In this document: one piece after another, positions 1-33,267 of the stretch
Numbering within the stretch: the stretch's first letter is position 1
Layout: each line of letters begins with the position of its first letter
Virus record (IMG/VR): IMGVR_UViG_3300036846_000870
Location: 1-33,267 of that record
Source: a virus
Direction: 5' to 3' (one strand)
DNA: 33,267 nucleotides
Notes under the pieces: generated by a model
What the model saw: only the letters and a program-made list of their open reading frames with translations
Told to the model about the DNA's origin: nothing
Database searches by the model: none
Program-made: the position numbers and the translations under genes

Positions 1-144
1 TATCCCCTGGTGCGCCAGTCGGACGGTCCCAACTCCGACCCTCGACGGTCCTCGATGCCTGCCGGAGCCCCGCTGGAGCCGCTCAGGGCTACGGAGAGCC
101 GCCCCTGAGCCCCGTAGAGCCGCTCCAAGCCGTCGGGAGGCATG
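1..144. other. Left-end non-coding region before the small terminase
   Basis: No convincing gene is seen here. The stretch is rich in GAGCC/GGCTC words and contains GAGCCGCTCAGGG at 76-88, a word that recurs in the non-coding block near 22.27 kb. In cos-type actinophages the packaging site lies between the HNH endonuclease and the small terminase, so this stretch plus the last few hundred bases of the window would hold it. That is an inference from gene order. A Shine-Dalgarno GGGAGG at 135-140 serves the small terminase gene. Confidence 0.5.
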
Positions 145-612
145 ATGGGGAGGGACCAAGCCCGCAACGGACCGGCTCCGGCTCCGACCAGGCTCAAGCA
201 ACTCCGGGGAGAGCAACGGAGCCGCGTCAATAAGACCGAGCCGACCCCTCCGCCGGGGCTCCCTCAAGCTCCGGCTTGGCTTCCCGAGCCGGTCCGGCTC
301 ATCTTTCAGCGCGTGGCGGCTGACCTCGACTCGATGGGGCTGGCGTCGAGGGTCGATGCCGACAACCTCATTACCTATTGCCAAGCGCTCTATGAGCATC
401 AACGGGCTTCCCTCCTGGTCGCTAAGCAAGGGGTCATAACCTTTGGGAAGGAAGGGCAACCTATCCGGAATCCGGCTTGTGTCATAACCCAACAAACGGC
501 TTCGACCATCCTCCGCTTTGCCCGCGAGTTTGGCTTGACCCCTTCCGCCAGGGCGGCAATGGGCTCGACCAAAGAGCCCGAGGACAAAGGCTCCGAGAGG
601 TTGCTTGCATGA
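145..612 (+). CDS. terS: Terminase small subunit (P27 family)
   Basis: This is the DNA-recognition subunit of the packaging motor. It binds the packaging site and hands DNA to the large subunit. The N-terminus has the typical basic, proline-rich lead (TRLKQLRGEQRSRVN, then a Pro-rich stretch ending PAWLPEP), followed by a helical region with a YCQALYEHQRA segment and an R/F-rich helix ending in FGLTPSARAAMG, as in P27-type small terminases. Length (155 residues) fits the family. Two ATGs lie at 142 and 145. I chose 145 because GGGAGG at 135-140 is 4 bases from it but only 1 base from 142. It is followed by a cytosine methyltransferase rather than directly by the large subunit, which is unusual. 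Family assignment is by pattern and is fairly secure. Confidence 0.85.
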   Translation: MGRDQARNGPAPAPTRLKQLRGEQRSRVNKTEPTPPPGLPQAPAWLPEPVRLIFQRVAADLDSMGLASRVDADNLITYCQALYEHQRASLLVAKQGVITFGKEGQPIRNPACVITQQTASTILRFAREFGLTPSARAAMGSTKEPEDKGSERLLA

Positions 613-685
613 CCCAAGGGCTCGAGTATTTCGGTAACTCCGATGGGTTTAGTCAACAATAGGAAGCTAGAGGGTAGACCGGTCC

Positions 686-1321
686 ATGCCTAAAGCTCTT
701 GACCTTTTTTGTGGCGGAGGGGGAGCCTCGATGGGGCTCTACCGCGCCGGATGGGAGGTAACCGGCATTGATATCGAGGCTCAGCGGTATTACCCCTTCC
801 GCTTCCTCAGGGCTGACGTCCTCAACCTCAAGCCCGAGTACCTCCGGAGCTTCGACCTCATTTGGTCGAGCCCGCCTTGCCAGCGGTTCTCAACCCAAAC
901 AAACGCGTGGGCGGGGAGAACCAAGACAAGGGTTCACTGGAACCTCATCCCCCGGACCCGGCGGCTCTTGGTCGAGGCTGGCGTCCCCTCGATAATCGAG
1001 AACGTCCCGACCGCTCCGATGCGGAATGACCTCTTGCTCTGCGGAGCCATGTTCGGACTCCGGCTCATCCGCCATCGGATATTTGAATGCCGGGGATTTG
1101 AGCCCGCCAGGTTGGCGCATCGGAGGCATGACCCCGAGTACATAACCGTTACCGGGCATGGCGGAGGGAAGCCGACTCAAACTCACCATAACTACAACAT
1201 GGAAATAGCCGCGGACGTTATGGGCATCGACTGGCTCCCGCGGGACCGGCTAGTCCAGGCTATCCCTCCGGCTTACGGTCAATACATCGGAGAGCAAGCG
1301 TTTAAGGCTCTCAATGGCTGA
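686..1321 (+). CDS. C5 cytosine-specific DNA methyltransferase (orphan)
   Basis: It transfers a methyl group from S-adenosylmethionine to C5 of cytosine in DNA. Visible motifs are motif I DLFCGGGGAS (residues 6-15), an acidic motif II GID (27-29), motif IV SPPCQ with the catalytic Cys65, motif VI ENV (105-107), a motif VIII-like RHRIFE (129-134) and the C-terminal AIPPAYGQYIGEQ resembling motif X. At 211 residues it is compact, with little room for a large target-recognition domain. The TGA overlaps the large terminase start by 8 bases, so it is translationally embedded in the packaging operon. No restriction endonuclease partner is seen beside it, so it is probably protective or epigenetic. 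The target sequence cannot be deduced from the sequence. Confidence 0.88.
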   Translation: MPKALDLFCGGGGASMGLYRAGWEVTGIDIEAQRYYPFRFLRADVLNLKPEYLRSFDLIWSSPPCQRFSTQTNAWAGRTKTRVHWNLIPRTRRLLVEAGVPSIIENVPTAPMRNDLLLCGAMFGLRLIRHRIFECRGFEPARLAHRRHDPEYITVTGHGGGKPTQTHHNYNMEIAADVMGIDWLPRDRLVQAIPPAYGQYIGEQAFKALNG

Positions 1322-2948
1322 CCGGCGGAGCTTCCCAATATGCAATATGACCTTCGACGGTACGGCTTGCCGCCGGAAAGGGGAGCATCTCTGCCAGCAA
1401 AGAGCCGCTAAGGTAAAGGCTTTTTTCGTCGAGCTACTGGTTCATACCAAGGGAGACTTTGCGGGGAAGCCGTTTATTCCGACTCGATGGCAAGAGCATA
1501 GAGTCCTTAGTCCGCTCTTCGGCATGGTTATTTGGGATGAAGGTCGGAAGCGGTACGTCCGTAAGTACCGGGAGCTTTACCTTTTCATCGCGAGAAAGAA
1601 TGGCAAGAGCGAGTTATTGGCCGGCATAACTCTCTACCTCCTGGTCGGGGACGGGGAAGAGTCAGCCGAGATATATGGGCTGGCTCTCGACAAAGACCAA
1701 GCCGCTCAGGTATACCGCGTGGCATCGAGGATGGTTGACCTCAACCCCGTCCTCTCCAAGCGGCTCCAGCAAACCCGCTACAACCGGCGGATTATCGACC
1801 CCAAGACGGCAAGCGTTTATGCCGTTACCGCGGGGGACGCTCTCGGAGCCTTGGGCGGCAACCCTCATGGGGCTTACATTGATGAGCTACTGACCCAACC
1901 AAGCCGCGAGCTTTATGACGTCCTCCGCTCCGGTTGGGGGACCAGGGCTCAGCCGATGCTTTGCATGGCGACCACGGCAGAGAATGACCCTAACGGCTTT
2001 GCCGCATCGGAGCGGCAATGGTCCGAGCGAGTCCTTGAGACTCCGGACCTCGACCCCCGGCGGTTGGTTGTCATTTACACAACGGACCCGGATGATGACT
2101 GGACTTCCCCCGACGTTTGGCGCAAAGCCAACCCGGCTCTCGGGGACTTCCTCGATATGACGGTCCTTGAGGATGAATGCTCCAAAGCCGTCGAGAATCC
2201 TGCCGCGGAGCGGGCTTTCCGCCAGTATCGGCTCAACCAACCAAGCCAGCAAACGGGGCGCGCCATCAAGCTCCCGCAATGGGACCGGAGCCGCGGGGAC
2301 GTCGATTGGTCGAGGGTTATCGACGTCCATGCCGGAGAGCTTTGCTATTGCGGGCTCGACCTCGCTTCGACCTCTGACCTCGCCAGCTATGCCCTGGTCT
2401 TTGCCGTCGAGGACGGCTTTGCCTGCCACTGGCGACACTTCGCGCCGGAGAGCTTGCTTTCATCCCTCGACCGGAGGACAGGGGGACAGGGGACGGTATG
2501 GGCGGCTCAGGGGGCTTTGACGTTGACTGAGGGAGACGTCATCGATTACGGAGCCATCATCGAGGCATTGGAGTCCGACCGGGAGAGCGTCGAGATTGCC
2601 GAGATTGCCTTTGACCCTTGGGGAGCCAGCCAGCTAAGCCAAACCCTCAGCGATAGGGGCTGGCCGCTCATTCAGTTTCGCCAGGGCTTCGCGTCCTTGG
2701 CCGCGCCAACGGCAGAGCTACTCCGGCTCATTGCCTCAGGGAAGTTCAAACATGGCGGCAACCCGGTCGCTCGATGGGAAGCGGCAAACCTCATAACTCG
2801 GTCGGACCCGGCCGGGAACCTCAAGCCTGATAAGTCGAAGTCAATGGACAAGATTGACGGCATAGTTGCCGCCATCATGGGACTCGACCGAGCCATCCGG
2901 CATCAAACGGTCGAGCCCGAGCCCGACTATGCCGCGGCAGGATTCTAG
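1314..2948 (+). CDS. terL: Terminase large subunit (ATPase/nuclease)
   Basis: This is the packaging motor that translocates DNA into proheads and cuts concatemers. The N-terminal ATPase shows a Walker A variant ARKNGKS (93-99), a Walker B AYIDE (187-191) and a coupling region CMATTAEND (218-225). The C-terminal RNase H-like nuclease shows GLDLASTSD (347-355) with Asp349, a second acidic segment AFDPWGAS, and a late DKIDGIVAA acidic segment. Length (544 residues) is typical of the Terminase_1/HK97-like group. The ATG at 1314 overlaps the methyltransferase stop, which implies translational coupling. A CxxxxxxxxC cluster near the N-terminus (Cys10, Cys19, Cys27) could bind metal, but this is only a suggestion. 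Confidence 0.95.
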   Translation: MADRRSFPICNMTFDGTACRRKGEHLCQQRAAKVKAFFVELLVHTKGDFAGKPFIPTRWQEHRVLSPLFGMVIWDEGRKRYVRKYRELYLFIARKNGKSELLAGITLYLLVGDGEESAEIYGLALDKDQAAQVYRVASRMVDLNPVLSKRLQQTRYNRRIIDPKTASVYAVTAGDALGALGGNPHGAYIDELLTQPSRELYDVLRSGWGTRAQPMLCMATTAENDPNGFAASERQWSERVLETPDLDPRRLVVIYTTDPDDDWTSPDVWRKANPALGDFLDMTVLEDECSKAVENPAAERAFRQYRLNQPSQQTGRAIKLPQWDRSRGDVDWSRVIDVHAGELCYCGLDLASTSDLASYALVFAVEDGFACHWRHFAPESLLSSLDRRTGGQGTVWAAQGALTLTEGDVIDYGAIIEALESDRESVEIAEIAFDPWGASQLSQTLSDRGWPLIQFRQGFASLAAPTAELLRLIASGKFKHGGNPVARWEAANLITRSDPAGNLKPDKSKSMDKIDGIVAAIMGLDRAIRHQTVEPEPDYAAAGF

Positions 2949-2957
2949 GGAGGACCG

Positions 2958-3170
2958 ATGAAAACGGAAGATATCGCCAAAGCGCTCGATGAGATGTTTG
3001 CTTTCCATATGCCCCATCGATGGAAGCAAGTTGGCCGTTGTGTCTATTGCGATGATTGCGGAGTCCGGCTCTATCAAGGGACGTTGCCCGCGGATCGGAG
3101 AGAGCCTCGACGTCAACCGCCGGAGCCCAAAGCCACTACGGAGATGCGGGCTCGATGGGGTAAGACCTAA
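2958..3170 (+). CDS. Small zinc-ribbon-like protein
   Basis: A 70-residue protein of unknown function. The central CVYCDDCGVRLYQG segment carries a CxxCxxC cluster that may bind zinc. The C-terminus is basic and proline-rich. The start at 2958 follows a GGGAGG Shine-Dalgarno at 2949-2954, 9 bases after the large terminase stop. Its stop TAA overlaps the next ATG by one base, so the small genes between terminase and portal look co-translated. No function can be named. A structural or nucleic-acid-binding accessory role is only a guess. Confidence 0.7.
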   Translation: MKTEDIAKALDEMFAFHMPHRWKQVGRCVYCDDCGVRLYQGTLPADRREPRRQPPEPKATTEMRARWGKT

Positions 3171-3403
3171 TGCCGGATGAGCGTCCCCCTATCTGTCCTC
3201 AATGCGGGTATCGCTGGCTGGAAGGGGTACCGGATGGGGTCCGTTTTTGGTGGCATATGAAGTGCTTGAATGTACGGATACGCAAGCTCAGGGAGAGCCA
3301 TGAGAGTAACAGTCATCAAGGCATATCTGATATTGGTAGCGGCAATGGCGACCCTCGCCCTGGCGCTAGTGGTCTTACTCGGCAAGCCAGCCAAGCCATA
3401 TGA
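3170..3403 (+). CDS. Small CxxC zinc-ribbon protein
   Basis: A 77-residue protein beginning MPDERPPICPQCGYRW, followed by an FWWHMKCLN segment. The CPQC and the later Cys may make a small zinc ribbon, a type common in actinophage genomes near terminase. The ATG overlaps the upstream TAA (TAATG). The N-terminal 44 residues look like a real protein. The remaining 33 residues are low-complexity (Ser/Gly/Pro/Gln) and lie over the next gene, which starts at 3300 in another frame. The natural stop may therefore have been lost, leaving a readthrough tail. Function unknown. Confidence 0.6.
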   Translation: MPDERPPICPQCGYRWLEGVPDGVRFWWHMKCLNVRIRKLRESHESNSHQGISDIGSGNGDPRPGASGLTRQASQAI

Positions 3404-3470
3404 CCTCCTGGCGTGGGCGGTCATCTCGACCGCGGTGGCATCAATCATTCTCATCTTTCCCGAGAGGTAG
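3300..3470 (+). CDS. Small two-helix membrane protein
   Basis: A 56-residue protein with two hydrophobic segments: AYLILVAAMATLALALVVLLG (about residues 8-28) and LLAWAVISTAVASIILIF (about 37-54), joined by a short polar turn GKPAKPYD. The ATG at 3300 has GGGAGAG at 3291-3297 as Shine-Dalgarno. It overlaps the upstream zinc-ribbon gene by 104 bases in a different frame and ends 5 bases before the portal start. The fold is holin-like, but the position between terminase and portal is not the lysis cassette. It could be an auxiliary holin or a superinfection-exclusion protein. Unresolved. Confidence 0.55.
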   Translation: MRVTVIKAYLILVAAMATLALALVVLLGKPAKPYDLLAWAVISTAVASIILIFPER

Positions 3471-3475
3471 GGACA

Positions 3476-4849
3476 ATGGCTGACTTGACCTTTGACGAAT
3501 GGCGGCAGATTGGCGCGGGCAAGCTCGATGCCCAAACCTCCCGAGCCGCCTACTATCAAAACTATTACGATTGCGAGAACGTAGTTACCGCTTTGATGGA
3601 CTCGGAAGAGCGGACCAACTTCCGGACCTTTCTCAAGGAATCCCGAGCTAACTGGAGTGAGCTTGTCGTCAATGCTGTAGCGGAGCGCTTGCAAGTTGTC
3701 GGCTTTCGCTTCGGTCCCGGCAATGCCTCCGGCTCTCACGCGTGGGAGATATGGCAGGCATCGGGGCTCGACGCGGATGGGGAGCTTGCCCAAACGGATG
3801 CTCTGGTTTGCGCGTCATCCTTTGTCCTGGTCAATCTGGATGAGGACAACCTGACCGGAGTGACCATTAGCGTCGAGTCTCCCTTTGAGGCTTGCGTCCT
3901 CTATCAACCCGGTAACCGGCGGAAGAGGGTTGCCGGATATAAGCGTTACTCCCTTGGGAGCAAGACAACTCAAGTCCTCATCCTTCCCGACGTCATCGCG
4001 ACCTGGTACCCCGATGAGCCTGAGCCGGAAGTCCTCGCCAATCCGACCGGTATCGTCAACCTGGTCGAGATGCAACCTCAGCCCCGAAGCACTCGACCAC
4101 CGCGCTCCGAGCTACATAGCGCGGTTCACTTCCAGGACCGGATAAACACAACCATATTCAATCGGTTGGTCGCGACCGATTACGGAGCCTTCCGGCAGAT
4201 ATGGGCAACGGGGGTCAAGCTAGCGCGCGAGATACTGACCTTCGATGACGGGACAACCAAGGTCAATGTCGTCAAGCCTTTTGACGTCGGAGCCAACCGG
4301 CTCTTGACTAATGAGAATCCCGATGCCCGCTTTGGTTCCTTTACGGAGTCAACCCTCAGGGGCTACCTCGATGCCGTCAGCCAGGACGTCGAGCAACTCG
4401 CGGCCATTACCCAAACCCCTCCGCATTATCTACTTGGCTCAATGGTCAATCTCTCGGCTGACGCCATCAAGGCGGCTGAGGCTGGCTTGGTATCCAAGGT
4501 CAGCCGTCGAGCCCTTCATATCGGGGAGGCTTGGGAAGAGGTCATGAGGATTGCTCTGGCTCTGACCGGCGACCCAAACGCCGGGGACGTAGCGGCTGAG
4601 GTTGTCTGGAAGGACTTTGAGACGCGCTCTGAGGCTCAGCTTGTCGATGCCCTGACCAAGATGGCAACCCTTGGGGTACCGACCGAAGTCCTCTGGCAAA
4701 AGTGGGGAGCGACCCCTCAGGAAATAGAGCAATGGAAGCAACTAAAGGCAAATGAGGGGGCTCAGACGGCTCTCAACCAAGCCGTAGCGCTTGGAGCGAG
4801 TGACCCTTATGCCGCTTTGATGGCTGGCGGTAGTGGCGCTACCGGATGA
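3476..4849 (+). CDS. Portal protein (SPP1 gp6-like)
   Basis: It forms the dodecameric ring at the capsid vertex through which DNA enters and leaves. The protein has 457 residues. Family features include the N-terminal AAYYQNYYDCENVV segment, the WSELVVNAVAERLQVVGF segment, the central PRSELHSAVHFQDRINTTIFNR helix region, and TPPHYLLGSMVNLSADAIKAAEAGL, typical of actinophage portals. I chose ATG 3476 (MADLTFDEW) over the upstream in-frame start at 3413 because GAGAGGTAGG at 3462-3472 is a suitable Shine-Dalgarno and the longer form would overlap the membrane protein gene. The 3' end overlaps the MuF gene by 17 bases. Confidence 0.92.
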   Translation: MADLTFDEWRQIGAGKLDAQTSRAAYYQNYYDCENVVTALMDSEERTNFRTFLKESRANWSELVVNAVAERLQVVGFRFGPGNASGSHAWEIWQASGLDADGELAQTDALVCASSFVLVNLDEDNLTGVTISVESPFEACVLYQPGNRRKRVAGYKRYSLGSKTTQVLILPDVIATWYPDEPEPEVLANPTGIVNLVEMQPQPRSTRPPRSELHSAVHFQDRINTTIFNRLVATDYGAFRQIWATGVKLAREILTFDDGTTKVNVVKPFDVGANRLLTNENPDARFGSFTESTLRGYLDAVSQDVEQLAAITQTPPHYLLGSMVNLSADAIKAAEAGLVSKVSRRALHIGEAWEEVMRIALALTGDPNAGDVAAEVVWKDFETRSEAQLVDALTKMATLGVPTEVLWQKWGATPQEIEQWKQLKANEGAQTALNQAVALGASDPYAALMAGGSGATG

Positions 4850-6224
4850 CATAACTACCCTCTATCGAGGGAGGCTCTCGATGGGGAGCGCGCGCCTATT
4901 GGCACGCGTGCAAGCCCTTTGGTCAACCATGTTCAATCCCCTCGACCCCAATGCCTCTTTGGCTCCATTTGGAGCCATTTTCGGAAGATGGGTAACCCAA
5001 GCCCAAGCCGGAGCCGCGGCGGAGGCTACTCGCTACCTCCAGGGCTATCTATCGGCATCGACGGGGGTACCAATGGCTTACGTCGAGCCGTTTGGCGTCC
5101 CTGCCGGATTGGTTGGCCGGGTCACAAACGGCATGACGACAATGGGCTATACCGCTCAAGCTCCGGCGGTTTACTGGAATCGCAAGAGTCAGGGTTACTC
5201 CGATGACCTGGCGGCAGCATCAACCCTCGCTTGGGCTAATCGGACGGCAAGCTCTGAGCCCTACCGCGTCGCTAATGCCACAACCAACGGCAATGCTCTT
5301 CATGATGACCGCTTTACCGGTCGAGTCCGGCGGATAACCAGGGCGGATGCTTGCCCGTTTTGCGTCATGATCGCGGACCGGGGCTATATCCCATCTCATG
5401 CGGGCTTTGAGGCTCATGCTCATTGCCGTTGCACCCCTGAGCCGCAAATATCGAGCTATGCCACGTCAAAGTCAGCAATCGCCCGAGGTCGAGCCGCTAC
5501 CGACCAGGACGCTCGACGGCAAGCCGCTATTGCCCGGAGGGAAGCCGAATATCAAAGGGTTTGGGCTCGCGAGGGGGGCATCGACGGCATACCGCTCAGG
5601 GGATATGACGATTACGTCATGCAAACGTTTAAGGGTCGGGAGCAAACCCTCAACGCGCTCCGGATGAGTCTGGACGGCATCCGCCCGGAGATAATCGACC
5701 GGCTTGGGTCCATCAACGTAACGGCAGACCCGTATTTTCAGACAAGCGATGCCCTAGCTTACTACCAAAACAATGGACGGTATATCAGTATCCGACCGAG
5801 CGAGTACCGACCGGGCTCGACCAAGGCAATGCAAGACACAATCGATCATAAATGGTGGACTCCGGACGGCAAGACAACGGGAGCGGAGAGGACGCTTACC
5901 CATGAGTTAGGCCACTTCCTCGACTACCAACTCGACCCGGCTCAGCAAGCGGAGCTACGGGGGAAGTTATCCGATGATTGGGGCATCGAGAATATGACTG
6001 ACGCCAAATCGATTATCAGCGAGTATGGCGGCAAGTCCGACCGGGAGGCTATCGCTGAGCTTTGGGCGGAATACAAGACCTCGACAAATCCAAGGGGACC
6101 GGCAAAGTTCGCCGGCCAATATATCGAGGACAAACTCGGACCCAACCCGACCCCGACCCCGACCCTGGAGGAACAAAAGCGGGCTCGATATCAAAAGATG
6201 GGATGGTTACCCAAGGCGGCATGA
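4833..6224 (+). CDS. MuF-type minor head protein fused to a zincin-like metalloprotease domain
   Basis: A 463-residue two-part protein. Residues about 1-215 form a MuF-like head morphogenesis domain, with the characteristic metal-binding signature ADACPFC (Cys174, Cys177) and HAHCRC (195-200). It would sit inside the capsid near the portal. After an arginine-rich linker, residues about 280-445 carry THELGHFLDY with a canonical HExxH (His357, Glu358, His361), and about 45 residues later EAIAELWAEY, whose Glu409 or Glu413 could be the third zinc ligand. This layout resembles gluzincin-like effector domains attached to MuF proteins. The start is GTG at 4833, overlapping the portal stop. A Pro-Thr repeat precedes the C-terminus. 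Activity and target are inference. Confidence 0.85.
   Translation: MALPDDITTLYRGRLSMGSARLLARVQALWSTMFNPLDPNASLAPFGAIFGRWVTQAQAGAAAEATRYLQGYLSASTGVPMAYVEPFGVPAGLVGRVTNGMTTMGYTAQAPAVYWNRKSQGYSDDLAAASTLAWANRTASSEPYRVANATTNGNALHDDRFTGRVRRITRADACPFCVMIADRGYIPSHAGFEAHAHCRCTPEPQISSYATSKSAIARGRAATDQDARRQAAIARREAEYQRVWAREGGIDGIPLRGYDDYVMQTFKGREQTLNALRMSLDGIRPEIIDRLGSINVTADPYFQTSDALAYYQNNGRYISIRPSEYRPGSTKAMQDTIDHKWWTPDGKTTGAERTLTHELGHFLDYQLDPAQQAELRGKLSDDWGIENMTDAKSIISEYGGKSDREAIAELWAEYKTSTNPRGPAKFAGQYIEDKLGPNPTPTPTLEEQKRARYQKMGWLPKAA
4961..4976. repeat. Palindrome copy 1 (GGCTCCATTTGGAGCC), inside the minor head gene
   Basis: A perfect copy near the start of the MuF gene, encoding part of LAPFGAIF. 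The use of the Pro codon CCA, which looks uncommon in this window, makes codon choice alone a less likely explanation. Confidence 0.75.
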
Positions 6225-6436
6225 CTACCCAATACCCAACCCTTTGCCGCGCTTGTATTCGGAGGCTCGATGCCGTTACCTGTCTGAGCTTCCCGAGCGG
6301 GATACCGGATGAGATTGTCCGCTACGGTGCGGACCATCGGAAGTCCATTGGCCTAGAGGGTCCATTTGAGCTTGACCCGGCCAAGCAAGACCTATTTGAT
6401 GAATGGCTGACATTCAGCCCAAACGCTAGGAGATAG
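6221..6436 (+). CDS. Hypothetical protein between minor head protein and scaffold
   Basis: A 71-residue protein (MTTQYPTLCRACIRRLDAV...) of unknown function. CRAC near the N-terminus plus a further Cys suggests a small zinc knuckle, but there are too few ligands to be sure. The ATG overlaps the minor head stop (ATGA), which supports translation. The C-terminal part is acidic to neutral with an LFDEWLTF helix. Three bases separate it from the scaffold gene start, which follows AGGAGA at 6428-6433. Confidence 0.65.
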   Translation: MTTQYPTLCRACIRRLDAVTCLSFPSGIPDEIVRYGADHRKSIGLEGPFELDPAKQDLFDEWLTFSPNARR

Positions 6437-6439
6437 AAC

Positions 6440-6976
6440 ATGAGCGATACCCCTCCCAATCCTCCGCCCGATCCGTCCAAGCCTCCCGAGGGTCAGCCGG
6501 ACCCCAATAAGCCGGAGGGGGACAAGCCTCCCGAGCCCAAAAAGCCGGAGGATCAAATCAAAGACCTTGAAGCCGCCATTAGCGAAGAGCGGAAGCTCCG
6601 CCGAGAGGCAGAGAGCAAGTTTTCAAAGCTTGAGCGGGAGCATATGTCCGAGCAAGAGAAAGCTATTGCCACGGCAAAGGATGAGGGACGCAAGGAAGCC
6701 GTCCAATCCGCCGGTCGGAGGCTGGCCGCGGCAGAGTTTAAGGCTCAAGCCGCCGGAAAGATTGCGGACCCCGCCGCGGCGCTGGAGCTATTCGACCTCT
6801 CCAAGTTTGTTGGAGCGGATGGGGAGCCGGATACTACGGCAATCGCTCGATTGGTCGAGCGGCTGACTCCGGCTATGGCTCCCCCGGCTACCGGTCGAGT
6901 CCCCGCCGGACCGCGCGGGGATGACAATAACGGAGGGACCGACTTTATCCGGCAGGCAATGGGTCGAGGGAGATGA
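6440..6976 (+). CDS. Capsid scaffolding protein
   Basis: It assists assembly of the major capsid protein into proheads and is later removed. The 178-residue protein has a proline-rich N-terminus (about residues 5-36), a highly charged coiled-coil stretch (about 40-105, KDLEAAISEERKLRREAES and onwards), then an alanine-rich helix with KFVGADGEPDTTAIARLVERL and a basic C-terminus GTDFIRQAMGRGR. This is the common plan of siphoviral scaffold proteins just upstream of the capsid gene. AGGAGA lies 6 bases before the ATG. No protease gene of the usual prohead type is adjacent, so proteolytic removal, if it occurs, must use another enzyme; the MuF-metalloprotease is one candidate. Confidence 0.85.
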   Translation: MSDTPPNPPPDPSKPPEGQPDPNKPEGDKPPEPKKPEDQIKDLEAAISEERKLRREAESKFSKLEREHMSEQEKAIATAKDEGRKEAVQSAGRRLAAAEFKAQAAGKIADPAAALELFDLSKFVGADGEPDTTAIARLVERLTPAMAPPATGRVPAGPRGDDNNGGTDFIRQAMGRGR

Positions 6977-6979
6977 GCA

Positions 6980-7222
6980 ATGGCATTGACGGCAAAGCAA
7001 AGAGCGGCTCTCCCGTCCTCCGCCTTTGCGTATCCGAGCCAGAGGAAATACCCCGTACCGACCAGGGCTCAAGCGAAGAGAGCGGGGATATCCGAGCGGC
7101 AACGCTTAGGCATCCATCGCAACGCGCTATCTCGCTCCGCCCAATCAAAGACGTCGGGGAGCTACCGCCATGTAGCGAAAAAGGTAGCGAGCCGGTCCTC
7201 AGTCTCAAAAGGAAGGGGGTGA
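6980..7222 (+). CDS. Small basic head-region protein (LPSSAFAYPSQRKYP family)
   Basis: An 80-residue, strongly basic protein starting MALTAKQRAALPSSAFAYPS, followed by KYPVPTRAQAKRAGIS and a HRNALSRSAQ segment. This pattern occurs in many actinophage genomes next to capsid genes and in domains annotated as conserved phage proteins of unknown function. The ATG is 3 bases after the scaffold stop. The spacing and position suggest expression with the head genes. The role (DNA-binding, internal head protein or decoration) is not known. Confidence 0.75.
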   Translation: MALTAKQRAALPSSAFAYPSQRKYPVPTRAQAKRAGISERQRLGIHRNALSRSAQSKTSGSYRHVAKKVASRSSVSKGRG

Positions 7223-7278
7223 GATAGCAACTCATTAAAAGCGGTTCTCTTACATACGGACTAACAGTAGGCATCCTG

Positions 7279-7333
7279 AAAAGGTGAGGGTACCTGGAAC
7301 CCAATGGAGCGGGACCAGGTACCCAAGCCTTTT
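7279..7333 (+). terminator. Strong hairpin ending in CCTTTT, terminator or processing site
   Basis: Arms 7279-7297 and 7315-7333 pair as AAAAGG, three unpaired positions, then GGGTACCTGG perfectly complementary to CCAGGTACCC, then CCTTTT. The loop is 17 bases. A GC-rich stem followed by a short T-run resembles an intrinsic terminator, but the T-run is only four bases and forms part of the outer stem, so attenuation or RNase cleavage is equally possible. Confidence 0.55.
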
Positions 7334-7490
7334 GATGCTTGCAATGGCTTTACGGGGGGTCTATTATCCCGCTTGACCGAAGTGCGGCGCGATGCGGCTT
7401 CGGGGGACGACTCATTGAAGTCGAGGCAGGGATGCGATATCCCGAGCCCGGAGGATGCGGCGCGATGCGGTCCGAGGGGTGCCAGCGAAT

Positions 7491-7506
7491 AGCTCCATTT
7501 GGAGCC
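7491..7506. repeat. Palindrome copy 2 (AGCTCCATTTGGAGCC)
   Basis: One of five near-identical 16-bp palindromes in the window. It lies 26 bases upstream of the major capsid ATG. Its flanks AATAGCTCC...GGAGCCAAAA are shared with the copy at 26290. It could be a DNA operator or, in RNA, a 6-bp stem with an AUUU loop. Confidence 0.75.
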
Positions 7507-7532
7507 AAAAGCCGACACTCTCAGGAGAACCC

Positions 7533-8507
7533 ATGCCGTCGATTGATGCCTCAGGGCTCATCCCAACCCAATACTCAAATCAAATCATCCAAGCGGTAAC
7601 GCTGCAATCTGCCGTCCTGGCGCTAGGCCGGAGAGTCCCGATGGGCTCTGGCATTGCCGAGATTCCCGTTGCCGGGGCTTTCCCGACCGCGTCCTTCATC
7701 TCGGTCGGTACTCGCAAGCCCTTTACTGACTTCAAGCTCTCCAATCAAACAATGAAGGCGGAGGAAATAGCCGCCATCATCGCCATTCCTCAAGCGTACC
7801 TCGATGACTCTGCCGTCGATTTGTGGGCTTACGCTCGACCTCTACTCGCTCAGTCCATCGCGGTCGCGCTCGATGATGCCGTCCTTTGGGGACACAACAA
7901 CCCTCCCTCTTATCCGGCGGGAGGCATTACCGACCCGGCATTTGCGACCGGAGTACCTCCGGGGACCGATGCCCTGGAGTCGGTTAATCAGACAATGGCC
8001 GCGGTCGAGGGACAGGGACTCCCCGTTACCGGCCATGCCGCCGACCTGGTTACCAAAGCCGCATTACGGGGAGTGAGGGACGCTCAGGGGGCTCTCTTGC
8101 TTGGCCCGGTCCAAGCCGATAACCCGGCTATGTCGAGCATTTATGGCGTCCCGGTCATCTTCAACCTGGCGAGCCCAATGCCCGATAGGGACTTTGTTAG
8201 CGGAGATTGGGACTCGCTCTTGGTCGGAGTCCGGCAGGACATTACCTATGACCTCTCGACCGATGGAGTTGTGGTCGATAACGCCGGGGTTGTCCAAGTG
8301 TCGGCTTTCCAGGATGACCAAGTTCTCATGAGGGTCCATGCCCGCTTTGGTTGCGTAGTGGCTCAGCCGGTTACCTCGCGGGCTCCGACCGGGGCAAAGC
8401 CCTTTGCCTATACGGATATTGCTAGTCCGACCGGCGGAGGGACAACGGAGGCTCAGGCTCAGCCTCAGGCTCAGCCCGCAAGCTCAGCCCGCAAGAGCGC
8501 GAGCTAA
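7533..8507 (+). CDS. Major capsid protein (HK97 fold)
   Basis: It forms the icosahedral shell. The 324-residue protein starts MPSIDASGLIPTQYSNQIIQ, with a short N-arm and no long delta domain, followed by AVLALGRRVPM and GIAEIPVAGAFPTASF. It continues with the EEIAAIIAIPQAYLDDS segment typical of the HK97 E-loop/spine-helix region, and an A-domain with VLWGHNNPPSYPAGGI, AALRGVRDAQGALL and YGVPVIFNLASP. I chose ATG 7533 (after AGGAG) rather than in-frame ATG 7455, because the longer form would include the leader palindrome and a sequence unlike capsid N-termini. The last 18 residues are a Gln/Ala/Ser tail encoded by short tandem repeats. Confidence 0.93.
   Translation: MPSIDASGLIPTQYSNQIIQAVTLQSAVLALGRRVPMGSGIAEIPVAGAFPTASFISVGTRKPFTDFKLSNQTMKAEEIAAIIAIPQAYLDDSAVDLWAYARPLLAQSIAVALDDAVLWGHNNPPSYPAGGITDPAFATGVPPGTDALESVNQTMAAVEGQGLPVTGHAADLVTKAALRGVRDAQGALLLGPVQADNPAMSSIYGVPVIFNLASPMPDRDFVSGDWDSLLVGVRQDITYDLSTDGVVVDNAGVVQVSAFQDDQVLMRVHARFGCVVAQPVTSRAPTGAKPFAYTDIASPTGGGTTEAQAQPQAQPASSARKSAS
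8451..8495. repeat. Short tandem repeats at the 3' end of the capsid gene
   Basis: CTCAGG/CTCAGC hexamers are followed by a perfect 13-bp tandem duplication, GCTCAGCCCGCAA at 8469-8481 and 8482-8494. Because 13 is not a multiple of three, the two copies are read in different frames (AQPA, then SSARK), so the duplication rewrote the end of the protein. Confidence 0.7.
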
Positions 8508-8914
8508 TGTCAAACGGAACCTCTCCCGCTTGGGAGGATTGGGCTCCGCCCCTCGACCCGCCTACTGCGGGAGGGGTTCCATATGACGCGGCGGAAGCAA
8601 TAGCGGAAGAGTATTGGGACTCTGAGCCTCATCTATGCGCGGCGCTCCAATGGGAATACTACGCGGCCATGCAAACTCCGAGCCCGAGCGTCATGAGCGT
8701 CTCAACCGGAGTCCAATCAATCGCTTACTCTCCGGCGGCTCCGACCGGAGAATACGGGACGGCAATGGCGCGGGCTCAATGGCATCGGGGCTTCATCTCC
8801 GGCGCGATTGAGAGCGCTCCCTTGACAAGCTCCATGCCCAAGCCCGAGCCGCGGACCATCTGGAGGACGGCTCAAGTCCTCGATGCCCTGGAGGACCGCT
8901 CATGGCTCCCCTAG
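8507..8914 (+). CDS. Head-tail connector (adaptor) protein
   Basis: It probably binds beneath the portal as the first connector ring. Residues about 30-55 form helices rich in acidic and aromatic residues (EAIAEEYWDSEPHLCAALQW). Then VMSVSTGVQSIAYSPA resembles the beta segment seen in actinophage adaptor proteins, and the C-terminus is Trp/Arg-rich. Length (135 residues) and position directly after the capsid gene fit. The ATG overlaps the capsid TAA by one base. Assignment rests mainly on order and general pattern. Confidence 0.65.
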   Translation: MSNGTSPAWEDWAPPLDPPTAGGVPYDAAEAIAEEYWDSEPHLCAALQWEYYAAMQTPSPSVMSVSTGVQSIAYSPAAPTGEYGTAMARAQWHRGFISGAIESAPLTSSMPKPEPRTIWRTAQVLDALEDRSWLP

Positions 8915-9315
8915 TGGCTCCGGACCGCGTGACCCTCTATCCGCCATCCGATGACCTCGATGAGCATGGCTGGCGGTTGCCGGGGACTGAGCCCTACTGG
9001 AGCGGCTCAGGGAACCTCCAGCAATATCCGGGCATAGCTGACGTCCGAGCGGCTGACGGGGGCGGCAGGGGACCATACGGACCGGCCAGGGACCGCTCAG
9101 GGACGCTCATCCTTCCGGTCGAGATGCAACTCATCGAGGGATCGGTCGCGGAGATACGGGAGAGGTATTACTACCTCACTCAATGCCGCTTTATCGGTGA
9201 CCCAACCGGGACCGGCGACGGTACGGCTCCGCTCGATTGCTGGACGGCAAATGCAACGTCCTTTGACACTTGGCCGGGGGTCGATACCCCTCAGTCGGTA
9301 GGGATGGGGCTTTAA
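8902..9315 (+). CDS. Head-tail stopper / head closure protein
   Basis: A 137-residue protein predicted to form the second connector ring that seals the filled head. It has an early VTLYPPSDDLDEHGWRLPG segment, beta-rich middle (GTLILPVEMQLIEGSVAE) and a late DCWTANATSFDTW segment. GGAGG at 8890-8894 lies 7 bases before the ATG. It overlaps the upstream gene by 13 bases. Function is assigned by position in the conserved order capsid, adaptor, stopper, tail completion, tail terminator. Confidence 0.6.
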   Translation: MAPLVAPDRVTLYPPSDDLDEHGWRLPGTEPYWSGSGNLQQYPGIADVRAADGGGRGPYGPARDRSGTLILPVEMQLIEGSVAEIRERYYYLTQCRFIGDPTGTGDGTAPLDCWTANATSFDTWPGVDTPQSVGMGL

Positions 9316-9614
9316 TGGCCGGGCAACTCTCGACCTATCAAGTCCTCAACCGGCAGGCTCCGAAGCAAGCCGCGGACGGCATAGTCCGGGGCATTGCTGA
9401 CCAACTCAAGAGCGTCATGATGGCTCAGAGCCCGCATGGTCGAACCGGTCAGTATGCCGCCGGATGGCGGCTGGAGCGGATTAAGCCGGGGATATACCGG
9501 GTCTTTAATGAGGTCCGGTACGGCAAATATGTCGAGTACGGGACTCGCTTTGTCCCCGCTCGCCCGGTCTTTGGTCGCAACATAACCCTTATCCGGTCGA
9601 GGGTATCGAGATGA
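9315..9614 (+). CDS. Tail completion / neck protein (HK97 gp10-like)
   Basis: A 99-residue basic protein. The segment HGRTGQYAAGWRLERI followed by YRVFNEVRYGKYVEYGTRFVPARPVF is characteristic of HK97 gp10-like neck proteins, whose YxxxvEyGT...arPf region is recognisable. I chose ATG 9315, which overlaps the upstream TAA by one base, over the in-frame ATG at 9270. Its stop overlaps the next start (ATGATG). Confidence 0.75.
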   Translation: MAGQLSTYQVLNRQAPKQAADGIVRGIADQLKSVMMAQSPHGRTGQYAAGWRLERIKPGIYRVFNEVRYGKYVEYGTRFVPARPVFGRNITLIRSRVSR

Positions 9615-9982
9615 TGGTTGCTCAGCCGGACCTTGAGGCTTGGGTATGGGACAACCTCAAGGGCTTCAAGGGGGTTACCTCATTCTCCTATATGGGGCTC
9701 CAGGACGTCGGGGGCTATCAATGGCAATGGAGCCTCCAGGTTGACGTCAGAGGTCCGAGAAAGAAAGCCACCGCGGACCAAGCGGAGCTTGTCAGGCAAA
9801 CAATCATGACCCTTCCGGACGTCGATTGGTCTGAGGGTCAGATTACCTACGCGCAAATCACAGAGGGACCGTTTTGGAATCCCGATGCAAATGATGGCGC
9901 GCCCCGTTACACAATGCGGATTGATTTCCGCGTTCATCCCATCCTCTCTAACACTGTGAACACTAGGAAGGAAGCAAAATGA
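9611..9982 (+). CDS. Tail terminator protein
   Basis: A 123-residue protein predicted to cap the tail tube at the head-proximal end. It shows the usual alternation of helix (AWVWDNLKG), strands (YQWQWSLQVDVRG), a helix with basic residues (ATADQAELVRQTIMTLP) and a late strand (YTMRIDFRVHPI). Size and order, between the neck protein and the major tail protein, match tail terminators. Two ATGs in tandem (9611, 9614) are both usable. The stop overlaps the major tail gene (ATGA). Confidence 0.7.
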   Translation: MMVAQPDLEAWVWDNLKGFKGVTSFSYMGLQDVGGYQWQWSLQVDVRGPRKKATADQAELVRQTIMTLPDVDWSEGQITYAQITEGPFWNPDANDGAPRYTMRIDFRVHPILSNTVNTRKEAK

Positions 9983-10617
9983 CAACGGTTGAACCGCAAG
10001 CTGGACCTACCGGGCTCGATCCCGCTGAGATTCTACTTGGACTCAATAACGGTCCTGGAGTGTACCGGGCTCCGGTGGGGACTCCGCCACCCGCGGACCT
10101 TCAAACTGCTTGGGATACTCCGTGGGAGCCAATCGGTTATATCTCCGATGACGGTGTGACCGTATCGTCAACGACAAGCTCCGACACCTTGACTCCCTGG
10201 CAATCGACCTCGCCGGTAAAGACCATGATTACCGGCAAAGAGCTAACGGCTCACTTCATTATGTGGCAGACCAACTCCGACACTCTGGCAATGTATTTCG
10301 ACATGCCTCCCGCTACCGCGGACGCGGGCGGGATGGTTGCCTTTGATATTCGCTCCGACGTAGGCGGGGAGCTTTATGCCATCGGGGTCGATATCAAGGA
10401 TGCCGGAGTCATTACTCGGATTGTCTTTGGTCGAGCCCAAGTCTCCGATACCGGGGACGTTTCATTCCAACGCGGCTCCGCTATCGGTTGGGAGGTAACC
10501 CTCTCGGCAATGGATGACAACGGAGTCCTGGCTCATTTGATGAGCGGTCCCGAGGTTGTCATTCCCCTCAATGGCGGAGCCCGGTCCCCTGAGCCGTCCT
10601 CTAAGTCCGCGGCCTAA
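9979..10617 (+). CDS. Major tail tube protein
   Basis: It polymerises to form the tail tube. The 212-residue protein has features of siphoviral tail proteins: GVYRAPVGTPPPADL, PWEPIGYISDDGVTVSS with a WE.iG..s.dGv signature, TPWQSTSPVKTMITGKELTAHF and a late TGDVSFQRGSAIGWEVTLSAM. The N-terminal beta-sandwich is followed by a small Pro/Ser-rich tail. It lies directly before the chaperone pair, the normal order. Confidence 0.88.
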   Translation: MTTVEPQAGPTGLDPAEILLGLNNGPGVYRAPVGTPPPADLQTAWDTPWEPIGYISDDGVTVSSTTSSDTLTPWQSTSPVKTMITGKELTAHFIMWQTNSDTLAMYFDMPPATADAGGMVAFDIRSDVGGELYAIGVDIKDAGVITRIVFGRAQVSDTGDVSFQRGSAIGWEVTLSAMDDNGVLAHLMSGPEVVIPLNGGARSPEPSSKSAA

Positions 10618-10970
10618 TGGGCTTCGACCTCAAAGCCGCTACCAATGCGGCTCAATCGGAGGCTGACCGCGCGCCCTTTGAGTTTCAATGGGGGAGCGAG
10701 AGCTTTTCTCTTCCCCCTATGGGGCAATGGCCGTTGAGCGTCTCCGCTACCTTTGCCGCCTTTGCGGATGCCAAGGTCGAGGACATTGATCCGAATAGCG
10801 TCCTCCTGGTCTTACGTCAGATTGTGGGCGAGGATCAATGGGACCGCTTCATCTCGGTTATCCCCCTCGATGCTATGCCGGTCCTCATCGAAGAGATGAG
10901 CAAGCGGCAACTAGGGGGCGGGATGCCGGATTTATCGCCGCGGCAAGAGCCCGCTTCGACCCTGACATAG
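10617..10970 (+). CDS. Tail assembly chaperone, short form (G-like)
   Basis: A 117-residue protein that chaperones the tape measure during tail assembly. It is acidic and helical, with an FEFQWGSESFSLPPMGQWPLSV beta segment near residue 25 and helices containing VLLVLRQIVGEDQWDRF. A -1 frameshift at A GGG GGC (10913-10919) would instead extend translation into the overlapping frame. The short form is made by ribosomes that do not shift; its last 16 residues lie downstream of the slip site and look non-conserved. The start overlaps the major tail TAA. Confidence 0.85.
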   Translation: MGFDLKAATNAAQSEADRAPFEFQWGSESFSLPPMGQWPLSVSATFAAFADAKVEDIDPNSVLLVLRQIVGEDQWDRFISVIPLDAMPVLIEEMSKRQLGGGMPDLSPRQEPASTLT

Positions 10971-11299
10971 AAGCCGCCATGATGGCGGTATATGGGGTCG
11001 ATAGCCTCGACCCCTCCGTATCGCTTAGGCGGATTCATGTACTGGCGCGGCGCTTGCCAGCCGGGGCATTGACCCGCATAGAGGAAGCCTCCTGGTCGAA
11101 TGAGGCTCATTTACTGGCTCGATTGAATGATGCCGTCGATGCCCTGACTTGGGTTGTAATGCGCGTAGCGGGCTCAAAGGCTCAGCAACCCAAGCCATTG
11201 CCTCGACCTGGTAAGCCCAAGCCGCGAGGTCAAAAGATGAAGTGGGGACAACTCGGATCATTCCTCCAGGGAGAGGGGGTGACGACAAATGGCCGGTGA
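10617..11299 (+). CDS. Tail assembly chaperone, frameshifted long form (G-T-like)
   Basis: Predicted product of programmed -1 frameshifting: 101 zero-frame codons (through GGC at 10917-10919), then reading resumes at CGG 10919 in the -1 frame for 126 residues, about 227 in total. The -1 frame segment (RDAGFIAAARARFDPD, then YGVDSLDPSVSLRRIHVLARRL) is typical of the T-part in actinophages, where a short YG.D-l..-sWRRL-like motif is conserved. The basic tail PRPGKPKPRGQKMKWGQL ends inside the tape measure start. No independent start with a good ribosome site precedes the T-part. The shift itself is inference from homologous systems. Confidence 0.78.
10913..10919 (+). promoter_or_regulatory. Slippery heptamer for -1 frameshift (A GGG GGC)
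   Basis: In the zero frame the codons read CTA GGG GGC. Slipping back one base gives AGG GGG. A-site re-pairing (GGC to GGG) is good in the first two positions, while the P-site pairing at A is imperfect, so this is a non-ideal member of the class. It is the only suitable run in the overlap and joins the two protein parts exactly where they should meet. Confidence 0.65.
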
Positions 11300-14219
11300 G
11301 TATTCAGCCCTTCAAGTATTGGTTACCGCCAATACTCAAAGGCTGGCGCAAGAGATAGCAAAAGCCTCGACCCAAGCCGGGGACCAAGCCTCCAAGAGCA
11401 TTGGGGACCGGCTTACCTCCGGCTTGGGTAAAGCCGCGTCCGCAGTAGGCAAAGCGCTCTCGACCGGCTTTACCGTGGCCGCGGCGTCCGCATCCGCATT
11501 CGCGGCCGCGACCATAACCGCCGGAGTCTCTTACAACTCGCTCTATCAAAAGTCATCGGCAGCTTTCAAGACGGTCTTGGGGAGCCAGGAAGCCGCGACC
11601 AAGATGATGGCGGATATCGCGGCTTTTGCCAAGACCTCCCCCTTCCCCCGGCAAGCATTTATTCAGGCAAGCCAACAAATGCTTGCCTTTGGCATCAACT
11701 CCAAGAATGTCATCCCTTATCTCAACGCTATTCAAGATGCCGTAGCGGCAACCGGAGGGAGCGCGGATGACATAGGGCAAATCTCGACCGTCCTGAGCCA
11801 AATCTCCGCGGCGGGGAAGATAACCGGGACCGACCTCATGCAACTTGCTCAACGCGGCATCAATGCCGCTGACCTCATCGGAGGTCAAATGGGCAAGACC
11901 GGGGCTCAAATCAAAGATGAGATAACGGCAGGCTCCCTCGATGCCGGAGTGGCGCTCGACGCGCTGACCAAGGGCATGGAGGCTAAGTTTGGCGGAGCGG
12001 CGGCAAACGTCAAAAACACTTGGTCCGGGGCAATGGACCGGGTTAAGGGAGCCATGCGGGATATCGGCTCCGCCATTGTCGAGCCCTTCATATCCAAAGC
12101 CGGGGGCGGCTTGGCTCTTGAATGGGCAAATAAGTTTGCTGACTTGCTCCGAGCCGTCGAGCCCATAATCACCCCCTTGATGACCATGCTGACTACCAAG
12201 ATGGCTCCGGCATTCCAAAAGGTCGGAGACTTCCTTACCAATATGACCAATAACGTCAAGGGCTTTGGTAAGGAAGGCGGAGCCGGTATCTCCGGGCTCA
12301 TATCGAGCTTGAGCGGCATAGCTCCGATCCTGGCTCCGGTCGCCGGAATGTTGCTCAAGGTAGGCGGAGCCAACCTGGCGGGGGTCTTTGGTCCCTTTGC
12401 CGGAGTCATCCAAGGGATTACCGGCGCGCTCAATCCCTTTGTCTCCATCCTCCTGGCGCTAGTAGCGACCTCTCCGGAGTTTAGAGCCGCCATTGGCGAG
12501 ATGCTCAAGATGCTCAGTCAGCTAGTGGCTCCGATCATGGATTTGGTCAAGGTCTTTAGCGCTCAGCTTGGTCCGGTCATTAAAGCGCTCATGCCGATAT
12601 TGACCGAGGTCTTTGGCGGGCTCATGGCGGTAGTCCAAGCCCTGTTGCCTGCCATCATGCCGCTCATCAAGCTACTCGGACCGGTCCTGAGCCAAGCCAT
12701 ATCCGCTCTGGCTCCGGTCTTTTCGGTCTTGGTAACTGCCGTCCTCAATCTGGTCGGAGCCCTGAGCGGACCGCTCCGCCAGGTTATCTCGGTAGTGGCA
12801 AAGGTCATTGTTGCTCTCATGCCGTCGATAACCCAACTAGCCGGAGTCTTTGCAAACATTCTCGGTCAAGCCTTGGGCGCGATCATGCCGCTCATAACGA
12901 CTCTGGCAAAGCTTATTGGCGACACTCTGGCTCAAGTCCTGCCGGTCTTGATCCCATTGATTACCAAGCTGGCGAGCGCGTTCGGGACCATCTTGCAAAA
13001 GGCAATGACGGCTCTCATGCCGTTGATAACCATGCTGGCAAACCTCATCGGTCAAGTCCTCGCCAAAGTCCTCCCCATGCTCATCCCTATCATCATCCAG
13101 CTAGCAAATACCTTTGGGCTCATCATCGATGCCTTGATGCCGGTTATCGCCATGATCCTCGACCTCGCGGCCAACCTGATAACGGCATTGATGCCCATAC
13201 TGCCGCCCCTGGCGAAACTCCTGATTACGGTAGTGCAAGCCCTATTGCCGCTCTTGCCGCCCATCATTCAACTCATAGCGGCTCTCTTGCCGCCACTTAT
13301 CCAGCTATTGACCGTTGTCCTGGTCCCCCTGACCAAGCTCATCGGAGTCCTCGCTCAAGTGGTCGCTTGGTTTGTGCAACTAGTGGCCGGAGTCCTCAAC
13401 GCGGTTATCCCGATGGTGGCAAGAGTCCTACTTTGGTTTACCAACCTCTATACCAATCTCATTGCTACCGTGGCGCGGTTGGTCGCTAACGTAGTCTCCT
13501 GGTTTGCGGGGATGCCGGGAAAGATTATAGGAGCCGTCTCCGGGCTCTTGGGAGCCATAACCGGATTCTTTAGCCGGGTCATGGGCGGGATAGTCTCCGC
13601 GGTGGCGGGAGGCATTGGCTCCGTTGTCTCTTGGTTTGCCGGTCTTTGGGGGAGGATATCCGGAGCCATCGGCAACATTGCCGGGAACCTCTATAACGTC
13701 GGCGCTGGCATTGTTAATGGCTTGCTCAACGGAGCCAGAGCGGCAATAGGTGGAGTGACCGGATTCTTTAGCGGGATTGGTCAAACGGTAGTGAACGCGG
13801 CCGGGAATCTAGGCGGAGCCCTTTACAATATCGGAGTCAGCCTCATTCAAGGCATGATTAACGGAGTCCGCTCGATGGCCGGAGCCCTTATCGGAGCCGT
13901 TACCGGCATGATCCCTGGACCCATCAAAAAGTTTCTCGGCATCGGCTCTCCCTCCAAGCTCTTCCGCGATGAGGTCGGTAAATGGATAAGCCTTGGTATT
14001 GCGGCAGGCATCGAGGACTATGGCGGCTCAGTCAATAGCGCTCTCCAGGGAGTCATCCCGGTCCCGAGTGACCTTGGTCCCTGGCCTTTTGCCGGAGTCG
14101 GAGCCCCTGGCCGGACCGGTCCCGCGGTCAACGTCGAGAACCTAACGCTTGCCGACAACCTCGACGTCGAGGGGTTCATGAAGCAAGCCGCTTGGGTTGT
14201 CCAAACCCAAAGGATTTGA
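11289..14219 (+). CDS. Tape measure protein
   Basis: It fixes tail length and occupies the tail lumen. The 976-residue protein has an N-terminal tape-measure core (SYNSLYQKSSAAFKTVLGSQ, then FPRQAFIQASQQMLAFG, GTDLMQLAQRGI and GAMDRVKGAMRDIGSAIVEP), which is the conserved TP901-like region. A very hydrophobic central part (about 390-720) is built of imperfect repeats of the type LMPLI..LA..IG..L..VLP, with many Met-Pro pairs. The C-terminal part (about 730-900) has repeats of the type INGV.G...GF...IG and a GIGSPSKLFRDEVGKWI motif found in many tape measure proteins. At about 1.5 angstrom per residue the tail would be roughly 145 nm. The start overlaps the chaperone long form. Confidence 0.95.
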   Translation: MAGEYSALQVLVTANTQRLAQEIAKASTQAGDQASKSIGDRLTSGLGKAASAVGKALSTGFTVAAASASAFAAATITAGVSYNSLYQKSSAAFKTVLGSQEAATKMMADIAAFAKTSPFPRQAFIQASQQMLAFGINSKNVIPYLNAIQDAVAATGGSADDIGQISTVLSQISAAGKITGTDLMQLAQRGINAADLIGGQMGKTGAQIKDEITAGSLDAGVALDALTKGMEAKFGGAAANVKNTWSGAMDRVKGAMRDIGSAIVEPFISKAGGGLALEWANKFADLLRAVEPIITPLMTMLTTKMAPAFQKVGDFLTNMTNNVKGFGKEGGAGISGLISSLSGIAPILAPVAGMLLKVGGANLAGVFGPFAGVIQGITGALNPFVSILLALVATSPEFRAAIGEMLKMLSQLVAPIMDLVKVFSAQLGPVIKALMPILTEVFGGLMAVVQALLPAIMPLIKLLGPVLSQAISALAPVFSVLVTAVLNLVGALSGPLRQVISVVAKVIVALMPSITQLAGVFANILGQALGAIMPLITTLAKLIGDTLAQVLPVLIPLITKLASAFGTILQKAMTALMPLITMLANLIGQVLAKVLPMLIPIIIQLANTFGLIIDALMPVIAMILDLAANLITALMPILPPLAKLLITVVQALLPLLPPIIQLIAALLPPLIQLLTVVLVPLTKLIGVLAQVVAWFVQLVAGVLNAVIPMVARVLLWFTNLYTNLIATVARLVANVVSWFAGMPGKIIGAVSGLLGAITGFFSRVMGGIVSAVAGGIGSVVSWFAGLWGRISGAIGNIAGNLYNVGAGIVNGLLNGARAAIGGVTGFFSGIGQTVVNAAGNLGGALYNIGVSLIQGMINGVRSMAGALIGAVTGMIPGPIKKFLGIGSPSKLFRDEVGKWISLGIAAGIEDYGGSVNSALQGVIPVPSDLGPWPFAGVGAPGRTGPAVNVENLTLADNLDVEGFMKQAAWVVQTQRI

Positions 14220-14220
14220 T

Positions 14221-15111
14221 ATGAGCCGCAAAGCCTGGCTTGTCCTCAATGGGATAACCCTGCCGCTCGATGACCATGACGCGGGCTATGCCATGCTGGA
14301 GCTTGACCTCTCTTATCCCGATATCCGAGACGTAACCAATAACCGTCCCAACCAATCGGGCATAGATGACCGGACTCGCTACTTTGGCGGCAGGGTAGTA
14401 ACGGCAAAGATAGCGGCATGGCCGGGAGGCAACGTCGCTCTCGATGACATAGTTGACAACTTCGCGCCCTACCTCAACCCTGCCGTTAGGCCGGAGCTTC
14501 ACTACACAACGGACTCGGGCTCCGATATCGAGCGCGTCCTCATCCTCAGAGCCTCCGCCCTGGCGGCTCCAATGACTATCCCGTACCGGCGAGATATTCA
14601 ACTCTCATGGGTCGCGCCGGATGGGTTGGTCAGGGATGCCGCCATCAAGACGGCAACGGCAATGTCGGGAAGCTCGACCTCGCCGGGACGTAACTACAAC
14701 TTGACCTTCCCCCGGCTTTATCCTCCGGGCGGAGGGAGCCAGGTTAACGCGGTCTTTCAAACGGATGGAGACGTCCCCGTTAGTCCTTTGCTCCGACTCT
14801 TCGGACCCATTACCGCCGCGGTCATCGCGACGCAAGCGACAATGGGCGGGACTACCTACAACGGACTCATACAGTTTGACCAAGCCTTTGTCATCGGTTC
14901 CGGCCAGCACGTCGATATTGATTGCCTCAATCATACGGTCTTACTCAACGGCGACCCAACCCAATCGCTCCAAGGTCATGTTCTCTTCACCCCAACCGTT
15001 TGGCCGTTGATTTGGCCGGCCCCTTATACCAATGTCCTCAGCCTCTCCGGCCAGTCAACCGCCGGAGTGACTCAAGTTGAAGCCATTTGGCAGGATGGAT
15101 ATATCCAGTAA
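14221..15111 (+). CDS. Distal tail protein (Dit-like)
   Basis: A 296-residue protein that would form the hub ring at the tip of the tail tube. The N-terminus (AWLVLNGITLPLDDH, YPDIRDVTNNRP, YFGGRVVTAKIAAW) resembles the beta-rich N-terminal domain of Dit proteins. A second domain with QHVDIDCLNHTVLLNGDPTQS is typical of siphovirus tail component proteins. I chose ATG 14221 over the in-frame TTG at 14197: AAAGGA is close upstream and the tape measure stop is at 14219. Confidence 0.8.
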   Translation: MSRKAWLVLNGITLPLDDHDAGYAMLELDLSYPDIRDVTNNRPNQSGIDDRTRYFGGRVVTAKIAAWPGGNVALDDIVDNFAPYLNPAVRPELHYTTDSGSDIERVLILRASALAAPMTIPYRRDIQLSWVAPDGLVRDAAIKTATAMSGSSTSPGRNYNLTFPRLYPPGGGSQVNAVFQTDGDVPVSPLLRLFGPITAAVIATQATMGGTTYNGLIQFDQAFVIGSGQHVDIDCLNHTVLLNGDPTQSLQGHVLFTPTVWPLIWPAPYTNVLSLSGQSTAGVTQVEAIWQDGYIQ

Positions 15112-16358
15112 TGGCTACCTATCCGGTCCCGCCCGGTCGAGGTCGATGGCGGCTCAGCCTTCATAATCGAGCCTTTTCGCCGGGGCTGACGCTCAGGGAT
15201 ACGGCTACCAATGAGATTGTGAATGCCCGGAGCATCCAGCTTGTCCAGGCTCTCAGCAAACCGGCGGTCTTGACCTTTGCCCTGAGCGGCTTTGCCTCGA
15301 CGGCTCCGCTCATCAAAGAGCTAGTAACCGATATCGTGGCTTGGAGATGGAATAGTCAAACCGGCCAGGACGTCCCCCTCTTCCGCGGGATAGTTGCTCA
15401 GTCTCAGGACACTCTCTCCGAGCAAGCCAATACGGTTACCTTCACTTGTCATGATTACCTCGATATGCTCAACCGGCGGATATTGACGGCAAACCTCAAC
15501 TATGCCCAAGCGGACCAGGACACAATCGCAACCGGCATTGTCGAGGCAGGCAAGACCGTCTCAACGTCGGGAAGAGTCTCCCTCAACCCCGGAGCTTATT
15601 TACCCATCGTCCCTCATCGCGTGGACCCAAGCGGAGCCGCTAGGGGGCTCTCAGGGACGCTCAGGGACCGGCAGTACGTCGGGCAACAGGTATTGAGTGA
15701 GGCTCTCGACAACCTCGCCAACGTCCAAGGGGGATTTGATTATGACGTCATCCCCGCCCTGGCCGCGGGGCTGGCGGATGGTCCCGATAGCCTCCGGCTT
15801 TTCTTTCCCTCTCAGGGGGTCTTGAGGACCGACCTCATCCTTGAGTATGGCTCGACCGTCAAGGGTCTAAGCCGGAGTATCAATAGCGCGGACTATGCGA
15901 ACTACCTCCGGGTCATTGGTAATAACGGCTCATCCGATCCGGCCGCGGCTCAGCTATACGCGGAGGCTTGGAACAATGACGCCAATAACGTAACCGTCAG
16001 CCCGAGCGGGCTTTGGATGGCCGGGGACAATGCCTCCGACGTAACCCTTGTCCAAACCCTCCGCGACCAGGCTAACGGGGAGCTTGCGACTCAAGGCTTG
16101 CTCAGTCCGAGCTATAGCCTCGACCTCCGCCCGAGCTTTTACTCTTACGGCAATCCCAAGATGGGGGACGTTTGCCGGTTGCTCATCAATGCTGGACGGC
16201 TCAACGTCGATACCGATATCCGGGTCATCGGCATTACTTATGACGTCGGGGACGATGGGCAAGAGGACGTCAGCCTCCAGGTTGGTCGAGCGGACGTCAA
16301 GTTTTCCGCTCTCTTTACCAAGTCCGCTCGCGATATCAACGCTTTAGCCAGGAGATAG
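15111..16358 (+). CDS. Minor tail protein, baseplate hub-like
   Basis: A 415-residue protein following Dit, in the position of the hub/tail-associated protein. The N-terminal half (LRDTATNEIVNARSIQLVQ, ALSKPAVLTFALSGF, then DVPLFRGIVAQSQDTL and NTVTFTCHDYLDMLNRRIL) has the strand order and the tCHDYLdmL motif seen in actinophage hub proteins. The C-terminal part (NPKMGDVCRLLINAGRLNVD..., DVGDDGQEDVSLQVGR) resembles the last domain of the same family. Start ATG 15111 overlaps the Dit TAA. No peptidase motif is seen. Confidence 0.75.
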   Translation: MATYPVPPGRGRWRLSLHNRAFSPGLTLRDTATNEIVNARSIQLVQALSKPAVLTFALSGFASTAPLIKELVTDIVAWRWNSQTGQDVPLFRGIVAQSQDTLSEQANTVTFTCHDYLDMLNRRILTANLNYAQADQDTIATGIVEAGKTVSTSGRVSLNPGAYLPIVPHRVDPSGAARGLSGTLRDRQYVGQQVLSEALDNLANVQGGFDYDVIPALAAGLADGPDSLRLFFPSQGVLRTDLILEYGSTVKGLSRSINSADYANYLRVIGNNGSSDPAAAQLYAEAWNNDANNVTVSPSGLWMAGDNASDVTLVQTLRDQANGELATQGLLSPSYSLDLRPSFYSYGNPKMGDVCRLLINAGRLNVDTDIRVIGITYDVGDDGQEDVSLQVGRADVKFSALFTKSARDINALARR

Positions 16359-16361
16359 ACC

Positions 16362-17270
16362 ATGACCCGCTATACCCCTCTTTGGTTGCAATCGGGCTCT
16401 TATGCCGCATCCGTTGACCGGCGGTTGATGGCGGCTCTCTGGCCTACCGCTCGATGCGATGGCATGGCGGTATCGTTTGCCTCCGGCATGACGGTAAACA
16501 TTGACCCCGGTAATGCCGCGGTCCCGAGCGCCAATAGCTCCGGCTCGACCCTTTGCGTCTCCGATGCCCAAGAGCAAGTTGCTTTGCCTGCCGCTCCGGC
16601 TTCCGGCTCCAATCGGTATGACCTCATCATTATCCGGCCAAGGGGGACTGACCTCGATGGAGGGGTAAACAATGACTTCATCTTTGATTATGTCACCGGA
16701 GATGAAGCCGCGAGCCCTGCCGTCCCGGCGACTCCGGCGGGGACGCTCGCCCTGGCGACCATTTATGAGACTGGCGGCTCTGCCGCTATTACTCCGGCCA
16801 ACGTTATCGATGCTCGACCGAGCGGGCTCGCATTTAACGCGCCCTTTTCGCCGGTCCACTTCAAAGCTATCCAGTCTCCCGGCCAATCGATCCCGTCCAG
16901 AGTGTGGACCGTTATTACCACTTGGGCCGCGCCGGAAGAAAACATTGGCGGCGGCAGCTTCTCCAATGGCCGTTATTTCTTTCCGGAGGACGGGCTTTAT
17001 TGGATTTCAACCATGATCCTTTGGGCTAATCCCGCTGGTACTTATTCCTATCAAGCCCAACTTGCTTTTGAGGGTTCGGTCAGTCCCGGAGTCGGCGGGC
17101 AATCGTGGGCGACCCCTAACGCGGCGGGCAATACCGGGTCACCCCCTAATAGCGTCATCCGACAAGTGAAGAAAGGCGCGGCCGTTTTGTTGCAAGGCTA
17201 TAACGGCGCTACGGCTGCCGTTAATACCTTTGCGGGTTATGGTTGGTTTGTAGTTCACCGGATAGGATAG
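16362..17270 (+). CDS. Tail tip protein with jelly-roll-like C-terminus, putative receptor binding
   Basis: A 302-residue protein with two parts. Residues about 1-150 (PLWLQSGSYAASVDRRLMAA, then SGSTLCVSDAQEQVALP and RYDLIIIRPRGTDLDGG) match the common minor tail N-terminus of actinophages, where a YDLvivrPr...ggvnnd motif is frequent. Residues about 165-302 (WTVITTWAAPEENIGGGSF, GRYFFPEDGLYWISTMILW, late YGWFVVHRIG) look like a C1q/TNF-like jelly roll often used for host recognition. AGGAGATAG precedes the ATG. The receptor-binding role is inference. Confidence 0.7.
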   Translation: MTRYTPLWLQSGSYAASVDRRLMAALWPTARCDGMAVSFASGMTVNIDPGNAAVPSANSSGSTLCVSDAQEQVALPAAPASGSNRYDLIIIRPRGTDLDGGVNNDFIFDYVTGDEAASPAVPATPAGTLALATIYETGGSAAITPANVIDARPSGLAFNAPFSPVHFKAIQSPGQSIPSRVWTVITTWAAPEENIGGGSFSNGRYFFPEDGLYWISTMILWANPAGTYSYQAQLAFEGSVSPGVGGQSWATPNAAGNTGSPPNSVIRQVKKGAAVLLQGYNGATAAVNTFAGYGWFVVHRIG

Positions 17271-17278
17271 GAGACTCT

Positions 17279-17617
17279 ATGAGTTATCAAGCGCAATCCC
17301 AACTAGAGAACGACGGCTATTTTCAGCAACGCAATCGAGCCGTTTGCGTCCAACAGGCTCACATTTTCAAGGATGACGCGCGTCCCGCTTGGGTTGCCGT
17401 AGCGGACGGTATCCTCCGAGATGATATGGGCTTGTGGGTTACCTTTAATCGACTGGCCGCGGCCGGTCCCGGCATCGCTGACAAGGCAGATAACGGGGAC
17501 GGGACCGTTGACCAATCAAAGGTAACGGATGCCGACCTCTTGAGCTTGACTCAAGCTAACTGGCCTACCGTTGCCGGTCTATACTTTCAAGAGGACGGGA
17601 GCCCCATCGATGCCTGA
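17279..17617 (+). CDS. Hypothetical protein, tail region
   Basis: A 112-residue protein, MSYQAQSQLENDGYFQQRNRA and onwards. The segment SQLENDGYFQQRNRAVCVQQ, then ILRDD and QAN, is a pattern seen in small phage proteins next to lysis genes. No catalytic motif or membrane segment is visible. AGGAGA at 17268-17273 precedes the ATG at 17279, which was preferred over the in-frame 17243. It may be a tail accessory or lysis-regulating protein; I cannot decide. Confidence 0.65.
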   Translation: MSYQAQSQLENDGYFQQRNRAVCVQQAHIFKDDARPAWVAVADGILRDDMGLWVTFNRLAAAGPGIADKADNGDGTVDQSKVTDADLLSLTQANWPTVAGLYFQEDGSPIDA

Positions 17618-17798
17618 TGAAGAGCGAGAGATACCGCGGGAGAGCTTTGTCAATGAGGCTAAGTGGCCTAAGCCCCGCCAGGATGAAGGGGAAGAGCCGT
17701 CCCATCCGGACCGCATCCCCGATGATGAGCCCGGACCCTTTAGGGGGCGCTTTTGGGAGCGCGTCGAGGATGAGATTGGCTATGAGGGGGAGCGATGA
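17610..17798 (+). CDS. Small acidic hypothetical protein
   Basis: A 62-residue, very acidic and proline-containing protein (MPDEEREIPRESFVNEAKWP and onwards). It overlaps the preceding gene by 8 bases and the endolysin start by 4 (ATGA), so it belongs to the same translational chain. There are no hydrophobic segments, so it is not a holin. Function unknown. Confidence 0.55.
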   Translation: MPDEEREIPRESFVNEAKWPKPRQDEGEEPSHPDRIPDDEPGPFRGRFWERVEDEIGYEGER

Positions 17799-18646
17799 GC
17801 CTCAGTCGAGTGTCCATGCCGTCTCCGAACTATTCCAGCCGGAGCGGCTCGCCGCGGCTCCTGGTCCTTCATACGGCAGAGGGGGCAACCACAATCGAGA
17901 GCTTGGGCAACTTCTTTGCCAATAGCGCCAATGAGGTAAGTTCTCACGCCGGGGCGGATGACAAGGTTAATACCGTGGGCATTTATGTCCAGAGAGCCGA
18001 CAAGGCTTGGACCCAAGCGGATTACAATAATCAGTCAGTAGCCATCGAGCTATGCGGCTTTGCCGAGTGGTCGCGAGCCCAATGGGAGAATGAGCATGGC
18101 AACATGCTTGCCAATACTGCCGCTTGGCTGGCGGAGGAATCCGCCGCGCTTGGTATCCCCCTGGTCAAGCTCGATGCCTCCCAAGCCCAAGGCGGAGGTC
18201 GAGGGGTTTGTCAGCATATCGACTTGGGAGCCGGGGGCGGGGGTCATGTAGATTGCGATTACGGGACCGGCAACTTTCCAATCGATAAAGTCCTCTCGAT
18301 GGCGACCGGCGGGGCTCCAATCGCTCCGAGCCCGACCCCTCCGAGCCAGCCAGCCAAACCAGGAGGACCGGCTCCGCCTTTTCCCTACCCGGCAGGGCAT
18401 TATCTCGGTCAGCCGTCCTCCGACCCATTTTGTCATTCCGGCTATTACGGTGGAGTGGATCAAGCAAACGTCGCAACGTGGCAAGCTCAAATGAGCGCGA
18501 GGGGTTGGTCGATTGATGCGGATGGAATGTACGGACCAGGCTCCGAGAATGTCTGCCGTCAGTTTCAATCGGAGAAGGGCTTAGGGGTTGACGGCTTGGT
18601 CGGTCCGGAAACTTGGTCCGCATCTTGGACCGCTTCGGTTACCTAG
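17795..18646 (+). CDS. Endolysin: N-acetylmuramoyl-L-alanine amidase with peptidoglycan-binding domain
   Basis: It cleaves the amide bond between muramic acid and the stem peptide, breaking the cell wall for release. The 283-residue protein has an Amidase_2/PGRP-like domain (about 1-170): VLHTAEG with Zn ligand His26, CQHIDLG with His141, and HVDCDYG with Cys154 as probable third ligand, followed by NFPID. A proline-rich linker (about 173-200) leads to a peptidoglycan-binding domain of the PG_binding_1 type (about 215-280: MSARGWSIDADGMYGPGSE, then FQSEKGLGVDGLVGPETW). No signal peptide is seen, so a holin is needed. The next gene is the likely holin. Confidence 0.92.
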   Translation: MSLSRVSMPSPNYSSRSGSPRLLVLHTAEGATTIESLGNFFANSANEVSSHAGADDKVNTVGIYVQRADKAWTQADYNNQSVAIELCGFAEWSRAQWENEHGNMLANTAAWLAEESAALGIPLVKLDASQAQGGGRGVCQHIDLGAGGGGHVDCDYGTGNFPIDKVLSMATGGAPIAPSPTPPSQPAKPGGPAPPFPYPAGHYLGQPSSDPFCHSGYYGGVDQANVATWQAQMSARGWSIDADGMYGPGSENVCRQFQSEKGLGVDGLVGPETWSASWTASVT

Positions 18647-18819
18647 CGCCATTCGACCGGCTCCGCCGGTTGATTACCTTTGTCCTGGGGGTTGCCATCA
18701 TCATCGATGCTCTCATTGCCCGAGGTAATGACATTGGGCTCTTGGTTATCGGCTCGATTCTTTTGGGCATGGTCCCGGTCGATGCCTTGATATCGAGGTC
18801 GCGGCAACGTCGGTCATAA
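18613..18819 (+). CDS. Putative holin, two-helix membrane protein
   Basis: A 68-residue protein with two hydrophobic segments (LITFVLGVAIIIDALIA and GLLVIGSILLGMVPVDALI), a basic N-terminus and basic C-terminus RSRQRRS. This is a common plan for small actinophage holins and it lies directly after the endolysin. The start is not certain: TTG 18613 overlaps the endolysin end by 34 bases, and TTG 18625 is an alternative. Holin function is inference from topology and context. Confidence 0.6.
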   Translation: MVRILDRFGYLAPFDRLRRLITFVLGVAIIIDALIARGNDIGLLVIGSILLGMVPVDALISRSRQRRS

Positions 18820-18820
18820 C

Positions 18821-18836
18821 GGCTCCATTTGGAGCC
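18821..18836. repeat. Palindrome copy 3 (GGCTCCATTTGGAGCC)
   Basis: A perfect copy, one base after the putative holin stop codon. Its placement right after a stop, as with the copy at 26290, favours an intercistronic RNA hairpin or an operator at operon ends. Confidence 0.75.
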
Positions 18837-19166
18837 ATTCCGGTCCCGGCAGGGAGGGGTGGGTTCTCGCCAACCTCCTAGCGCTCCCTCCCTGCCGGAT
18901 ATCTTGACGTCGATAACTTAACGTCGGTCCGCTATGCAAGCAATATCCCGGTTACCTTGCTCAGAGCGAGGGTAGTTTTCAAGGCAGGGTTGGGTACGGT
19001 CAGCCAGCCTAGAGCCGCCCCGGTGGGTCCATGCCAAGCCTGCCGGGGTGGCTCCCCCTCGCGGATACTTGACCTCTCCCCTCGCGTAGTGCTAAGCCTC
19101 CGGGTTAAGTCCCGGTTAGGTTGACCTCGCCGGGGTAGGGAACAGGGAAGAGGAAGGACTGACCGA
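18837..19166. other. Non-coding region after the late operon
   Basis: No convincing gene lies in these 330 bases. They hold a long inverted repeat at 18846-18898, several TTGAC hexamers (18904, 19069, 19121) without a good -10 at the usual distance, and a weaker relative of the putative operator (GGGAACAGGGAAG at 19138-19150). AGGAAGG at 19152-19158 serves the next gene. It is the natural boundary between the late operon and the accessory genes and probably contains an early promoter. Confidence 0.45.
18846..18898 (+). terminator. Late-operon inverted repeat, probable terminator
   Basis: Perfect 13-bp arms, CCGGCAGGGAGGG at 18846-18858 and CCCTCCCTGCCGG at 18886-18898, with a 27-base loop. 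It stands just after the last late gene. There is no clear T-run (the next bases are ATATCTTG), so it may act as a factor-assisted terminator or a 3' end stabiliser, as GC-rich hairpins without T-runs do in actinobacteria. Confidence 0.55.
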
Positions 19167-19526
19167 TTGGCGAGAGCTAGAACTACCTCCATCCCCGGCG
19201 GGGACCGGACCGGACTCGACCAGGGCATGACGCGATGCCGTATCTATGGTCATGCTTGGGAAGAGTTTTACCCCGATAATCTTGGGACTCCCCTCTACGG
19301 CTGGCGATTGTCCCTCCGGTGTACGCGTTGCACTACGGAGCGCCATGACACAATCGACCATATAGGCCAGATATCCCAACGGCGCTACATATATGCCGAT
19401 GGGTACCAAACGGAGCCGGGTGAGGAAAAGCCGTCGAGGGAAGAGATGCGGCTGACCATGTTTAATCGTATCCGGAGCCGATTGAATAAGGCTAACGCCA
19501 TCGGGGAGATGGAGGAAGCCTCATGA
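19167..19526 (+). CDS. Zinc-ribbon protein of unknown function
   Basis: A 119-residue protein. After a variable N-terminus it has RCRIYGHAWEEF, then LSLRCTRCTTERHD with a CxxC, and RRYIYADGY. This RCRi.GHaWdeF / CT.CgteRhD pattern is widespread in actinophages, and the CxxC plus an upstream Cys/His may bind zinc. TTG 19167 follows AGGAAGG by 8 bases and was chosen. ATG 19227 (MTRCRIYGHAWEEF) is a good alternative and corresponds to where the conserved part starts. The stop overlaps the next gene (ATGA). Confidence 0.65.
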   Translation: MARARTTSIPGGDRTGLDQGMTRCRIYGHAWEEFYPDNLGTPLYGWRLSLRCTRCTTERHDTIDHIGQISQRRYIYADGYQTEPGEEKPSREEMRLTMFNRIRSRLNKANAIGEMEEAS

Positions 19527-20407
19527 GCCCGCGGACCAAGACTGAGGATGACGTCGCCGCGCTCAATGGGCAGATAGTCAAGCCGACCTGTCGGCTGGAG
19601 GTAATCACTCCGGAGCGAGCCAGCAAGATACTCGATGACGCCAATATCCGGAACCGGGATATGCGGGACTCAAGGGTTGTCCATCTGGCCGAGAACATAA
19701 AGCGGGAGGAATGGAAGCTCTCGACTGACGGCATCGGCTTCGACGTCGATGGGGTCTTGCTCAACGGTCAGCATCGATTGATGGCTTGCGTAGTGGCGGA
19801 GATGCCCATTGAGGTATGGGTCATGCGGAACATGCCCCGCGAGAGTCAGGACATTATCGATGACACTCTGAGCCGGAGGCTTGGAGACGCGCTCAAGCTC
19901 AGGGGAGAGTCGGACGTCCATAAGCTTGGAGCCGGTATCGGTTGGTATGCCCGCATCATCTATGCCGAGATTACGGGGAGCCCGCATTATGCCGACAATG
20001 CTCGACGTCCCTCGATCCCTCAGCTATTGCGGCTCTTCGATGAGAACCAGGGGCTACGGGAGAGTAACAAAGCCGTCGAGCCAGCCCGCAAAGCGCTCAA
20101 GCTCCGCCCTGGCGCGGCGGTAGCTACCCATTACCGGCTTGGCATAGTCGATGCTGATGACCGGGATGCCTTTTTTGCCAAGCTCAGGACGGGGGAAGAG
20201 CTTAAAGCCCGCGACCCCATCCTCATCCTCCGCCGGTACTCGCAAGAGGAAATAACCCGCGGCCGGGGTCGAGTCCGCAATCCAGATTTTCGATGGGTCG
20301 CGGTGACAATCAAGGCTTGGAACTTTTGGAGGGAGGGGAAGTCGATTGACCTCTTGCGGTATATGTACGGGGGAAGTGTGCGGGAGGAATGGCCGGAGCC
20401 GGTCTAA
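19523..20407 (+). CDS. ParB/sulfiredoxin-like fold protein
   Basis: A 294-residue protein. The N-terminal part has VITPERASKILDDANIRNRD, an SRVVHLAENIKREEW segment, then DGVLLNGQHRLMACV with an NGQHRL motif close to the DGxHR signature of ParB/Srx-like domains, and PIEVWVMRNM. A helical C-terminal half follows (residues about 130-290) with DTLSRRLGDALKLRGES. Such proteins occur in many actinophages and are often annotated as ParB-like or HTH proteins. The role (DNA binding, nuclease or regulatory) is not established. GGAGGAA precedes the ATG. It heads a chain of small, overlapping genes. Confidence 0.65.
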   Translation: MSPRTKTEDDVAALNGQIVKPTCRLEVITPERASKILDDANIRNRDMRDSRVVHLAENIKREEWKLSTDGIGFDVDGVLLNGQHRLMACVVAEMPIEVWVMRNMPRESQDIIDDTLSRRLGDALKLRGESDVHKLGAGIGWYARIIYAEITGSPHYADNARRPSIPQLLRLFDENQGLRESNKAVEPARKALKLRPGAAVATHYRLGIVDADDRDAFFAKLRTGEELKARDPILILRRYSQEEITRGRGRVRNPDFRWVAVTIKAWNFWREGKSIDLLRYMYGGSVREEWPEPV

Positions 20408-20577
20408 TGCCGCGCTTTGCCGTCAAGGTCTTTGTCGATGCTCCCCGGAAGCTGACCAGGGCGGCGGACTTCAAAGAGGTCATACAAGAGCAACTAACCG
20501 AAGTCCTCCCCGAGTCCGTTTGGTATACCGATGAGGACGGGGAAGAGCATGAGCTATCGGTTGAGGTAGTCGAATGA
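20407..20577 (+). CDS. Small hypothetical protein
   Basis: A 56-residue acidic protein (MPRFAVKVFVDAPRKLTRAA and onwards), probably a small alpha/beta fold. The ATG overlaps the upstream TAA by one base and its own stop overlaps the next ATG (ATGA). No recognisable motif or function. Confidence 0.55.
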   Translation: MPRFAVKVFVDAPRKLTRAADFKEVIQEQLTEVLPESVWYTDEDGEEHELSVEVVE

Positions 20578-20762
20578 GCAAGACGGTTGGGGACTTTGTA
20601 AAGGCAATGGTGCAACGGGGCTCGATCCAAGAGAGGGAGATTGGGGTCGAGCGGCTCCCCTATGAGCTTGTCTTTGTTAATAGCGATTCCGGCTGGCGGA
20701 AGGTCAAGCAAGTCGAGGTCAGCGACCGGGACCGGGTTGTCTGGCTCTATGAGGAACATTGA
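20574..20762 (+). CDS. Small hypothetical protein
   Basis: A 62-residue protein with an N-terminal helix (VGDFVKAMVQRGSIQERE) and a strand-rich C-terminus (RLPYELVFVNSDSGW, then RDRVVWLYEEH). It is translationally coupled on both sides (ATGA, TGATG). Unknown function. Confidence 0.55.
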   Translation: MSKTVGDFVKAMVQRGSIQEREIGVERLPYELVFVNSDSGWRKVKQVEVSDRDRVVWLYEEH

Positions 20763-20974
20763 TGGCGGAGGTATGGGAGACGCTCGATATCAAGGCGGGG
20801 GACGTCGGGATGCTTGACCTTGAGGACTTGACCCTTCATCGACCGTCCAGGGCTCACCTAATCACTCGATGCGGGCTCCAAATGAACCAATGCCAGGTTG
20901 GTCCGGTCGGAGCCCTGACCGAGCGGCTCCGGATGCTATGCCCTGAATGCTGGCGGGGCGCGCAAAGCGGATGA
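20762..20974 (+). CDS. Small Cys-containing hypothetical protein
   Basis: A 70-residue protein (MAEVWETLDIKAGDVGMLDL and onwards) with ITRCGLQMNQC and MLCPEC clusters, giving four cysteines that could coordinate zinc in a split CxnC/CxxC arrangement. I chose ATG 20762, which overlaps the upstream TGA, over TTG 20759. Function unknown. Confidence 0.55.
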   Translation: MAEVWETLDIKAGDVGMLDLEDLTLHRPSRAHLITRCGLQMNQCQVGPVGALTERLRMLCPECWRGAQSG

Positions 20975-21087
20975 CCTACCAGGGCAACCTCAAATGCTCA
21001 TGTTGTGGCCGGGATATCGGGACCGAAGCCCATCGAGCGGATGAGTGTCCTCGATGCCAGCGAGCCGAGAAAGTTGCCGGCCAATAA
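20971..21087 (+). CDS. 38-residue zinc-ribbon microprotein
   Basis: A very short gene in the coupled chain. The ATG overlaps the upstream TGA (ATGA) and the TAA overlaps the next ATG (TAATG). The protein has CSCCGRDIG and CPRCQRAEK, two CxxC-type knuckles about 16 residues apart, as in rubredoxin/zinc-ribbon folds. The perfect overlaps at both ends and the paired CxxC motifs support a real gene despite the length. Function unknown. Confidence 0.6.
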   Translation: MTYQGNLKCSCCGRDIGTEAHRADECPRCQRAEKVAGQ

Positions 21088-21302
21088 TGGCGCATCTCTC
21101 CATATGGGTATCCGATGACCTCAAGGCGCGGGTCAGGGGGAATCGCCGGATAAACGTCTCTGCCGTTTGCCGTGAAGCCCTGGAGGCAAGGCTTGGGGTA
21201 GAGGCAACGGAGCCGGAAGGGATGGAGGTAGTCGAGGACTTGTATAAATGGGCGCGGCAGGGACGTCGATTGCTTGGCTTGCTGGAGGACTTCCTTGCTT
21301 GA
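21087..21302 (+). CDS. Ribbon-helix-helix DNA-binding protein
   Basis: A 71-residue protein with the classic RHH layout: a short strand MAHLSIWVSDDLKARVRG, a turn, a helix INVSAVCREALEARLG with the N.S..cR.Al pattern, and a C-terminal helical tail (about 45-71). RHH proteins act as small repressors or antitoxins. No toxin gene is directly coupled: 172 non-coding bases with dyads follow. It may regulate those or the lysogeny genes. The ATG overlaps the upstream TAA. Confidence 0.75.
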   Translation: MAHLSIWVSDDLKARVRGNRRINVSAVCREALEARLGVEATEPEGMEVVEDLYKWARQGRRLLGLLEDFLA

Positions 21303-21474
21303 CCTGGGACTCAAGCTAATAAGGGGGGGCAATGCTAGAGTCCCTCGACAGGGCCGGTCCCCCGGTTGGGTTCATTCCCTGTTCTCTGACCGCGGGGACC
21401 GGACCCGCCCTGGTCGGTACAATGGGCGGCTCCCCTCCCCAACGGGGGAGGGGCTCAGAGAACAGGGAACCAAG
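21303..21474 (+). promoter_or_regulatory. Regulatory region with nested inverted repeats and promoter-like elements
   Basis: It contains TGCTAGAGT at 21333-21341 (extended -10-like; the same word recurs near 22551 and 24401), a perfect 15-bp inverted repeat TTCCCTGTTCTCTGA at 21375-21389 and its complement at 21455-21469, a TACAAT -10-like hexamer at 21418-21423, and a 9-bp GC stem at 21432-21453 with a short loop. AGAGAACAGGGAACCAAG directly precedes the next ATG, identically to the leader of the gene at 22611. This is a strong candidate operator/promoter unit. Confidence 0.55.
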
Positions 21475-21837
21475 ATGACGCTTTATAACGTGACGGTCTG
21501 CCTCAGTCATGACCCGCGCCGGACCATCCTCCCCGGCTTCCGAGCCTTTGCCCAAGCGGCAAGGGATGGGCTCTACGGAGATGGCGGCTTTACCCTCCAA
21601 GAGCTTCCGGCTGAGAGCCATACCGAAGCCGCCAACGTTGCCTTTGCCGTATGCAATAGCTACCCCGAAGAGATGCATTGTGACCCAAGCGAGTACGGGG
21701 AAGCCGTCCGCATCTATCGAGAGGAAGGTAACCGCTCCCTCTCGGTCGGAGACGCGCTACTCATCGAGCAAGTTGGGGAGCCAAGCCCCGATGACGGTCG
21801 GTACGGATGCGCGTCGATGGGATGGGAGAGGTTCTAA
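21475..21837 (+). CDS. Hypothetical protein with RSLSVGD motif (YodL-like)
   Basis: A 120-residue protein. The C-terminal half contains PEEMHCDPSEYGEAVRIYRE, then GNRSLSVGDALLIE. The combination of a YR..GNRSLSVGD motif resembles the small YodL-like domain found in phage and mobile-element proteins. No enzymatic motif is visible. The ATG 21475 lies in the shared leader CAGGGAACCAAGATG; I preferred it to the in-frame upstream ATG 21274, which would run back through the operator region and the RHH gene. It is coupled to the next gene (TAATG). Confidence 0.6.
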   Translation: MTLYNVTVCLSHDPRRTILPGFRAFAQAARDGLYGDGGFTLQELPAESHTEAANVAFAVCNSYPEEMHCDPSEYGEAVRIYREEGNRSLSVGDALLIEQVGEPSPDDGRYGCASMGWERF

Positions 21838-22118
21838 TGACCCCCGATGACCTCGCGGCCAAGTGGAGGGATGAGGACTTTGTCGACGGTCCCAACGTGG
21901 CTAAGTGTCTGGACTTCCTAGCCGATTGCGTCTCGACCCTTGGGGGGGGCTTCCATCCCGATACTCGCTTTGAGGATTACGTCTCCGGAGACAAGCAACT
22001 TTTCAGCGGCTCCGATGCGGAGAGCCTCGATGAAGTCATGGAAGAGGTCTGCCATGAGGTCGATGCCTATGGGGTGGCTCTCGACCTCTTGCATAGTTGG
22101 GCTCCGCGGAGCCAGTAA
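21837..22118 (+). CDS. Acidic hypothetical protein
   Basis: A 93-residue, strongly acidic protein (MTPDDLAAKWRDEDFVDGPN, then SLDEVMEEVCHEVDAYGVAL). It could be a DNA mimic or a small helical protein, but there is no recognisable domain. Start ATG 21837 overlaps the upstream TAA. The palindrome GGCTCCGCGGAGCC at 22100-22113 lies at its 3' end just before the stop. Confidence 0.5.
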   Translation: MTPDDLAAKWRDEDFVDGPNVAKCLDFLADCVSTLGGGFHPDTRFEDYVSGDKQLFSGSDAESLDEVMEEVCHEVDAYGVALDLLHSWAPRSQ

Positions 22119-22610
22119 GGACGCGGCTTCCGGCTATCCGCCAGCCGGAGCCGTCAGGGGAGGGAGGTTGACTCATCCGCCGGAGTCCCTCCCTCCCGAC
22201 CCTCTCCGAGCCCCTCTGAGCGGCTCCGAGCCGTCGAGGGGTCCAAGTACCCATCGGGAGCCGCCAGAGCCGCTCAGGGGAGCTACGGGAGCCCTTAGCG
22301 GAGAGCTTGACGGCATCGAGCCTCCCGCCTAGCGTCCCGGTCAGCCGGTCGAGCCCGAGAGGACGTCGGAGCCATGCTCAAGACCTCGCTCCGGACCCTC
22401 GACCGGTCAGGGAGCCCCGGTCAGCTATGCCCGCAGAGTCCAAGCCCCAAGCGGCTTTTCGACCTTCCGGCCATCCGTATCGGGGCTCCCGACCTAGGGG
22501 GAATCCGTAATGTCCGGGGGGGCTGACATGACAGGTACCCCTCAGCTTGTGCTAGACTGACCGGCTCCGCCGGTCATCCGGACCGGGGAGCTAGAGAACA
22601 GGGAACCAAG
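22119..22610. other. 492-base non-coding block upstream of the integrase operon
   Basis: No convincing gene. It contains a near-perfect hairpin at 22125-22152 (GGCTTCCGGCT against AGCCGGAGCC), a GGGAGGGA/TCCCTCCC dyad around 22159-22197, CGGCTC/GAGCCG at 22221-22233, many GAGCC words including GAGCCGCTCAGGG around 22268, a promoter-like TGCTAGACT near 22550, and the 8-bp perfect hairpin TGACCGGC-TCC-GCCGGTCA at 22558-22576. The tail carries AGAGAACAGGGAACCAAG before the next gene. It is a candidate for attP, terminator and early promoter together. Confidence 0.5.
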
Positions 22611-22949
22611 ATGGAAGGGAAGCACCGTATCGAGAGCGTCGAGCCTCATCCGGCATCGGGACCGGGAGCGCTTGACGGTTGGGAAGCCGCTTGCTCTTGC
22701 GGCTTCCGGCTGACTACTTCGCTGAGCCGCGAGGTTGCCCGCCGCGAGATGCTCGACCACGTTGACGCCATGCAACTCCGTTGCCACGGTTGCGGGGATG
22801 ACGTCATCGAGGGGGACGTCCATAACGGTCGCGACCTTGGGGACGCTTGCCCATACGCGGAGGGGGATTGGCGAGCGGATGCCGAGAGGTATCGACGGTC
22901 CGAGATAGCCCGAGATTTGCGGGCTCATGGCGCGAGGGTTGTGGAATGA
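22611..22949 (+). CDS. Cys-rich hypothetical protein upstream of the integrase
   Basis: A 112-residue protein with ACSCGFRL, RCHGCGDDV and a later DACPY, making possible zinc knuckles. The C-terminus is charged and helical. The leader AGAGAACAGGGAACCAAG before the ATG is identical to that of the gene at 21475, so both are probably co-regulated. It overlaps the integrase start (ATGA), so both are made from one transcript. It could be a recombination directionality factor or regulator, but nothing in the sequence proves it. Confidence 0.6.
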   Translation: MEGKHRIESVEPHPASGPGALDGWEAACSCGFRLTTSLSREVARREMLDHVDAMQLRCHGCGDDVIEGDVHNGRDLGDACPYAEGDWRADAERYRRSEIARDLRAHGARVVE

Positions 22950-24400
22950 CCTCCGTTGCCCTGGTCGATGAGGTCGAGCTTTGGGACGTTTACGCTCGCA
23001 TCTCCGATGACCCATTCAATGATGCCCTTGGGGTCAAGCGTCAAATCAAGGAAGCCACCGCGAAGATTGAGGCTCGCGGCGGTCGCGTCCATGCCGTCCA
23101 TATCGACAACAATACGTCGGCATGGAAGAGGGTTAAGAATCCGGATGGGACCATTGGCCGCGTCCCGAGCCCGCGACCGGCTTGGGAGGCATTGCAAAGA
23201 GACGTCCGAGCGGGGACGGTCCGAAACATTATGTCGAGGGAGCCGTCGAGGCTCTGGCGACATTGGGCGGATTTGGGTCCGGTCTGTGACTTCATCGAGA
23301 CAACGGAGGTCTACGTTGACACTCTTTACGGAGGTCATCTCAACGTCAGCAATGCTGGCGACCGGATGAAAACTCGCATTTTTGGAGCCGTCAGCGCGGC
23401 AGAGTCCGAGATTAAAAGCGAGAGGTTGCAATCCAAGATGCTTCAACTAGCGGAGGACGGGAAGTTTGCCGGAGGTCCGCGGCCATTTGGCTTTGAGGCT
23501 GACGGCATCAAGCCCCGGACGTCCGAGCAAGCCGTCATCAAGGCTTGGGCTGAGGGACTCTTAGAGGGTAAGTCCTTGCGCGACCTCCAGCGCGAGAGCG
23601 CGGGGCTTATGACCCCTCGCGGCAAGGCTTGGACGTACACAACCATAGGCCAGCTTTTGAAGTCTCCCCGTATCGCCGGACTCCGGCAGCATCAAGGGGA
23701 GGTCATCGGCAAAGCCGATTGGGAGCCGGTCATTGACCGAGAGACTTGGGAGAGGGTCCGAGCCATTCTTACGGACCCAAGCCGGAAGCATCGGGCTCCG
23801 GTCCGCTTCCTTTTGACTGACTTCCTTTATGCCCAACGGCTCGACGCGGACGGCAACGTCATCGAGCTAAGGCGGATGAGCGGCAATCGAGCCGTCAACG
23901 GAGCCAAGACCGAAGATGGCAGGGACCGCCGGATATACGCGGCCAAACCGGGCGGCTCCGTTGACGCTCTCAAGGTCGAGGAAGCCGTCGAGATTGCCGT
24001 CCTCGACGCAACCGACAAGACGGCATTCCTCAAGCCTGCCGGTCAAGCCAAGCCGGTCGATACCTCAGCCGTCGAGCAAGCTCAAGCGGACCTCGACCTC
24101 ATCAAAGCTCGACGGGACTCGGGAGAGCTTGACCTTGAGGATTACCTCGACCTCATCCCGACGTATCGCAAGGCTCTCAAGGAAGCTCAAGCCGCGGTCA
24201 AGGAAGCCGCCCCTAAGGCTCTCCCTCCCCAAGCCTTCGCTTGGTTGGGCAAAGCCGGAGCGCTCCGGAAGCATTGGCCGGATATGACTCCGGAAGAGCG
24301 GAGGGAGGCTCTCGGCTACGTCTTGGAGCGCGTCGAGGTCGCTCCGGCGGTAGGCCAGCGCTTCAAGGCTGACCGCTTGACATTTGTCTATAAGGCATGA
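22946..24400 (+). CDS. int: Large serine recombinase (integrase)
   Basis: It catalyses site-specific integration between attP and attB through a serine-linked intermediate. The 484-residue protein has an N-terminal resolvase domain with VYARIS (catalytic Ser20 with Arg18) and a GVKRQI segment, then MSREPSRLWR, and the long helix ending SAAESEIKSERLQSKM (about 150-165). The recombinase domain follows (PRPFGFEADG, then WTYTTIGQLLKSPRIAGLR). The zinc-ribbon region (about 288-342, FLLTDFLYAQRLDADGN and onwards) has none of the usual cysteines, and the coiled-coil part is about 365-415. I chose ATG 22946, coupled to the upstream gene, over the in-frame 22847. Confidence 0.9.
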   Translation: MTSVALVDEVELWDVYARISDDPFNDALGVKRQIKEATAKIEARGGRVHAVHIDNNTSAWKRVKNPDGTIGRVPSPRPAWEALQRDVRAGTVRNIMSREPSRLWRHWADLGPVCDFIETTEVYVDTLYGGHLNVSNAGDRMKTRIFGAVSAAESEIKSERLQSKMLQLAEDGKFAGGPRPFGFEADGIKPRTSEQAVIKAWAEGLLEGKSLRDLQRESAGLMTPRGKAWTYTTIGQLLKSPRIAGLRQHQGEVIGKADWEPVIDRETWERVRAILTDPSRKHRAPVRFLLTDFLYAQRLDADGNVIELRRMSGNRAVNGAKTEDGRDRRIYAAKPGGSVDALKVEEAVEIAVLDATDKTAFLKPAGQAKPVDTSAVEQAQADLDLIKARRDSGELDLEDYLDLIPTYRKALKEAQAAVKEAAPKALPPQAFAWLGKAGALRKHWPDMTPEERREALGYVLERVEVAPAVGQRFKADRLTFVYKA

Positions 24401-24590
24401 GCTAGAGTCTCGGACCCCTGTTACCCCTCGACCGGTACCGACCGGCTCCGGACTCATGATCCGGCGAGGGACTTAGCGGCTTGGCTCTGACCAAGCATCA
24501 ACCGACACTCTCAGAGCCTCTCAGGGCTTGGGTAAGCCGTGAAGCCGGATAATGCCATCCGGCCAGCCTCCGGAGCGATTTGGAGGTCAT
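24401..24590. promoter_or_regulatory. Non-coding region after the integrase (attP candidate, promoter-like elements)
   Basis: GCTAGAGTC at 24401-24409 with TTGACA at 24377-24382 (20 bases between hexamers) could be a promoter. Further on, CCGGA-CTCATGA-TCCGG near 24446-24462 and GCCGGAT-AATGCC-ATCCGGC at 24544-24563 are dyads of the size seen around serine-integrase attachment sites. GGAGG precedes the next ATG. attP is expected next to the integrase but cannot be placed without host data. Confidence 0.4.
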
Positions 24591-24761
24591 ATGGGCTCGC
24601 TGAGCGATGAAGAGCGGGAAGCCGTCCTTGCCAAGTCCAGGGCTGACCGGGAGCGGCAAGGGCTCCCGCCAGCCGTTGAGGACGTCGAAGCCCGCCGGGG
24701 GATCGGGGCTTTACTTATCCGCGTTAGCCAAGCCCTGACCAAATCTCACGCGGCGGGTTGA
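24591..24761 (+). CDS. Small hypothetical protein
   Basis: A 56-residue charged, helical protein (MGSLSDEEREAVLAKSRADR and onwards). GGAGG lies 5 bases before ATG 24591, which I preferred to the in-frame ATG 24552. It follows the integrase and could be an excision or lysogeny accessory protein. No motif confirms this. Confidence 0.5.
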   Translation: MGSLSDEEREAVLAKSRADRERQGLPPAVEDVEARRGIGALLIRVSQALTKSHAAG

Positions 24762-24762
24762 T

Positions 24763-25083
24763 ATGACCATGAGGGGTGCTAATGTCCCGCGTAGGGCGGA
24801 GCCCGATGGGTTTAGGGGAGTCAACCGTATGACTACTCATGGTGAGGGTAAGACCGAGATAATCGACCAGGGGGAGGGTAGCGATGCCAAGTTGCGAGTC
24901 CTTGAGTCCAGTCTTAGGGCATCGACGGATTTACTCAAGACCTTGGACTCCGATTGTCCCGTCAGGGCTGAGGTCTTAGCGCTCCTGGTCAGGGCATTAG
25001 CCCTGGTCAGCGGGGCTCTAGTCGTCCTTGTCTTGGTCGGATACGCTTTGAGCGCGGACTCGGGCTTTCCTCTTGTGAGTTAG
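24763..25083 (+). CDS. Single-pass membrane protein next to the repressor
   Basis: A 106-residue protein with a charged N-terminal region and one hydrophobic segment near the C-terminus (LALVSGALVVLVLVGYAL, about 81-98), followed by a short polar tail. ATG 24763 is nearly adjacent to the upstream stop; ATG 24829 is possible. It converges on, and overlaps by 77 bases, the repressor gene on the other strand. A membrane protein beside the repressor could be a superinfection-exclusion factor expressed in the lysogen, but that is inference. Confidence 0.5.
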   Translation: MTMRGANVPRRAEPDGFRGVNRMTTHGEGKTEIIDQGEGSDAKLRVLESSLRASTDLLKTLDSDCPVRAEVLALLVRALALVSGALVVLVLVGYALSADSGFPLVS

Positions 25084-25417
25084 CCCGGAAGTAAGCAATA
25101 AGGTTCAATAGGAAGCTCTTTTGCTCACTATCTAACGTCGGCTCTGTCTCGATGAACGTCTCCAGAGCCGGACGGTATGGAGTCCCGTTATGGTCATTGG
25201 TAATCCCATATTGAGCCGCGTCCAAAAGGACTTTTCGGTCCACCCCAAGCGCTCTCGCGAGCCGCTCCAGAGTCGCCAGGGGGACGCGGTCCCCCCTGAC
25301 CCCCGTCTCTAGCTGAGACAGGTAGCCCCCCGATAGTTTGGCGCGCTTTGCTAGGTCTGACTGTGATAAGCCAGCACGCTTCCTCAGATTGATTAAAACT
25401 GTACCAAGATCATTCAC
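25007..25417 (-). CDS. XRE-family repressor (immunity repressor candidate)
   Basis: A 136-residue protein with an N-terminal helix-turn-helix: LGTVLINLRKRAGLSQSDLA, then KLSGGYLSQLETG and a third and fourth helix (VPLATLERLARALGV). The C-terminus has LDSEQKSFLLNLIAYFRA and a basic, disordered end. It is the only convincing minus-strand gene and is divergent from the replication genes, the usual layout of a phage repressor. Its leader at 25426-25437 carries, on the minus strand, the AGAGAACAGGGA element found in other leaders, which suggests autoregulation. The basic tail is overlapped by the opposing membrane protein gene. Confidence 0.85.
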   Translation of the reverse strand: MNDLGTVLINLRKRAGLSQSDLAKRAKLSGGYLSQLETGVRGDRVPLATLERLARALGVDRKVLLDAAQYGITNDHNGTPYRPALETFIETEPTLDSEQKSFLLNLIAYFRANSQEESPSPRSKRIRPRQGRLEPR

Positions 25418-25614
25418 GTTACTTATCCCTGTTCTCTTACCGACGGCAACCTAACTCCGCCAGATTTGCCCCTTGCGTTGCCCTTTGCTTCCGGCTTATG
25501 CTCCTCTTTGCTAATAGCTGAGGCTCTAGGTGACTCTTTCTCTTGAGCCGCAACTTAGCACTAGCTGACCGAAGTTAGAAGTCTCAGCGCTCAAGCGGGG
25601 AGGTCGCGCGCTCG
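25418..25614. promoter_or_regulatory. Divergent control region between repressor and replication genes
   Basis: No gene. This stretch is more AT- and pyrimidine-rich than its surroundings. It contains the AGAGAACAGGGA element (minus strand, 25426-25437) and TAGCTGA words at 25515 and 25562, with further copies at 25310, 25631 and 25691. It lies between a minus-strand repressor and plus-strand replication genes, so opposing promoters and operators are expected here. I could not define -35/-10 pairs with confidence. Confidence 0.5.
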
Positions 25615-25965
25615 ATGACCAACCGACCCTTAGCTGATGGCACAAAGGGAGAGGTTGCCATCGTCAAAGTCCTCAAGCCCTTGTATCCGTTAGCTGACCG
25701 CAGAGCCAAGCAAGGATTCAAGGACAGGGGAGACATTGGCGGTATCGCGCCAGGGGTAGTCATTGAGAGCAAGCACGCGCCGCGGAGCTTTGATATATCG
25801 GGCTGGCTCAAAGAGGTCGATAGGGAAGTCATCAACGATAACGGCAATCTCGGAGTTTGTTGGTTCAAGATCAAAGGAACCGCGGACCCTCTGGACTGGC
25901 CGGTCATGATGAGAGGTCGATTCTTTGTGCCATTACTACAGAGATGGACAGAGAATGGACATTAG
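25615..25965 (+). CDS. PD-(D/E)XK nuclease, Holliday-junction-resolvase-like
   Basis: A 116-residue compact nuclease. The motif FKDRGDIGGIAPGVVIESK gives the PD-(D/E)XK core with Asp40, Glu51 and Lys53. The preceding helix KGEVAIVKVLKPLYP with Glu13 and the following WLKEVDREVINDN...GVCWFKIKGT fit small Hjc-like resolvases in actinophages, which resolve recombination or replication intermediates before packaging. It is the first plus-strand gene after the divergent control region, so it probably opens the early operon. The ATG at 25615 has a GGGGAGG site at 25597-25603, at a rather long distance. Confidence 0.75.
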   Translation: MTNRPLADGTKGEVAIVKVLKPLYPLADRRAKQGFKDRGDIGGIAPGVVIESKHAPRSFDISGWLKEVDREVINDNGNLGVCWFKIKGTADPLDWPVMMRGRFFVPLLQRWTENGH

Positions 25966-26287
25966 CCCCGGCGACACAATCGCTCTCCCTTACGGGAGCG
26001 GACCCCTTACCGTCATCGCTCTATGCGAGGACACAAATAAGGCTTGGGTTGCAACCAAGCCGAAGTATGGACTTACCAACGGCAAGGCTTGGGTTATCAA
26101 GCTGGCGGAATGCTCACTCATCAAAAGCGTGTCGGCTCCGACCAATGAGCCGCCCTTTTGTGAATGCGGATGCGGAGAGCCGGTCAAGGGCCGGGCTAAT
26201 GGGATTTGGTCGCGCTGGCGTCCCGGTCATCATCATCGCCGGTTTGACGGAGCCAGCCGTCCGACTCTCGATACCAAGTCTTTGTAA
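25955..26287 (+). CDS. Hypothetical protein with CECGCG zinc finger
   Basis: A 110-residue protein. The N-terminal part is beta-rich (PGDTIALPYGSGPLTVIALC, a KOW/SH3-like pattern), while the C-terminal part has FCECGCGEPVKGRANG followed by RWRPGHHHRRF, a Cys/His cluster often found in phage HNH-associated or DNA-binding proteins. I chose ATG 25955 (overlapping the upstream stop) over the in-frame ATG 25925. Function unknown. Confidence 0.6.
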   Translation: MDISPGDTIALPYGSGPLTVIALCEDTNKAWVATKPKYGLTNGKAWVIKLAECSLIKSVSAPTNEPPFCECGCGEPVKGRANGIWSRWRPGHHHRRFDGASRPTLDTKSL

Positions 26288-26289
26288 AT

Positions 26290-26305
26290 AGCTCCATTTG
26301 GAGCC
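26290..26305. repeat. Palindrome copy 4 (AGCTCCATTTGGAGCC)
   Basis: It lies two bases after the stop of the preceding gene and 31 bases upstream of the RecB/Cas4-like nuclease start. Its immediate flanks (AAT on the left, AAAA on the right) match the copy in the capsid leader at 7491. Confidence 0.75.
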
Positions 26306-26336
26306 AAAACATAGGGACAACCATCTAGGAGGTTCA

Positions 26337-27419
26337 ATGTCTCGCTTCATCGGTCGGTTGCTCTGGCTTCCGGCGCTCTTGCTGACTCTCTCTTTGTATG
26401 AAGGACCGAAGTATGCCGTTAATATCAACGGCAATCGACGCTATTGGCATCCTCGACGGCATGACCAGGCTTACGCCTACCGGTCCGTTACTACCGTAAC
26501 GGGAGCGCTCCCCAAGCCCGCGCTCTTGTATTGGGCGGCAAACTCCGTTGCCCGTTATGCCATTACTCATCTCGACTCCTGGCCAAAGCTTCCTAAAGAG
26601 GATCAATATGACTTGCTCAAGAAAGTCCCCTGGACTAACCGGGACCGAGCCGCGGCCAGGGGGACAACGGTTCATGCCGTAGCCGACAACATAATGAAGG
26701 GCAAGAGCTACCAGGTTGAGGCAATAGTCGAGCCCTGGATTCATGCCCTGACCCGGTTTATGGAGGAAGCCCAACCCCGGCTCATCCGAGCGGAGACTAC
26801 CGGCTACAACGAAAAGACCCTTACCGCGGGGACGTTTGACCTTCTATGCCGTTTGCAAAATGCTCCCGAGCTTGGGGTTGTCTTGCTCGATTGGAAAACT
26901 TCCGCCGGGGTCTATGAGGATCAAGCCGTCCAGATGGTAGGGGGCTATGCCCTTGGCTTTGAGTATTACCTCGATGATGATGACAATGAGGTCGAATGGA
27001 AGCCGCCGGATACTTGCGCCATTGTCCATCTCCAAGAGGACGGTTACCACTTCCAGATTTGCCCCATCGACAAGGTTTACCGGCGCGCCTTCCTTGCCTG
27101 CCTGGAGATACGCAAATGGGAGGAAGAGGGAGCCAAGATTCATGACCCCTACTCATTCAAGCGGGAGGGGGAGACTCCCTGGAGCAAGGTTCCGACCCAA
27201 GATGAGCTTAATCATCTCAAAGCCCGATTGAGCTTGCTCGACGCGGACAAACGGCTTGAGCTTATGGCGGAGGTCGATGCCGCGGGGATTACAACCAAGC
27301 CAAGGGATATGACGTCCGATGACCTCGACAGGGTTCTCGGCTTCCTTGAGCGGTACCCCATTACCGAAGCGAAGTCAGAGGAAATACGGAGCCGCCGACC
27401 GTCGCGGCCTATGCCATAG
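26337..27419 (+). CDS. RecB/Cas4-like PD-(D/E)XK exonuclease
   Basis: A 360-residue nuclease, likely acting in recombination-dependent replication or DNA-end processing. The motifs are GTTVHAVAD (His113), TAGTFDLLCRL (Asp168), VLLDWKTS (Asp185, Lys187) and AVQMVGGYAL (Gln199, Tyr204), the order of the RecB-nuclease/Cas4 group. No four-Cys iron-sulfur cluster is seen. The start follows a perfect AGGAGG (27 bases after the palindrome), which places the first 20 residues (FIGRLLWLPALLLTLSLY) as a hydrophobic segment not expected in this family. The next in-frame start (TTG 26394) has no ribosome site. CRISPR genes are absent, so a Cas4 role in adaptation is unlikely. Confidence 0.8.
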   Translation: MSRFIGRLLWLPALLLTLSLYEGPKYAVNINGNRRYWHPRRHDQAYAYRSVTTVTGALPKPALLYWAANSVARYAITHLDSWPKLPKEDQYDLLKKVPWTNRDRAAARGTTVHAVADNIMKGKSYQVEAIVEPWIHALTRFMEEAQPRLIRAETTGYNEKTLTAGTFDLLCRLQNAPELGVVLLDWKTSAGVYEDQAVQMVGGYALGFEYYLDDDDNEVEWKPPDTCAIVHLQEDGYHFQICPIDKVYRRAFLACLEIRKWEEEGAKIHDPYSFKREGETPWSKVPTQDELNHLKARLSLLDADKRLELMAEVDAAGITTKPRDMTSDDLDRVLGFLERYPITEAKSEEIRSRRPSRPMP

Positions 27420-27431
27420 CTAGGAGGATCA

Positions 27432-27998
27432 ATGTCTATTTACGATGACCCCAAGATGCAAATACCGGATGACTACTCCGATGACGTCAAGCTTGAGAAT
27501 CGCGGCGATAGGGTGCAAGCCCGCGTTATCCGCTATGAGCCACTCAATACGCGGTACGGGACCGCGGCCAAGTATTACCTCTTCGACGTCGAGCGAGGCA
27601 TAGAGCGGACCATGATTACCGGTCCGACCGGGGCTAAAGACCTCTGGCGGCAGCTATTGAAAGAGCGACCGGAACCAGGGGACGTCATCTTTATCGAGCT
27701 ACTCGATATCGCTTCCGGCGGCTTCAAGAGCTTCGACGTCCGGGTATTGGAGCGCGGAGCCGGTCAGCCACCCCCGAGAGCCCCTCAGTCAGCCGGTAGG
27801 GGTCCGAGCCCGATGGCAAACGGTCCTCAGGCTCAGCCGCCATATCCTCCCCCTCAGAGCCCCGTAGCGGCTCCCCCTCAACCGGCTCCGGCTTCCTATC
27901 CTCAAGCCCCTCCGGCTCCGGCCAGAGCCCCTCAACCGGCTCCGGTCCCGGCGGTTCCGGCTTACGGGGAGGATGAGGATGACCTCTTTGACCGGTAA
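27432..27998 (+). CDS. Single-strand DNA-binding-like protein (OB fold) with Pro-rich tail
   Basis: A 188-residue protein. Residues about 15-108 look like an OB fold (RVQARVIRYEPLNTRYGTAA, then YYLFDVERGIERTMITGP and GDVIFIELLDIASGGFKSFD). Residues about 112-175 are a Pro/Ala/Gln-rich linker and the end is the acidic GEDEDDLFDR, similar in plan to the SSB C-terminal tip that recruits partners. It lies directly before the primase, overlapping by one base. AGGAGG precedes the ATG. Its role is presumably protecting ssDNA during phage replication. Identity as SSB is based on architecture, not on exact motifs. Confidence 0.7.
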   Translation: MSIYDDPKMQIPDDYSDDVKLENRGDRVQARVIRYEPLNTRYGTAAKYYLFDVERGIERTMITGPTGAKDLWRQLLKERPEPGDVIFIELLDIASGGFKSFDVRVLERGAGQPPPRAPQSAGRGPSPMANGPQAQPPYPPPQSPVAAPPQPAPASYPQAPPAPARAPQPAPVPAVPAYGEDEDDLFDR

Positions 27999-28579
27999 TG
28001 CAAGAGCCCGACGTCAATCGAGCTATCGACTTCCTCTCGACCCTCTTCGCTTATGCCGAAGTCGGCTACCTCAGCCTCTTTTCCATCGAGGCTCAGAGCC
28101 GCAAACGTCGGACGGCTTGGGCTCCGGTCGGGGATATCCCTGCCCTGGCTCCGGCTATTTGGGAGCTTGGGCTCAAGGGGGACGTTTGGTTTGGTTGCGC
28201 GACGCGTCGAGAGGTATTGCCGGAGGGACGTCGGGGCGGCATCGAGGATTGCCTTGCCATCCCCGGCCTATGGCTCGACGTCGATATAGCTGGACCCGGC
28301 CATCGATTGAGCGGATTGGCGACCTCCTACGATCAAGCCCGGTTATTCATCAAGGGGTACCCCGAGCGGGCTACGGCAATAGTCCGCTCCGGTTACGGCT
28401 TCCAAGCCTGGTACCTCTTCGATGAGATGGTCGAGGTCGAGGATGCCTTGCCGATACTGGCTCAATGGCGGCTTAGCTGGCTCAGTCGAGCCATTACGGC
28501 AGGCATTCATATCGATGACGTTTGGGATATGCCGCGCATCCTCCGGCTCCCCGGTACCCACAACTTCAAGGGGGATTGA
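27998..28579 (+). CDS. Archaeo-eukaryotic-type primase domain protein (primase/polymerase)
   Basis: A 193-residue AEP-fold protein. Catalytic-type motifs are LWLDVD (Asp94, Asp96), IVRSGYGFQAWYLF (129-141; the sGyG.q.yw segment) and DMPRILRLPGTHNFKG (177-192). It should synthesise primers for replication. Its frame continues without shift into the helicase gene, with only TGA at 28577-28579 between Asp193 and the next ATG. Related actinophage proteins often have primase and helicase in one chain. AAGGGGG before the TGA can serve reinitiation. Confidence 0.8.
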   Translation: MQEPDVNRAIDFLSTLFAYAEVGYLSLFSIEAQSRKRRTAWAPVGDIPALAPAIWELGLKGDVWFGCATRREVLPEGRRGGIEDCLAIPGLWLDVDIAGPGHRLSGLATSYDQARLFIKGYPERATAIVRSGYGFQAWYLFDEMVEVEDALPILAQWRLSWLSRAITAGIHIDDVWDMPRILRLPGTHNFKGD

Positions 28580-30121
28580 ATGCCGGTCCTGGTAACGGCT
28601 AAATGGGATGCCGACCGGAGGTATCCGGTATCGACCTTGCTCGATGCTCTTGGTCCGATCCCCGAGCCGGTCAACTTCAACGGCAGTAAAAAAGTCAGAC
28701 GGGATAACTCTCATTTGGCCGGCAGTAGATTCAATGAGTCAGCGGACTTCGGAGCCATACTGTCCGGCTTGGCACATTGCCAACTAGTACGCCGCGCCGG
28801 GATCGAAGAGCATTACCACTACCCTAATAGCGAGAATGACGTCAGCGTTACTCGCTACCTGGAGGATGACCACGTTGCCGTTTGGTCCGAGACAATGGCG
28901 CGGGAGCTTGGCTTAGAGCTTCGACGTCCGTATGACAAGTTTGGCTTTTGGGGGATAGTCAAGCATGGCGGGGATTATGCCGCGGCCAGGGCGGAGCTAA
29001 TCGAGGACGGCATAACGGACCGGCTCTATAAGCCAAGCGGTCCGAGCCCGAGGGACGTCCTCAGGGAGCCGCCGGTCATCCCCGAGTCAATAACCCTTAT
29101 CCGGATGGAAGGAGTCGAGAGAGTGTCGGTTAAATGGCTCTGGCCGGGATGGGCTCCGCTTCGCAAGCTCATAACCCTCGACGGCGATCCCGGTACCGGC
29201 AAATCAACCATGATGGATGACATAGCGGCAAGAGTCTCGACCGGTGAGCCGATGCCCGGTCAAGAGGCTCCGAGCCTGCCTCCCTCCGCGGTATTGCTAT
29301 TGAGCGGAGAGGATGACCCCGACGATACGATCAAACCCCGGCTCATGGCCGCGGGGGCGGATGAGAGCAAGATTTACTTTGTCCAGGATGCCCGCTATGA
29401 CGGGGAGGCTTTGCCTATTGTCATCCCGCGGGACGTCCCTTTGCTGGCAAATGCCATCCGGACTACCGGCGCTCGATTGATTGTCATTGACGTTCTCAGC
29501 GAGTACCTCGATGCCAAGGTGGACAACTATCGGGACTCCGATATCCGGAGGACGCTTCACGTCTTGCGCGGTATTGCCAATGAGACTAACTCGACAATCA
29601 TCATGCTCCGGCATCTCCGCAAAGAGGGAGGCAAAGCCATTTACCGGGGCGGGGGCTCGATAGGGATTGTGGGAGCCGCCAGGGCGGGATGGACGGTAGC
29701 TCAGCATCCGGAAGAGGAAAGCCTCCGAGTCCTGGCCGCGGTCAAGATGAACCTTGCCATTACCCCTCAACCAATCGGCTTCAAGCTCATCCCGGTCGAG
29801 GGGCTCGACGTCCCGCGGGTCGATTGGCGCGGACCGATTGAAGGGATGACGGCAGAGTTGCTCTTGAGTGACCGGCCATCCGGTGACCCCGATGAGGTCG
29901 CGGATAAGAGGTCGAAGCTGAGCCAATGCATCGACGCCATAAAGGAAGTCTTGAAGGGAGGACCGCTTTGGAGCAATGAGCTTCATGAGGCAATCGTCAA
30001 GGGAGGTATCGCATCGAATAGCACGTTTGATCGAGCCCGAGCCAAGCTCGATATCAAGACAACCAGGGAGCGGATGCCCAACGGGGATATGGGCTGGCGT
30101 GTCGCGTTGGGTCCGGATTAA
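28580..30121 (+). CDS. RepA-like AAA replicative helicase
   Basis: A 513-residue protein with, first, a region (about 1-165) that looks like the continuation of a primase-helicase linker (VTAKWDADRRYPVSTLLDAL), then a RecA/AAA_25-type ATPase: Walker A GDPGTGKST (202-210), LLSGEDDPDD (240-249), Walker B LIVIDVLSEYL (300-310) with Asp304, and IIMLRHLRKEGG. The C-terminal part (about 430-513) resembles a winged helix (ELHEAIVKGGIASNSTFDRA). It would unwind DNA at the phage origin. The ATG directly follows the primase TGA in the same frame. An AT-rich iteron region follows its stop. Confidence 0.88.
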   Translation: MPVLVTAKWDADRRYPVSTLLDALGPIPEPVNFNGSKKVRRDNSHLAGSRFNESADFGAILSGLAHCQLVRRAGIEEHYHYPNSENDVSVTRYLEDDHVAVWSETMARELGLELRRPYDKFGFWGIVKHGGDYAAARAELIEDGITDRLYKPSGPSPRDVLREPPVIPESITLIRMEGVERVSVKWLWPGWAPLRKLITLDGDPGTGKSTMMDDIAARVSTGEPMPGQEAPSLPPSAVLLLSGEDDPDDTIKPRLMAAGADESKIYFVQDARYDGEALPIVIPRDVPLLANAIRTTGARLIVIDVLSEYLDAKVDNYRDSDIRRTLHVLRGIANETNSTIIMLRHLRKEGGKAIYRGGGSIGIVGAARAGWTVAQHPEEESLRVLAAVKMNLAITPQPIGFKLIPVEGLDVPRVDWRGPIEGMTAELLLSDRPSGDPDEVADKRSKLSQCIDAIKEVLKGGPLWSNELHEAIVKGGIASNSTFDRARAKLDIKTTRERMPNGDMGWRVALGPD

Positions 30122-30263
30122 GGACTTACAACCTCAAGGACTTCAACCTCAGGAAGTATGGAAAAACAGGGGTTCTTGGAGTCCTTGAGGCAGAGGTAAG
30201 GACTTCAACCTCATCAACTTTTCCATACTTCCAACCCTTGAGGTTATTGAGGTTCTAGAGGTT
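30122..30263. other. Putative replication origin: iterons and a 14-bp inverted repeat
   Basis: It is AT-richer than its surroundings. GGACTTCAACCTCA at 30138-30151 and 30200-30213, with variant GGACTTACAACCTCA at 30122-30136, form iteron-like direct repeats. GGAAGTATGGAAAA at 30152-30165 and TTTTCCATACTTCC at 30219-30232 form a perfect 14-bp inverted repeat. Three inverted TGAGGTT/AGAGGTT words repeat every nine bases at 30239, 30248 and 30257. It lies directly after the helicase, where an origin of the RepA type would be expected. Origin function is inference. Confidence 0.6.
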
Positions 30264-30314
30264 AAACCGCAGGTCAAAGGCAGTTTTCAAGAATATCAAA
30301 CTAGGAGGATGGCA

Positions 30315-31466
30315 ATGCCGGAGGAAGTGGTCGAGGTCGAGGTAGTCGAGGACTCCGATGATTTGTTTGGTCCCGAGCGTGAGCAAGCGCTCAAGCGATT
30401 GGTCGAGGATGAGCAAGTCATAGAGTCCGGGCTCTCGACCTTCATCGAGGTCGGATGGGCTCTGACCCGGATACGGGACGGCAAGCTCTATAAGGCTCTC
30501 TCGGATGGATACAAGACCTTTGAGGACTATTGCAAGCGTCGATGGGATATCTCCCTGGCGCAAGGCAAGCGGCTCATCAACGCGGTGGAGGTTACGTCGG
30601 CTTTGGCTCCAAATGGAGCCAAAATAGCTCCGAAGCGGGAGAGCCAGGTCCGAGAGCTAAACCCGCTCAAGGATGACCCTGACGCTCTCCAAGCCGCTTG
30701 GACGTCAGCCGTCGAGCTTGCGGAGGGAGAGCAACCAACCGCGATCCAGGTACGGGAAGCCGTCGAGGCTCATGCCGTCCGGTCGGTTGGGGTGGGGGAA
30801 GAGGCATTTACCAAGCATCCCGCTCCGTACTCCTTGCCCATTCTCCGGGTCATCAAAGAGCTACTCGATGCCCGCTTTGCCGACCAAAAGACAACCAAGG
30901 TACTCGACCCCTTTGCCGGGATCGGCAAGATTCATATGCTGACGGAGTACGGCTACGATACCGCCGGGGTCGAGATTGAGCCGGAATGGGCGGCAATGGA
31001 TGACCGGACCAGGGTCGGGGACGCGCTCAAGACCGGCTTTCGCAAGGGGACGTTTGATGCCGTAGCGACCTCTCCGACCTATGGCAACCGGCTGGCTGAC
31101 TCCTATGAAGCCAGCGACCCGGACCGGCGGCATTCATATCACTTTGAGCTAGGCCGGAAGCCGACTGAGGGAAGCTCTGCCGTCATGCCGTGGGGAGACG
31201 AATATCGGACCTTCCATGAAAAGGCTTGGGCGGAGGTTGCCCGCGTCCTCAAGCCAAACGGGAGATTCATCCTCAATATCAAAGACCATATCCGCGACGG
31301 GGCTTGGCAGGACGTAGCGGCTTGGCATACCAACGTCATCATCGGGCTTGGCTTTGCCGTTGCCGCCATCCGCCCGGTCGCGTCGAGGGGAGTCCCGAGC
31401 GGAACCAATGCCAACGTCCGGGCTGAGGCTGAGCTTGTCATTGCCTTTGATCGGATCGAGGAATGA
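30315..31466 (+). CDS. DNA-binding domain fused to SAM-dependent DNA methyltransferase
   Basis: A 383-residue two-part protein. The N-terminal region (about 20-150, with FIEVGWALTRIRDGKLYKAL, then FEDYCKRRWDISLAQGKRLI) resembles the DNA-binding part of phage ParB/KorB-like proteins. The C-terminal half is a Rossmann methyltransferase with motif I DPFAGIGK (198-205), acidic GVEIEP, DAL, and motif IV TSPTYGNR (252-259), a variant of (D/N/S)PP(Y/F) in which the second Pro is Thr. N4-cytosine or N6-adenine methylation is expected. ATG 30315 is chosen, 6 bases after AGGAGG at 30303-30308; ATG 30309 touches that site and is too close. The gene contains palindrome copy 5. Confidence 0.8.
   Translation: MPEEVVEVEVVEDSDDLFGPEREQALKRLVEDEQVIESGLSTFIEVGWALTRIRDGKLYKALSDGYKTFEDYCKRRWDISLAQGKRLINAVEVTSALAPNGAKIAPKRESQVRELNPLKDDPDALQAAWTSAVELAEGEQPTAIQVREAVEAHAVRSVGVGEEAFTKHPAPYSLPILRVIKELLDARFADQKTTKVLDPFAGIGKIHMLTEYGYDTAGVEIEPEWAAMDDRTRVGDALKTGFRKGTFDAVATSPTYGNRLADSYEASDPDRRHSYHFELGRKPTEGSSAVMPWGDEYRTFHEKAWAEVARVLKPNGRFILNIKDHIRDGAWQDVAAWHTNVIIGLGFAVAAIRPVASRGVPSGTNANVRAEAELVIAFDRIEE
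30605..30620. repeat. Palindrome copy 5 (GGCTCCAAATGGAGCC), inside a gene
   Basis: The inverse-complement orientation of the others, in the methyltransferase fusion gene where it encodes part of APNGAK. The flank continues AAAATAGCTCC, partly repeating the context of the intergenic copies. Confidence 0.75.
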
Positions 31467-31816
31467 GGCTGACCTTTGCCGAAGTCTCGGAGGTCAACGC
31501 GGCCCGAGCGAAGAGATGGCATCCCGGCTTTCCCGATGATGATGAATGGACGTTTGCCGATTGGTCTAATGCTCTTTGTGGGGAAGCCGGGGAACTTGCC
31601 AATATCGTCAAGAAAGTCCGGCGGTATGAATGCGGGCTCAAAGGGGAGCTTGATCCCTCACTACCGGACTTGATGGTCATGCTGGCCGCGGAGGTCGCGG
31701 ACGTATTCCTTTACCTCGACCTCCTGGCGAGTAAGGCAGGCATCGACATAGCCCGCGTCATTGTTGCCAAGTTCAATGCCGTCTCAGTGTTGCAAGGATT
31801 CCCTGAGCGGTTATGA
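31463..31816 (+). CDS. MazG-like nucleotide pyrophosphohydrolase
   Basis: It hydrolyses nucleoside triphosphates to the monophosphate and pyrophosphate. The 117-residue all-alpha protein shows GEAGELAN (Glu41, Glu44), the spaced KKVRR, then LAAEVADVFLYLDLLA (Glu77, Asp80), the EExxE...ExxD metal-binding plan of the MazG group. The start overlaps the methyltransferase stop (ATGA). In phages such enzymes may lower ppGpp or clean nucleotide pools; the role here is inference. Confidence 0.85.
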   Translation: MRLTFAEVSEVNAARAKRWHPGFPDDDEWTFADWSNALCGEAGELANIVKKVRRYECGLKGELDPSLPDLMVMLAAEVADVFLYLDLLASKAGIDIARVIVAKFNAVSVLQGFPERL

Positions 31817-32034
31817 CTGACGTCCGCTATTACCGGACCAAGGGAGGGTCGATGGTTCATCGAGCCGGATGCCATCGACTCTCCCGAGCCCGTACCGCGC
31901 ATCCCTGGCATTGGGCGGAGCGATACGGGGACGATATCGAGCGGCTCTGGTCTGACGTCGATATGAACGTCGGCATAGATCAAATCCGCTTTTGTCATGA
32001 CTGTTGTCCGGAGGTACCGCGTGTCAGAGCTTGA
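31813..32034 (+). CDS. Small His/Cys-rich hypothetical protein
   Basis: A 73-residue protein with VHRAGCHRLSRARTAHPWHW near the centre and IRFCHDCCPEV near the C-terminus. The spaced Cys and His pairs suggest zinc binding, a pattern known from small actinophage proteins. The start overlaps the MazG stop (ATGA). Function unknown. Confidence 0.55.
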   Translation: MTDVRYYRTKGGSMVHRAGCHRLSRARTAHPWHWAERYGDDIERLWSDVDMNVGIDQIRFCHDCCPEVPRVRA

Positions 32035-32269
32035 GGTCACTATCCATACCCCGCAAGGTCCGGTTACTCTGCCCTTCCTTCAAGCCGTGACAATGGCTGA
32101 TTACATACGGACCCTTGAGGCTGACGGCAAGGAAGCCATCTGGCATCGGAACCAATGCGGATGCTGCATAAGTGTTCATGAGCGGTCCGACCAGGTTAAA
32201 GATGGTTGGGTCATTGGCCGGGATGGCGGAGCCGATTGGATTGAGTTTGGGCATGGACACTCCGACTGA
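32021..32269 (+). CDS. Small hypothetical protein (GTG start)
   Basis: An 82-residue protein (MSELEVTIHTPQGPVTLPFL and onwards). The QCGCCISVHERS segment carries a CxCC cluster. I chose GTG 32021 because GGAGG at 32010-32014 lies 6 bases upstream, rather than ATG 31997, which has no site and would overlap the neighbour further. Unknown function. Confidence 0.6.
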   Translation: MSELEVTIHTPQGPVTLPFLQAVTMADYIRTLEADGKEAIWHRNQCGCCISVHERSDQVKDGWVIGRDGGADWIEFGHGHSD

Positions 32270-32648
32270 CGCTGACCTAATCCTCAAGATGGCTGAGCTT
32301 GATTGCCTCTATGCCCATAGCGGACGTCCGGCGCGGGAGGTCATGAGGGACGCGCTGGCTTTGAGTAGTCGAGCCGGGGCTCTGGTTGTTTGGGCTTTGG
32401 CCGGGCAAGCGAGCGGGCATGAATGGTGCGCGTGTTCCATATGCGGAGAGATACGGATGATGACTCCGACCGGACTCAAGTCCGCGCCGCTCAAGGTCTA
32501 TACCGATGAGCCTCCCCCGGCTCAACCCTATTGCAAGCTCACGCCGGGATGCTTGGGCAATATGGTCCGGCTTGCCAAGCGTCCGGTATTGAGGGAGGGG
32601 ACCAAGCGAGCGCTAGCGGATAGAGGTAGCCATGCCGACCAGGGCTGA
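32253..32648 (+). CDS. Hypothetical protein with Cys clusters
   Basis: A 131-residue protein with an N-terminal helical part (DADLILKMAELDCLYAHSGR, then REVMRDALALSSRAGALVVW), a HEWCACSICGEIR cluster (CxCxxC) and a later CKLTPGCLG segment. These suggest a zinc ribbon. ATG 32253 is preferred to 32172 because the longer form would cover most of the upstream gene. It overlaps the HNH gene start by 17 bases. Function unknown. Confidence 0.55.
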   Translation: MDTPTDADLILKMAELDCLYAHSGRPAREVMRDALALSSRAGALVVWALAGQASGHEWCACSICGEIRMMTPTGLKSAPLKVYTDEPPPAQPYCKLTPGCLGNMVRLAKRPVLREGTKRALADRGSHADQG

Positions 32649-32973
32649 CCGGCAATGTACCCAACCCGGTTGCCCTTATCCGGCTGAGCCCGGTAGTCCT
32701 CGATGCTGGCGGCATCCTCGACGGCAAACGTGGAGCGAGGGGGCGCGAGGTCGAGCCATGCCGTCAAGGTGGAAAGCCAAGAGGCAAGCGGTACTCAAAC
32801 GCGACCCATCATGCCGGTTGCAATACCCCGGCATTTGCTCAACCGTCTCGACCGAAGTTGACCATATAGTCCGCGGCGCGGGGGAGTACCTTTACAACTT
32901 GCAAGGGGTTTGCTCCCCTTGCCATCGACACAAGACACAACAGGAAGCAAGGCAGGCAAGGCAGAGAGGATGA
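32632..32973 (+). CDS. HNH endonuclease
   Basis: A 113-residue protein with a basic N-terminal region containing a Cys/His set (CTQPGCPYPAEPGSPRCWRH) and a C-terminal HNH core: CRLQYPGICS (Cys61, Cys69), EVDHIV (Asp77, His78), LYNLQGVCSPCHRHK (Asn89, Cys94, Cys97, His98, His100). In cos phages an HNH nuclease encoded just before the terminase is required for cutting the packaging site together with terminase. The position here, three genes before the end of the window and so next to the small terminase if the ends are joined, agrees with this. Confidence 0.88.
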   Translation: MPTRADRQCTQPGCPYPAEPGSPRCWRHPRRQTWSEGARGRAMPSRWKAKRQAVLKRDPSCRLQYPGICSTVSTEVDHIVRGAGEYLYNLQGVCSPCHRHKTQQEARQARQRG

Positions 32974-32976
32974 GGC

Positions 32977-33204
32977 ATGAGGACAAAGGTTGTCATCGAG
33001 GGAAGCAATCCGGATGGAAGGATGACCGGAGCGGACCTCATGGCTCTCAATGGGCTCGATGGAGATGCCCCGGTCAAGGCAAAGACAACCATCGGGGGCT
33101 GGCTCAAGTCCCTTGAGGTCGAGCTAGACCCTGACCGGGCGGGACCGGGGGGACGGGGGCGGGGGGAGACGGGGGGTATGGGTAGGGGAGATGACTCCCG
33201 ATGA
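32977..33204 (+). CDS. Small hypothetical protein with Gly/Arg-rich tail
   Basis: A 75-residue protein. The first part (MRTKVVIEGSNPDGRMTGAD, then LMALNGLDGDAPVKAKTTIGGWLKSLEVELDPDR split over the middle) looks folded; the last 20 residues are Gly/Arg-rich because the DNA there is a run of G tracts. The ATG is 3 bases after the HNH stop. It may be a small packaging-associated protein. Function unknown. Confidence 0.5.
   Translation: MRTKVVIEGSNPDGRMTGADLMALNGLDGDAPVKAKTTIGGWLKSLEVELDPDRAGPGGRGRGETGGMGRGDDSR
33147..33176. other. G-quadruplex-like G-run cluster near the right end
   Basis: Four G runs of 6, 5, 6 and 6 bases (33147-33152, 33155-33159, 33161-33166, 33171-33176) are separated by loops of 2, 1 and 4 bases, on the plus strand. 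That spacing fits a strong intramolecular quadruplex. It is within 125 bases of the window end. Confidence 0.65.
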
Positions 33205-33215
33205 GGGGACTCATC
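33190..33215. repeat. Right-end dyad, possible packaging-site element
   Basis: GATGACTCCC at 33190-33199 and GGGACTCATC at 33206-33215 form inverted arms with one mismatch around a short spacer. Further right, GGGGTGGGGT faces ACCCCCC (33227-33246). Such dyads are common at cos ends, but no overhang can be proven here. Confidence 0.4.
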
Positions 33216-33267
33216 GACCGGCTCAAGGGGTGGGGTATGACCCCCCTTCCCCCTGGTCCCCGGCGAG
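33201..33267 (+). CDS. Open frame running off the right end (doubtful)
   Basis: An ATG at 33201 overlaps the upstream stop (ATGA) and opens 22 codons (MRGLIDRLKGWGMTPLPPGP) without a stop to the window end. If the ends are joined the frame continues through the left-end region to about base 231, overlapping the small terminase. The continuation is Pro/Arg/Gly-rich and looks like unconstrained GC-rich sequence, so it may not be a gene. Confidence 0.25.
   Translation, partial: MRGLIDRLKGWGMTPLPPGPRR

Follow-up and report, generated by a model that had tools for sequence, protein, structure and literature searches.

The window analysed here, by which we mean the whole stretch of DNA at its full length of 33,267 bases, is one metagenomic virus record that belongs to a tailed phage, judging by its PHROG matches, and that carries an integrase of the serine-recombinase type. 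Searches of the window for tRNA genes and Rfam families found no match. Within it, a primase ORF and a helicase ORF follow each other on the same strand and in one reading frame, with the TGA of the first directly next to the ATG of the second (Table 1). An earlier note on this DNA had described the two ORFs, their coordinates, their common frame and the abutment of TGA and ATG, and the locus is exactly as it was described there.

Table 1. Features of the primase-helicase locus, in positions of the window
Feature	Position	Strand	Details
Upstream gene	27432..27998	+	188 aa; stop overlaps primase start as TAATG
Primase ORF	27998..28579	+	193 aa, ATG...TGA
Shine-Dalgarno-like AAGGGGGA	28568..28575	+	within last primase codons; -9.7 kcal/mol with anti-SD
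Stop-start junction TGA|ATG	28577..28582	+	gap 0, in frame; TGA at 28577-28579, ATG at 28580
Helicase ORF	28580..30121	+	513 aa, ATG...TAA
Codons for predicted last strand and helix of primase fold	28595..28651	+	inside helicase ORF

How much does the shared frame itself tell us? In a tiling of the window, 11 of the 43 neighbouring ORF pairs are in frame, about the level expected by chance, although this rate is rough because the tiling was chosen by hand from mechanical ORFs. We regard the common frame of the primase and helicase ORFs as incidental, one of several outcomes; what does exceed chance is the split itself, which is known from homology and not from the frame.

The primase ORF matches phage DNA polymerase/primase families (phrog_2478, 5.5e-14). 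When the TGA is read as a residue, the phrog_2478 score rises from 52.2 to 57.4 bits and the match extends past the stop, which gave the first hint that these families continue across the TGA. The ORF contains D94xD96, SGYGFQ (131-136), D173, R180, R183 and PGTxNxK (185-191), so that all recognised catalytic motifs lie inside its 193 residues; D94, D96, D173, R180, R183, N189 and K191 are invariant in 16 sequences. At the position that we take to be motif II of the archaeo-eukaryotic primases (AEPs), where the histidine of sxH is presumably usual, the window (28388-28405) and its close kin have Q136, in SGYGFQ, and L022-L024 have H. By its modelled fold, its DxD, its third acid and its motif residues, we assign the protein to the AEP superfamily (PrimPol/RepB'-like), with primer synthesis as its predicted activity. 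The domain model further identifies the 193-aa ORF as the catalytic part of such a primase, short of the strand and helix with which the fold ends.

The helicase ORF matches Pfam AAA_25 (PF13481, E 3.2e-30) and primase/helicase families, and has the Walker A sequence GDPGTGKST. RSF1010 RepA (1g8y) matches it weakly in sequence (E 0.0063) and also in fold, the latter through a model of low confidence. By these sequence and model matches, we classify the ORF as a RecA-type replicative helicase (RepA/AAA_25) whose N-terminus carries the end of the primase fold; a hexameric form and unwinding activity are predicted.

The reality of the split is established by relatives in which the two ORFs are one. 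Six IMG/VR relatives (L005, L015, L016, L017, L018 and L030) are unbroken and colinear across the junction, over their full length, at 39-43% identity. The 700-aa protein of L005 aligns from end to end at 41% identity; opposite LPGTHNFKGD-stop-MPVLVTAKW of the window, it reads LPGTLNWKLDRGVPVTYRASW. The junction is likewise open in phage proteins that are more distant (L006-L008 and L011-L013, the last three from mycobacteriophages). Because the two window ORFs correspond to one continuous primase-helicase in relatives, the split is real. This was the check proposed by the earlier note, namely whether homologues of the joined translation are continuous, and the refuting case that it had named, two ordinary genes without fused kin, is ruled out by the six full-length proteins. 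Its description of the fused kin as actinophage-type was less apt, in that the best full-length relatives are IMG/VR contigs and the mycobacteriophage proteins are more distant. A scan of host genome contigs found no relatives, and a search of plasmids gave partial matches only. In two further sequences, L019 and L020, the primase part resembles that of the window (34-36% in the best segment) and the helicase half is a more distant type of ATPase (FGESGSGKS and YGESGSGKS); such mixed halves, as read from sequence, point to domain exchange.

Other relatives are split. The closest, L002, was the sole relative returned by two viral scans and comes from a contig and a sample other than those of the window; it is 84% identical in the primase and 90% in the helicase, and its primase (3001-3585) and helicase (3582-5126) overlap as ATGA, which places the halves in different frames. 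In L029 (59% identity), the primase ends in VTARWKGHR and the helicase starts with MPYQWSELL, with a TAATG overlap, and L035 (40%) is split as in L029, but with a TGATG overlap. The breakpoints of these two lie 12-13 residues later than that of the window, and their 1-nt overlaps put the halves out of frame. The stop-start distance is thus 0 nt in the window, -4 in L002 and -1 in both L029 and L035. The halves of L045 (helicase 43% identical) are separated by two small ORFs, one of 37 aa (3246-3359) and one of 50 aa (3356-3508); its primase TGA runs straight into the start codon of the first of them (TGAATG), an abutment like that in the window. When the window is compared with L002, the primase has a dN/dS of 0.24 (dS 0.48) and the helicase one of 0.12 (dS 0.56); at a dS of about 0.5, such ratios indicate that the split is older than the divergence of these two phages and that neither half is decaying.

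The surroundings of the pair are in part conserved as well. The upstream gene, for which no match was found in PHROG and whose product has a proline-rich C-terminal tail, precedes the primase also in L002 and L029, and a similar gene is present in L005. Directly 3' of the helicase gene is a repeat-rich gap of lower GC content (30122-30308 in the window, 5127-5323 in L002 and 5657-5793 in L029), with long imperfect inverted repeats (60-nt arms that are 70% complementary in the window, 61-nt arms at 77% in L002) and repeated AACCTCA/TGAGGTT. An excess of 9-nt inverted repeats 3' of the helicase is also seen in L035, L018 and L045, with differing sequences. By its repeats, the gap is a candidate replication origin. 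Downstream of it, the C-terminal part of the ORF at 30309-31466 matches DNA methyltransferase families (phrog_67, 1.2e-06), and its N-terminal part is unmatched.

Where in the protein does the break fall? A disordered inter-domain linker was first hinted at by the full-length model, which is poor (pLDDT 63.5 overall, residues 184-199 below 50), and was dropped on the better model of the domain. When AlphaFold was given the primase region across the stop, with 16 sequences, as a single chain rather than two and with the TGA as W, the model reached a pLDDT of 89.6 and a pTM of 0.86. Beyond the stop, which is joint residue 194, it places with confidence a strand (200-203) and a helix (211-218). 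VIA-align superimposes residues 2-219 of this model on the AEP domain of the cyanophage S-2L PrimPol (6zp9, chain 6-190; Z 19.3) and residues 4-218 on RepB' (3h20; Z 13.9), and PriS structures match at a Z of about 11. An S-2L construct of residues 1-190, which stops at the equivalent point, is active as a polymerase domain (PMC8065100). Because the solved AEP domains align through 218-219, the stop at joint residue 194 cuts inside the catalytic fold, so that the whole catalytic domain is not contained in one polypeptide. The domain model thus moves the break from the primase-helicase linker, where the earlier note had put it, into the primase fold, and the last strand and helix of that fold would be encoded at the start of the helicase gene.

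Is this segment retained where the gene is split? An HMM of the post-break primase segment, built from the six fused relatives, scored 19.8 bits against the N-terminus of the window helicase, 15.3 in L002, 16.7 in L029 (joined), 10.1 in L035 and 1.6 in L045; the controls reached at most 14.9 bits (1000 shuffles) and 10.7 bits (401 control windows). The match is therefore good in the window, L002 and L029, weak in L035 and absent in L045, which means that not every split member clearly keeps the segment. Its retention in the group of the window suggests that the two proteins may complete the fold together.

These results bear on whether the halves still depend on each other. We considered that fission might have left them independent, the truncated primase folding alone and the N-terminal segment of the helicase being a relic, and this is a serious possibility, although one that we place appreciably below even. 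The location of every recognised catalytic motif in the primase ORF would fit such independence, as would the helicase N-termini of L035 and L045, which have lost much or all of their resemblance to the segment. However, the segment is kept in the window and L002, with a dN/dS over the first 40 helicase codons of 0.28 between the two (a noisy value), and the solved catalytic domains all reach into it. With a cut inside the primase fold, the halves would probably need to reunite in order to function, and we infer that they do so as a non-covalent primase-helicase. A more specific proposal is that the N-terminus of the helicase completes the fold in trans, strand-and-helix complementation replacing the covalent tether of the fused ancestor, and that the breakpoint arose or shifted more than once, which would have produced natural split primases that differ in their cut sites. 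We hold this proposal tentatively, its chance being somewhat short of even.

Did the genes part, or did they join? Trees were built for the primase, for the helicase and for both joined. In them, the window, L002 and L029 form a group (support 98/99 for the joined proteins with an outgroup, 89/87 for the primase and 96/93 for the helicase), and L035 and L045 fall elsewhere, weakly supported. These trees, whose inner branches are weak, call for two or three changes, and they are compatible with a single clade of split genes (AU p 0.26-0.38). Such interleaving of split and fused genes, together with the weak inner branches and the unrejected single clade, leaves some room for an ancestral state of separate genes from which the fused relatives arose by fusion. 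We nevertheless consider it unlikely. First, distant relatives of the same layout (L006, L008 and the mycobacteriophage proteins L011-L013) are fused. Second, the breakpoints lie within what is one contiguous domain in the solved structures of AEPs, an arrangement that is hard to obtain without breaking a joined gene. Third, the breakpoints differ between lineages. Fission is therefore the reading that we favour: the outgroups are fused, and a cut inside the domain presupposes a joined gene.

The junction also suggests how the helicase is translated. AAGGGGG, at 28568-28574, lies five bases 5' of the helicase ATG, and the energy of AAGGGGGA passes the cut-off of -9.5 kcal/mol that marks the top 5% of random positions in the window, a comparison that covers one window and hand-picked starts. 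The counterpart in L002, CAAGGGGA, is weaker (-7.1), the Shine-Dalgarno sequences of L029 and L035 are weak, and none was found at the primase start of the window. A stop-start distance of -8 to +6 nt is indicative of termination-reinitiation, and genes arranged in this way encode subunits of the same complex more often than expected (Huber et al. 2023, PMC10666635); the junctions of the window, L002, L029 and L035 (-4 to 0 nt) all fall within that range. The primase and helicase would thus probably be coupled in translation, via termination-reinitiation. Of the three options raised by the earlier note, reinitiation aided by AAGGGGG is the best, given this strong Shine-Dalgarno sequence five bases before the ATG.

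Another of its options was UGA readthrough, which, like a recoded UGA, would yield a short primase and a fused primase-helicase, and to which the common frame of the window halves, the lone TGA between them and the existence of fused homologues lend some appeal. However, readthrough calls for a downstream frame in register with the stop in relatives; the halves are in other frames in L002, L029 and L035, where it would give no fusion, and L045 has two ORFs in between. Moreover, TGA is an ordinary stop in the window, ending 22 of the 44 ORFs of the hand-picked tiling, as the earlier note had said in arguing for an unchanged code, and a strong Shine-Dalgarno sequence and an ATG stand exactly at the junction. 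We therefore regard readthrough as very improbable. The remaining option, a recent nonsense mutation (or else a sequencing error) in an otherwise fused gene, might be suspected where one codon separates the halves in a single metagenomic record, but it is hardly credible, since L002, the nearest relative, has its split at this very site but in other letters, ATGA in another frame, and both halves are under purifying selection.

An old gene fission is the probable explanation of the locus, with presumably coupled translation of two proteins, a fold cut before its last strand and helix, and halves that may bind by completing that fold. The ancestor would have been one polypeptide with an AEP primase and a RecA-type helicase, the usual form in this phage family. 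Ribosomes would now end the primase at the TGA and re-initiate, or start afresh, at the abutting ATG, aided by AAGGGGGA, and the N-terminus of the helicase would keep the strand and helix with which the primase fold ends. By completing the fold, the two proteins might bind each other, and the primase would remain tied to the helicase.

Several known systems resemble the window pair in part. The fused phage AEP primase-helicases (L005, L015-L018 and L030) have the same domain order and colinear sequence, and in L005 a similar upstream gene, but they are single polypeptides with no stop where the primase ends; mycobacteriophage Pixie gp69 and its kin, annotated as DNA primase/helicase, are more distant fused counterparts. 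Gene 4 of phage T7 likewise specifies a primase-helicase, and a helicase-only product is also made from it, but from an internal start in one open gene, with a TOPRIM primase and no interdomain stop. The RSF1010 proteins RepB' and RepA (3h20; 1g8y/1nlf) are, as here, an AEP primase and a RecA-type hexameric helicase on separate polypeptides; RepB', however, has its whole catalytic domain in one chain, whereas that of the window is divided over two genes. The S-2L PrimPol, the best fold match to the primase region (over 178 residues, at 12% identity), is, like the window pair, an AEP enzyme of a phage that has a helicase-like domain at its C-terminal end (PMC8065100), but it is one polypeptide with a PriCT-2 domain, and its C-terminal domain resembles hexameric helicases of the papillomavirus type, not the RepA/RecA type. 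In the CCPol-MP/Cch2 module of SCCmec (PMC7581432), primase function likewise comes from separate, tightly bound operon proteins beside a helicase; CCPol is, however, an A-family polymerase unrelated to AEPs, and MP is not a fragment of CCPol.

In the literature covered, no paper on gene fission of a phage primase or helicase turned up, nor any split AEP primase-helicase among the papers listed, an absence that in itself proves little. What distinguishes this AEP primase-helicase is that it is cut inside the fold of the primase, at a site that varies across the family. The case also shows that readthrough should not be assumed wherever two domains are separated by a stop in frame, and that one close out-of-frame relative decides the matter. 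If our reading is right, these phages provide a natural series that comprises fused genes, genes cut ahead of the final strand, genes cut between that strand and the helix, and halves set apart by two small ORFs. The series would allow one to ask how a replication enzyme made in one piece turns into an enzyme of two subunits, and the family would also allow one to ask whether overlapping gene pairs hold the halves together by coupled translation.
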